35,243 nt of DNA from Gammaproteobacteria bacterium (GTDB taxonomy: Bacteria; Pseudomonadota; Gammaproteobacteria; Pseudomonadales; Litorivicinaceae): the NCBI GenBank assembly GCA_024640985.1, contig JAHEDY010000010.1, positions 6,884 to 42,126 on the forward strand, written 5' to 3'. The notes beneath the pieces are model-generated. The model had not been told where the DNA came from and made no database searches. It saw only the letters and a list, made by a program, of their open reading frames with translations. Every line of letters begins with the position of its first letter. The first letter of the stretch is position 1. The translations under genes were made by a program, and so were the position numbers. Positions 1-35,243 of the stretch are shown here, in pieces.

Positions 1-621
1 GATACACGCGAGATAGCGCTTTCGTTAACATCTCGTGGTATCAACGCCAACGGTATCGAAACGTATCGGGTCACCGCCGGGCGAACCATCTTCCTTCAAG
101 ACCGAGGAGTGACACTCTCAGGCAACCCCGAAACAACAGATCAAGGCCCTCTGGTTGTTGAGTCCACGGCTCGCCTTGCCGAATCACTGCATTGGAATAC
201 GCGTTTTAGCTCCGTTTCCGATGGTGAAACAATGGATACAGCGACCAATGAAGTGAAATACAAAACCTCTGAGACTGATTATGTGACGCAGCGGATTGTG
301 TGGGACAACGATGCGGCCACGCGAACCGACCTCTACATTTCTAACCAAATTGGACAAGATTGGCGCTTTCTCGCTGGGATGCAGTGGGAGCCAAATACCG
401 AACAGCGCGTGAATCAAGTGGTTGGTATTGAATATGAAAGTTGCTGCTGGCGTGCCGCAGTAGTGCATGCCTACGAACGTGACCAGGTCACCTCAACCAA
501 CGGCGGACACTCCGTCAAACTGCAATTAGAACTCAAAGGACTCGGCGTTTTAGGACGTGGAGCTTCCTCAATCATGGAACGTTTATTGGAAGGCTATGAA
601 CTCTCTGAAGCTCGGTATTAA
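1..621 (+). CDS. lptD: LPS-assembly protein LptD, C-terminal part (5' end outside window)
   Basis: The reading frame is open from the first base and ends at a TAA at 619-621, so only the C-terminal ~206 residues are present. LptD is the outer-membrane beta-barrel that, with LptE, inserts lipopolysaccharide into the outer leaflet. The fragment has alternating polar and hydrophobic strands ending in aromatic residues, as in the last barrel strands. It also has the family's adjacent cysteine pair in the context ESCCW (codons 442-447); these cysteines take part in the interdomain disulphides of LptD. The position just upstream of surA, a periplasmic chaperone needed for LptD assembly, is the classic lptD-surA-pdxA order. 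The 3' end overlaps the proposed surA start by 26 nt. Identification rests on the CC motif and the neighbourhood. Confidence 0.93.
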   Translation, partial: DTREIALSLTSRGINANGIETYRVTAGRTIFLQDRGVTLSGNPETTDQGPLVVESTARLAESLHWNTRFSSVSDGETMDTATNEVKYKTSETDYVTQRIVWDNDAATRTDLYISNQIGQDWRFLAGMQWEPNTEQRVNQVVGIEYESCCWRAAVVHAYERDQVTSTNGGHSVKLQLELKGLGVLGRGASSIMERLLEGYELSEARY

Positions 622-1885
622 ATGTGCGCTCTCCGCACTGATTATTAGCAATTTAATCGGGATTGCTGACGCTCGAGTCATTGACAAAATTGTGGCTGTC
701 GTCGATTCAGGAGTGGTTTTAGCCAGCGATGTTGAGACGCGCTTGAACGATTTAAAAACGCAAGCAGAGTCGCGAGGCAATGCCGTCGAAATCAACGATG
801 AATTACGTGAGCAAGTCCTCGAACGTTTGATTCTAGAGCAAGCACAAGTTGAGGTGGCCAAACGCCGCGGCCTTCAGATCGATGATGCGCGGGTCAATGA
901 AACGCTGCTTCAAATCGCCAAAAACCGCGAGACAGACTTACTGGGCCTCAAAAATGCCATCGAATCAGAAGGGAAAAGCTTTGCGGTGTTTCGTGAGCAG
1001 ATTCGCCGAGAACTTCTGATCAACGCCATCCGTGATCGCGAAGTGAAGACCCGGATTCGCATCAGTGACACCGAGTTAGAGCGATTTCTGGAAACCACCG
1101 GAGGGCAGGTCAGTACCGCTCCTGAACTGCTTTTAAGCCAAATCGTTGTGGGATTACCGAATCGACCAAGCCCTGAAATCATCCAGCAAGCAGAACAAAA
1201 AGCCGAGCAAATTCGAGATGCCTTGTTAAAAGGTGCGCCCTTTGGACAAATGGCAGTGCGTTATTCAGATGCACCAGAGGCGAGTCAAGGTGGCGATCTT
1301 GGCTGGAGAAATATCCTCGAACTGAATCCATCGTTTGCCGATGCCCTGACTGAGGCTAAGAAAAATACACTGGTCGGCCCAATCCGCTCACCCGGTGGCT
1401 TTCATTTAATTGCCGTGCGTGATCGCCGCGGCGACCAATCAGTGGTTGTCACTGAATACAAGGCACGCCACATCCTGATCAAACCTGATGCCGTGCGGTC
1501 TCTGGAAAAAGCAGAGCAACTTGCGCAAAACGTTCGCCGCGAACTCGAAGGCGGTGCAGAGTTTGCTGATCTGGCGCGACGTTTTTCAGAAGATCCCTTA
1601 AGTGCTGCCAAAGGAGGTGATCTGGGCTGGGTCCGAGCCGATCAATTAGTCCCAGGTTTCGCGAGCGTCATGACACAACTGCCCCTGAATACCCTAAGCG
1701 ACGTGACAAAAAGTCGGTTTGGATTTCATTTGATTGAAGTCCTCGAAACTCGTGAGTCGGACATCTCAGAAGAACAAATGAAGAATCGTGCGCGTCGCAT
1801 CCTGACTGAACGGAAGTTCTCTCAGGAGCTTGATTCCTGGCTTCGTCAGGTTCGCGCAGACGCCTTTGTTGAACTGAAACCATGA
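596..1885 (+). CDS. surA: Periplasmic peptidyl-prolyl isomerase / chaperone SurA
   Basis: SurA is a periplasmic chaperone for outer-membrane proteins such as LptD. The protein begins with a signal peptide (MNSLKLGIKCALSALIISN..., probable cleavage near ADA/RVIDKIVAVVD), followed by the helical SurA N-domain. Two parvulin (PpiC) domains follow at roughly residues 170-270 and 280-385; each carries a FADLARRFSEDP-type motif and a GGDLGW motif. The frame is open from a GTG at 557, but I choose ATG 596: GGAAGG lies just upstream, the signal peptide then starts at Met1, and the length (429 aa) is almost that of E. coli SurA (428 aa). The gene overlaps lptD at its 5' end and pdxA by 4 nt (ATGA) at its 3' end, so translation of the three is probably coupled. 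Confidence 0.95.
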   Translation: MNSLKLGIKCALSALIISNLIGIADARVIDKIVAVVDSGVVLASDVETRLNDLKTQAESRGNAVEINDELREQVLERLILEQAQVEVAKRRGLQIDDARVNETLLQIAKNRETDLLGLKNAIESEGKSFAVFREQIRRELLINAIRDREVKTRIRISDTELERFLETTGGQVSTAPELLLSQIVVGLPNRPSPEIIQQAEQKAEQIRDALLKGAPFGQMAVRYSDAPEASQGGDLGWRNILELNPSFADALTEAKKNTLVGPIRSPGGFHLIAVRDRRGDQSVVVTEYKARHILIKPDAVRSLEKAEQLAQNVRRELEGGAEFADLARRFSEDPLSAAKGGDLGWVRADQLVPGFASVMTQLPLNTLSDVTKSRFGFHLIEVLETRESDISEEQMKNRARRILTERKFSQELDSWLRQVRADAFVELKP

Positions 1886-2865
1886 TTCCACTTGCCATCA
1901 CACCCGGTGACCCCGGGGGCATAGGCCCAGATCTTTGTATCCAGGCTGCCATTGATGGTGAACTCGAGGGAATCCTAATCGCTGATCCGGAAATTCTTCA
2001 ACGGCGCGCCGAAGTCTTAGGGCTTCCGGTCAGCATCATGGATGCGGATCACTATAATCCTGAGCGAACTCAAGGGATTGTCTATGTTGAACCAGTGGCA
2101 GCCGCAGACCCAGCCAATGCCCCAGGAGTTTCCGATCCAATCAACGCGGGGTATTGCCTTCAGTCGCTGGAACATGCACTGGATGGCATCAACGAAGGAC
2201 GCTTTCGCGCATTGGTCACAGGGCCCGTTAATAAAGGCACAATTCGGGATGCGGGATTCCATGATTTCACCGGTCATACTGAGTTCTTAAGAGACTTCTA
2301 TGGACTCTCTGAGGTCGTCATGATGCTGACCTCAACCGATTGCCGGGTCGCTTTGGTGACGACACACCTACCACTCAAAGATGTTCCCCAAGCAATCACG
2401 CAAGAACGTGTTCGAAGCGTCACCACCATTGTCATTGAAGCATTTCGCAACGTGTTTCAGATTCCAACACCGAGAATCCACGTCTTAGGCCTGAATCCTC
2501 ATGCAGGAGAGGATGGGCATCTCGGCCGCGAAGAGATTGAGGTCATTCGTCCGACCCTTGAAGCGTTACGACAACAATTCCCTGACGTTCATCTTGAAGG
2601 ACCGCTCCCAGCGGATACAGCCTTCACTCCAGACATCCGCGCACAAGCCGACTGTCATATCGCGATGTACCATGATCAAGGGCTTCCTGTTGTGAAATAT
2701 CAAGGATTTGGTGACTCGGTAAATATCACCCTCGGACTCCCCATCGTCAGAACCAGCGTTGACCATGGGACCGCCCTTAACCTTGCGGGCAAGGGTCTTG
2801 CCAGTACCGGTGGATTAGTTGCCGCGATCCGAGAGGCTAAACGGCTGACTACAGCAATCACCTAA
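1882..2865 (+). CDS. pdxA: 4-hydroxythreonine-4-phosphate dehydrogenase PdxA
   Basis: PdxA oxidises 4-hydroxy-L-threonine phosphate with NAD(P) in the DXP-dependent pyridoxal 5'-phosphate pathway; it is a cytoplasmic, divalent-metal-dependent dimer. The 327-residue protein starts with the family signature TPGDPGGIGPDL. It carries FTGHTEFL (about 129-136), GLNPHAGEDGHLG (about 203-215) and AMYHDQGLPVVK (about 261-272). His162, His207 and His264 fit the three metal ligands of E. coli PdxA. The ATG overlaps the surA stop by 4 nt, so the start is unambiguous. In proteobacteria pdxA commonly sits between surA and rsmA. PdxA2-type paralogues exist in catabolic clusters, but this context marks the biosynthetic enzyme. 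Confidence 0.96.
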   Translation: MIPLAITPGDPGGIGPDLCIQAAIDGELEGILIADPEILQRRAEVLGLPVSIMDADHYNPERTQGIVYVEPVAAADPANAPGVSDPINAGYCLQSLEHALDGINEGRFRALVTGPVNKGTIRDAGFHDFTGHTEFLRDFYGLSEVVMMLTSTDCRVALVTTHLPLKDVPQAITQERVRSVTTIVIEAFRNVFQIPTPRIHVLGLNPHAGEDGHLGREEIEVIRPTLEALRQQFPDVHLEGPLPADTAFTPDIRAQADCHIAMYHDQGLPVVKYQGFGDSVNITLGLPIVRTSVDHGTALNLAGKGLASTGGLVAAIREAKRLTTAIT

Positions 2866-2910
2866 AGAATCTTCCAGTCAGGTACACTTGCCTTTTTGCT
2901 GGAAACCACT

Positions 2911-3714
2911 GTGTCCAAAGAACTTGCTCAATCCGCACGCAAACGGTTCGGCCAGAATTTTCTCATTGATGGACGCGTGATCGATGCGATTTTAGCGTCC
3001 GTCAATGCGTCACCGACTGATGTCGTGGTTGAGATTGGACCCGGTCACGGCGCCATCACTGAAGGGCTTTATGCATCCGGTTGCGATCTAACGCTCATTG
3101 AGCTCGATCGCGATCTGATCCCGGGGCTACTCGCGAGGTATGTCACAAAGGCGCCCGAACGCTGCCGACTGATCAATCAAGACGTCCTCAAAGTCGATTT
3201 TACCCAGTTAACCGCACCGCTTCGGGTGGTCGGCAATCTCCCGTATAACATCTCGACCCCCTTGCTGTTTCAGTTGCTTGAGCTCGGGCAGAACATCCGA
3301 GATATTCATGTCATGTTGCAAAAAGAGGTGGTCAATCGAATCGCTGCCAACCCCGGGGAATCGGCCTATGGTCGGTTAGGCGTGATGATTCAGGCAACCG
3401 CTCGCGTTGAACCGTTAATCGATGTGCCACCAGAAAGCTTTGCCCCAGCTCCGAAAGTCGACTCTGGGGTGATACGAATCATCCCAGATGCTGACAAACG
3501 GGCGCGAATCCAGTCGATGGATATGCTGAAGACAGTGGTCAGGCAGGCCTTCAGTCAGCGCCGAAAGACATTGCGCAACAATCTCAAAGAGCTGATCAAT
3601 AGCGAAGAATTTGCGCATTTAGAGATCAATCCACAAGATCGACCTGAACGGTTATCTGTGGAAACCTATGTGCACCTTGCAAACTATGTCAGCCAACGAG
3701 AGGGAGGTCTGTGA
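2911..3714 (+). CDS. rsmA: 16S rRNA (adenine1518/1519-N6)-dimethyltransferase RsmA (KsgA)
   Basis: RsmA uses S-adenosylmethionine to dimethylate two adjacent adenosines in helix 45 of 16S rRNA during late 30S assembly. Visible motifs are KRFGQNFL near the N-terminus, SAM motif I EIGPGHGAIT (41-50), the acidic motif II ELD (64-66), QD at 90-91 and the catalytic NLPYN (109-113). The C-terminal region has the RRKTLRNNL signature. Two near-cognate starts are possible. TTG 2896 has no ribosome binding site, whereas GTG 2911 follows a GGA at 7 nt and gives 267 residues (E. coli 273), so I use GTG. The stop overlaps the apaG start by 1 nt. A TACACT at 2883-2888 might be a -10 element, but no convincing -35 goes with it. 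Confidence 0.95.
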   Translation: MSKELAQSARKRFGQNFLIDGRVIDAILASVNASPTDVVVEIGPGHGAITEGLYASGCDLTLIELDRDLIPGLLARYVTKAPERCRLINQDVLKVDFTQLTAPLRVVGNLPYNISTPLLFQLLELGQNIRDIHVMLQKEVVNRIAANPGESAYGRLGVMIQATARVEPLIDVPPESFAPAPKVDSGVIRIIPDADKRARIQSMDMLKTVVRQAFSQRRKTLRNNLKELINSEEFAHLEINPQDRPERLSVETYVHLANYVSQREGGL

Positions 3715-4094
3715 TGCGCGATCTACGCTATCAAGTCGATGTCAACGCGGAAGCCACCTTTATCGAGGCGCAATCAAATCCAGGTGAAGGCCGTTTTGTA
3801 TTTACCTATACGGTCACCATTGCCAATAACGGCACCCTCCCCGCTCAGCTGTTACATCGTTATTGGAAGATCACCGACGGTGAAGGCGGTGTGCGTGAAG
3901 TCCACGGTGACGGAGTGGTCGGTGAACAACCAACCATTGTTCCAGGTGATGCCTTTACCTATACCTCTGGCGCGATTCTCGAGACAGCAGTGGGAACCAT
4001 GGAAGGATTCTTTGAAATGGTGTCAGCAGACGGTGAAATCTTCAAAGCAAAGATCCCCGTATTCACGCTCTTGAACCCGGGGGCTCTGCACTGA
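3714..4094 (+). CDS. apaG: ApaG protein (DUF525/FN3-like fold)
   Basis: This is a short single-domain protein of 126 residues, close to E. coli ApaG (125 aa). It has the family's beta-sandwich pattern: FVFTYTVTIANNG, RYWKITDGEG, VHGDGVVGEQP and FTYTSGAILETAVGTMEGFFEM. ApaG proteins bind nucleotides or pyrophosphate in some studies, but their cellular role is unresolved. The frame is open from GTG 3711. The strong GGAGG at 3703-3707 is better spaced for ATG 3714 (6 nt), which also overlaps the rsmA stop by one base. The stop overlaps the apaH ATG (TGATG), so rsmA-apaG-apaH form one coupled unit. Confidence 0.95.
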   Translation: MRDLRYQVDVNAEATFIEAQSNPGEGRFVFTYTVTIANNGTLPAQLLHRYWKITDGEGGVREVHGDGVVGEQPTIVPGDAFTYTSGAILETAVGTMEGFFEMVSADGEIFKAKIPVFTLLNPGALH

Positions 4095-4909
4095 TGTCGA
4101 CCTACGTGGTTGGAGACGTCCAAGGATGTGCCAGCGCATTCAATCGGCTGCTGACAGCGCTTGCTTTTGATCCTTCGACAGATCACATTATTTTTGCCGG
4201 TGATTTAATCGCACGTGGCGAAGATTCCCTCGCAGTGATGCAATGGGTACTTGAGCATCAGCATGCGTGTTCTGCGGTCCTTGGCAATCATGATCTCAAC
4301 TTTCTGGCTGTGGCCTCAGGTCTTAGAGAGCCCAAAGGGAAAGACAAGACAATATCGCTCTTGGAATCACCCATCTGTGACTCAGTGATCAACTGGTATC
4401 GGGAGCGTCCTCTGGCGATTGATCTTCCCGAACACAATGCGTTAGTGATCCATGCAGGCGTGTGGCCACTGTTTGATCGGCCAACCTTGCTCCATGACAT
4501 CCAGTTGGTGCATCAACGACTTCAGTCAGAGACATGGGTTTCCGCGCTCGAATCCATGTATGGCAATTTTCCGGATCACTACGACCACGCAAAGACAACA
4601 GATGATCAGGCGCGTTTCCTCATTAATGCCTGTACGCGTATGCGATTTGTGAATCAAGCCACGTTGGCACTCGATTTCAGTTGTAAAGATGCGCCAGAGT
4701 TAGCGCCTGCTGGTTGTTGTGCCTGGATGGACGCGCCGCATCGAACCATGATTGATCGGCAAATTCTTTTCGGCCACTGGGCCACTTTAAATGGCCGCAA
4801 ACGCGATTCAGACGCTGTATCACTTGATACTGGATGCGTTTGGGGTGGATACCTCAGCGCAATTTGTCTCGACAACCGGGAACTGATTCAGGTGGCATCG
4901 GGTGTTTGA
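4094..4909 (+). CDS. apaH: Symmetrical bis(5'-nucleosyl)-tetraphosphatase ApaH
   Basis: ApaH cleaves Ap4A symmetrically to two ADP and also removes Np4 caps from RNA. It is a cytoplasmic metallophosphatase of the PPP family. The 271-residue protein (E. coli 280) shows the phosphoesterase motifs in order: GDVQGC (7-12), GDLIARG (36-42), GNHD (64-67), HAGVWP in the middle and GHW near residue 220. The start overlaps the apaG stop by one base. At the 3' end it overlaps the cca GTG start by 8 nt. The order rsmA-apaG-apaH is conserved in Gammaproteobacteria. Confidence 0.96.
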   Translation: MSTYVVGDVQGCASAFNRLLTALAFDPSTDHIIFAGDLIARGEDSLAVMQWVLEHQHACSAVLGNHDLNFLAVASGLREPKGKDKTISLLESPICDSVINWYRERPLAIDLPEHNALVIHAGVWPLFDRPTLLHDIQLVHQRLQSETWVSALESMYGNFPDHYDHAKTTDDQARFLINACTRMRFVNQATLALDFSCKDAPELAPAGCCAWMDAPHRTMIDRQILFGHWATLNGRKRDSDAVSLDTGCVWGGYLSAICLDNRELIQVASGV

Positions 4910-6041
4910 TTTACCGCGTCTGTTTGCTCCTCTCGCTGGCACCAATCTCAAGACCATTGAGATGTATGTGGTGGGCGGAGCTGTCCGTGACTCGCTATTG
5001 GGGCTCGCGCCGAAAGACATTGACTATGTCGCTGTTGGAACCACACCCGACACCTTGATCGACCTTGGATTTCAGCAAGTTGGCCAAGATTTTCCTGTTT
5101 TTTTACACCCGAAGAGTCACGTCGAAGTCGCTCTCGCTCGCACTGAACGGAAAACGCAACAAGGACATACTGGTTTTGTCGTGCATGCCGATCCTTCAGT
5201 CACCTTAGAGACTGACTTGTTGAGACGGGATTTCACGATCAATGCGATGGCGATTTCACGAACTGGTGAACTCATTGATCCATTCGGTGGACAACAAGAC
5301 CTCAACAGTCGCTTATTACGACATGTCTCGACGGCTTTCTCGGAAGATCCATTACGCATCCTCCGCGGAATTCGCTTTCTCGCACAGCTCGGTCGCTTTG
5401 ACTTTCAGTTGGCCGACGAGACGGTGCACTTGATGCAATCCATGGCCGATTCACTGAATGAGTTGTCGGTCGAACGCGTCATCGTTGAGCTGGATAAGAC
5501 ACTGGCATCTGAACGACCTGAACATGGATTGTCGCAACTGGACCGGCTGAAGGTCACAGACATGCTGGCACCTGAGCTACCAACACTTCCTAAAAGTTTT
5601 GTTTGCATGTCCACCGATGCACGGCTAGCAGAGTGGGTGCTGTCTAATGAGCCAACGATCGACTGTGTCTCCCGCTATGCCGCAACATTTCGCTTCACGA
5701 ATCAACGTTCGCAGTTTTTGTCCGCTGTGATTCGGCTGAAGGATCTCACGTTGGTCGATCCAGAGGCTTGCCTGCAAGCCATGAGTCAGCTCGGCTGGCT
5801 CCGTGGAAATGCGCCAAATCCGGTGCTCGATGCCTTGCTATTAGAGTTCGATCAAACCCAACTGATCACTGTTCCGTTAACGCGCTGGCTGTTCATACGC
5901 GATCGAGTTCGTGCGGTGTCTGCAACACCCTTTGTCAACGCCGGTCTCTCTGGAAAAGCACTGGGCGAAGCGATTTATGCAGAGCGCTTGAGAGTTCTTT
6001 CCACAGAAATTTCCGCTCCCGGTACCGCTCCCGGTTTATAA
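4902..6041 (+). CDS. cca: CCA tRNA nucleotidyltransferase (class II, no obvious HD domain)
   Basis: The enzyme adds or repairs the 3'-CCA of tRNAs without a template. The head domain is clear: VVGGAVRDSLLG, the catalytic DxD in KDIDYVAVG, DFPVFLHP, ALARTERK, RRDFTINAMA and EDPLRILRGIRFLAQLGRF. It is very close to the E. coli-type enzyme there. After about residue 230 the sequence diverges. I do not see the C-terminal HD phosphohydrolase motif of E. coli Cca, and the protein is shorter (379 versus 412 aa). The start is debatable. GTG 4902 has AGGTGG at 4890-4895 and overlaps apaH, giving a 20-residue extension. ATG 4962 would begin directly at MYVVGGAVRD as in E. coli. The 3' end overlaps convergent folB by 67 bp. 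Confidence 0.93.
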   Translation: MFDLPRLFAPLAGTNLKTIEMYVVGGAVRDSLLGLAPKDIDYVAVGTTPDTLIDLGFQQVGQDFPVFLHPKSHVEVALARTERKTQQGHTGFVVHADPSVTLETDLLRRDFTINAMAISRTGELIDPFGGQQDLNSRLLRHVSTAFSEDPLRILRGIRFLAQLGRFDFQLADETVHLMQSMADSLNELSVERVIVELDKTLASERPEHGLSQLDRLKVTDMLAPELPTLPKSFVCMSTDARLAEWVLSNEPTIDCVSRYAATFRFTNQRSQFLSAVIRLKDLTLVDPEACLQAMSQLGWLRGNAPNPVLDALLLEFDQTQLITVPLTRWLFIRDRVRAVSATPFVNAGLSGKALGEAIYAERLRVLSTEISAPGTAPGL

Positions 6042-6328
6042 AGTCGACCAGTCACTTCTTCCACTCGTGAGTCCCACAAGACGATTTCCAACAAATCCGT
6101 TAATCGCCGTTCAATCAAATTGCAATGCTCGCGCGCCGCGGCAGCCTGGATGTCATGACAGAGTCCTGAGTAATCGAGCGTATCCTCAAGGTCATCTGAG
6201 TCAGCCGCTTCCGCAAGTGAAATCTTCATGCTGAGGTCCAAATACAGCGGTTGCGGATTCTCTTTTTCATGCAAATAAACCCCAACCAATGACAACAGCG
6301 GGAGCCTTGATACATACATCCTATCCAT
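5975..6328 (-). CDS. folB: Dihydroneopterin aldolase FolB
   Basis: FolB converts 7,8-dihydroneopterin to 6-hydroxymethyl-dihydropterin and glycolaldehyde in folate synthesis. The 117-residue protein has the tunnelling-fold layout: LVGVYLHEKENPQPLYLDLSM at the N-terminus (Glu21 in the position of the conserved pterin-side Glu), DTLDYSGL in the middle, and YKPGAV with Lys98 matching the catalytic lysine. Similarity is moderate rather than strong, especially in the second half. The ATG overlaps the tsaD stop by one base (TAATG on the minus strand), so it is translated after tsaD. The last 67 bp are shared with the opposite strand of cca. FolB near tsaD is common in Gammaproteobacteria, which supports the call. 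Confidence 0.85.
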   Translation of the reverse strand: MDRMYVSRLPLLSLVGVYLHEKENPQPLYLDLSMKISLAEAADSDDLEDTLDYSGLCHDIQAAAAREHCNLIERRLTDLLEIVLWDSRVEEVTGRLYKPGAVPGAEISVERTLKRSA

Positions 6329-7356
6329 TACGACACCTTGGGTAGTTCACTTAAAGGCCAGCGAGGACGGATCGTCATCGCAAGCGACGCATCTTGCTGA
6401 CCGCGACTTAATCGCATCAGACCAGCAAAGGCAATCATCGCACCATTATCCGTACAAAACTCAGGTGCCGGATAAGCCACCTGTATGCCTTGGGTTTCAA
6501 ACGATTTTAGCGTCTCACGCAACTGTTGGTTCGCACTCACGCCGCCGGACATCACAAGTGCTTTCGCCTGTGTTTGCTCAAGTGCTCTCGCACATTTAAT
6601 CACCAAAGTATCCACCACAGCCTGCTGGAAGCTAGCCGCCAAATCCGCTTTGGCCTGTTCATCGAATTGCTGGGTTTTCACTAAGCGGCGCGCTTCGGTC
6701 AAGACTTGGGTCTTTAGCCCAGAAAAACTGAAATCACAGCCCGGACGATCAGTCATTGGTCGGGCAAAGGCAAATCGCTTGGCATCGCCTTGCTCGGCAA
6801 GCGCTGCAATTTTGGGTCCGCCCGGATACCCCAACTCAAGCAACTTAGCGGTCTTATCGAATGCCTCGCCGGCGGCGTCATCCAGCGTCGTTCCGAGTAA
6901 TTCGTAATCACCGATCCCTCGCACCAAAATCAGTTGTGAATGACCACCACTGACGAGGAGTGCAACAAACGGCATCGGTATTTCGGGTGTCTCCATCAAA
7001 GGAGCCAATAAATGTCCCTCCATATGATGAACTCCGAGTGCCGGCCGACCCAAAGAGAATGCCAACGATTTAGCAAAGGTGGCTCCTACAAGAAGAGCGC
7101 CGAGAAGCCCTGGACCTGTGGTGTAGGCAATGGCATCGATTTTAGATAACTGAAGACCGGAGGCTTTGAGTGTTTCATCCACAAGTGGACGCAGATAGCG
7201 CACATGGTCTCGCGACGCCAGCTCAGGAACAACGCCCCCGTAATAGGCATGAACATCAATTTGACTGTGGACACGATGTGCCAAGAGACCGTTACGCTCG
7301 CAAAAGATCGCGATTCCCGTCTCATCACAGGATGTTTCAATACCTAAGACACGCAT
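6328..7356 (-). CDS. tsaD: tRNA N6-threonylcarbamoyladenosine transferase subunit TsaD
   Basis: TsaD, with TsaB and TsaE, transfers the threonylcarbamoyl group to A37 of ANN-decoding tRNAs. The protein starts [14 protein letters not shown], the Kae1/TsaD signature. It has the metal-binding GVHHMEGH with His111 and His115, VSGGHSQL, and the C-terminal [12 protein letters not shown] and [10 protein letters not shown]. The frame extends upstream, but ATG 7356 has AGGGA six bases ahead and gives 342 residues, typical of the family (E. coli 337). It is followed by folB with a one-base overlap, and it is divergent from rpsU across a 96-bp gap, the usual tsaD/rpsU arrangement. Confidence 0.97.
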
Positions 7357-7381
7357 TTGGTTCCCTTTTTCTTTAGACACT

Positions 7382-7412
7382 GGTATTCTCTCGCGCCCCA
7401 AGTGGGGATACC
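7382..7412. promoter_or_regulatory. Hairpin in the divergent tsaD/rpsU promoter region
   Basis: In the 96-bp gap between the divergent tsaD and rpsU starts there is CCCC-AAGT-GGGG (7396-7407). It is flanked by GGTAT (7382-7386) and ATACC (7408-7412), so the arms can pair with a small bulge. No clear -35/-10 pair was found for either gene. The gap must hold both promoters; this hairpin may be a leader structure or a protein site. Confidence 0.3.
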
Positions 7413-7452
7413 AAATTCACTGTTAGTTTAGTTTAAGGATAGGTGCTTTTTA

Positions 7453-7668
7453 ATGCCTGCGGTAAAAATTAAAGACAACGAGCCCTTTGACGTTGCACTT
7501 CGTCGTTTCAAGCGTGCTTGCGAAAAAGCTGGCGTTCTCTCTGAAGTTCGTCGTCGTGAATGCTATGAAAAGCCAACAACACTGCGTAAGCGCGCCGCCG
7601 CCGCCGCCGTGAAGCGTCATCTGAAGAAGGTGTCTCGCGAGACCAAAAAGTTCGAACGCCTCTATTAA
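7453..7668 (+). CDS. rpsU: 30S ribosomal protein S21
   Basis: The 71-residue, lysine- and arginine-rich protein reads [21 protein letters not shown] at its start, which is the S21 signature, and the length equals that of E. coli S21. The segment [15 protein letters not shown] holds a run of five GCC-type alanine codons where E. coli has KASA, a harmless local variation. An AAGGATAGGTG stretch (7435-7444) supplies the ribosome binding site. It heads the conserved macromolecular-synthesis operon rpsU-(yqeY)-dnaG-rpoD, which links translation, replication priming and transcription. Confidence 0.98.
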
Positions 7669-7684
7669 TCGCTGAGTCGTTCGC

Positions 7685-8131
7685 ATGAGTTCGCTGAAAA
7701 ATACCCTCACCGAAGCCATGAAAGATGCCATGCGGGCGAAAGCAAAATTTCGCCTAGGCGTGATCCGCATGGTTTTGGCTGATATTAAGCGTGTGGAAGT
7801 GGACGAGCGGATCGAGGTTGATGACGCGCGATGCCTGAGTATCATCGACAAAATGACCAAGCAGCGTCGTGACGCCGCCAACCAGTTTGTCGACGGAGGT
7901 CGCCAAGATCTTGCCGATACCGAACTGGCTGAAGTCGAAATCCTCAAAGAGTTCTTACCGACACCACTGACCGACGATGAAATCATCGCGCTCATTGATC
8001 AGGCGATCAGCGACACCAATGCATCAGGCCCTCAAGGCATGGGGCAAGTCATGGGTCAGTTGAAACCGAAAGTCCAAGGGCGCGCTGACATGCAAGTTGT
8101 CAGCAAACTCGTGAAAGAACGCCTGACATAA
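7685..8131 (+). CDS. GatB/YqeY domain-containing protein
   Basis: The 148-residue protein has the YqeY family layout: an N-terminal helical part (LKNTLTEAMKDAMRAKAKFRLGVIRMVLADIK), the middle DKMTKQRRDAANQFVDGGRQDLADTELAEVEILKEFLPTPLTDDEI, and the C-terminal GPQGMGQVMGQLKPKVQGRADM. It resembles the C-terminal tail domain of the GatB amidotransferase subunit, which contacts tRNA, but free-standing members have no firmly established function. It lies 16 bp after rpsU and 58 bp before dnaG. This insertion between rpsU and dnaG is common in Gammaproteobacteria outside the enterics. Confidence 0.93.
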   Translation: MSSLKNTLTEAMKDAMRAKAKFRLGVIRMVLADIKRVEVDERIEVDDARCLSIIDKMTKQRRDAANQFVDGGRQDLADTELAEVEILKEFLPTPLTDDEIIALIDQAISDTNASGPQGMGQVMGQLKPKVQGRADMQVVSKLVKERLT

Positions 8132-8189
8132 ATCCAACCCGCAATTTTCAGATACACTCTGACCGCTGAACCCATTCTCTGGATCTGAA

Positions 8190-10082
8190 GTGGCTGGACG
8201 AATTCCTGATTCTTTTATCGAAACACTGAATGACCGCGTCAATATTGTCGATGTGGTCAGTACGCGTGTTCCTCTCAAAAAATCAGGACGTGAATATCAT
8301 GGACGCTGTCCATTTCACGACGATTCCTCACCGTCGTTTTCGGTCAGCCCTGACAAGCAGGTGTATCACTGCTTTGGCTGTGGCGCATCAGGGGGACTGA
8401 TCAGCTTCATCATGGAATATGACAAGGTCGATTTTGTCAGTGCCATTGAAAATCTAGCCTCACTTGCAGGGCTTGAGGTTCCGACAGAGGCCGCTGATCC
8501 AGAAGCTGGCCATCGTAAAGCGCTATATGCTGTTATTGAGCAGGCCGATCAGGCATTCCGCCGGGCGTTAAAGGCACATCAAGATCGTGCACGCGCAGTT
8601 GACTACCTCAAAGGAAGAGGATTGACAGGGACGATCGCCCATCGGTTTGGACTTGGATACGCGCCCGGAGGATGGCGCTTTTTATTTGATCAGTTAGGCG
8701 TCGATGCACTCACCAAAAAGCAACTCCTCGAATCCGGGCTCACCGTGGTCAACCAACAGGGTCGCGAATATGACCGCTTTCGAGAACGCGTGATGTTTCC
8801 CATTCGCGATATCCGAGGTCGAACCATCGCGTTTGGCGGCCGTGTTCTCGACGATAGCAAACCTAAATATTTAAACAGCCCAGAGACTAAGCTATTCCAT
8901 AAAAGCGACACATTGTATGGCCTTTATGAAGCTCGCCAAGCATGCCGGTCGCTTGATCGTGTTTTGGTCGTTGAAGGCTACATGGATGTGGTTGCCCTCG
9001 CTCAGTTTGGCATCGACTTCGCTGTCGCTACTTTAGGAACCGCACTCACCGGCCATCACCTAGACCGTTTAAGCCGACAAACGGCTCAAGTGATCGTCTG
9101 TTTTGATGGTGACCAAGCTGGGCGCGCCGCGGCCAAACGGGCACTCGATACCATGCTTCCGTTCTTGAGCGATGAATTCAGTATCCGCTTTCTCTTTCTT
9201 CCTGACGGGCACGATCCAGATTCACTGGTTCGTGATGAAGGAACCGAAGCGTTTTTGACACGACTGAACGACGCGTTGCCAGCGTCTGAAGCACTCATTC
9301 GGCTCTTATCGGATGACATTGACTTGAGTAAGCTCGACGGCCGCGCACGCCTGACTGCACTGGCACTGCCAAAAATTGCAAAAATCCCGGCAAGTATTTA
9401 TCGATCACTGATGCTCGATACTCTCAGCGAATTATCAGGGACACGTCGATCAGATTTAGATGCGCGATTGCAAGATCTTAAGATCGAACCTTTCGTTCAT
9501 GATGCAGTGAGTCATCGTGTCTCGGAGAGTCAAGCGGCCCCACACGACCCCGAAATCGCAAGCTTTGAGACACTCCGTCCTGACGAGCAGGATGAGACCC
9601 ATACTGATTTCTCGGATATCCCAGAACCGCTTTTGGATGTTGAGGAAGTCATCGAGCCGGCAGTGACCCTTGAATTTCCAGATCCAAATAAACCCGAACC
9701 TTTAGCCAACCGACTGCTATGGCTTTTGTTGCAAAACCCAACGTTACTGAACGAGCCCTTTCAGGTTCCCGAACGGAGTCGGCTCATTAACATTCAAGCA
9801 CTCAGCCAGGTCGCTGACTGGATACTGCATGCCGATAAACCCTCGACAGCGGGCCTGATGGGGCACTTCAGCGGAACCGAGTTAGGTCGCCTTTTATCAA
9901 AACTTCTCGGCCGGGAAACACTATTTAGTGAGAGCTCCTATGAAGCAGAATTCACTGACGGGCTCAAGCAACTCAAAAAACAATTGGTGACCGAATCCAT
10001 GCGACATCTTGCTCAAGATGCGAAGTGTGGAAAAATTTCTGCCGAAGACTTGCATCAAGCGCTGACGGCACATAAAAAATAA
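8190..10082 (+). CDS. dnaG: DNA primase DnaG
   Basis: DnaG makes RNA primers at the replication fork. At the N-terminus is the CHC2 zinc-binding domain with Cys40, His43, Cys61 and Cys64 (CPFH... and HCFGCGASG). The RNA-polymerase core contains YDRFRERVMFPI, GGRVLDDSKPKYLNSPET and the TOPRIM acidic motif in VLVVEGYMDVVAL (about residue 265), then CFDGDQAGR. The C-terminal ~200 residues are poorly conserved and would contact the DnaB helicase. The length of 630 residues is slightly above E. coli's 581. The GTG start at 8190 puts MAGRIPDSFI at the N-terminus, as in homologues. The stop lies at 10080-10082, inside the region of the rpoD promoter. Confidence 0.97.
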   Translation: MAGRIPDSFIETLNDRVNIVDVVSTRVPLKKSGREYHGRCPFHDDSSPSFSVSPDKQVYHCFGCGASGGLISFIMEYDKVDFVSAIENLASLAGLEVPTEAADPEAGHRKALYAVIEQADQAFRRALKAHQDRARAVDYLKGRGLTGTIAHRFGLGYAPGGWRFLFDQLGVDALTKKQLLESGLTVVNQQGREYDRFRERVMFPIRDIRGRTIAFGGRVLDDSKPKYLNSPETKLFHKSDTLYGLYEARQACRSLDRVLVVEGYMDVVALAQFGIDFAVATLGTALTGHHLDRLSRQTAQVIVCFDGDQAGRAAAKRALDTMLPFLSDEFSIRFLFLPDGHDPDSLVRDEGTEAFLTRLNDALPASEALIRLLSDDIDLSKLDGRARLTALALPKIAKIPASIYRSLMLDTLSELSGTRRSDLDARLQDLKIEPFVHDAVSHRVSESQAAPHDPEIASFETLRPDEQDETHTDFSDIPEPLLDVEEVIEPAVTLEFPDPNKPEPLANRLLWLLLQNPTLLNEPFQVPERSRLINIQALSQVADWILHADKPSTAGLMGHFSGTELGRLLSKLLGRETLFSESSYEAEFTDGLKQLKKQLVTESMRHLAQDAKCGKISAEDLHQALTAHKK

Positions 10083-10111
10083 TGAGAAATATTGACCGTT
10101 CCGTGTATAAT
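10082..10111 (+). promoter_or_regulatory. Probable sigma70 promoter of rpoD
   Basis: A perfect -10 hexamer TATAAT lies at 10106-10111 with an ATGAGA (4 of 6 matches to TTGACA) at 10082-10087, an 18-nt spacer. It starts at the last base of the dnaG stop and lies about 38 nt upstream of the rpoD ATG. This would let rpoD be transcribed apart from the rpsU-dnaG operon. Confidence 0.6.
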
Positions 10112-10148
10112 ACGCGGCCTTTTCACATTACATCTCTTAGGTCAGTTC

Positions 10149-12026
10149 ATGGCAGAAAAACAGTTAGATCAGGAACTTACGCAAACCGAGCAGCGTCAAT
10201 CACGTCTTAAAGACCTGATCGCCAAAGGTAAGGAACAAGGATACCTCACCTATGCTGAGGTGAATGACCATCTTCCTGAAGAAATTGCCGACCCTGATCA
10301 GGTGGAAGATATCATCCGAATGATCGGAGACATGGGTATCGCTGTGGGCGAAGAAGCGCCTGACGATGACCAGCTGTTACTCGGTGAAAACTCAAACGCC
10401 ACTGATGACTCCGCCGCTGAAGAAGCCGCTGCCGCCCTTGCCTCTGTTGAAAATGATGTGGGTCGGACAACCGACCCTGTTCGCATGTACATGCGTGAAA
10501 TGGGAACGGTCGAGCTACTGACGCGTGAAGGTGAGATTGTTATCGCTAAGCGGATTGAAGAAGGGATTCGGGAAGTCATGCAAGCCATGGCCTATTACCC
10601 AGGAATTGTTGAATCAGTCCTCGCGATTTATGACCGCATCCAAGCCGATGAAGGCCGCATGTCTGACTTGTTGGCTGGATTCCTAGACCCTGATCCTGAA
10701 GATGTTGCGCCAACCGAGGCCGCCTCGACCGAAGACGCGAATGATCAAGATTTTGATGACGCTGACACCGACGACGATGACAGCGGTGATGCGGATGATG
10801 ATGCCGAAGAAGGTGACACAGGGCCAGATCCCGAAGAAGTCAGAGCGCGATTTGAAGCGATCAGAACCAATCTTGCCAAGGCATCCAAAGTCATTGCGAA
10901 AAAAGGTCGCGATGCCAAAGAAGCCAAAGAAGCGATTGATGAAATCGGTGCTGTCTTTGCCTCATTGAAGTTGACCCCAAGACTGTTTGAAGAGCTCTGC
11001 GTTGAGTTTCGAAAAGTGCTCGACTCGATCCGCAATCAAGAGCGGGAAATCCTCCGACTCTGCACCAAGCAAGGGAAGCTGGATCGCAAAATCTTCATCA
11101 AAGAATGGCATGGCAATGAGACCAACTTCGAGTGGATCCCAGGTGTTGCGAAAAAGAAAAAATCGGAAAAACTCGAAGCTGTGGTTCCCGACGTGCAACG
11201 TTGCCAAGCTCGACTCCAGTCCATCGCAGAAGGCGTTGGCGTGACGATCCCTGAGCTTCGCGAGGTCAACCGGCGTCTCTCGATGGGGGAAGCCAAGGCA
11301 CGTCGAGCAAAGAAGGACATGGTGGAGGCCAACCTACGGCTTGTCATCTCCATTGCCAAGAAATACACCAATCGCGGCCTACAATTCCTCGATTTGATCC
11401 AGGAAGGCAACATTGGTTTGATGAAAGCGGTTGATAAATTTGAATATCGCCGTGGCTATAAGTTCTCAACTTACGCGACCTGGTGGATTCGGCAGGCAAT
11501 CACACGCTCGATTGCTGACCAAGCGCGAACCATCCGGATCCCGGTCCACATGATTGAAACCATCAACAAGCTCAATCGCATCAGCCGTCAGATGCTTCAG
11601 GAAATGGGCCGTGAGCCGACGCCTGAAGAACTCGGCGAACGCATGGAAATGCCCGAAGACAAAGTCCGTAAAGTGCTGAAAATCGCCAAAGAGCCGATCT
11701 CAATGGAAACACCCATTGGTGACGATGAAGACAGCTCGCTGGGTGACTTTATTGAGGACACCACCATCTCTTCGCCAGTGGACTCAGCAACGGTTGAAGG
11801 GCTGACAGAATCAACTCGCCAAGTCTTGGCGAGCCTGACCGCTCGGGAGGCGAAAGTCTTGCGGATGCGCTTTGGGATCGATATGAATACCGACCATACC
11901 TTGGAAGAAGTCGGCAAGCAGTTCGATGTCACCCGAGAGCGGATTCGCCAAATTGAAGCAAAAGCGCTTCGAAAGCTGAGACATCCGAGTCGTTCCGATC
12001 ATTTACGATCGTTCCTCGACGAATAA
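10149..12026 (+). CDS. rpoD: RNA polymerase primary sigma factor RpoD (sigma 70)
   Basis: This is the housekeeping sigma factor, 625 residues (E. coli 613). It has region 1.1 (N-terminal ~80 aa), region 1.2 with [21 protein letters not shown], and a very acidic non-conserved insert (about residues 190-235, rich in Asp and Glu). Region 2 is unmistakable ([34 protein letters not shown] and [15 protein letters not shown]). Region 3 follows with [16 protein letters not shown], then region 4.2 with [26 protein letters not shown]. The frame extends upstream, but ATG 10149 begins [15 protein letters not shown] and lies downstream of the promoter. A 45-nt hairpin follows the stop after 17 nt. Confidence 0.98.
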
Positions 12027-12043
12027 CGAACCCACCATCGGCA

Positions 12044-12088
12044 GAATTTCTACCTTATGCAAATCCGTTATTTGCTAGGTAGAAATTC
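12044..12088. repeat. Long two-stem hairpin downstream of rpoD
   Basis: The outer arms GAATTTCTACCT (12044-12055) and AGGTAGAAATTC (12077-12088) are a perfect 12-bp inverted repeat. Inside, GCAAAT (12059-12064) pairs with ATTTGC (12070-12075) around the loop CCGTT. It begins 17 nt after the rpoD stop. Neither strand has a T-run after it, so it is not a canonical intrinsic terminator. It may be an mRNA 3'-end stabiliser, a terminator of another kind, or a site controlling the next gene. Confidence 0.65.
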
Positions 12089-12155
12089 GAAGTTGAAAAC
12101 CAATTCGATTCGCCGTTCAATCAACTCTCAAATTCACAACAAGAGAGTTCAGGGC

Positions 12156-12596
12156 ATGACCAAATATCTCGTCGCAACCTTTGCGGCACTTTCCCTTCTG
12201 ATGACCGGAACGGTGTTCGGCAGCAGTTCGTATGACAAACAAAAAGTCGTTTACCACGTCAATTACAGTGACGGGAAACGAGCAATTGGAGCGATGCGGA
12301 ACGCACAGAACCATATCAACGCACTCGGCCAAGACAATTATGAAATTCAGTTTGTCTTGCACGGTAATGGCATTGAATTATTGCGTTCCGTCGCACAAAA
12401 CAATCAGGATGCCGCTGGGCGTATTGATTCATTACGAGGCCAGGGCGTTAACTTTAAAATCTGTGCAAACACACTGAAAGGTCGGAAAATTGCATTGGAC
12501 GATCTGTATTTTGCGGAAGAGTCAGACGTAGTTCCGTCGGGTGTCGCGGAGATCGGAAAACTCCAGCAACAAGGATTTGTCTACTTAAGACCCTAA
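12156..12596 (+). CDS. Exported DsrE-family protein
   Basis: The 146-residue protein begins with a signal peptide (MTKYLVATFAALSLLMTGTVFGSSS), so a periplasmic location is likely. The mature part fits the DsrE/DsrF-like family: KVVYHVNYSD near the start, QFVLHGNGIELL in the middle, and a C-terminal GVNFKICANTLKGRKI...DDLYF...VVPSGVAEIGKLQQQGF. The single cysteine in ICANTL is typical of this subgroup. Family members are often linked to sulfur relay, but the function of these exported forms is not known. The frame runs further upstream; ATG 12156 is chosen because it gives a proper signal peptide. The stop codon lies in the A-run of the terminator of convergent matB. Confidence 0.88.
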   Translation: MTKYLVATFAALSLLMTGTVFGSSSYDKQKVVYHVNYSDGKRAIGAMRNAQNHINALGQDNYEIQFVLHGNGIELLRSVAQNNQDAAGRIDSLRGQGVNFKICANTLKGRKIALDDLYFAEESDVVPSGVAEIGKLQQQGFVYLRP

Positions 12597-12618
12597 AAAA
12601 AGCCGGCTTACGCCGGCT
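12595..12618 (-). terminator. Rho-independent terminator for the matB operon
   Basis: On the minus strand, AGCCGGC, the loop GTAA and GCCGGCT form a 7-bp stem (12601-12618), followed directly by seven Ts (complement of 12595-12601). It lies 10 nt after the matB stop. On the plus strand the hairpin has no T-tract after it, so the signal serves the minus-strand operon. Confidence 0.85.
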
Positions 12619-12628
12619 GAACACTCGC

Positions 12629-14143
12629 TTATGAAAAACTGTTTGCGTAATCGTCTCGCAGGAGATTCTTCTGAACCTTGCCCATCGTATTTCTTGGCAA
12701 CGCCTGCAACTGCACCCATCGACGTGGGACCTTGAATCCAGCGAGCTTTTCTCGACAAGCCGATTCGAGAGCAGCCATATCCAATTCCTGTTCACCAACC
12801 AAGACAGCGACGATACCCTCCCCGAAATCTGGATGAGGAACACCAACAACTGCGCTTTCGACGACGCCGCCTTGATCGTTTAAGACATCTTCGATTTCCT
12901 TGGGATAGATATTCAAGCCACCTGAGATAATCAGATCTTTATCTCGGCCGACAATGGAAACGTAACCGTCCTCAGAGAGAGTGGCCATGTCACCGGTAAT
13001 AAACCAGTCACCTTTGAATTCAGACGCTGTTTTTTCCGGAAGTTTCCAATAGCCCTTAAAGACATGCTCGCCTTTGACTTCCAGGGCCCCGATTTCGCCT
13101 CGCGGTAATTCATCACCATCCTCGCCTATGATACGAACATCAACACCGGGCAGCGGTGGGCCCACGGATCCTGCACGACGGTCGCCATGGAGCGGATTAG
13201 AACAACTCATTCCTGTTTCGGTCATGCCATAACGTTCGAGAATTCGCTGCCCTGTCCGGTCAAAAAAATCATCGGATGTTTCAACAAGTAATGGCGCAGA
13301 CCCAGAGATAAACAGACGCATGTGACCACTAGATTGCCGGTCGAACCTTGAATCAGCCAACAATCGAGTATAGAAGGTCGGGACTCCCATCATGACGGTC
13401 GCTGAAGGCATCACCGAAAGCACCAGATCGGGGTCAAATTTGGGTAGCATGATCATCGGGCCACCGTTCATTAGAGCCAAATTCAGTGCCACAAACAAAC
13501 CATGGACGTGGAATAGCGGTAGCGCGTGCAACAGCACGTCGTCTGAGCTATAGGCCCAAGCCTCGGTCAGCATATTCGCATTCGCTGCCAGGTTACTGTG
13601 GGTAATCATGGCACCTTTCGGCTTACCGGTTGTTCCTGAGGTGTAGATGATTGACGCAAGATCGTGGGCGGCACGGGAGACGACCTCATCCGACATATGG
13701 CCAGACGTTTTTGCCGCATCAAAAAGATCGATCAACGTCCCGCTCTCATCATCCAGGGTGAGAACCTGTAATTCTGGGATTTGTGATCGTAGGGACTCCA
13801 CGTGCTCGGCACGATCCGAACTACAAATATGCAGTTTGGATTCTGCATCCGTCACAAAGTATTCGATTTCACTATTGGTATAGGCGGAATTCAACGGCAA
13901 ATAGACGGCTCCAGACCGTAAAACCGCTAAATAGAGCACAACGTTCATCCAGCCTTTTTCGATCTGAGCTGAGACTCGATCGCCGGCCTCAAGGCCGAGT
14001 TCCATGAGTGCACCCGCTAAAATTGCAGATTCACGATCAAGATCTGATCCTGTGAGTTGTCGTCCATTCGGAATGGTCAACAAAGTGCGTTCGGCGTGGT
14101 GCTTCAGATTCGTCTGAATAGCCGCAAAAACATTATGCGTCAT
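12629..14143 (-). CDS. matB: Malonyl-CoA synthetase (MatB-like acyl-CoA ligase)
   Basis: This ANL-superfamily ligase (504 aa) should activate malonate to malonyl-CoA with ATP and CoA. The P-loop YTSGTTGKPKG is at 167-177. RYGMTETGMS (304-313) is the A5 motif as found in MatB enzymes. GDWFITGD, the hinge GRDKDLIISGGLNIYPKEIE and the C-terminal catalytic-lysine region NTMGKVQKN follow. The 504-aa length is typical of MatB. The gene overlaps the upstream malonyl-CoA decarboxylase by 11 nt, a pairing that strongly supports malonate as substrate; methylmalonate would be an alternative. A Rho-independent terminator follows, so this is the last gene of a minus-strand operon that starts at dctP. Confidence 0.92.
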   Translation of the reverse strand: MTHNVFAAIQTNLKHHAERTLLTIPNGRQLTGSDLDRESAILAGALMELGLEAGDRVSAQIEKGWMNVVLYLAVLRSGAVYLPLNSAYTNSEIEYFVTDAESKLHICSSDRAEHVESLRSQIPELQVLTLDDESGTLIDLFDAAKTSGHMSDEVVSRAAHDLASIIYTSGTTGKPKGAMITHSNLAANANMLTEAWAYSSDDVLLHALPLFHVHGLFVALNLALMNGGPMIMLPKFDPDLVLSVMPSATVMMGVPTFYTRLLADSRFDRQSSGHMRLFISGSAPLLVETSDDFFDRTGQRILERYGMTETGMSCSNPLHGDRRAGSVGPPLPGVDVRIIGEDGDELPRGEIGALEVKGEHVFKGYWKLPEKTASEFKGDWFITGDMATLSEDGYVSIVGRDKDLIISGGLNIYPKEIEDVLNDQGGVVESAVVGVPHPDFGEGIVAVLVGEQELDMAALESACREKLAGFKVPRRWVQLQALPRNTMGKVQKNLLRDDYANSFS

Positions 14144-15413
14144 GGGACAATTCCTTCAATTGATGTTTTCTCGTTTTTTTTAATAATTGCTGTACGTCTT
14201 TCGACGTCGCTATTTGACCGGACTCCATCAGCTGTTCATGGTTTCGGACGATGTCATCGAGCTCGTACAAATAGTTCACCATGAATCCAAAACTTTGTTG
14301 TTGACCTCGACTACTTAAGTCCGCGTTTGCATTGATTCGCTCCAGTGTTGCCCCGTTACCTAGGTGAAATCGTGCGACTGGATCCTTCAGTTTGGCCCCA
14401 TTCCCTGATGTCAAATACTGAGCAACGATCGATTTTAGAACCGTCTCATCGTCCGATGATTCAAATCGGTGTAAAAACTCACGGCCTTCGGTCTCAAGCC
14501 AGAGACGTAACCCAGGAATGGGAGAAAGCGTGACAAAACGCTTCAATCTTGGATGCTCCGCCTGAAGGACGGAAACCACTTGTTTGATCAGCAAATTACC
14601 GAAACTGACCCCGGCAAGGCCCGGCTGGCAATTATTAATCGAATAAAACACCGCGGTATCAGCAGCAATCGGTGGCGCAGGCGGCGAATCTAACAGTGGC
14701 GCAATCGCATCCGACATGCCCTGCACCAAAGCAACTTCGACAAAAATTAGCGGCTCATCCGGGATGACAGGGTGAAAATAGGCAAAGCACAACCGATCTT
14801 CGGCGAGGCGCCGACGCAAGTCATCCCATCCCTGGATCTCATGCACCGACTCATACTGGATCAGCTTCTCTAAAACCGCTGCCGGTGTTTGCCAGTCAAT
14901 CCGTTCAAGCCTCAAGAATCCTTTATTGAACCAAGAGGTAAACAAATGCACCAGATCCTGATCGATCGGTTTCAATTCAGGATGTTCACGCAATAATCGA
15001 CGCAACGCCTCTCGCATCAGGATGAGTGTTTGCAGGCCGTTTGGCGCTGCATTGATTCGCCGAAACAGTTCTTGACGCTTGGCCTCAGCGGCCTGATGCA
15101 ATCGCATCACATTCACATCGTCAACATTCTTTTGATAGTCAGCAATCGCTTGCTGCAGCCGTTCTTGATCGGGGCCAAACTCTGCAATCAGGGCCTGAAA
15201 GAACGACAGATGCTGATTGGATTCAAGCGCCTGCCAGGAGGCCACCACAGAGCCGGCCAAAGCAAGTCCGGTGGCTTCTCCACGACGGGACAAGACCGCA
15301 TGACACTGTGAGATCAGATCATCAAGAGGGATGCCCTCAGATTTCAGATCCAAGATCTCAAGCGCTCGATCGGTTACTTGCTGAATCCACTGCTTGATTC
15401 CAATCGCCATCAT
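14133..15413 (-). CDS. matA: Malonyl-CoA decarboxylase
   Basis: The enzyme converts malonyl-CoA to acetyl-CoA and CO2. The 426-residue protein has an N-terminal helical domain and a C-terminal GNAT-like catalytic domain. Family landmarks are FYSINNCQPGLAGVSFGN, ITLSPIPG-like FVTLSPIPGLRLWL, and PVARFHLGNGATLERINANADLS, which holds the conserved catalytic His; the Ser is in the SINNC segment or near it. The frame is open from a TTG at 15440 that would overlap the upstream gene. I prefer ATG 15413, 7 nt after that gene's stop. It overlaps matB by 11 nt. Together with MatB it forms the classic matA-matB malonate degradation pair. Confidence 0.9.
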   Translation of the reverse strand: MMAIGIKQWIQQVTDRALEILDLKSEGIPLDDLISQCHAVLSRRGEATGLALAGSVVASWQALESNQHLSFFQALIAEFGPDQERLQQAIADYQKNVDDVNVMRLHQAAEAKRQELFRRINAAPNGLQTLILMREALRRLLREHPELKPIDQDLVHLFTSWFNKGFLRLERIDWQTPAAVLEKLIQYESVHEIQGWDDLRRRLAEDRLCFAYFHPVIPDEPLIFVEVALVQGMSDAIAPLLDSPPAPPIAADTAVFYSINNCQPGLAGVSFGNLLIKQVVSVLQAEHPRLKRFVTLSPIPGLRLWLETEGREFLHRFESSDDETVLKSIVAQYLTSGNGAKLKDPVARFHLGNGATLERINANADLSSRGQQQSFGFMVNYLYELDDIVRNHEQLMESGQIATSKDVQQLLKKTRKHQLKELSHDA

Positions 15414-15420
15414 GATCTGC

Positions 15421-16164
15421 TCACTCAAATAACGCACCAAAACCAGGTATTTGCGTATCCAACTGAAGCTCGCGCATCATTCGATAGCTTGTCGCCACCG
15501 AGGCAGATAATGTGGGAACGCCCGTTTTCGCTTGCAGGTGCGCTACTGCCGGAAGCGAGGGCATCTGCACGCAGGCTGAGGCCACTAAGGTGTCTACATT
15601 CGAGAGATTGAGACGATCAACAAGTTCAACTGGCGCCATTGGGTCCTGGCGCGCAACTTCGAGGTTATCCGGAATCTCAAGACTGATCGCATCTAAGACT
15701 TCAAACCCTTCCGATTCCAAATACTGACAGACTAAATCGGTCAACGGTTTCCGGTAAGGAGTGATTAATGCGATGCGTTGAGCTCCTAATGCAGAAAGGC
15801 CCTCAACTAAGGCTCCTGCAGAGCTAACCACGGGGCACGGCTGACCGTTTTCAACCGTCACCTGATGCAGTCGCGCTTGACTCTCACGGTGATACCCAAG
15901 TCCCATCGCCATAATTGCAACCAGACACGCATAACCCATGACATCCACCGAGGCATCCGATAACTCCAATGCACAACGATCACTATCACCATCCATCGCA
16001 GCCAGCTCTTCTTTGGTGACCTGTTTCATGCGCATCCGGCTAGAATGGAAGGTGAAACGTTCATCGCAAATTAACTCACGAGCACGGAATAGTGCTGGAA
16101 TCTCGGTTTCCATCGTGACGTTAGAACTAGGAACAATTTGACCAATTCGATAGTGCTTTCTCAT
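15421..16164 (-). CDS. maiA: Maleate cis-trans isomerase-like protein (Asp/Glu racemase superfamily)
   Basis: The closest recognisable family is maleate isomerase, which turns maleate into fumarate by a two-cysteine mechanism. The start YRIGQIVPSSNVTMETEIPAL is the family signature. FTFHSSRMRMKQVTKEEL follows, then the first catalytic Cys80 in GYACLVAIM and the second Cys198 in ASACVQMPSL, where both cysteines of the mechanism are expected. The 247-residue length matches. Its ATG overlaps the dctM stop by 4 nt, so it is coupled to the transporter and precedes the malonate genes. Related arylmalonate decarboxylase-type members of the superfamily use only one of the two cysteines, so two cysteines favour an isomerase. 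Confidence 0.85.
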   Translation of the reverse strand: MRKHYRIGQIVPSSNVTMETEIPALFRARELICDERFTFHSSRMRMKQVTKEELAAMDGDSDRCALELSDASVDVMGYACLVAIMAMGLGYHRESQARLHQVTVENGQPCPVVSSAGALVEGLSALGAQRIALITPYRKPLTDLVCQYLESEGFEVLDAISLEIPDNLEVARQDPMAPVELVDRLNLSNVDTLVASACVQMPSLPAVAHLQAKTGVPTLSASVATSYRMMRELQLDTQIPGFGALFE

Positions 16165-17480
16165 GAGACTGCAGTTCCCATCAGTACATCAGGCAGCCAA
16201 GTGGCAATCCCTGGGAACAAGCACAAAATCAGAATCGCGACCACCATACAGGCGACATAAGGAAGCGATCCTTTCAGAATCGTCTTTAGCGGGATTTCAG
16301 GCGCAATCCCATTGATCACATAGAGATTGAGTCCAACAGGTGGGGAAATTAAACCGATCTCCATGTTGATCGTGAGAACGACAGCAAACCAATAAGGGTC
16401 AAAGCCTGCACCCAAAATAATTGGCATCAAAATCGGTGCTGCCATCAGGATCACGGCGACCGGAGGTAAGAAGAACCCAGCCACTAACAAAAACACATTG
16501 ACGTACAACATCAATACCCAACGGTTCACATCCAGTGTACCGATCCACTCAGCGATCGCTTGGGTGATAAACAGACTCGATAACATGTATGAGAAGACAC
16601 CGGCCGCTCCAATGATGAACAGAATCATCACTGACTCTTTGGTTGCGTCGCGCAGCATCACCCAGACCAAAGACAGATCTGTCATCCTGTAAATAATGAT
16701 GGCGAGCCCTAAGCACAAAAGCGCACCGACAGCTGCCGTCTCCGAAGGCGTCGCAACACCGCCATACAATGCATAAAGAACGCCGAGGATCACCAACAAA
16801 AACGGGATCACGCGCGGAAGGACTTCAAACTTTTCTTTCCAAGTAAAGGTCCGGCCAGCCAAGGCATCGATACCACCTTCGCGCCAAGTCGCATAGATGG
16901 ACCAAGCCATGAAAAGGCCAACCAGCATCAGTCCAGGTAAGACACCGGCCAAGAACAGTCGACCAATGGATGTCTCGGTGGCGATCCCATATACAATCAT
17001 CGTGATCGATGGAGGGATGAGAATCCCGAGGGTTCCACCTGCTGCGATCGAACCGGCTGCGACGCCATCTGGGAAGTTACGCTTGCGCATTTCGGGGATA
17101 CCCATTTTCCCGATTGCTGCACAAGTCGCAGGCGATGAGCCAGACATCGCTGCAAAAAGCGCACATGCCCCAAGATTTGAAACAACCAACCCACCGGGAA
17201 TGCGGGTCAGCCAACGGTCCAATGCTTCGTAGAGATCAGCACCAGCCCTGGTCGACGCAATCGCAGCACCCATCAAAATAAACATTGGAATAGATAACAA
17301 CGCAAAATTATCGAGCTTACCGAACAGGACTTCCGGGATTAATTCCAGTGAACCGAATCCATCAAAGATCATTAGGAAAAGTGCAGAGACAACCAATAAC
17401 CCATTGGCGACTGAAATCCCTGAAAACAAAATAAAAATTGTAATAGCCGCGACAATCGCACCTAACAACAATGGATCCAT
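16161..17480 (-). CDS. dctM: TRAP transporter large permease subunit (DctM type)
   Basis: DctM is the channel-forming subunit of a sodium-driven TRAP transporter that takes up a carboxylate delivered by the periplasmic binding protein. The 439-residue protein has about 12 hydrophobic segments. It shows the DctM landmarks: LLSIPMFILMGAA near residue 60, GGLVVSNLGACALFAAMSGSSPATCAAIG (about 95-123), IAAGGTLGILIPPSI (about 144-158), and GLISPPVGLNLYV near the C-terminus. Its ATG shares one base with the dctQ stop (TAATG), and its stop overlaps maiA by 4 nt. The order P-Q-M is the standard one. The substrate is inferred from its operon partners as malonate, maleate or a related dicarboxylate. Confidence 0.94.
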   Translation of the reverse strand: MDPLLLGAIVAAITIFILFSGISVANGLLVVSALFLMIFDGFGSLELIPEVLFGKLDNFALLSIPMFILMGAAIASTRAGADLYEALDRWLTRIPGGLVVSNLGACALFAAMSGSSPATCAAIGKMGIPEMRKRNFPDGVAAGSIAAGGTLGILIPPSITMIVYGIATETSIGRLFLAGVLPGLMLVGLFMAWSIYATWREGGIDALAGRTFTWKEKFEVLPRVIPFLLVILGVLYALYGGVATPSETAAVGALLCLGLAIIIYRMTDLSLVWVMLRDATKESVMILFIIGAAGVFSYMLSSLFITQAIAEWIGTLDVNRWVLMLYVNVFLLVAGFFLPPVAVILMAAPILMPIILGAGFDPYWFAVVLTINMEIGLISPPVGLNLYVINGIAPEIPLKTILKGSLPYVACMVVAILILCLFPGIATWLPDVLMGTAVS

Positions 17481-18001
17481 TAGTGGCCGCTCCCTTCGAT
17501 AACGATGTCTTCCGCTGGGGTCTGCAACGTCTCAAAAAGATCCGCCAGCAACTGTAGTGCAAAAAGGCCAAAGCCAAGTGGCATCGCAAGGTATGGAATC
17601 CAAAGTGGAGGGCCCCAGACTGTTTCGGACACCCATCCGCGGACGAACGAAATGTGAACTAATTCCCATCCGTGGTAAGTCATGACGGCAAGGATCGCGA
17701 CAGCTGCCAAATAGCTCGCAATCATCAGTGCCTTCCGTGCCACAGGCGGTAAAAGCATCGGCACCAAATCGACATTGACGTGGCCTTTTAACTTTTGCAC
17801 GTAAGGCAATCCAAGCAATGTCGCACCAACCATGAGGTAGATGACGGCTTCGGTTTGCCAGATCGTTGAACCGTTTAAGAAGTAGCGGATGAAGATCATT
17901 TGGCAAGTGATCGCCACTGCAATCACGATCATACTAGCCGCAATCACCCCTACCGTTTGTGAAACCAAATTCACTGTACGGATATATGCCTGCATGTTCA
18001 T
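17480..18001 (-). CDS. dctQ: TRAP transporter small permease subunit (DctQ type)
   Basis: The 173-residue protein has four predicted membrane helices (about 15-40, 50-70, 90-110 and 130-155), as expected of DctQ. It carries the family-like segments VAITCQMIFIRYFLNGS and WIPYLAMPLGFGLFALQLLADL. It associates with DctM and helps membrane integration and substrate-binding-protein docking. The gene begins 42 nt after the dctP stop. The gap contains a strong hairpin (18014-18033) and an AGGA ribosome binding site close to the ATG. Confidence 0.93.
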   Translation of the reverse strand: MNMQAYIRTVNLVSQTVGVIAASMIVIAVAITCQMIFIRYFLNGSTIWQTEAVIYLMVGATLLGLPYVQKLKGHVNVDLVPMLLPPVARKALMIASYLAAVAILAVMTYHGWELVHISFVRGWVSETVWGPPLWIPYLAMPLGFGLFALQLLADLFETLQTPAEDIVIEGSGH

Positions 18002-18013
18002 TGTCCTGGAAAT

Positions 18014-18033
18014 GCCCGGTCTTGCGACCGGGC
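18014..18033. promoter_or_regulatory. Intercistronic hairpin between dctP and dctQ
   Basis: GCCCGGTC (18014-18021), loop TTGC and GACCGGGC (18026-18033) form a perfect 8-bp GC-rich stem. It lies 10 nt after the dctP stop on the minus strand, with no T-tract downstream. Such hairpins after binding-protein genes commonly protect the upstream mRNA or partly terminate, so that the binding protein is made in excess over the membrane subunits. Confidence 0.7.
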
Positions 18034-18043
18034 GATACGTGAA

Positions 18044-19027
18044 TTACTCGACCGCGAGTGCTAGATCGAGGAAGCGTTGTCCTTCTGGATAACCGGCAAC
18101 GAATTCTTTATAAGCGGTTTGCTTTGCAAGATCTTGCCACGCTTGGAACTCATCTTTGGTCATTTCTTTGATTTGAACGCCAGCTTCTTTGAATACGCGA
18201 ACAGACTCTGCGTCTTCTTTCTTCGCTTCAGCGAGATAAAAATCTTCCGCTTTTTTCGCACCTTCACGCAACGCTTTCTTTTGCGCTTCGTTCAGGCCGT
18301 CAAAGGTTGATTTATTCATCAACAGCGGCTGATACATAAACCACAACGCCTGCTCAGCTGCTGGCGTGTAGCATTTCACCTGTTCGTAAATGCGGTATGA
18401 AACAAAGGATGAGGATGACGTATTGGCCCCATCAAGAACGCCTGTTTGCATAGCGTTATAGATTTCAGACGATGCCATGGAAGCAATTGAAGCCCCGGCA
18501 CCCGCTAACAGCTGATTAAATGATTTACCAGCAGCACGCATCTGAATACCTTTCACATCGGATGGGTTCGAGAGGCATTTGTCCTTGCCAGCAAACCCAC
18601 CGGCTAGATACCCGTGCACAAGAACCATGACATCGTCTTCAGCCATTTTTTCTTGCACCGCGTCCATAAAAGGTGAGTAGTTCAGGCGCGCTGCATGATC
18701 GTGGTTTTTCACCAGGCCAGGCATCAGAGTCAGGTTATAAGAGGGTTGCTGACCACCGGCATAGGATAATGGAAGAACTGTCATATCCAGTTGTCCGCGA
18801 GATAATGGCTTGTATTGCTCACGAGGCTTAAACAGTGATTTTGATGGGAAGATCTTAATTTCCAAATCAACGTTGGCATCTTTGACATGGTTCGCAACGA
18901 TCTCAGCCACTTTGTGACGAACATCTTTGGTTGACCATTGATGGGAGAGACGTAGCTCTGCCGCACTTGCGACTGAACTGATCAATGCTGCACCAATCGC
19001 AGCGGTTACAAGGGCTTTTACTTTCAT
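18044..19027 (-). CDS. dctP: TRAP transporter solute-binding protein (DctP type)
   Basis: This is the periplasmic binding protein of the TRAP system, 327 residues with an obvious signal peptide (MKVKALVTAAIGAALISSVASA, then AELRLSHQWS). The conserved DctP core is present: VKGIQMRAAGKSFNQLLAGAGA, holding the arginine that usually pairs with a substrate carboxylate, followed by SEIYNAMQTGVLDGANTS. The open frame extends further upstream, but ATG 19027 has AGGAG seven bases ahead and starts exactly at the signal peptide. It is the first gene of the operon dctP-dctQ-dctM-maiA-matA-matB and is divergent from the GntR gene at 19131. The ligand is probably malonate, maleate or another short dicarboxylate. 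Confidence 0.93.
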   Translation of the reverse strand: MKVKALVTAAIGAALISSVASAAELRLSHQWSTKDVRHKVAEIVANHVKDANVDLEIKIFPSKSLFKPREQYKPLSRGQLDMTVLPLSYAGGQQPSYNLTLMPGLVKNHDHAARLNYSPFMDAVQEKMAEDDVMVLVHGYLAGGFAGKDKCLSNPSDVKGIQMRAAGKSFNQLLAGAGASIASMASSEIYNAMQTGVLDGANTSSSSFVSYRIYEQVKCYTPAAEQALWFMYQPLLMNKSTFDGLNEAQKKALREGAKKAEDFYLAEAKKEDAESVRVFKEAGVQIKEMTKDEFQAWQDLAKQTAYKEFVAGYPEGQRFLDLALAVE

Positions 19028-19064
19028 ATCAGGCTCCTGCCGATTGTTATGAGTTATTACGGCT

Positions 19065-19104
19065 TGCATATTTATGTATGCTGTGTAGAAATTATCGTAT
19101 ACAA
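19065..19104. promoter_or_regulatory. Candidate operator region between dctP and the GntR gene
   Basis: The 103-bp divergent gap holds TCGTATACAA (19095-19104), one base away from the TTGTNNACAA palindrome seen in other promoters of this region. It also holds the inverted repeat GCATA...TATGC (19066-19070 and 19077-19081). FCD-type GntR proteins usually bind short palindromes of this form in their own divergent promoter. A TTGCAT element on the minus strand upstream could be the -35 of dctP. Confidence 0.45.
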
Positions 19105-19130
19105 AAATAAGATGCAACGAGTTTCACATT

Positions 19131-19784
19131 ATGAGTAGTCGAGCCGCCACCCGAGTCTTTCAAGGGGTCGAAGAACAAATCGCAACCGGTCAGCTGAAAG
19201 ATGGGGCCAAGCTCGACGAGGCTTCACTGGCTGAACGATTTGAAGTGTCCCGCACACCGGTACGCGAAGCGCTACTACAATTAGTGGGCTCAGGGCTCGC
19301 CACACAGATTCCAAAGCGAGGGTGTTTCGTCAAAGCACCGTCCCTTCGTGACATGGTCGAAATGTTCGAGGTGATGAGTGAGCTCGAGGGTATGTGCGCA
19401 CGACTGGCTGCACGAAGGATCAGCGATCAACAGCTCGCCGAACTCAAGGCCGCAAACGCGGGCTGCGAAGACGCCATCAAAGCCAATGACAGCGATTTGT
19501 ACTACCACAAAAACGTCGACTTTCATGAGTGTATCTACATCGCATGTGGGAATAGCTTTCTTGCCAATGAAACACGCTCGTTACGACGACGATTGCAGTC
19601 ATTTCGACGACTGCAACTTCGTGTTCGCGGCCGAATGCCTCAGTCACTGGGCGAGCATTTCGAGATCGTCAACGCGATCGAATCTGGCGATGCCGACCAG
19701 GCAGACAGAATTTCCAGACAACACGTGATGATTCAAGGCGAGCGCTTTCATGATCTATTGGTGCATATGGAGCAAGGCGTGTGA
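19131..19784 (+). CDS. GntR-family transcriptional regulator (FCD subfamily)
   Basis: The 217-residue regulator has an N-terminal winged helix-turn-helix (about residues 10-70) with the GntR signature LAERFEVSRTPVREALLQLVGSGL. A C-terminal FCD ligand domain follows with the expected metal-binding histidines in DFHECIYIACGN, GEHFEIVNAI and RQHVMIQGE. FCD regulators normally sense carboxylic acids and act as repressors that are released by ligand. It is divergent from the TRAP/malonate operon (gap 103 bp), so it most likely controls dctPQM-maiA-matAB, in the same relation as MatR to the rhizobial mat genes. The start lacks a strong ribosome binding site. The 3' end overlaps the next gene by 4 nt (GTGA), so both are cotranscribed. 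Confidence 0.92.
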   Translation: MSSRAATRVFQGVEEQIATGQLKDGAKLDEASLAERFEVSRTPVREALLQLVGSGLATQIPKRGCFVKAPSLRDMVEMFEVMSELEGMCARLAARRISDQQLAELKAANAGCEDAIKANDSDLYYHKNVDFHECIYIACGNSFLANETRSLRRRLQSFRRLQLRVRGRMPQSLGEHFEIVNAIESGDADQADRISRQHVMIQGERFHDLLVHMEQGV

Positions 19785-20488
19785 CACCAAAAGCGCTGTT
19801 ATTTGACGTGTTTGGCACAGTCGTGGACTGGCGATCCGGCATTACTCGAGATCTAGCGATCCATTTTCAAACCCATCCCAGCAATACAGATCCAGAATCG
19901 GTCGCCGATGCTTGGCGTGCAGAGTATCAACCGTCCATGGAACCGGTGCGATCTGGTCGTCGCGGTTACGTCGACCTAGACACCTTACATGCTGAAAACC
20001 TTGTCAAACTGTCCAAGGAATACGAATTCGACCTTGGCGATGAGAACAAAACCGTTTGGCTGACCAAAGCCTGGCATCGACTCCCCTGTTGGCCCGATAG
20101 TGTCGCTGGTATAGAACGACTGAAAAGGCAGTTCATTTGCGCTTCTCAGTCTAACGGTCATATTGCGCTGGCCGTGAACCTCGCTAAATACAATAATTAC
20201 TCTTGGGACGTGATCTTGGGGGCCGAGGTCGTGAGAACTTACAAGCCAGATCCCGATGCCTATAAGCGCGCTGCCGCGTGTCTCGGGCTAGAACCCTCTT
20301 CATGTATGATGGTCGCCGCCCATAACTATGACCTGAAAGCGGCCCAAGATGTCGGTTTCAAGACTGCCTTTGTCAGGAGACCTTCCGAGCATGGGCCGAA
20401 TCAGGCGATTGATCTTGAGGCGACTGGTGACTGGGATGTATGCGTCGAGTCTCTGACAGACCTTGCTACTAAGCTTTCCTGTCGCTAG
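19781..20488 (+). CDS. HAD-superfamily hydrolase, haloacid dehalogenase type II-like
   Basis: The 235-residue protein has the HAD motifs in order: motif I LFDVFGTVVDWR with nucleophile Asp9 and Thr13, motif II in ICASQSNGH (Ser124/Asn125), motif III Lys155 in TYKPDPDAYKRA, and motif IV VAAHNYDLKAAQ with Asp184. These match L-2-haloacid dehalogenases, but where the characterised enzymes have VSSN the sequence has VAAHN. The Ser of the halide/active-site pocket is therefore absent, and the real substrate may be a phosphoester or another acid. The GTG start overlaps the GntR stop by 4 nt, so it is coupled to the regulator. The stop overlaps that of the convergent tarD-like gene by 3 nt. Confidence 0.85.
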   Translation: MTPKALLFDVFGTVVDWRSGITRDLAIHFQTHPSNTDPESVADAWRAEYQPSMEPVRSGRRGYVDLDTLHAENLVKLSKEYEFDLGDENKTVWLTKAWHRLPCWPDSVAGIERLKRQFICASQSNGHIALAVNLAKYNNYSWDVILGAEVVRTYKPDPDAYKRAAACLGLEPSSCMMVAAHNYDLKAAQDVGFKTAFVRRPSEHGPNQAIDLEATGDWDVCVESLTDLATKLSCR

Positions 20489-21657
20489 ATCGCAATCTGG
20501 TTCCCAAACGCTTTCATTAGCATCGCCCGGAAGTTTGCCTTGTTCTCTAGCCCGAGCCCAGGCGCGCTCGGCAGATTCACAAAGCTCTGCTCGACTTCTA
20601 ATTCATCTGAGAATCCCCCGAACGGCTGGAAGACACCGGGATATGACTCATTTCCACCCAGTCCTAACCCGGCCGCGATATGCAGAGACATTTGATGGCC
20701 TCCGTGTGGCACAACACGTCTCGGGGACCAACCATATTCGCGGAGCACGTCTAGGGTTCTGTAATACTCGACCAGCCCATAGGAGAGTGCGCAGTCAAAC
20801 TGAAGGTAGTCCAAATCTGAACGCATGCCGCCATAGCGGAGCAAGTTACGGGCGTCCTGATGCGAAAATAAATTTTCGCCCGTCGCAGTCGGCAAGTCAT
20901 AGGCCTCACTGAGTGCTGCCTGGATCTCAAAATCCAACGGATCGCCCGCCTCCTCGTACCAGAACAATCGGTATTGCTTGAGGGCCGCTGCGTAGGAAAG
21001 CGTAGTTTCGAGGTCAAATCGGCCGTTCGCATCAACACAGAGATTCCCTTCTCCAACAATCTTCAACGCCGCCTCGATCCGATCACAATCATGGGAAAGG
21101 TCAGCCGCTCCGATTTTCATTTTGCAAACCGTGTAGCCTAGATCAAGATACTGACGGAACTCATCTTGCAGGCCAGAAATATCTTTACCGGGGTAGTAAT
21201 AGCCACCTGCTGCATAAACCCAGACTTTTGAATCAGGTTTTCTACCCTCACGGTCAGCGAGTAATTGATATAGCGGTACACCCTGCATCTTGGCGCGCGC
21301 ATCCCAAAGTGCCATATCGAGAACACCAACGGCCACTGACCGCTCACCATGTCCACCGGGCTTTTCATTTGTCATCATGACATCCCAGGCTCTATGAGGA
21401 TCCAGATACCCGTCTTCACCAACTAAGTGATCTGGGTCAGCCTCAAGCAGGCGAGGGATCAAGCGGTCTTTCAAAATCCCAGAGGCGTTATATCTTCCGT
21501 TTGAGTTAAACCCATATCCAACAATAGGTTTACCATCAATTACTTGATCAGTGACGACCGCGACAACCGAGCATGTCATCTTCGAAAAATTGATATAGGC
21601 GTTCTGGATATCTGAAGCGATTGATTCAACAGAATCATAGATTGCTGTTATGCGCAT
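20485..21657 (-). CDS. tarD: D(-)-tartrate dehydratase-like enolase-superfamily enzyme
   Basis: The protein (390 aa) resembles D-tartrate dehydratase, which removes water from D-tartrate to give oxaloacetate. The N-terminal cap holds NAYINFSKMT and GFNSNGRY. The barrel holds MMTNEKPGGHGERSVAVG, YAAGGYYYPGK, the KxK motif Lys179/Lys181 (VCKMKIG), metal ligands Asp209 (VDANGRF), Glu235 (FWYEE) and Glu261 (ATGENLFSHQDARNLLRYGG), and the base His318 in PHGGHQMSLHIAAGLGLGGNESYPG. This pattern of KxK plus His is that of TarD. The length matches the ~389 aa TarD. The start ATG 21657 is preceded by GGTGG. It stands alone on the minus strand, convergent with the HAD gene, and upstream lie a 30-bp palindrome and the small ORF at 21779. 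Confidence 0.9.
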   Translation of the reverse strand: MRITAIYDSVESIASDIQNAYINFSKMTCSVVAVVTDQVIDGKPIVGYGFNSNGRYNASGILKDRLIPRLLEADPDHLVGEDGYLDPHRAWDVMMTNEKPGGHGERSVAVGVLDMALWDARAKMQGVPLYQLLADREGRKPDSKVWVYAAGGYYYPGKDISGLQDEFRQYLDLGYTVCKMKIGAADLSHDCDRIEAALKIVGEGNLCVDANGRFDLETTLSYAAALKQYRLFWYEEAGDPLDFEIQAALSEAYDLPTATGENLFSHQDARNLLRYGGMRSDLDYLQFDCALSYGLVEYYRTLDVLREYGWSPRRVVPHGGHQMSLHIAAGLGLGGNESYPGVFQPFGGFSDELEVEQSFVNLPSAPGLGLENKANFRAMLMKAFGNQIAI

Positions 21658-21716
21658 TTGACCACCGTGTTCGGAAAGTAGGCCGTGCCTACCTTAAAAA
21701 AATCTGAAGGATCGGA

Positions 21717-21746
21717 AGATGACAGATTGTTAACAATCTGTCATCT
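21717..21746. promoter_or_regulatory. 30-bp perfect palindrome upstream of tarD
   Basis: The half-site AGATGACAGATTGTT is followed directly by its exact reverse complement. The centre is TTGTTAACAA (21727-21736), which fits the TTGTNNACAA motif seen at other promoters of the region. It lies 60 nt upstream of the tarD ATG and 33 nt downstream of the stop of the minus-strand small ORF. It could be an operator for tarD, or a terminator-like hairpin for the small ORF; no T-run follows directly on either strand. Confidence 0.7.
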
Positions 21747-21778
21747 GAGAAAGAGTAATGGACGGTGGGTTTTCTAAA

Positions 21779-21973
21779 TTAAGATTCTTTGATGCCAAGG
21801 AGTGCGTAACCACGGCCGGTCAGACGGTTAGCGTGATCGATCTCGCTAGAAACCTCGATTGCGAGGCGCAAGGAATTACAAAACCCTTGCACAAAGCCGA
21901 AAGCTGGTTCGATGATAGTTGCGAAAGGGTTTACCGAGGTTAAGCTTGTGCGAACCGCAGACAATGTTGACAT
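21779..21973 (-). CDS. Small protein of unknown function (64 aa)
   Basis: I do not recognise this protein. The reason to call it is the quality of its signals. The ATG at 21973 has GGAGA about 8 bases upstream (plus-strand TCTCC at 21981-21985). The codons are those of strongly expressed genes, such as CGT CTG ACC GGC CGT GGT TAC GCA near the end. The protein starts MSTLSAVRTSLTSVNPFATI and ends TGRGYALLGIKES; it is helix-forming, without an evident signal peptide or transmembrane segment. It is divergent from the rhodanese gene (41-bp gap) and upstream of tarD. The overlapping plus-strand ORF (21758-21943) has no comparable signals. Confidence 0.55.
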   Translation of the reverse strand: MSTLSAVRTSLTSVNPFATIIEPAFGFVQGFCNSLRLAIEVSSEIDHANRLTGRGYALLGIKES

Positions 21974-21996
21974 TGAATAGTCTCCAACAAAATACT
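21967..21996 (+). promoter_or_regulatory. Candidate promoter of the rhodanese gene
   Basis: A perfect -35 TTGACA (21967-21972) is followed, after 18 nt, by AATACT (4 of 6 matches to TATAAT, 21991-21996). Transcription would start near 22003, about a dozen bases before ATG 22015, which supports that start. The -35 overlaps the start of the minus-strand small gene. Confidence 0.4.
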
Positions 21997-22014
21997 GATA
22001 ATAAATTGGGTATT

Positions 22015-23559
22015 ATGGTAATAATAAATACTGCATCGCACAATAAGATTGGACTCGTCCGAATTGATGAAGCCTTAAAACTCCTGCAAACGAAGCAACG
22101 CATCGCATTTATTGACGTCCGCGATCGCAAATCCTATGTGAACGAACACCCGATATTCGCAGTCAACGCGCCAATTGACTCAATAGAATTGCAAATCAAG
22201 CAGCTCTTCAGTGATGAGCTTGGAATTGCCTTAATTATCGGGGACAACCCAACCATGACAGATTGGGCCGCCGCGGTCATCGCTGACTCTACCCGTTTGA
22301 CGCCTCAAATCATCGACGGAGGATTCGGTGCATGGAAAAACCATCGCCTCCCGGTCTGGGGTGGGGAATATACGCCATCAAAAGCATTCGGTGAGTGGAT
22401 AGAAACGACCGGCAACATCCAAAATATCAAGCCTGAAGATGCGATGAATTCCCCACCCCATTATCAATTCGATGTCAGACCTTTTACAGAATTCCAGAGA
22501 TTCAGCTTACCAAGCTCAATCCACTGCCCGACTGGCCGGCTTGGAGCTCTCACAATTTTCCACAGCTCAATTTACCTCCATTGCGCAGGCCGGACGCGAG
22601 GAATCATCGCGGCACAAACCCTAGCCGACCAAGATTTTGACGCATCGATCTACTGCATTACCGGTGGCACTCAGGGTTGGGAGCTCGCTGGAGGCTCCCG
22701 CTCATTCAACAATCATCGATCGGCAGAAGAGTTCTTCTCCGAAGAAACGATGAAGCAGCACGCCAATCACCTCATCAACAAATTTAATTTGCCAATCGCA
22801 ACGAAAGATTGCGAGAGCAACTGGTCACGTTCAGAGACCCAATTCCGCATCATCACTGTCAGCGAAGACCAAACGACCGATCAAGCGATCTCTCCAACAA
22901 CTCTCATCCAAAGCACAGATCAGTATTTGGGTACGCACAACATGCCCCTCATCGTGCAAGGGCCCAATCAACTGGATTGCGCTGTATCCGCATTGTGGCT
23001 CCGACGCCTAGGCTGGAATGCGTGGTTGTGCGAAGAGTTTGTGCCAGAATCAGGCGCGCCCAACTACAAAAGGATCAATCCCCTTGAATGGAACGATGAG
23101 TGGCTGCTTGCTGATCGTATTATCGACATCCGTTCAAGCAAAGCATTCAAAGCCAGCCGGCTTAGGGGTTCGAAGTGGATACCAAGATCACAATTCAACA
23201 CATTACGCACATCGGATCGGCATCTGATTGTCTGCGATCAATCTCAAATTACCCACACACAGAAACTCGTCAACGAACTCAATCTATCGGAGCCAAATTG
23301 CATCACCTGGGATGTGATTCCCAAAGAATATATCGACTCAAGCGAAATTCGCTTCGAATCTCACCCTATCGACCAAGCGTTATTTTTCCCAGACAGACAT
23401 CAGGGGAACCTTGAACACGCACAAGGATACCTCGACTGGGAACATAGTCTTCTTCCGACGCTGAAAGATTATGGGGATATTCCTTGGAAACCGATCAATG
23501 ACTCACTTGATCAGCCAATATCTCATCTCACCGCCTTCTACCGAAAGGTTCACTCATGA
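22015..23559 (+). CDS. Multi-domain rhodanese-like protein (sulfurtransferase family)
   Basis: With the start at ATG 22015 the protein has 514 residues and appears to hold four rhodanese-type modules. Module 1 reads IAFIDVRDRKSY and ends DGGFGAWKNHRLPVWGG. Module 2 starts near YQFDVRPFTEF and holds the active-site loop LHCAGRTRGII with Cys190, ending GGTQGWELAGG. Module 3 contains VQGPNQLDCAVSALWLRRLGW. Module 4 reads ADRIIDIRSSKAF and LIVCDQSQ. Only module 2 has a full CxGRTR loop, so it is the probable catalytic site. Similar four-module proteins exist but I know of no defined function. It is coupled to the next gene by ATGA overlap (23556-23559). An upstream frame extends to 21919 but lacks a good start. 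Confidence 0.8.
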   Translation: MVIINTASHNKIGLVRIDEALKLLQTKQRIAFIDVRDRKSYVNEHPIFAVNAPIDSIELQIKQLFSDELGIALIIGDNPTMTDWAAAVIADSTRLTPQIIDGGFGAWKNHRLPVWGGEYTPSKAFGEWIETTGNIQNIKPEDAMNSPPHYQFDVRPFTEFQRFSLPSSIHCPTGRLGALTIFHSSIYLHCAGRTRGIIAAQTLADQDFDASIYCITGGTQGWELAGGSRSFNNHRSAEEFFSEETMKQHANHLINKFNLPIATKDCESNWSRSETQFRIITVSEDQTTDQAISPTTLIQSTDQYLGTHNMPLIVQGPNQLDCAVSALWLRRLGWNAWLCEEFVPESGAPNYKRINPLEWNDEWLLADRIIDIRSSKAFKASRLRGSKWIPRSQFNTLRTSDRHLIVCDQSQITHTQKLVNELNLSEPNCITWDVIPKEYIDSSEIRFESHPIDQALFFPDRHQGNLEHAQGYLDWEHSLLPTLKDYGDIPWKPINDSLDQPISHLTAFYRKVHS

Positions 23560-24383
23560 ATAAACAGCGAACTGAACATTTACGATACGGATCTCCTTCA
23601 GCAATCCCAGCAGTCGAAAGCCGAAAGACGATTGATACGCTGTTATCACATCAGTCTTGCAGAGCATTCTCAGACCAACCGATTGACGATGAAGTCAAAC
23701 AGCTGTTATTCGCGGCAGCGCAATCTGCACCCAGTAAATCTAACTTGCAACAGTTCAGTTTTATCGACGTCAACTGTTCGTCAATACGGGCAGAACTCAT
23801 TCAACTGTTTCCATCCATCCGCTGGGCATTAGAGGCTCCAATGCTCATTTTCATCATCGGAGACACGCACCGAACTCAAGAAATTAACCGAGTCAGAAAC
23901 CATACTTTTCGCTGGGAGCAAACAGACGCGTTTCTCAATGCAACAGTGGATGCATCGCTCGCACTCGCTTTTATGATTGCCGCCGCCGAAAGCATTAGTA
24001 TCGGCACTTGCCCAGTATCAAAAGTTAGAGAATCGAGTGAAGCTATTGCAAAGCTTCTGAAGTTACCGATAGGCGCTTTCCCAATCTGTGCATGTGCATT
24101 TGGGTATCCCCAAAACGAGGCCCAACCAATATCACCGCGACTACCGCAATCGGTCATCGTGCATCGTGACCATTACCAGCCGATCAATTTCAGTGAAATT
24201 GACAGATATGATCAGACGTATAACCGCATAGCCGGACCACCAAAAGCACGATACCCAGAGAAATTTGGCGAACCAAACCAAAGCACATGGTCAGATAATG
24301 TCGCGCGACAAACAGCGGTGCTTGAACGCCCAGACTTTAGAGATATGTGCGAGAGTCAGGGTTTATTTCGGAAGCAAAGCTAA
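23556..24383 (+). CDS. Nitroreductase family protein (FMN-dependent)
   Basis: The 275-residue protein matches the nitroreductase/flavin reductase fold. The N-terminal LLSHQSCRAFSDQPIDDEVKQLLFAAAQSAPSKSNLQ is the FMN-binding signature. A mid-protein helix DASLALAFMIAAAESISIGTCPVSKVR and the C-terminal CAFGYPQNEAQPISPRLPQS, with a RxP-like segment, complete the fold. This family uses NAD(P)H to reduce nitro compounds, quinones or flavins; here the substrate is unknown. ATG 23556 overlaps the stop of the rhodanese-like gene, so both are translated from one transcript. The 3' end overlaps the convergent alpha/beta hydrolase by 21 bp. Confidence 0.88.
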   Translation: MNKQRTEHLRYGSPSAIPAVESRKTIDTLLSHQSCRAFSDQPIDDEVKQLLFAAAQSAPSKSNLQQFSFIDVNCSSIRAELIQLFPSIRWALEAPMLIFIIGDTHRTQEINRVRNHTFRWEQTDAFLNATVDASLALAFMIAAAESISIGTCPVSKVRESSEAIAKLLKLPIGAFPICACAFGYPQNEAQPISPRLPQSVIVHRDHYQPINFSEIDRYDQTYNRIAGPPKARYPEKFGEPNQSTWSDNVARQTAVLERPDFRDMCESQGLFRKQS

Positions 24384-25208
24384 CAGCCGGTCAGCGACTA
24401 ATTCGTCAGATTCCCACATCAACCAATGACCGACATTGGGGATAACTTCGATCTCAACATGTGGAACTGACTTCCTCAAGATGGCCTCACGCTCCGGACG
24501 ATATTTACCGACGGATGCATCGAACTCTCCGAACAATACCGAGACAGGATAAGGCGCACCGACCAATACGCGTGCAAGCGTATCTGTCGCAGAGATTGGT
24601 CGACTTTTCAGCCGATGCATACCAGTGTTCGTTTCTTGGATATAGAGCGCAAGATCATCGATACAGGAGGCGTCTTTAACCATCAAAATCTCGAGATTTC
24701 TACGATGAGCCTCACAGATCTCTTCGCGACTCATCTCCTTTGTGCGCCTGATCAAATCTGGCATCTCACCGCGCGGCGCACCGGTTCCTCCAGGACCTAG
24801 TAAAACCAAATGCTCAATTTGCGACGCCAGGAGGGACGCAACGTGCCCCGAAATAGCGCCACCAAAAGAAAATCCAGCCAGTATGATTCTTTGGTGGCCA
24901 ACCAATTCACTCAAAGCTGAAGCCAAAGGGCCCGCGACTGACTCAGCTGTATGTGGTTCAACCGGAGTATCAGACCGTCCAAAACCTGGCATGTCAGCGG
25001 CGATGACTGTTGCATACGTTTCAAGCCAAGGGATCACTCTAATCCAGTGAGCCCAAGAACCATAACCGCCATGTAATAAAACGATACAAGTCGATCCACT
25101 ACCCCAACGATAGAGCTGTACACCCAACCCATCGACGGTTATACGCTCATCCGACGCGCTATCGAGGATCTGTCTATATGAAGCTGGAGGAGTTACAGGA
25201 GCTGACAT
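24363..25208 (-). CDS. Alpha/beta hydrolase
   Basis: The 281-residue protein has the full alpha/beta-hydrolase layout: oxyanion-hole segment IVLLHGGYGSWAHW (about 42-55), nucleophile elbow AGFSFGGAI with Ser114, acid Asp230 in FGEFDAS and base His261 in NVGHWLMWES. No signal peptide is seen. The family covers esterases, C-C hydrolases (MhpC-like) and haloalkane dehalogenases; nothing here fixes the substrate. It is 3 bp downstream of the TauE/SafE permease gene, so the two form one minus-strand operon. Its 3' end overlaps nitroreductase by 21 bp on the other strand. Confidence 0.88.
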   Translation of the reverse strand: MSAPVTPPASYRQILDSASDERITVDGLGVQLYRWGSGSTCIVLLHGGYGSWAHWIRVIPWLETYATVIAADMPGFGRSDTPVEPHTAESVAGPLASALSELVGHQRIILAGFSFGGAISGHVASLLASQIEHLVLLGPGGTGAPRGEMPDLIRRTKEMSREEICEAHRRNLEILMVKDASCIDDLALYIQETNTGMHRLKSRPISATDTLARVLVGAPYPVSVLFGEFDASVGKYRPEREAILRKSVPHVEIEVIPNVGHWLMWESDELVADRLLALLPK

Positions 25209-25211
25209 GGA

Positions 25212-25961
25212 TTAAACCCAGTTTTGGTATGCCTCGTAGAGAAATAACAACCCGCCACATGCGATGAATATTTCCATGAATTGGGAGTGTACTCGCACCG
25301 AGGTGTTTCGAACGAGCCAGCGCCCAACATAGGCCCCAGGCATGGTACAGAGACCAACCAAAATCCCCATGGTCAACAGCTCTGAAGTTAACAGCGGGGA
25401 CATTCCAAAAACGATTGTTTTTGTGACATTTAAACTAAACCCCAGCATGGCTATTGTCCCGATCATCGTCTCGCCCGCCAGACCGGCACCGATGAGAAAA
25501 GGCGCCAACATCACGGCCGCTCCAAACGTGCTGCCCGAGACAATACCGTATGGGATCCCAGCGAGAGCTAAACCTCTCAGTCCGACCTTGACCTCTTTCT
25601 TCTTTAGGCTTCTGTTCAGAGGTATAGAGACCAACAAAAACAACCCTAAGACCAACGCGACCACACCGACCGGTAGAGACACATAAACGTAGGCACTGAG
25701 CACAATAAACGGCAAACCAGTCAGAAACACCGCCAGATATTCCTTGATTGCAACAGATTTTCGAAACGCCCATATCCTCGCAATGTTACTGATGATCAGG
25801 GCCGTCGCAACCACTGGGACTGTTTCTTTAACCCCGAGAAGTGGCGCTAGCATGACTGCGAGCACGAGCCCCCCTGCAAACCCGGAAAAAGAATGGAAAA
25901 CCGCAGAACTAAACGCCGCAGCGGCCACCAAAAAAAAGAATAGCAAGTCTATTTCACTCAT
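25212..25961 (-). CDS. TauE/SafE-family membrane permease
   Basis: The 249-residue protein is mostly hydrophobic, with about eight membrane segments. It has the family's two half-repeats: FSSAVFHSFSGFAGGLVLAVMLAPLLGVKETVPVVATALI at the N-terminus, and GLRGLALAGIPYGIVSGSTFGAAVMLAPFLIGAGL later. Members export or import small sulfur-containing or carboxylic anions such as sulfite, sulfoacetate or related compounds. It is the first gene of a two-gene minus-strand unit with the alpha/beta hydrolase. Its ATG (25961) is divergent from the LeuC-like gene across 135 bp, and the palindrome ATTGTCTACAAT lies 2 nt upstream of the ATG, a likely repressor site. Confidence 0.88.
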   Translation of the reverse strand: MSEIDLLFFFLVAAAAFSSAVFHSFSGFAGGLVLAVMLAPLLGVKETVPVVATALIISNIARIWAFRKSVAIKEYLAVFLTGLPFIVLSAYVYVSLPVGVVALVLGLFLLVSIPLNRSLKKKEVKVGLRGLALAGIPYGIVSGSTFGAAVMLAPFLIGAGLAGETMIGTIAMLGFSLNVTKTIVFGMSPLLTSELLTMGILVGLCTMPGAYVGRWLVRNTSVRVHSQFMEIFIACGGLLFLYEAYQNWV

Positions 25962-25962
25962 G

Positions 25963-25974
25963 ATTGTCTACAAT
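25963..25974. promoter_or_regulatory. Operator-like palindrome ATTGTCTACAAT
   Basis: The 12-mer has perfect 5-bp arms around CT and contains TTGTCTACAA (25964-25973). It sits just upstream of the TauE/SafE start, where binding would block transcription. It shares its form with sites near tarD, the PEPM-family gene and dctP. Confidence 0.6.
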
Positions 25975-26059
25975 TTTTTCTATTGTGATGAGTCCAAAGA
26001 AGCATAGTCAGGAAATGACGTTGATTCAGGGCGCGAACAGTGCGATATTCCTGCTGGTA

Positions 26060-26069
26060 TTGTCAACAG
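26060..26069. promoter_or_regulatory. Second operator-like site TTGTCAACAG
   Basis: This site matches TTGTNNACAA at 7 of 8 fixed positions and lies 27 nt upstream of the LeuC-like ATG (26097). Its reverse complement, apart from the last base, appears near tctC (31928-31937). It fits a repressor site for the leuCD-like operon. Confidence 0.45.
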
Positions 26070-26096
26070 AATATCAATAAAACTTAAGAGAAGCGC

Positions 26097-27515
26097 ATGC
26101 CCTCCACTCTTTTTGACAAAATTTGGACCACACATGTCGTTACCGACAGAGGAGACGAGTCTCTCCTGTACGTGGACCGTGTCCTCCTGCAGGAAAACTC
26201 ATTCCACGCATTCGACAAGATTCGGCGTGAAGGCCGGACGGTTCGTAACCCGAACCAGGCGTTTGGATTCTCAGATCACTACGTACCTACACGGAACAGG
26301 GAACTAGGGATCGATGGTATCCGGGACCCCGAGATTCGGAACATGATCGACCTGATTACATCAGATACCGAAACATATGGGATCGAGCTGTTTGGTTTAG
26401 GCCATGACTATCAGGGGATATTGCACGTCGTTGGGCCCGAGCTTGGTATCACTCAGCCCGGTCTCGTGATTGCGGGAGCGGATTCCCACACGTCGACGCA
26501 CGGAGCGCTGGGCGCCTACGCATTCGGTATCGGTTCTTCCGAGGTCGCCCACGTCTTGGCCACCCAGACACTCTGGAGGTCGAAGCCAAAAACGCTCCGC
26601 GTCACTATCTCAGGTGAGAGGAGGACAGGGGTCTCTAGCAAGGATCTGGTTCTATTCTTGATCAGAACGATCGGTAGCGGTGGGGCTGTCGGCTACGCCG
26701 TCGAATACAGCGGCGACACAATCGACGAATTGTCTGTCGAGGCCAGGATGACCGTTTGCAACATGTCCATCGAGGCGGGCGCGAGAGCAGGTCTCATTGC
26801 TCCTGACCAAAAGGTGTTCGACTACATGCGTGGCAAGCCTATGGTACCTACTGGAACGCAGTGGGAGAAGGCTCTTGCATACTGGGAGACTCTCGAGACA
26901 GATCCGGGATCGGTCTTTGATCGCGAGGTACAGATCGAGGCTTCGGAGATTGCCCCACAGGTCACCTGGGGTACAAATCCGGAGATGGTTGCCGACGTCA
27001 CGGGGAGCGTCCCCGACCCGGATGTGGAGCAAGATCCAGAACGAAAGAACCGGATGACAAGGGCCCTCGAGTACATGGGCCTGCACGCAAACCAGATGAT
27101 TCAGTCAATCCCACTTGACCGTGTATTCATTGGGTCTTGCACGAATAGTCGGATTGAAGACCTGAGGATCGTTGCGCAGGTCATGAAAGGACAGACGTGC
27201 AGGATCCCGACGATGATTGTCCCGGGATCAGAGCAGGTAAAACGGGCCGCTGAGTCGGAAGGCCTGCACGAGATTTTTCAACTCGCCGGCGCCGAATGGC
27301 TCGCTCCAGGATGCTCTATGTGTGTGGGTATTAACGGAGACATGCTTGCGAGCGGTGAGCGCGCAGCCTCGACATCAAACCGAAATTTTGAGGGTAGACA
27401 GGGACAAGGGGGTCGCACACACCTAGTCAGTCCAGCCATGGCTGCCGCGGCTTCTATCACAGGCCAATTTGAGAACATCAGCTCCTATGCGGAGGCAGGC
27501 TCATGGAACCTTTGA
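26097..27515 (+). CDS. leuC: Aconitase-superfamily large subunit, 3-isopropylmalate dehydratase (LeuC) type
   Basis: The 472-residue protein has the bacterial LeuC layout. [4Fe-4S] ligands are Cys348 (IGSCTNSR), Cys406 and Cys409 (APGCSMCVG). The active-site segment ADSHTSTHGALGAYAFGIGSSE lies at 129-149, and STSNRNFEGRQGQGG at 425-439. LeuC-like enzymes interconvert 2-hydroxy- and 3-hydroxy-dicarboxylates through an alkene; here leucine synthesis is unlikely, since no leuA or leuB is adjacent and the unit contains catabolic genes. The true substrate may be a citraconate- or dimethylmaleate-like acid. The gene's codons differ from its neighbours (frequent AGG), hinting at separate origin. ATG 26097 is used. 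It overlaps leuD by 13 nt. Confidence 0.88.
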   Translation: MPSTLFDKIWTTHVVTDRGDESLLYVDRVLLQENSFHAFDKIRREGRTVRNPNQAFGFSDHYVPTRNRELGIDGIRDPEIRNMIDLITSDTETYGIELFGLGHDYQGILHVVGPELGITQPGLVIAGADSHTSTHGALGAYAFGIGSSEVAHVLATQTLWRSKPKTLRVTISGERRTGVSSKDLVLFLIRTIGSGGAVGYAVEYSGDTIDELSVEARMTVCNMSIEAGARAGLIAPDQKVFDYMRGKPMVPTGTQWEKALAYWETLETDPGSVFDREVQIEASEIAPQVTWGTNPEMVADVTGSVPDPDVEQDPERKNRMTRALEYMGLHANQMIQSIPLDRVFIGSCTNSRIEDLRIVAQVMKGQTCRIPTMIVPGSEQVKRAAESEGLHEIFQLAGAEWLAPGCSMCVGINGDMLASGERAASTSNRNFEGRQGQGGRTHLVSPAMAAAASITGQFENISSYAEAGSWNL

Positions 27516-28114
27516 TTCAGATTAGCGCGATCGGCGCACCACTTCGTCTCGCAAACGTCAATACGGATCAATTATTTCCTGCGCGATTCATCAAGAAACC
27601 GAGAGATGTTGGTTACGCGCAATATCTATTCCACGATATCCGACGCACCGATGCAGGAGATATTAACCCTAACTTCTCAATCAATAATCCCAAATTTGAA
27701 ACCGCTAAAATTCTATTCGCTGGCTCAAATTTTGGCTCAGGGAGCTCAAGAGAAGGTGCCGTTTATGCACTTTATGATTCTGGGTTTCGAGCCGTATTCG
27801 CGCCAAGCTTTGGTGAGATATTTGCGGCAAACTGCCTCAAAAATGGCGTCCTGACCGCCCGATTGGATCAAGAGACTATCGAATCAATTCAGGAAGAACT
27901 AGACCGCGCTCAAGAGCCGAGAGTCTCGATCGATATAGATCAGGAATGTATAACACTGCCGGCCGGCAAGGTTGTCAAATTCAGTCTAGAGCCATTCCAA
28001 AAGCACTGCCTCATGAATGGCTTAAATGAGATTGATCTGTCGCTGCAATTCAATGAAGAAATCACAGCCTTCGAAGAGAGCCACCGAAGAACATACCCCT
28101 GGACCGCGTTATGA
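27503..28114 (+). CDS. leuD: Aconitase-superfamily small subunit, LeuD type
   Basis: The 203-residue swivelling-domain subunit pairs with the LeuC-like protein. It has the family signatures NVNTDQLFPARFIK near residues 19-32 and FAGSNFGSGSSREGAVYALYDSGFRAV at about 74-100. The latter includes the substrate-contacting serine/arginine loop. Its length is typical of bacterial LeuD (about 200). The ATG lies within the end of leuC (13-nt overlap), so subunits are made in step, and its stop overlaps the next gene by 4 nt (ATGA). The base composition is more AT-rich than that of leuC, so the two may not share an evolutionary history. Confidence 0.9.
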   Translation: MEPLIQISAIGAPLRLANVNTDQLFPARFIKKPRDVGYAQYLFHDIRRTDAGDINPNFSINNPKFETAKILFAGSNFGSGSSREGAVYALYDSGFRAVFAPSFGEIFAANCLKNGVLTARLDQETIESIQEELDRAQEPRVSIDIDQECITLPAGKVVKFSLEPFQKHCLMNGLNEIDLSLQFNEEITAFEESHRRTYPWTAL

Positions 28115-29202
28115 GCGTTATTCGAGGACTCGAAATACGGCACCTCGACCTTCCTCTCATTAAACCCTACGCACTAAGCTACAGGACATTTGAGTCGTTC
28201 GAGCCTTATCTCGTGAGAATAATCACGGACGATGGTCAGGTGACATTTGGTGAGCAACATATCTCCCCCGGATCCAGCTCTGAAACACGCGAGGGAGGTT
28301 GGTCTTTTCTGACGTCATCTGCCGCCGCGATGATTGGCTCAGACATCAACACAGCGTTTGAACAATTGAACCACAAACGATCTGGAAGCCCTGTGGCAGC
28401 GGCAGCCCTATTAAATGCGTTAGATCAACTCAAAGAGCCCGGACAGTGGACTCCAGCAGGTCATCTGCGTATCCCGGTTTTAACTGCGTTTTCAGCAACG
28501 ACACCGGAGCAGATTACAACCGAACTTAATGAGAAAATTGAACTCGGATTTCGAACTTTCAAGATCAAAGTTGGAAAAGACGTGAACGAAGATAAGAAGA
28601 GAGTTCGCGTCATCCAGGACACACTTGGAAATCGTGGCACGATACGCGTAGACGCGAACCGGGCGTATTGTGTGCGAGACGCAATCGAGTTCAGCCAAGT
28701 ACTCGATCCAGATGCTTGTGAATTATTCGAGCAGCCCTGCGAAACCTACGACTGGGACGGCAACGGGCGAGTGGCGCAAGCGTCCCCCGTTCCATTAATG
28801 CTCGATGAACCGATCTGCAGCATCGCGGACATAGAACGCGCGGCGACGATGCCCGGAGTCGGATTCTGTAAGGTCAAACTCAAGCGCTTTGGTTCATTGA
28901 TTGACTTGTGCAACGCCATCGAAACAGCTCACGCGGCGGGTCTTCAAATAGTACTTGGCGATGGCCTAGGTTCAGACATTAATTGCTACCTCGAGGCGCT
29001 AGTGTCTGAGCGATATCTGCACCGCGCGGGTGAGTTCAATGGTTGTTTTAAGATTCGAGATGACTCAAGGATTTTAACGCCACATCTCAAGTTTGAGGAT
29101 GGACACATGATCCTCGAAAAGTCAGCGCCCTTGAAACTAAACAAACGGGTCATAAATGCCAGAACAGTTCGGGAAGCAATGTACGGAGAGACGGAGAACT
29201 AA
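28111..29202 (+). CDS. Enolase-superfamily enzyme, muconate-lactonizing/dipeptide-epimerase subgroup
   Basis: The 363-residue protein has the capping domain followed by the (beta/alpha)7-beta barrel. Catalytic and metal positions: Lys151-x-Lys153 (FKIKVGK), Asp181 (VDANRAY), Glu207 (LFEQPC), Asp232/Glu233 (MLDEPIC) and Lys256 (or Lys254) in VKLKRFG. A lysine on both sides of the barrel is the mark of the MLE subgroup, which includes cycloisomerases, o-succinylbenzoate synthase and epimerases. It differs from the TarD-like enzyme, which uses a His base. The substrate cannot be read from the sequence. It is coupled to leuD by ATGA overlap and followed by the dioxygenase gene after a 1-nt gap. 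Confidence 0.87.
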   Translation: MSVIRGLEIRHLDLPLIKPYALSYRTFESFEPYLVRIITDDGQVTFGEQHISPGSSSETREGGWSFLTSSAAAMIGSDINTAFEQLNHKRSGSPVAAAALLNALDQLKEPGQWTPAGHLRIPVLTAFSATTPEQITTELNEKIELGFRTFKIKVGKDVNEDKKRVRVIQDTLGNRGTIRVDANRAYCVRDAIEFSQVLDPDACELFEQPCETYDWDGNGRVAQASPVPLMLDEPICSIADIERAATMPGVGFCKVKLKRFGSLIDLCNAIETAHAAGLQIVLGDGLGSDINCYLEALVSERYLHRAGEFNGCFKIRDDSRILTPHLKFEDGHMILEKSAPLKLNKRVINARTVREAMYGETEN

Positions 29203-29203
29203 G

Positions 29204-30046
29204 ATGAAGATCACGCAACTATCCCCCAACATTGGAGCCAACATCGACGGTGTCGACCTTGCGAAACCTCTCACCCCAGAAGCCATAGAAACCATCCAAG
29301 CTGCATGGGATCAACACCTCGTCCTACGATTTAGAAACCAGTCGATCAATGACGATGATTTGCTCCGGTTCAGTAAATATTTTGGAGAACTTGATCCGCC
29401 AGGCCCAAATCCATACGGAGTTACATTTTTACCGGAATATCCCGAGATCAACGTCATCTCAAACGTCAAGACGGCCGATGGGACACCAATTGGAAATCTC
29501 GGCGACGGCGAGGCAGTCTGGCACGCAGACATGACTTATATCGAGCAACCCCCTGTGGCCGGAATCCTTTACTCGCTGGAGGTGCCGCTGGGCCAAGGTA
29601 ACACCTACTTCAGTAATATGATCCGCGCATACGAGGCGCTACCTGACGCTCTGAAAAAAGAGATCGATGGGAAAATTTTGATCCATGATGCGGCACACAA
29701 CAGCGCAGGAATGCTGAGAAAAGGATACAGCGAAGTTACCGACCCCTCTGAAACACCGGGCGCAAGACACCCAATGGTTTGGACAGGCACCAGGGGCAAA
29801 CAAGCGCTGTTTCTCGGCCGTCGACCGAACGCCTATGTTGTGGGTCTGAGCGTAGACGAGAGCAACCGGCTACTTGATGAAGTTTGGTCGCACGCGACTG
29901 AGCCTCAGTGGACCTGGCACAACGAGTGGGAGGTTGGGGACCTCATCATGTGGCAAAACCATCTTGTGATGCACAGGAGAGACGCGTTCGCTGGAAACAC
30001 TCGACGTATCATGCATCGCACGCAGCTGAAAACATTTGCAGCCTAA
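29204..30046 (+). CDS. TauD/TfdA-family Fe(II)/2-oxoglutarate-dependent dioxygenase
   Basis: The 280-residue protein has the jelly-roll facial triad: His107-x-Asp109 in WHADMTYIEQPP, and distal His257 in WQNHLVMHRRD. RRIMHR follows, with Arg268 fitting the 2-oxoglutarate carboxylate anchor. TauD-type enzymes hydroxylate a substrate with release of CO2 and succinate, often splitting C-S or C-O bonds. A sulfonate or aryl-ether substrate would fit, but the partner genes do not settle it. The frame extends upstream to 29156; ATG 29204 is chosen since it follows GGAGA (29193-29197) and begins MKITQLSPNIGANIDGVDL. The stop overlaps the convergent cyclodeaminase-family gene by 4 nt. Confidence 0.9.
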   Translation: MKITQLSPNIGANIDGVDLAKPLTPEAIETIQAAWDQHLVLRFRNQSINDDDLLRFSKYFGELDPPGPNPYGVTFLPEYPEINVISNVKTADGTPIGNLGDGEAVWHADMTYIEQPPVAGILYSLEVPLGQGNTYFSNMIRAYEALPDALKKEIDGKILIHDAAHNSAGMLRKGYSEVTDPSETPGARHPMVWTGTRGKQALFLGRRPNAYVVGLSVDESNRLLDEVWSHATEPQWTWHNEWEVGDLIMWQNHLVMHRRDAFAGNTRRIMHRTQLKTFAA

Positions 30047-31014
30047 CAAGAATCGAGGTCAATAACCCTGCCCGCGTTTAAGGCGGTGGCTCTTTCCAGA
30101 GCCAGTCCCGCCATCGCGATGTCGCAGACCGCCATGCCTTGGATCACGGCCAGCGTCACTCCACTGCATATGGATTGGTATTTTTCAGGGTCCAGCGCCA
30201 CGTCACCAATCAAGGCCGTCGTTCGAGCCTGAATCTGATCGACACTTAAACCGTCAGATTTCACCCAATGATGGAGATCACCCTGCTTAAGCGCGTAACC
30301 CAAATCGTCAAGTATGAAATGCTGACTGCGTTGCCAAGTGGTGAAGTCAAACTCGGGCACGCCGCCCATGGACAAGGCGACTGCCCCATCCCTTAGCCAA
30401 TCACCCTGAATAAAGGCAGAGCTAGCCTTGGTGATCGTCAGCACTGCCTCCGCGCTTCGAACCGCTGGCTCTATAGCTTGGATACTCATTTTAGCGGTAA
30501 CGGAGGTTGGCAGGCTTTCTCTGAATAGTTCGCCACGCACCTCATCTCGACAACCTAAAATAATACTAGCGTCTGGGAATGCGTGACCCAGTGCGATGGC
30601 GCATTCGAACCCTATCTTACCTGCCCCGATCAGGGCAATGACCTGAAGATCTGGACGTAACCAACGGAGTGTCAGAGCGCCAGTAACTGCCGTACGTCTG
30701 CGGTGTAGCCAGTTCTCAGCGACCAACCCTTCCGGTTGGCCAGTTTGCGAGTCGACCACCCACGTATAGTAGGCACCCGGACTAGCTAGCCGGAAGCCTG
30801 CCACTCCGTTATCAGCGAAGTGCGCCCCCTTCAACCGGCATTTTTTTGGCTGGTCAGATGGCAACTCGAGATACAGTGAGCTCGGCTCCGAGAGAACCGA
30901 ACCGACTCGGCCGTAGTAGCGATAAGCCTGAGAACACACCTCAAAACAAGCATCAATTTTGTCACCGAGGCAATGCTTCACGGTTTGCTCTGACAAGATT
31001 CTCAACTCACCCAT
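30043..31014 (-). CDS. Ornithine cyclodeaminase/mu-crystallin family protein
   Basis: The 323-residue protein has the dimerisation domain (about 1-110) and a Rossmann domain with VIALIGAGKIGFECAIAL (about 125-142). LKGAHFADNGVAGFRL in the first half and HFILDDLGYAL and HHWVKSDG in the second are family-like. Members include ornithine cyclodeaminase, ketimine reductases and alanine or N-substituted amino-acid dehydrogenases. Their substrates are often imines or amino acids, but mu-crystallin-like members are hard to assign. The frame extends to 31059; ATG 31014 begins MGELRILSEQTV and is placed 1 nt after the stop of the PEPM-family gene, so both are one operon. It is convergent with the dioxygenase gene. 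Confidence 0.85.
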   Translation of the reverse strand: MGELRILSEQTVKHCLGDKIDACFEVCSQAYRYYGRVGSVLSEPSSLYLELPSDQPKKCRLKGAHFADNGVAGFRLASPGAYYTWVVDSQTGQPEGLVAENWLHRRRTAVTGALTLRWLRPDLQVIALIGAGKIGFECAIALGHAFPDASIILGCRDEVRGELFRESLPTSVTAKMSIQAIEPAVRSAEAVLTITKASSAFIQGDWLRDGAVALSMGGVPEFDFTTWQRSQHFILDDLGYALKQGDLHHWVKSDGLSVDQIQARTTALIGDVALDPEKYQSICSGVTLAVIQGMAVCDIAMAGLALERATALNAGRVIDLDSC

Positions 31015-31015
31015 T

Positions 31016-31837
31016 TCAAGACTCTCCCAACCATCGGTCCTGATCGACGAAACGATCACGGTCCCCCAGAGGGCTTAACAAGTCGCACACAGACTCTGAA
31101 TTACCATTCTCGACGATTGACCTAAGAACAGACTCAGTCGCCTGAATGCAGGCCCGCTGAACATCAGACGGTACTATCATGTACCGGTACCCGAACTTCT
31201 TTAACAAGTCTGGGCTGGCGTAGGGTGTCTTCCCGCCCGGGAACATGTTGATCAAGACAGGCACCTCGAACAAACTGGGTATCAACTCAACCTGTTCAAC
31301 TGTTTCTGGGGCCTCAATAAAAACAACATCTGCGCCCGACTCGACCATTGATTGTCCACGCGAAATTGCCATTTCGAACCCTTCGATCGCGATCGCATCA
31401 GTTCTCCCGATGATCAAAAAATCATCGGCTCGCCGAGCTTTGACCGCCGACTCGATTTTACGGCACATCGAATCTTTTGAGATAAGTGACTTACCCTCAA
31501 GGTGGCCGCAGCGTTTTGGGAAGCTCTGGTCTTCAATATGCACCCCCTTTATCCCGGAGGCCTCAAACATTTGGACCATACGGCGAACGTGCTGAGTATC
31601 ACCGTACCCTGTGTCACCGTCAGCAAAGACCATACCCTCGAATGCTCGCACGATCGACTCTAGTCTCGCCGCCATTTCAGTCATAGAAACCAACCCAAGG
31701 TCTGGCAATCCAAAACTGCGCGCGATCGCACCCCCGCTGGCATAGACTGCTTTTGCCCCCAAATGCCGCGCAATTGAGGCGCCCAATCCGTCATAGACAC
31801 CGGGAAGGATCATAAGTTTATGTTCGTCACGCATCAT
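31016..31837 (-). CDS. Isocitrate lyase/PEP mutase family protein (candidate lyase)
   Basis: The 273-residue TIM-barrel protein has DGDTGYGD (73-80) for metal binding, and HIEDQSFPKRCGHLEGK (100-116) whose KRCGH catalytic-loop motif is typical of C-C lyases such as methylisocitrate lyase and 2,3-dimethylmalate lyase. GRTDA (144-148) and FIEAPE (173-178) complete the active site. PEP mutases lack the CGH cysteine loop, so a lyase acting on a substituted malate is likely. Together with the LeuCD-like hydratase this resembles the last steps of nicotinate fermentation (dimethylmaleate hydratase and dimethylmalate lyase), but the exact substrate is not known. It starts with ATG ATG (31837 or 31834), and is divergent from tctC across 179 bp. 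Confidence 0.85.
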   Translation of the reverse strand: MMRDEHKLMILPGVYDGLGASIARHLGAKAVYASGGAIARSFGLPDLGLVSMTEMAARLESIVRAFEGMVFADGDTGYGDTQHVRRMVQMFEASGIKGVHIEDQSFPKRCGHLEGKSLISKDSMCRKIESAVKARRADDFLIIGRTDAIAIEGFEMAISRGQSMVESGADVVFIEAPETVEQVELIPSLFEVPVLINMFPGGKTPYASPDLLKKFGYRYMIVPSDVQRACIQATESVLRSIVENGNSESVCDLLSPLGDRDRFVDQDRWLGES

Positions 31838-31852
31838 TATAGAGCACCTGCA

Positions 31853-31862
31853 TTGTCGACAA
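31853..31862. promoter_or_regulatory. Operator-like palindrome TTGTCGACAA
   Basis: The perfect 10-bp palindrome TTGTCGACAA is 16 nt upstream of the PEPM-family ATG. It is an exact match to the TTGTNNACAA form seen upstream of TauE/SafE and tarD. Binding here would overlap the 5' end of the minus-strand transcript. Confidence 0.6.
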
Positions 31863-31921
31863 AAATTGTAGAGGCTTCCCGATAGGCTGAAATATATATC
31901 GGTTTTTTAGAATAGGCTTCA

Positions 31922-31941
31922 TATATTGTGTTGACAATATA
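31922..31941. promoter_or_regulatory. Inverted repeat in the tctC/PEPM divergent promoter region
   Basis: TATATTGT (31922-31929) and ACAATATA (31934-31941) are perfect 8-bp arms around GTTG. The minus strand also reads TTGTCAACAC (31928-31937), 7 of 8 matches to TTGTNNACAA. The right arm contains TTGACA (31931-31936), a perfect -35 for tctC, but no matching -10 was found at the right distance. Confidence 0.5.
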
Positions 31942-32016
31942 CATTCCTTTAGTGACCCTAGGGATAGGTGTCTGAGGCACCTTTAGTTCGAACTTAAACC
32001 TATAATAAAGGGGAAC

Positions 32017-33012
32017 ATGATGATTCCTATAAATACGCTCAAAAAGACTACTCTCGCTGTTTGCGCAACCTTCGCGCTGTCGTCGACAGCATTTGCCGCC
32101 TCTCATGGTGACAAAAAGAAAGATCCTCCGGTTTGCGATAAGCCGATCGAAGTCGTCATCCATTCATCATACGGCGGAGGAACTGACGTCACCGCACGTA
32201 TGATGATGATCCGTTCACGCCGTACGCTTGATCAAGATATGTTTGTTATCAGTAAGCGTGGTGGATCTGGGGCAAAAGCACAAAACTACGTGCTGTCCAA
32301 ACCAGCCGATGGTTGCACAATTATGGCGCTGACGCAGTCTCACCTCTACACGATGGCCCAGGGTAAGTCAGATATGAAAATTGATGACATCGTCGGCGTA
32401 GCACGCGCGATGGACGATCCGACGTTCTTGGTTGTTGGTGCAAAGAGTGAAGCAAAAACACTCGAGGACCTTATCGCGGCATCAAAAAAACGCACCTTGA
32501 ATTTTGGTGTGGCACAAGTCGGTGGCACCGAGCACATTGGTCTCGCGCAGCTTTCAAAGGCGGCCGGCATCAAGTTTAAGGTGGTTCCATTTGGTTCGGG
32601 TGGTGAAATGCTACAGGCTCTCTTATCGGGAGCAATCGACGCAACGTTACCAAATGTGAGTGAGGCAGCGACATTAATCGCCGACGGATCTGTTAGACCT
32701 CTCGTACTACTTGCTGAAGAGCGCCTACCAGACTATGCGGATGTTCGTACTTCTTTCGAAATGGGTTACGAAGTGAAGACCTCAACAACCCGAGGATATG
32801 CAGTTCTGGCCAAGACCCCAGCAGACAAAGTAGAGCAAATCTCAAAAGGCCTCGTTAAGGCGATGTCTCACGAGGTATTTGCTAACTATTTGGCGACAGC
32901 CGGGTTAAAAGTTGAATCCAGTGTTGCAGGTACTGATGTTTGGGACAAAGGCCTCAAGGAAGAATACGCTAAAGCCGCTGACGCTCTTAAAGAGCTCGGT
33001 ATTATTAAATAA
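32017..33012 (+). CDS. tctC: Tripartite tricarboxylate transporter substrate-binding protein (TctC type)
   Basis: The 331-residue periplasmic binding protein has a signal peptide (MMIPINTLKKTTLAVCATFALSSTAFA, then ASHGDKKK). The mature part shows the Bug/TctC features: IEVVIHSSYGGGTDVTARMM near the start, KPADGCTIM, and LLSGAIDATLPNVSEAATLIADGSVRPLVLLAEERLPDYADV in the second half. It binds a carboxylate and delivers it to TctAB. AAGGGGA (32008-32014) is the ribosome binding site. ATG 32017 or the following ATG 32020 can start; the signal peptide fits either. It is the first gene of tctC-tctB-tctA-SDR, divergent from the PEPM-family gene. Confidence 0.92.
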   Translation: MMIPINTLKKTTLAVCATFALSSTAFAASHGDKKKDPPVCDKPIEVVIHSSYGGGTDVTARMMMIRSRRTLDQDMFVISKRGGSGAKAQNYVLSKPADGCTIMALTQSHLYTMAQGKSDMKIDDIVGVARAMDDPTFLVVGAKSEAKTLEDLIAASKKRTLNFGVAQVGGTEHIGLAQLSKAAGIKFKVVPFGSGGEMLQALLSGAIDATLPNVSEAATLIADGSVRPLVLLAEERLPDYADVRTSFEMGYEVKTSTTRGYAVLAKTPADKVEQISKGLVKAMSHEVFANYLATAGLKVESSVAGTDVWDKGLKEEYAKAADALKELGIIK

Positions 33013-33030
33013 AAAGATAGGAGCACGTTG

Positions 33031-33561
33031 ATGCCTTCAGAAAACTCAACAGCTCCGTCAACCGGTAATGCACGAGCCCTAGGGCTCGTGCATCCCGTTG
33101 ATCTGGTTGTCACCATTATTATCCTTCTTGGCGTTGGATACCTTTTCTACGAGACCACCCAATTCGATGAGGTCTCTCCTTTATTTGCTCAAAATATCCA
33201 GCCTTCAATGTATCCTCAATTATTATTATGGATCATTGGCGCTCTAGCCTGTTTTTTGCCATTCGAACACATCCTTTTGGCAAAAAAAGGAAAGAACATC
33301 GATAAAGAAAGAAGTGTTGTCGTCCACCCGCTTACAAAAGTGACAATCGCTTTCCTTATCGTGGTTGTTCTAGCTTCACCCTACCTCGGAATGTTGCTAA
33401 CGATGATTACAATCTGTCTGGTCATGCCACGGCTTTGGGGCTATCGAAAACTGATCCCTACCCTCGCATTTGCTGCGGTATTTCCAGTAGCCGTATCCCT
33501 CTTATTTTCGAAGGTTTTGAGTGTCTACTTTGATACCGGAATTTTCGGAATCACCATATAA
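33031..33561 (+). CDS. tctB: Tripartite tricarboxylate transporter small membrane subunit (TctB type)
   Basis: The 176-residue protein has four predicted membrane segments (about 25-45, 60-80, 108-130 and 135-160), as in TctB. The hydrophilic N-terminus MPSENSTAPSTGNARAL is followed by VTIIILLGVGYLFYETTQFDE. The frame begins with TTG 33028; I prefer ATG 33031, since AGGAG lies 7 nt upstream. A perfect 26-bp palindrome occupies codons 13-21 (33068-33093). It is 18 bp after tctC and 22 bp before the tctA ATG. Confidence 0.9.
   Translation: MPSENSTAPSTGNARALGLVHPVDLVVTIIILLGVGYLFYETTQFDEVSPLFAQNIQPSMYPQLLLWIIGALACFLPFEHILLAKKGKNIDKERSVVVHPLTKVTIAFLIVVVLASPYLGMLLTMITICLVMPRLWGYRKLIPTLAFAAVFPVAVSLLFSKVLSVYFDTGIFGITI
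33068..33093. repeat. 26-bp perfect palindrome within tctB
   Basis: The half-site ATGCACGAGCCCT is followed directly by its exact reverse complement. It lies in the early coding part of tctB (residues about Asn-Ala-Arg-Ala-Leu-Gly-Leu-Val-His). In RNA it gives a stable hairpin right after tctC. It could stabilise the tctC mRNA or cut down translation of tctBA. Confidence 0.75.
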
Positions 33562-33583
33562 AAATCAAAAAGGCTCGAGTCTT

Positions 33584-35068
33584 ATGGACGCAATTATTGA
33601 AGGTTTCTCGCTCCTGCTCAAGGTCGAAAACATCATTCTTATCTCACTTGGTGTGCTTATCGGCGTACTAGTAGGAGCCCTTCCGGGCTTAAGTTCACCA
33701 ATGGCGATAGCGCTGTTAACCCCGTTCACGCTGCAGCTAGAACCAATTCCAGCAATTGCCATGCTTGCTGCGCTATATTGCGCTGGGACTTTTGGGGGAT
33801 CGATAACTGCAATTTTAATCAACGCCCCCGGCGCGCCCCCAGCCGTTGCTACAGCCCTAGATGGTTACCCGATGGCCAAGCGCGGAGAGCCAGGTCGCGC
33901 CCTGGGGTTAGCGACGGTTTCCTCTGTGTCAGGCGGAATCATCAGTCTCATCATATTTATCGTAGCAGCTCCTACTCTTGCCGCAGTAGCTCTTGAGTTT
34001 CGTCCACCCGAATATTTTGCGCTAGCTGTTTTCGCTCTCTCAATGCTGGCCTCGATGACTGGAAAGAGCTCGTTAAGAAATTTAATAGCCGGTGCGGTAG
34101 GTGTTTTACTCGCGACTGTTGGCATCCATCTGACTACTGGCGTTGAACGTTTTACTTTCGATATACCCGACCTTGATGAGGGAATTCACTTTGTCCCCGT
34201 TTTAATCGGTTTATTCGCAATCGGCGAACTCTTGAGCCAGTCCAGTACATTGAATGACAAAGTTGAACGAATCGAAGCCAAAGCAATGAAACTGCCGACT
34301 TTCAAGGAGTTAAAAGAACTCAAAAACTGTATCCTGAGGTCGTCTGGAATTGGAACTTTCATCGGAATTCTGCCTGCGGAAGGGTCGACCGTTGCTGCCA
34401 TCGTTGGGTATAACGAGGCGAAACGCTTCAGTAACAAAAAAGAAGAGTTTGGTACCGGTACTCCAGAAGGAATTGTCGGGCCTGAATCAGCTAACAATGC
34501 CGCTGCTGGCGGCGCTATGGTGCCAACTCTTGCTCTAGGGATACCGGGCTCGGGGTCGACCGCATTAATCCTAGCCGCACTCATCATGCACGGTTTTAGA
34601 CCGGGGCCCTTTCTTTTAAATGAGACTCCTGAATTTCTCTATGCCATTTTCGGGGCGATGCTTTTCGCAAACATCGCGTTTTTGGGCATCGGTTTGGCCG
34701 GCGCAAAGTTGTTCTCTCTGGTCACCTTCATCCCCAAACAGTTGCTGTGGCCTTCGGTCTTCATCTTCGCAATCATCGGAGCCTACTCATCTAGCTCATC
34801 ATTTGTAGACGTTTATGTGATGCTGATTGCTGGCCTAATCGGGTATTTCATGAATCGTCATGGCTTTGGTGCCGCACCACTTGTGATGGGATTAATCCTC
34901 GGAAAGATGGTCGAAGAATCATTCAGTCAGTCAATGATTATTTACGACAACAATTTCATGGCTCTGATGGAGAGTCCAATCGTTCTATTCTTCTTTGCTC
35001 TAACCGCCTTGAATCTCTCAACACCCTTCTGGACGGGATTCAAGAACAGAAAGGCAACGAACGCATGA
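33584..35068 (+). CDS. tctA: Tripartite tricarboxylate transporter large membrane subunit (TctA type)
   Basis: The 494-residue protein has about 12 membrane segments and the TctA signatures: GVLIGVLVGALPGLSSPMAIALLTPFT near the N-terminus, YCAGTFGGSITAILINAPGAPPAVATALDGYPMAKRGEPGRALG (about 65-110), and GIPGSGSTALILAALIMHG later. It is the main channel of the proton- or sodium-coupled transporter. The frame extends upstream, but ATG 33584 gives the usual N-terminus MDAIIEGFSLLLKVENI and avoids overlap with tctB. Its stop overlaps the next ATG by 4 nt (ATGA). Confidence 0.94.
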   Translation: MDAIIEGFSLLLKVENIILISLGVLIGVLVGALPGLSSPMAIALLTPFTLQLEPIPAIAMLAALYCAGTFGGSITAILINAPGAPPAVATALDGYPMAKRGEPGRALGLATVSSVSGGIISLIIFIVAAPTLAAVALEFRPPEYFALAVFALSMLASMTGKSSLRNLIAGAVGVLLATVGIHLTTGVERFTFDIPDLDEGIHFVPVLIGLFAIGELLSQSSTLNDKVERIEAKAMKLPTFKELKELKNCILRSSGIGTFIGILPAEGSTVAAIVGYNEAKRFSNKKEEFGTGTPEGIVGPESANNAAAGGAMVPTLALGIPGSGSTALILAALIMHGFRPGPFLLNETPEFLYAIFGAMLFANIAFLGIGLAGAKLFSLVTFIPKQLLWPSVFIFAIIGAYSSSSSFVDVYVMLIAGLIGYFMNRHGFGAAPLVMGLILGKMVEESFSQSMIIYDNNFMALMESPIVLFFFALTALNLSTPFWTGFKNRKATNA

Positions 35069-35243
35069 TACAAAAAAATTCTGTAGCAGTGGTCACCGGT
35101 TCAGCCCGAAATATTGGCCGGGCGACTGCCGTAAAACTTGGTGAGCTTGGCTTTCATCTGGTTGTACACACAAACAACGACGCTGAAAATCTCGAACAAA
35201 CTGCGGACCTAGTCAGGCAAACCGGCGCATTATGTGCAACGGT
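35065..35243 (+). CDS. Short-chain dehydrogenase/reductase, 5' end only
   Basis: Only the first 59 codons are inside the window. The N-terminus MIQKNSVAVVTGSARNIGRA has the TGxxxxIGR nucleotide-binding motif of SDR enzymes at residues 12-19, followed by the usual helix and the LVVHTNND strand. The following residues would decide between NAD and NADP. ATG 35065 overlaps the tctA stop by 4 nt, so the gene is coupled to the transporter and probably acts on the imported substrate or its product. The remainder is outside the window. Confidence 0.85.
   Translation, partial: MIQKNSVAVVTGSARNIGRATAVKLGELGFHLVVHTNNDAENLEQTADLVRQTGALCAT

Follow-up and report, generated by a model that had tools for sequence, protein, structure and literature searches.

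Proteins of the DUF1127/YjiS type are small and helical. The 64-amino-acid protein described here belongs to a like size class and is helical by prediction, and its C-terminal end bears a loose likeness to theirs, by eye only. DUF1127 (YjiS-like) was absent from the Pfam matches at E up to 1 of this protein and three of its orthologs, and on present evidence from such matches it appears not to be a DUF1127 member. A second kind consists of the orphan, lineage-restricted small proteins that comparative genomics brings to light in bacteria, of the type collected in catalogs such as GMSC (PMC11364881) and sORFdb (PMC11796252). With that kind the present gene shares a length below 100 aa, a ribosome-binding site of its own, purifying selection, a narrow range, and a position outside the family libraries searched, and no difference in kind is apparent. 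Among the papers listed in literature searches, none on this gene was seen; the gene is ordinary, small, and lineage-specific, and its pattern of loss is instructive. What it contributes is a well-supported small gene, of no known family, from a little-studied clade of marine bacteria with small genomes, and the general picture is unchanged; seen being lost in several sister species, it offers a case for when a lineage-specific small protein is worth keeping.

Reading Frame, Start Signals, and Codon Use

The window, by which we mean the whole stretch of 35,243 nucleotides analyzed and in whose numbering all positions are given, belongs to a 1.63-Mb genome (G000; other G numbers denote the relatives compared) that is 98.85% complete and in which the small gene is single-copy. 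Its features are collected in Table 1, and the translation of the small gene is MSTLSAVRTSLTSVNPFATIIEPAFGFVQGFCNSLRLAIEVSSEIDHANRLTGRGYALLGIKES. An earlier reading of the sequence alone (the sequence-only reading) had picked out a 64-codon minus-strand ORF with a GGAG ribosome-binding site; coordinates, strand, length, ATG, TAA, and GGAG are all present.

Table 1. Features of the small-gene locus and its surroundings in the window
Feature	Position	Strand	Remarks
64-aa small protein gene	21779-21973	minus	ATG start, TAA stop; lineage-restricted, helical by prediction; basis: syntenic homologs, purifying selection, models
GGAG ribosome-binding site	21982-21985	minus	8 bases 5′ of the small-gene ATG
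Divergent gap, 44 bases	21974-22017		Separates the small-gene start codon from that of the rhodanese gene
Sigma-70-like TTGACA-18-AATACT	21967-21996	plus	Consensus match; promoter-like for the rhodanese gene
Multi-rhodanese-domain protein, 513 aa	22018-23559	plus	Divergent neighbor
Perfect 30-base palindrome AGATGACAGATTGTTAACAATCTGTCATCT, core TTGT-NN-ACAA	21717-21746		Between the small-gene stop and the dehydratase start
MR/enolase-superfamily dehydratase	20485-21657	minus	Downstream neighbor, same strand as the small gene
Type II haloacid dehalogenase-like HAD gene	19781-20488	plus	Broken or not found in 4 of 5 genomes without intact small gene
GntR/FCD-type regulator	19131-19784	plus	Candidate owner of the palindrome
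TTGTNNACAA site	21727-21736		Before the dehydratase gene
TTGTNNACAA site	25964-25973		Next to the start of a TauE-like gene
TTGTNNACAA site	31853-31862		15 bases before minus-strand ORF 31016-31837

Length alone is no evidence of coding: outside its gene list, the window has 149 ORFs of 50 aa or more, and 87 of these reach 64 codons or more. An ORF arising by chance and yielding no product would fit the frequency of such lengths in the window, as it would the breakage of the frame in four of 10 syntenic copies. Taken alone, the GGAG site is modest evidence for a gene: a GGAG, GAGG, or AGGA four-mer stands ahead of 4 of 29 window genes and of 4 of 62 ATG-started non-gene ORFs. Among the relatives, GGAG is found in G010, G014, G015, G016, and G017 and GAGG in G002 and G008, and G012 has GGA only.

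Codon use was scored against 28 ORFs, named by eye, from the ribosomal-protein region of the same genome (ribosomal proteins, elongation factors, and RNA polymerase alpha). The small gene scores 0.695, compared with means of 0.744 for the ribosomal set, 0.611 for the 29 window genes, and 0.556 for the 149 non-gene ORFs; scores at least as high occur in 10.4% of 278 chunks of 64 codons cut from window genes and in 2.7% of the non-gene ORFs. The codons had been called typical of highly expressed genes, a description that is fair, the score being good and not extreme. A 61-aa plus-strand ORF (21758-21943) was rejected as the true gene: it carries an in-frame stop in G010, G016, G015, and G014, and the codon-position pattern fits the minus strand.

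Homologs and Taxonomic Range

Homologs of the small gene lie between the same two neighbors, the dehydratase and the multi-rhodanese protein, in nine other genomes of the genus, five of which have an open frame. Of the 25 family genomes, the same 11 carry both neighbors. Ten of these have the two genes on either side of one intergenic region with the small gene or what is left of it; in G013, the two genes are ∼7 kb apart, the dehydratase gene has no copy before it, and the best profile match in the genome (E 0.19) is elsewhere. A single-sequence search of the 25 family genomes detected the small gene in nine, including G000, at E up to 0.01, and the search of the genus brought up the decayed G003 copy at no better than E 0.19. 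Among the matches listed, at least two loci come from named relatives, the gammaproteobacterial MAG WB7_3xA_021 and the uncultured Litoricola single cell AG-905-C17. Identity of the open copies to G000 is 92% (G010), 70% (G014), 64% (G002), 56% (G008), and 44% (G012, with a divergent N terminus), and 15 residues are invariant across the six open copies, 11 of them within residues 34–58.

Outside the genus, there is no credible relative of the small protein in the collections searched. A single-sequence search of 293 genomes of the order gave two matches, G266 (E 0.003) and G229 (E 0.006), which were rejected as they lack any window gene in their vicinity at E up to 1e-6 and, by eye, both overlie the same longer conserved frame. 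With a six-row profile, one match was found in 390 order genomes (G383, E 0.0019) and set aside as it covers 23 residues; in 369 class genomes, G000 alone was matched at E up to 0.001. Plasmid and phage searches gave no match at E up to 1, nor did a search of viral contigs give any.

Within the genus, profile matches at E 0.006–0.25 fall in 358-aa frames of six genomes. The three of the six that were read (loci L075, L077, and L070) lie in a RecF-like protein adjoining DnaN- and GyrB-like frames, all named by eye, and the matches were rejected as copies of the small gene. Six more loci, L067 (G001, E 0.004), L068, L071, L072, L073, and L076, cover 23–38 residues, most with a stop, and were rejected likewise. 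The other profile matches are G017:C32 (E 0.0016; profile positions 29–52, nearly as L067 and L076), L069 (E 0.068), and four without an assigned locus, outside the 358-aa frames, at E 0.3–0.7. In the collections searched, the small gene occurs in a single clade of genus rank among the marine Litoricolaceae (OM252/Litoricola type). The G+C content of the window is 50.5%, which falls within the range of 47–51% given for the OM252 clade, that for Litoricola being 58–60% (PMC8269220), and the organism therefore likely belongs to OM252.

Selection on the Reading Frame

Homologs with a bias of synonymous over nonsynonymous substitution, which the sequence-only reading had proposed to look for, do exist. 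By the Nei–Gojobori method, dN/dS is 0.11 for the nearest pair (G000–G010), 0.27 and 0.20 for G000 with the deep G002 and G008, and 0.35 for G002–G008; for each of the four pairs, none of 2,000 random simulations with equal numbers of changes had as few amino-acid changes. Second codon positions differ least and third positions most; between G000 and G008, for example, differences at positions 1, 2, and 3 number 23, 11, and 41. The G012 copy does not enter these figures, since its N terminus cannot be aligned without gaps. A chance ORF is refuted in practice by this substitution pattern, the purifying selection being strong both in the nearest pair and in the deep lineages. Moreover, five copies are open at the identical length of 64 codons, although in simulations at the observed numbers of changes, a stop was gained in 75% to 82% of cases for the seven pairs that include G002 or G008. 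On this pattern of substitution, the small gene is almost certainly coding, and an ORF of chance origin is scarcely tenable.

The G014 copy is open but evidently drifting, because G010–G014 has a dN/dS of 0.93 with 1,772 of 2,000 simulations as low, and G000–G014 has 0.38 with 254 of 2,000 as low. The frame is kept and dN/dS lies well below 1 across independent lineages, with the exceptions of the relaxed G014 and the four broken copies. Judged by the substitutions, constraint on the small gene holds in the window's lineage and the deep ones, and one subclade shows relaxation.

Repeated Loss

Disruption in close relatives, which the sequence-only reading had held to speak against a gene, occurs in four of the 10 syntenic copies (G015, G016, G017, and G003), and G013 has no copy; the frame is intact in six (G000, G010, G014, G002, G008, and G012), among them the nearest relative G010 and the three deep ones. 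The lesions consist of an altered start codon plus a stop in G015, one stop in G016, a stop plus a one-base deletion in G017, and heavy decay with no start in G003. That they differ among genomes points to separate losses and not to a frame that never coded. In a tree of three neighboring proteins, the open G014 and the broken G017 are sisters (support 100) and G015 branches next (70), with the placement of G016 and G008 weak (49 and 65); these positions, together with G016 and G003, indicate about four separate losses. Both flanking genes are open in the four genomes with a broken copy, so the small gene is not needed for the persistence of either.

Four broken copies with differing lesions, one genome without a copy, and the relaxed change in G014 would also suit a gene on its way out everywhere and functionless even in the window's organism. 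The low dN/dS of the G000–G010 pair, which no simulation matched, argues against this, as does the good codon adaptation, and we consider such general decay unlikely. The comparison of copies thus shows a gene under constraint in the window's lineage that can nonetheless be dispensed with and has been lost more than once.

Family Searches and Predicted Structure

The product had been said to match no family, and this holds in the libraries searched. In Pfam, NCBIfam, PHROGs, and PADLOC, no family came up for the window protein at E up to 1. Three orthologs gave a single subthreshold Pfam match (PF24409, E 0.16, one ortholog), five aligned ortholog rows gave one NCBIfam match at E 0.062 and none in PHROGs, and one ortholog searched in PADLOC had no match. 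A profile search of solved structures returned a sole match at E 0.36, and in the PDB, Foldseek detected no fold like that of the first of the two models described next.

Two AlphaFold runs led by different orthologs both predicted a helix at residues 3–14 followed by one at 16–59, with mean pLDDT of 76 and 75, best at residues 21–60, and pTM of only 0.39 and 0.37. From these models, the protein is probably helical, and such models would be compatible alike with the regulatory and the structural role that the sequence-only reading had suggested, an interpretation that is borne out in part, as to a real gene, the absence of a family match, and the substitution bias. The long helix is clearly amphipathic against shuffles in G000 (1.5%) and not in G002 (40%) or G008 (19%).

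A membrane-active peptide or toxin-like protein would be small and easily lost, as this one is, and the N-terminal half is moderately hydrophobic. A small membrane protein or type I toxin would contain a strongly hydrophobic membrane-spanning stretch, and none is found: the maximal 19-residue Kyte–Doolittle means of four orthologs are 1.05, 1.28, 1.55, and 1.34, too low for a clear transmembrane helix, and a transmembrane reading was rejected. The lack of any PADLOC, PHROGs, phage, or plasmid match, the metabolic flanking genes, and the single copy in the genome likewise count against a membrane or toxin role, which we judge quite unlikely.

Catabolic Neighborhood and Proposed Role

The sequence-only reading had placed the small gene between a rhodanese gene and tarD. 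The flanks are indeed a multi-rhodanese protein and a dehydratase, and the name tarD holds at the family level only, the dehydratase scoring 112.7 bits against the NCBIfam talarate/galactarate dehydratase model, whose cutoff is 500. For the rhodanese gene, the mechanical ORF list has a TTG start at 21919 (21919-23559, plus strand), and aligned relatives favor the ATG at 22018. The neighborhood holds a malonate-type set comprising a TRAP transporter, malonyl-CoA decarboxylase, an AMP-binding ligase, and an arylmalonate-decarboxylase-family protein, and in addition to the GntR/FCD regulator and the type II HAD dehalogenase-like enzyme, the region encodes two MR-superfamily enzymes, an aconitase-family protein, a nitroreductase, an alpha/beta hydrolase, and a TauE exporter. 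In the stretch 12629-19784, the TRAP transporter, malonyl-CoA decarboxylase, and AMP-binding ligase, taken with the GntR regulator, resemble a malonate-use operon.

The HAD gene is eroding, broken in G015, G016, and G017 and not found in G013, and its co-occurrence with the small gene agrees in 10 of 11 genomes. Both genes are present in G000, G010 (HAD from residue 129 only, at a contig end), G014, G008, G002, and G012, and both are broken or not found in G015 (HAD from residue 163 only), G016, G017, and G013; G003 disagrees. Gene 12057-12596 is eroding as well, being broken in G014, G016, and G017. Because the genomes are related and this other gene also decays, the co-loss is weak as a sign of a functional link.

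The best explanation overall, which we advance tentatively and with slightly less than even confidence, is a clade-restricted soluble helical small protein acting as a dispensable modulator in a catabolic cluster. The gene is genuine and would be well translated, its product a 64-aa soluble or peripheral protein predicted to fold as a short N-terminal helix followed by a single long helix. The conserved working part would be the C-terminal half of the long helix, S-L-R-L-A-I-E-V-S-x-E-I-D-x-A-N-R-L-T-x-R-G-x-x-L-L-G-I, and the helix would most likely bind a partner or itself. Such binding would most likely modulate an activity specified by genes of the catabolic cluster around it; that the protein modulates the local pathway is, as a separate claim, possible though doubtful. 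Its use would be conditional, so that several lineages have dropped it. Against this explanation stand the low pTM of both models, the lack of a PDB match for the first, an amphipathicity clear in G000 only of three orthologs, the breakage of the gene in four genomes where both neighbors stay open, and the unconstrained G014 when compared with G010. A narrower version, in which the protein would be a dedicated modulator of a local dicarboxylate-type catabolic enzyme, perhaps the HAD dehalogenase-like one, seems unlikely. Were it true, a small protein peculiar to this clade would be regulating metabolism in streamlined marine bacteria.

Candidate Operator and Flanking Signals

Of the 10 syntenic regions, eight keep the palindrome core TTGTTAACAA, as TTGTTAACAA or TTGTCGACAA, and two, those of G016 and G003, have it degraded; G013 has no such palindrome before the dehydratase gene. 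The TKGT/ACMA boxes of the FadR-subfamily consensus (PMC4494728) make the palindrome a plausible candidate operator of the GntR/FCD regulator. The window contains three copies of TTGTNNACAA, where 0.55 would be expected, and none of 100 shuffles reached three; a looser 14-base form with two mismatches was found four times against 2.1 expected and is not clearly enriched. The three sites make up a candidate regulon of the regulator at 19131. In G016, the GntR gene is frameshifted as well as the core degraded; the GntR gene is intact in G003, with its degraded core, and in G013, which argues against a simple link between palindrome and GntR. Since the palindrome follows the small gene and precedes the dehydratase gene, it is more likely to control the latter, of which it would probably be the operator.

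Control of the dehydratase gene by a leader, an upstream ORF, or a structured RNA would accord with the ORF's position on the same strand, 121 bases upstream, and with the conserved palindrome between, which on paper could form a hairpin. A leader peptide would have a sequence of little importance and a terminator or pause hairpin before the dehydratase gene; here, selection acts on the protein sequence, and no terminator-like site was found in 21600-22200. In Rfam, no family was found; the only match, to a snoRNA family, scored 15.7 bits where the cutoff is 50. Furthermore, the dehydratase gene is intact where the ORF is broken, as is the palindrome in G015 and G017, and control of this kind is very unlikely.

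In the divergent gap, a scan for sigma-70-like sites passed none on the minus strand. Such sites are consensus matches only, with two found against 1.5 expected. The first hexamer of the promoter-like site on the plus strand lies in the first codons of the small gene (ATGTCAACA), so part of the conservation there could serve the rhodanese promoter.
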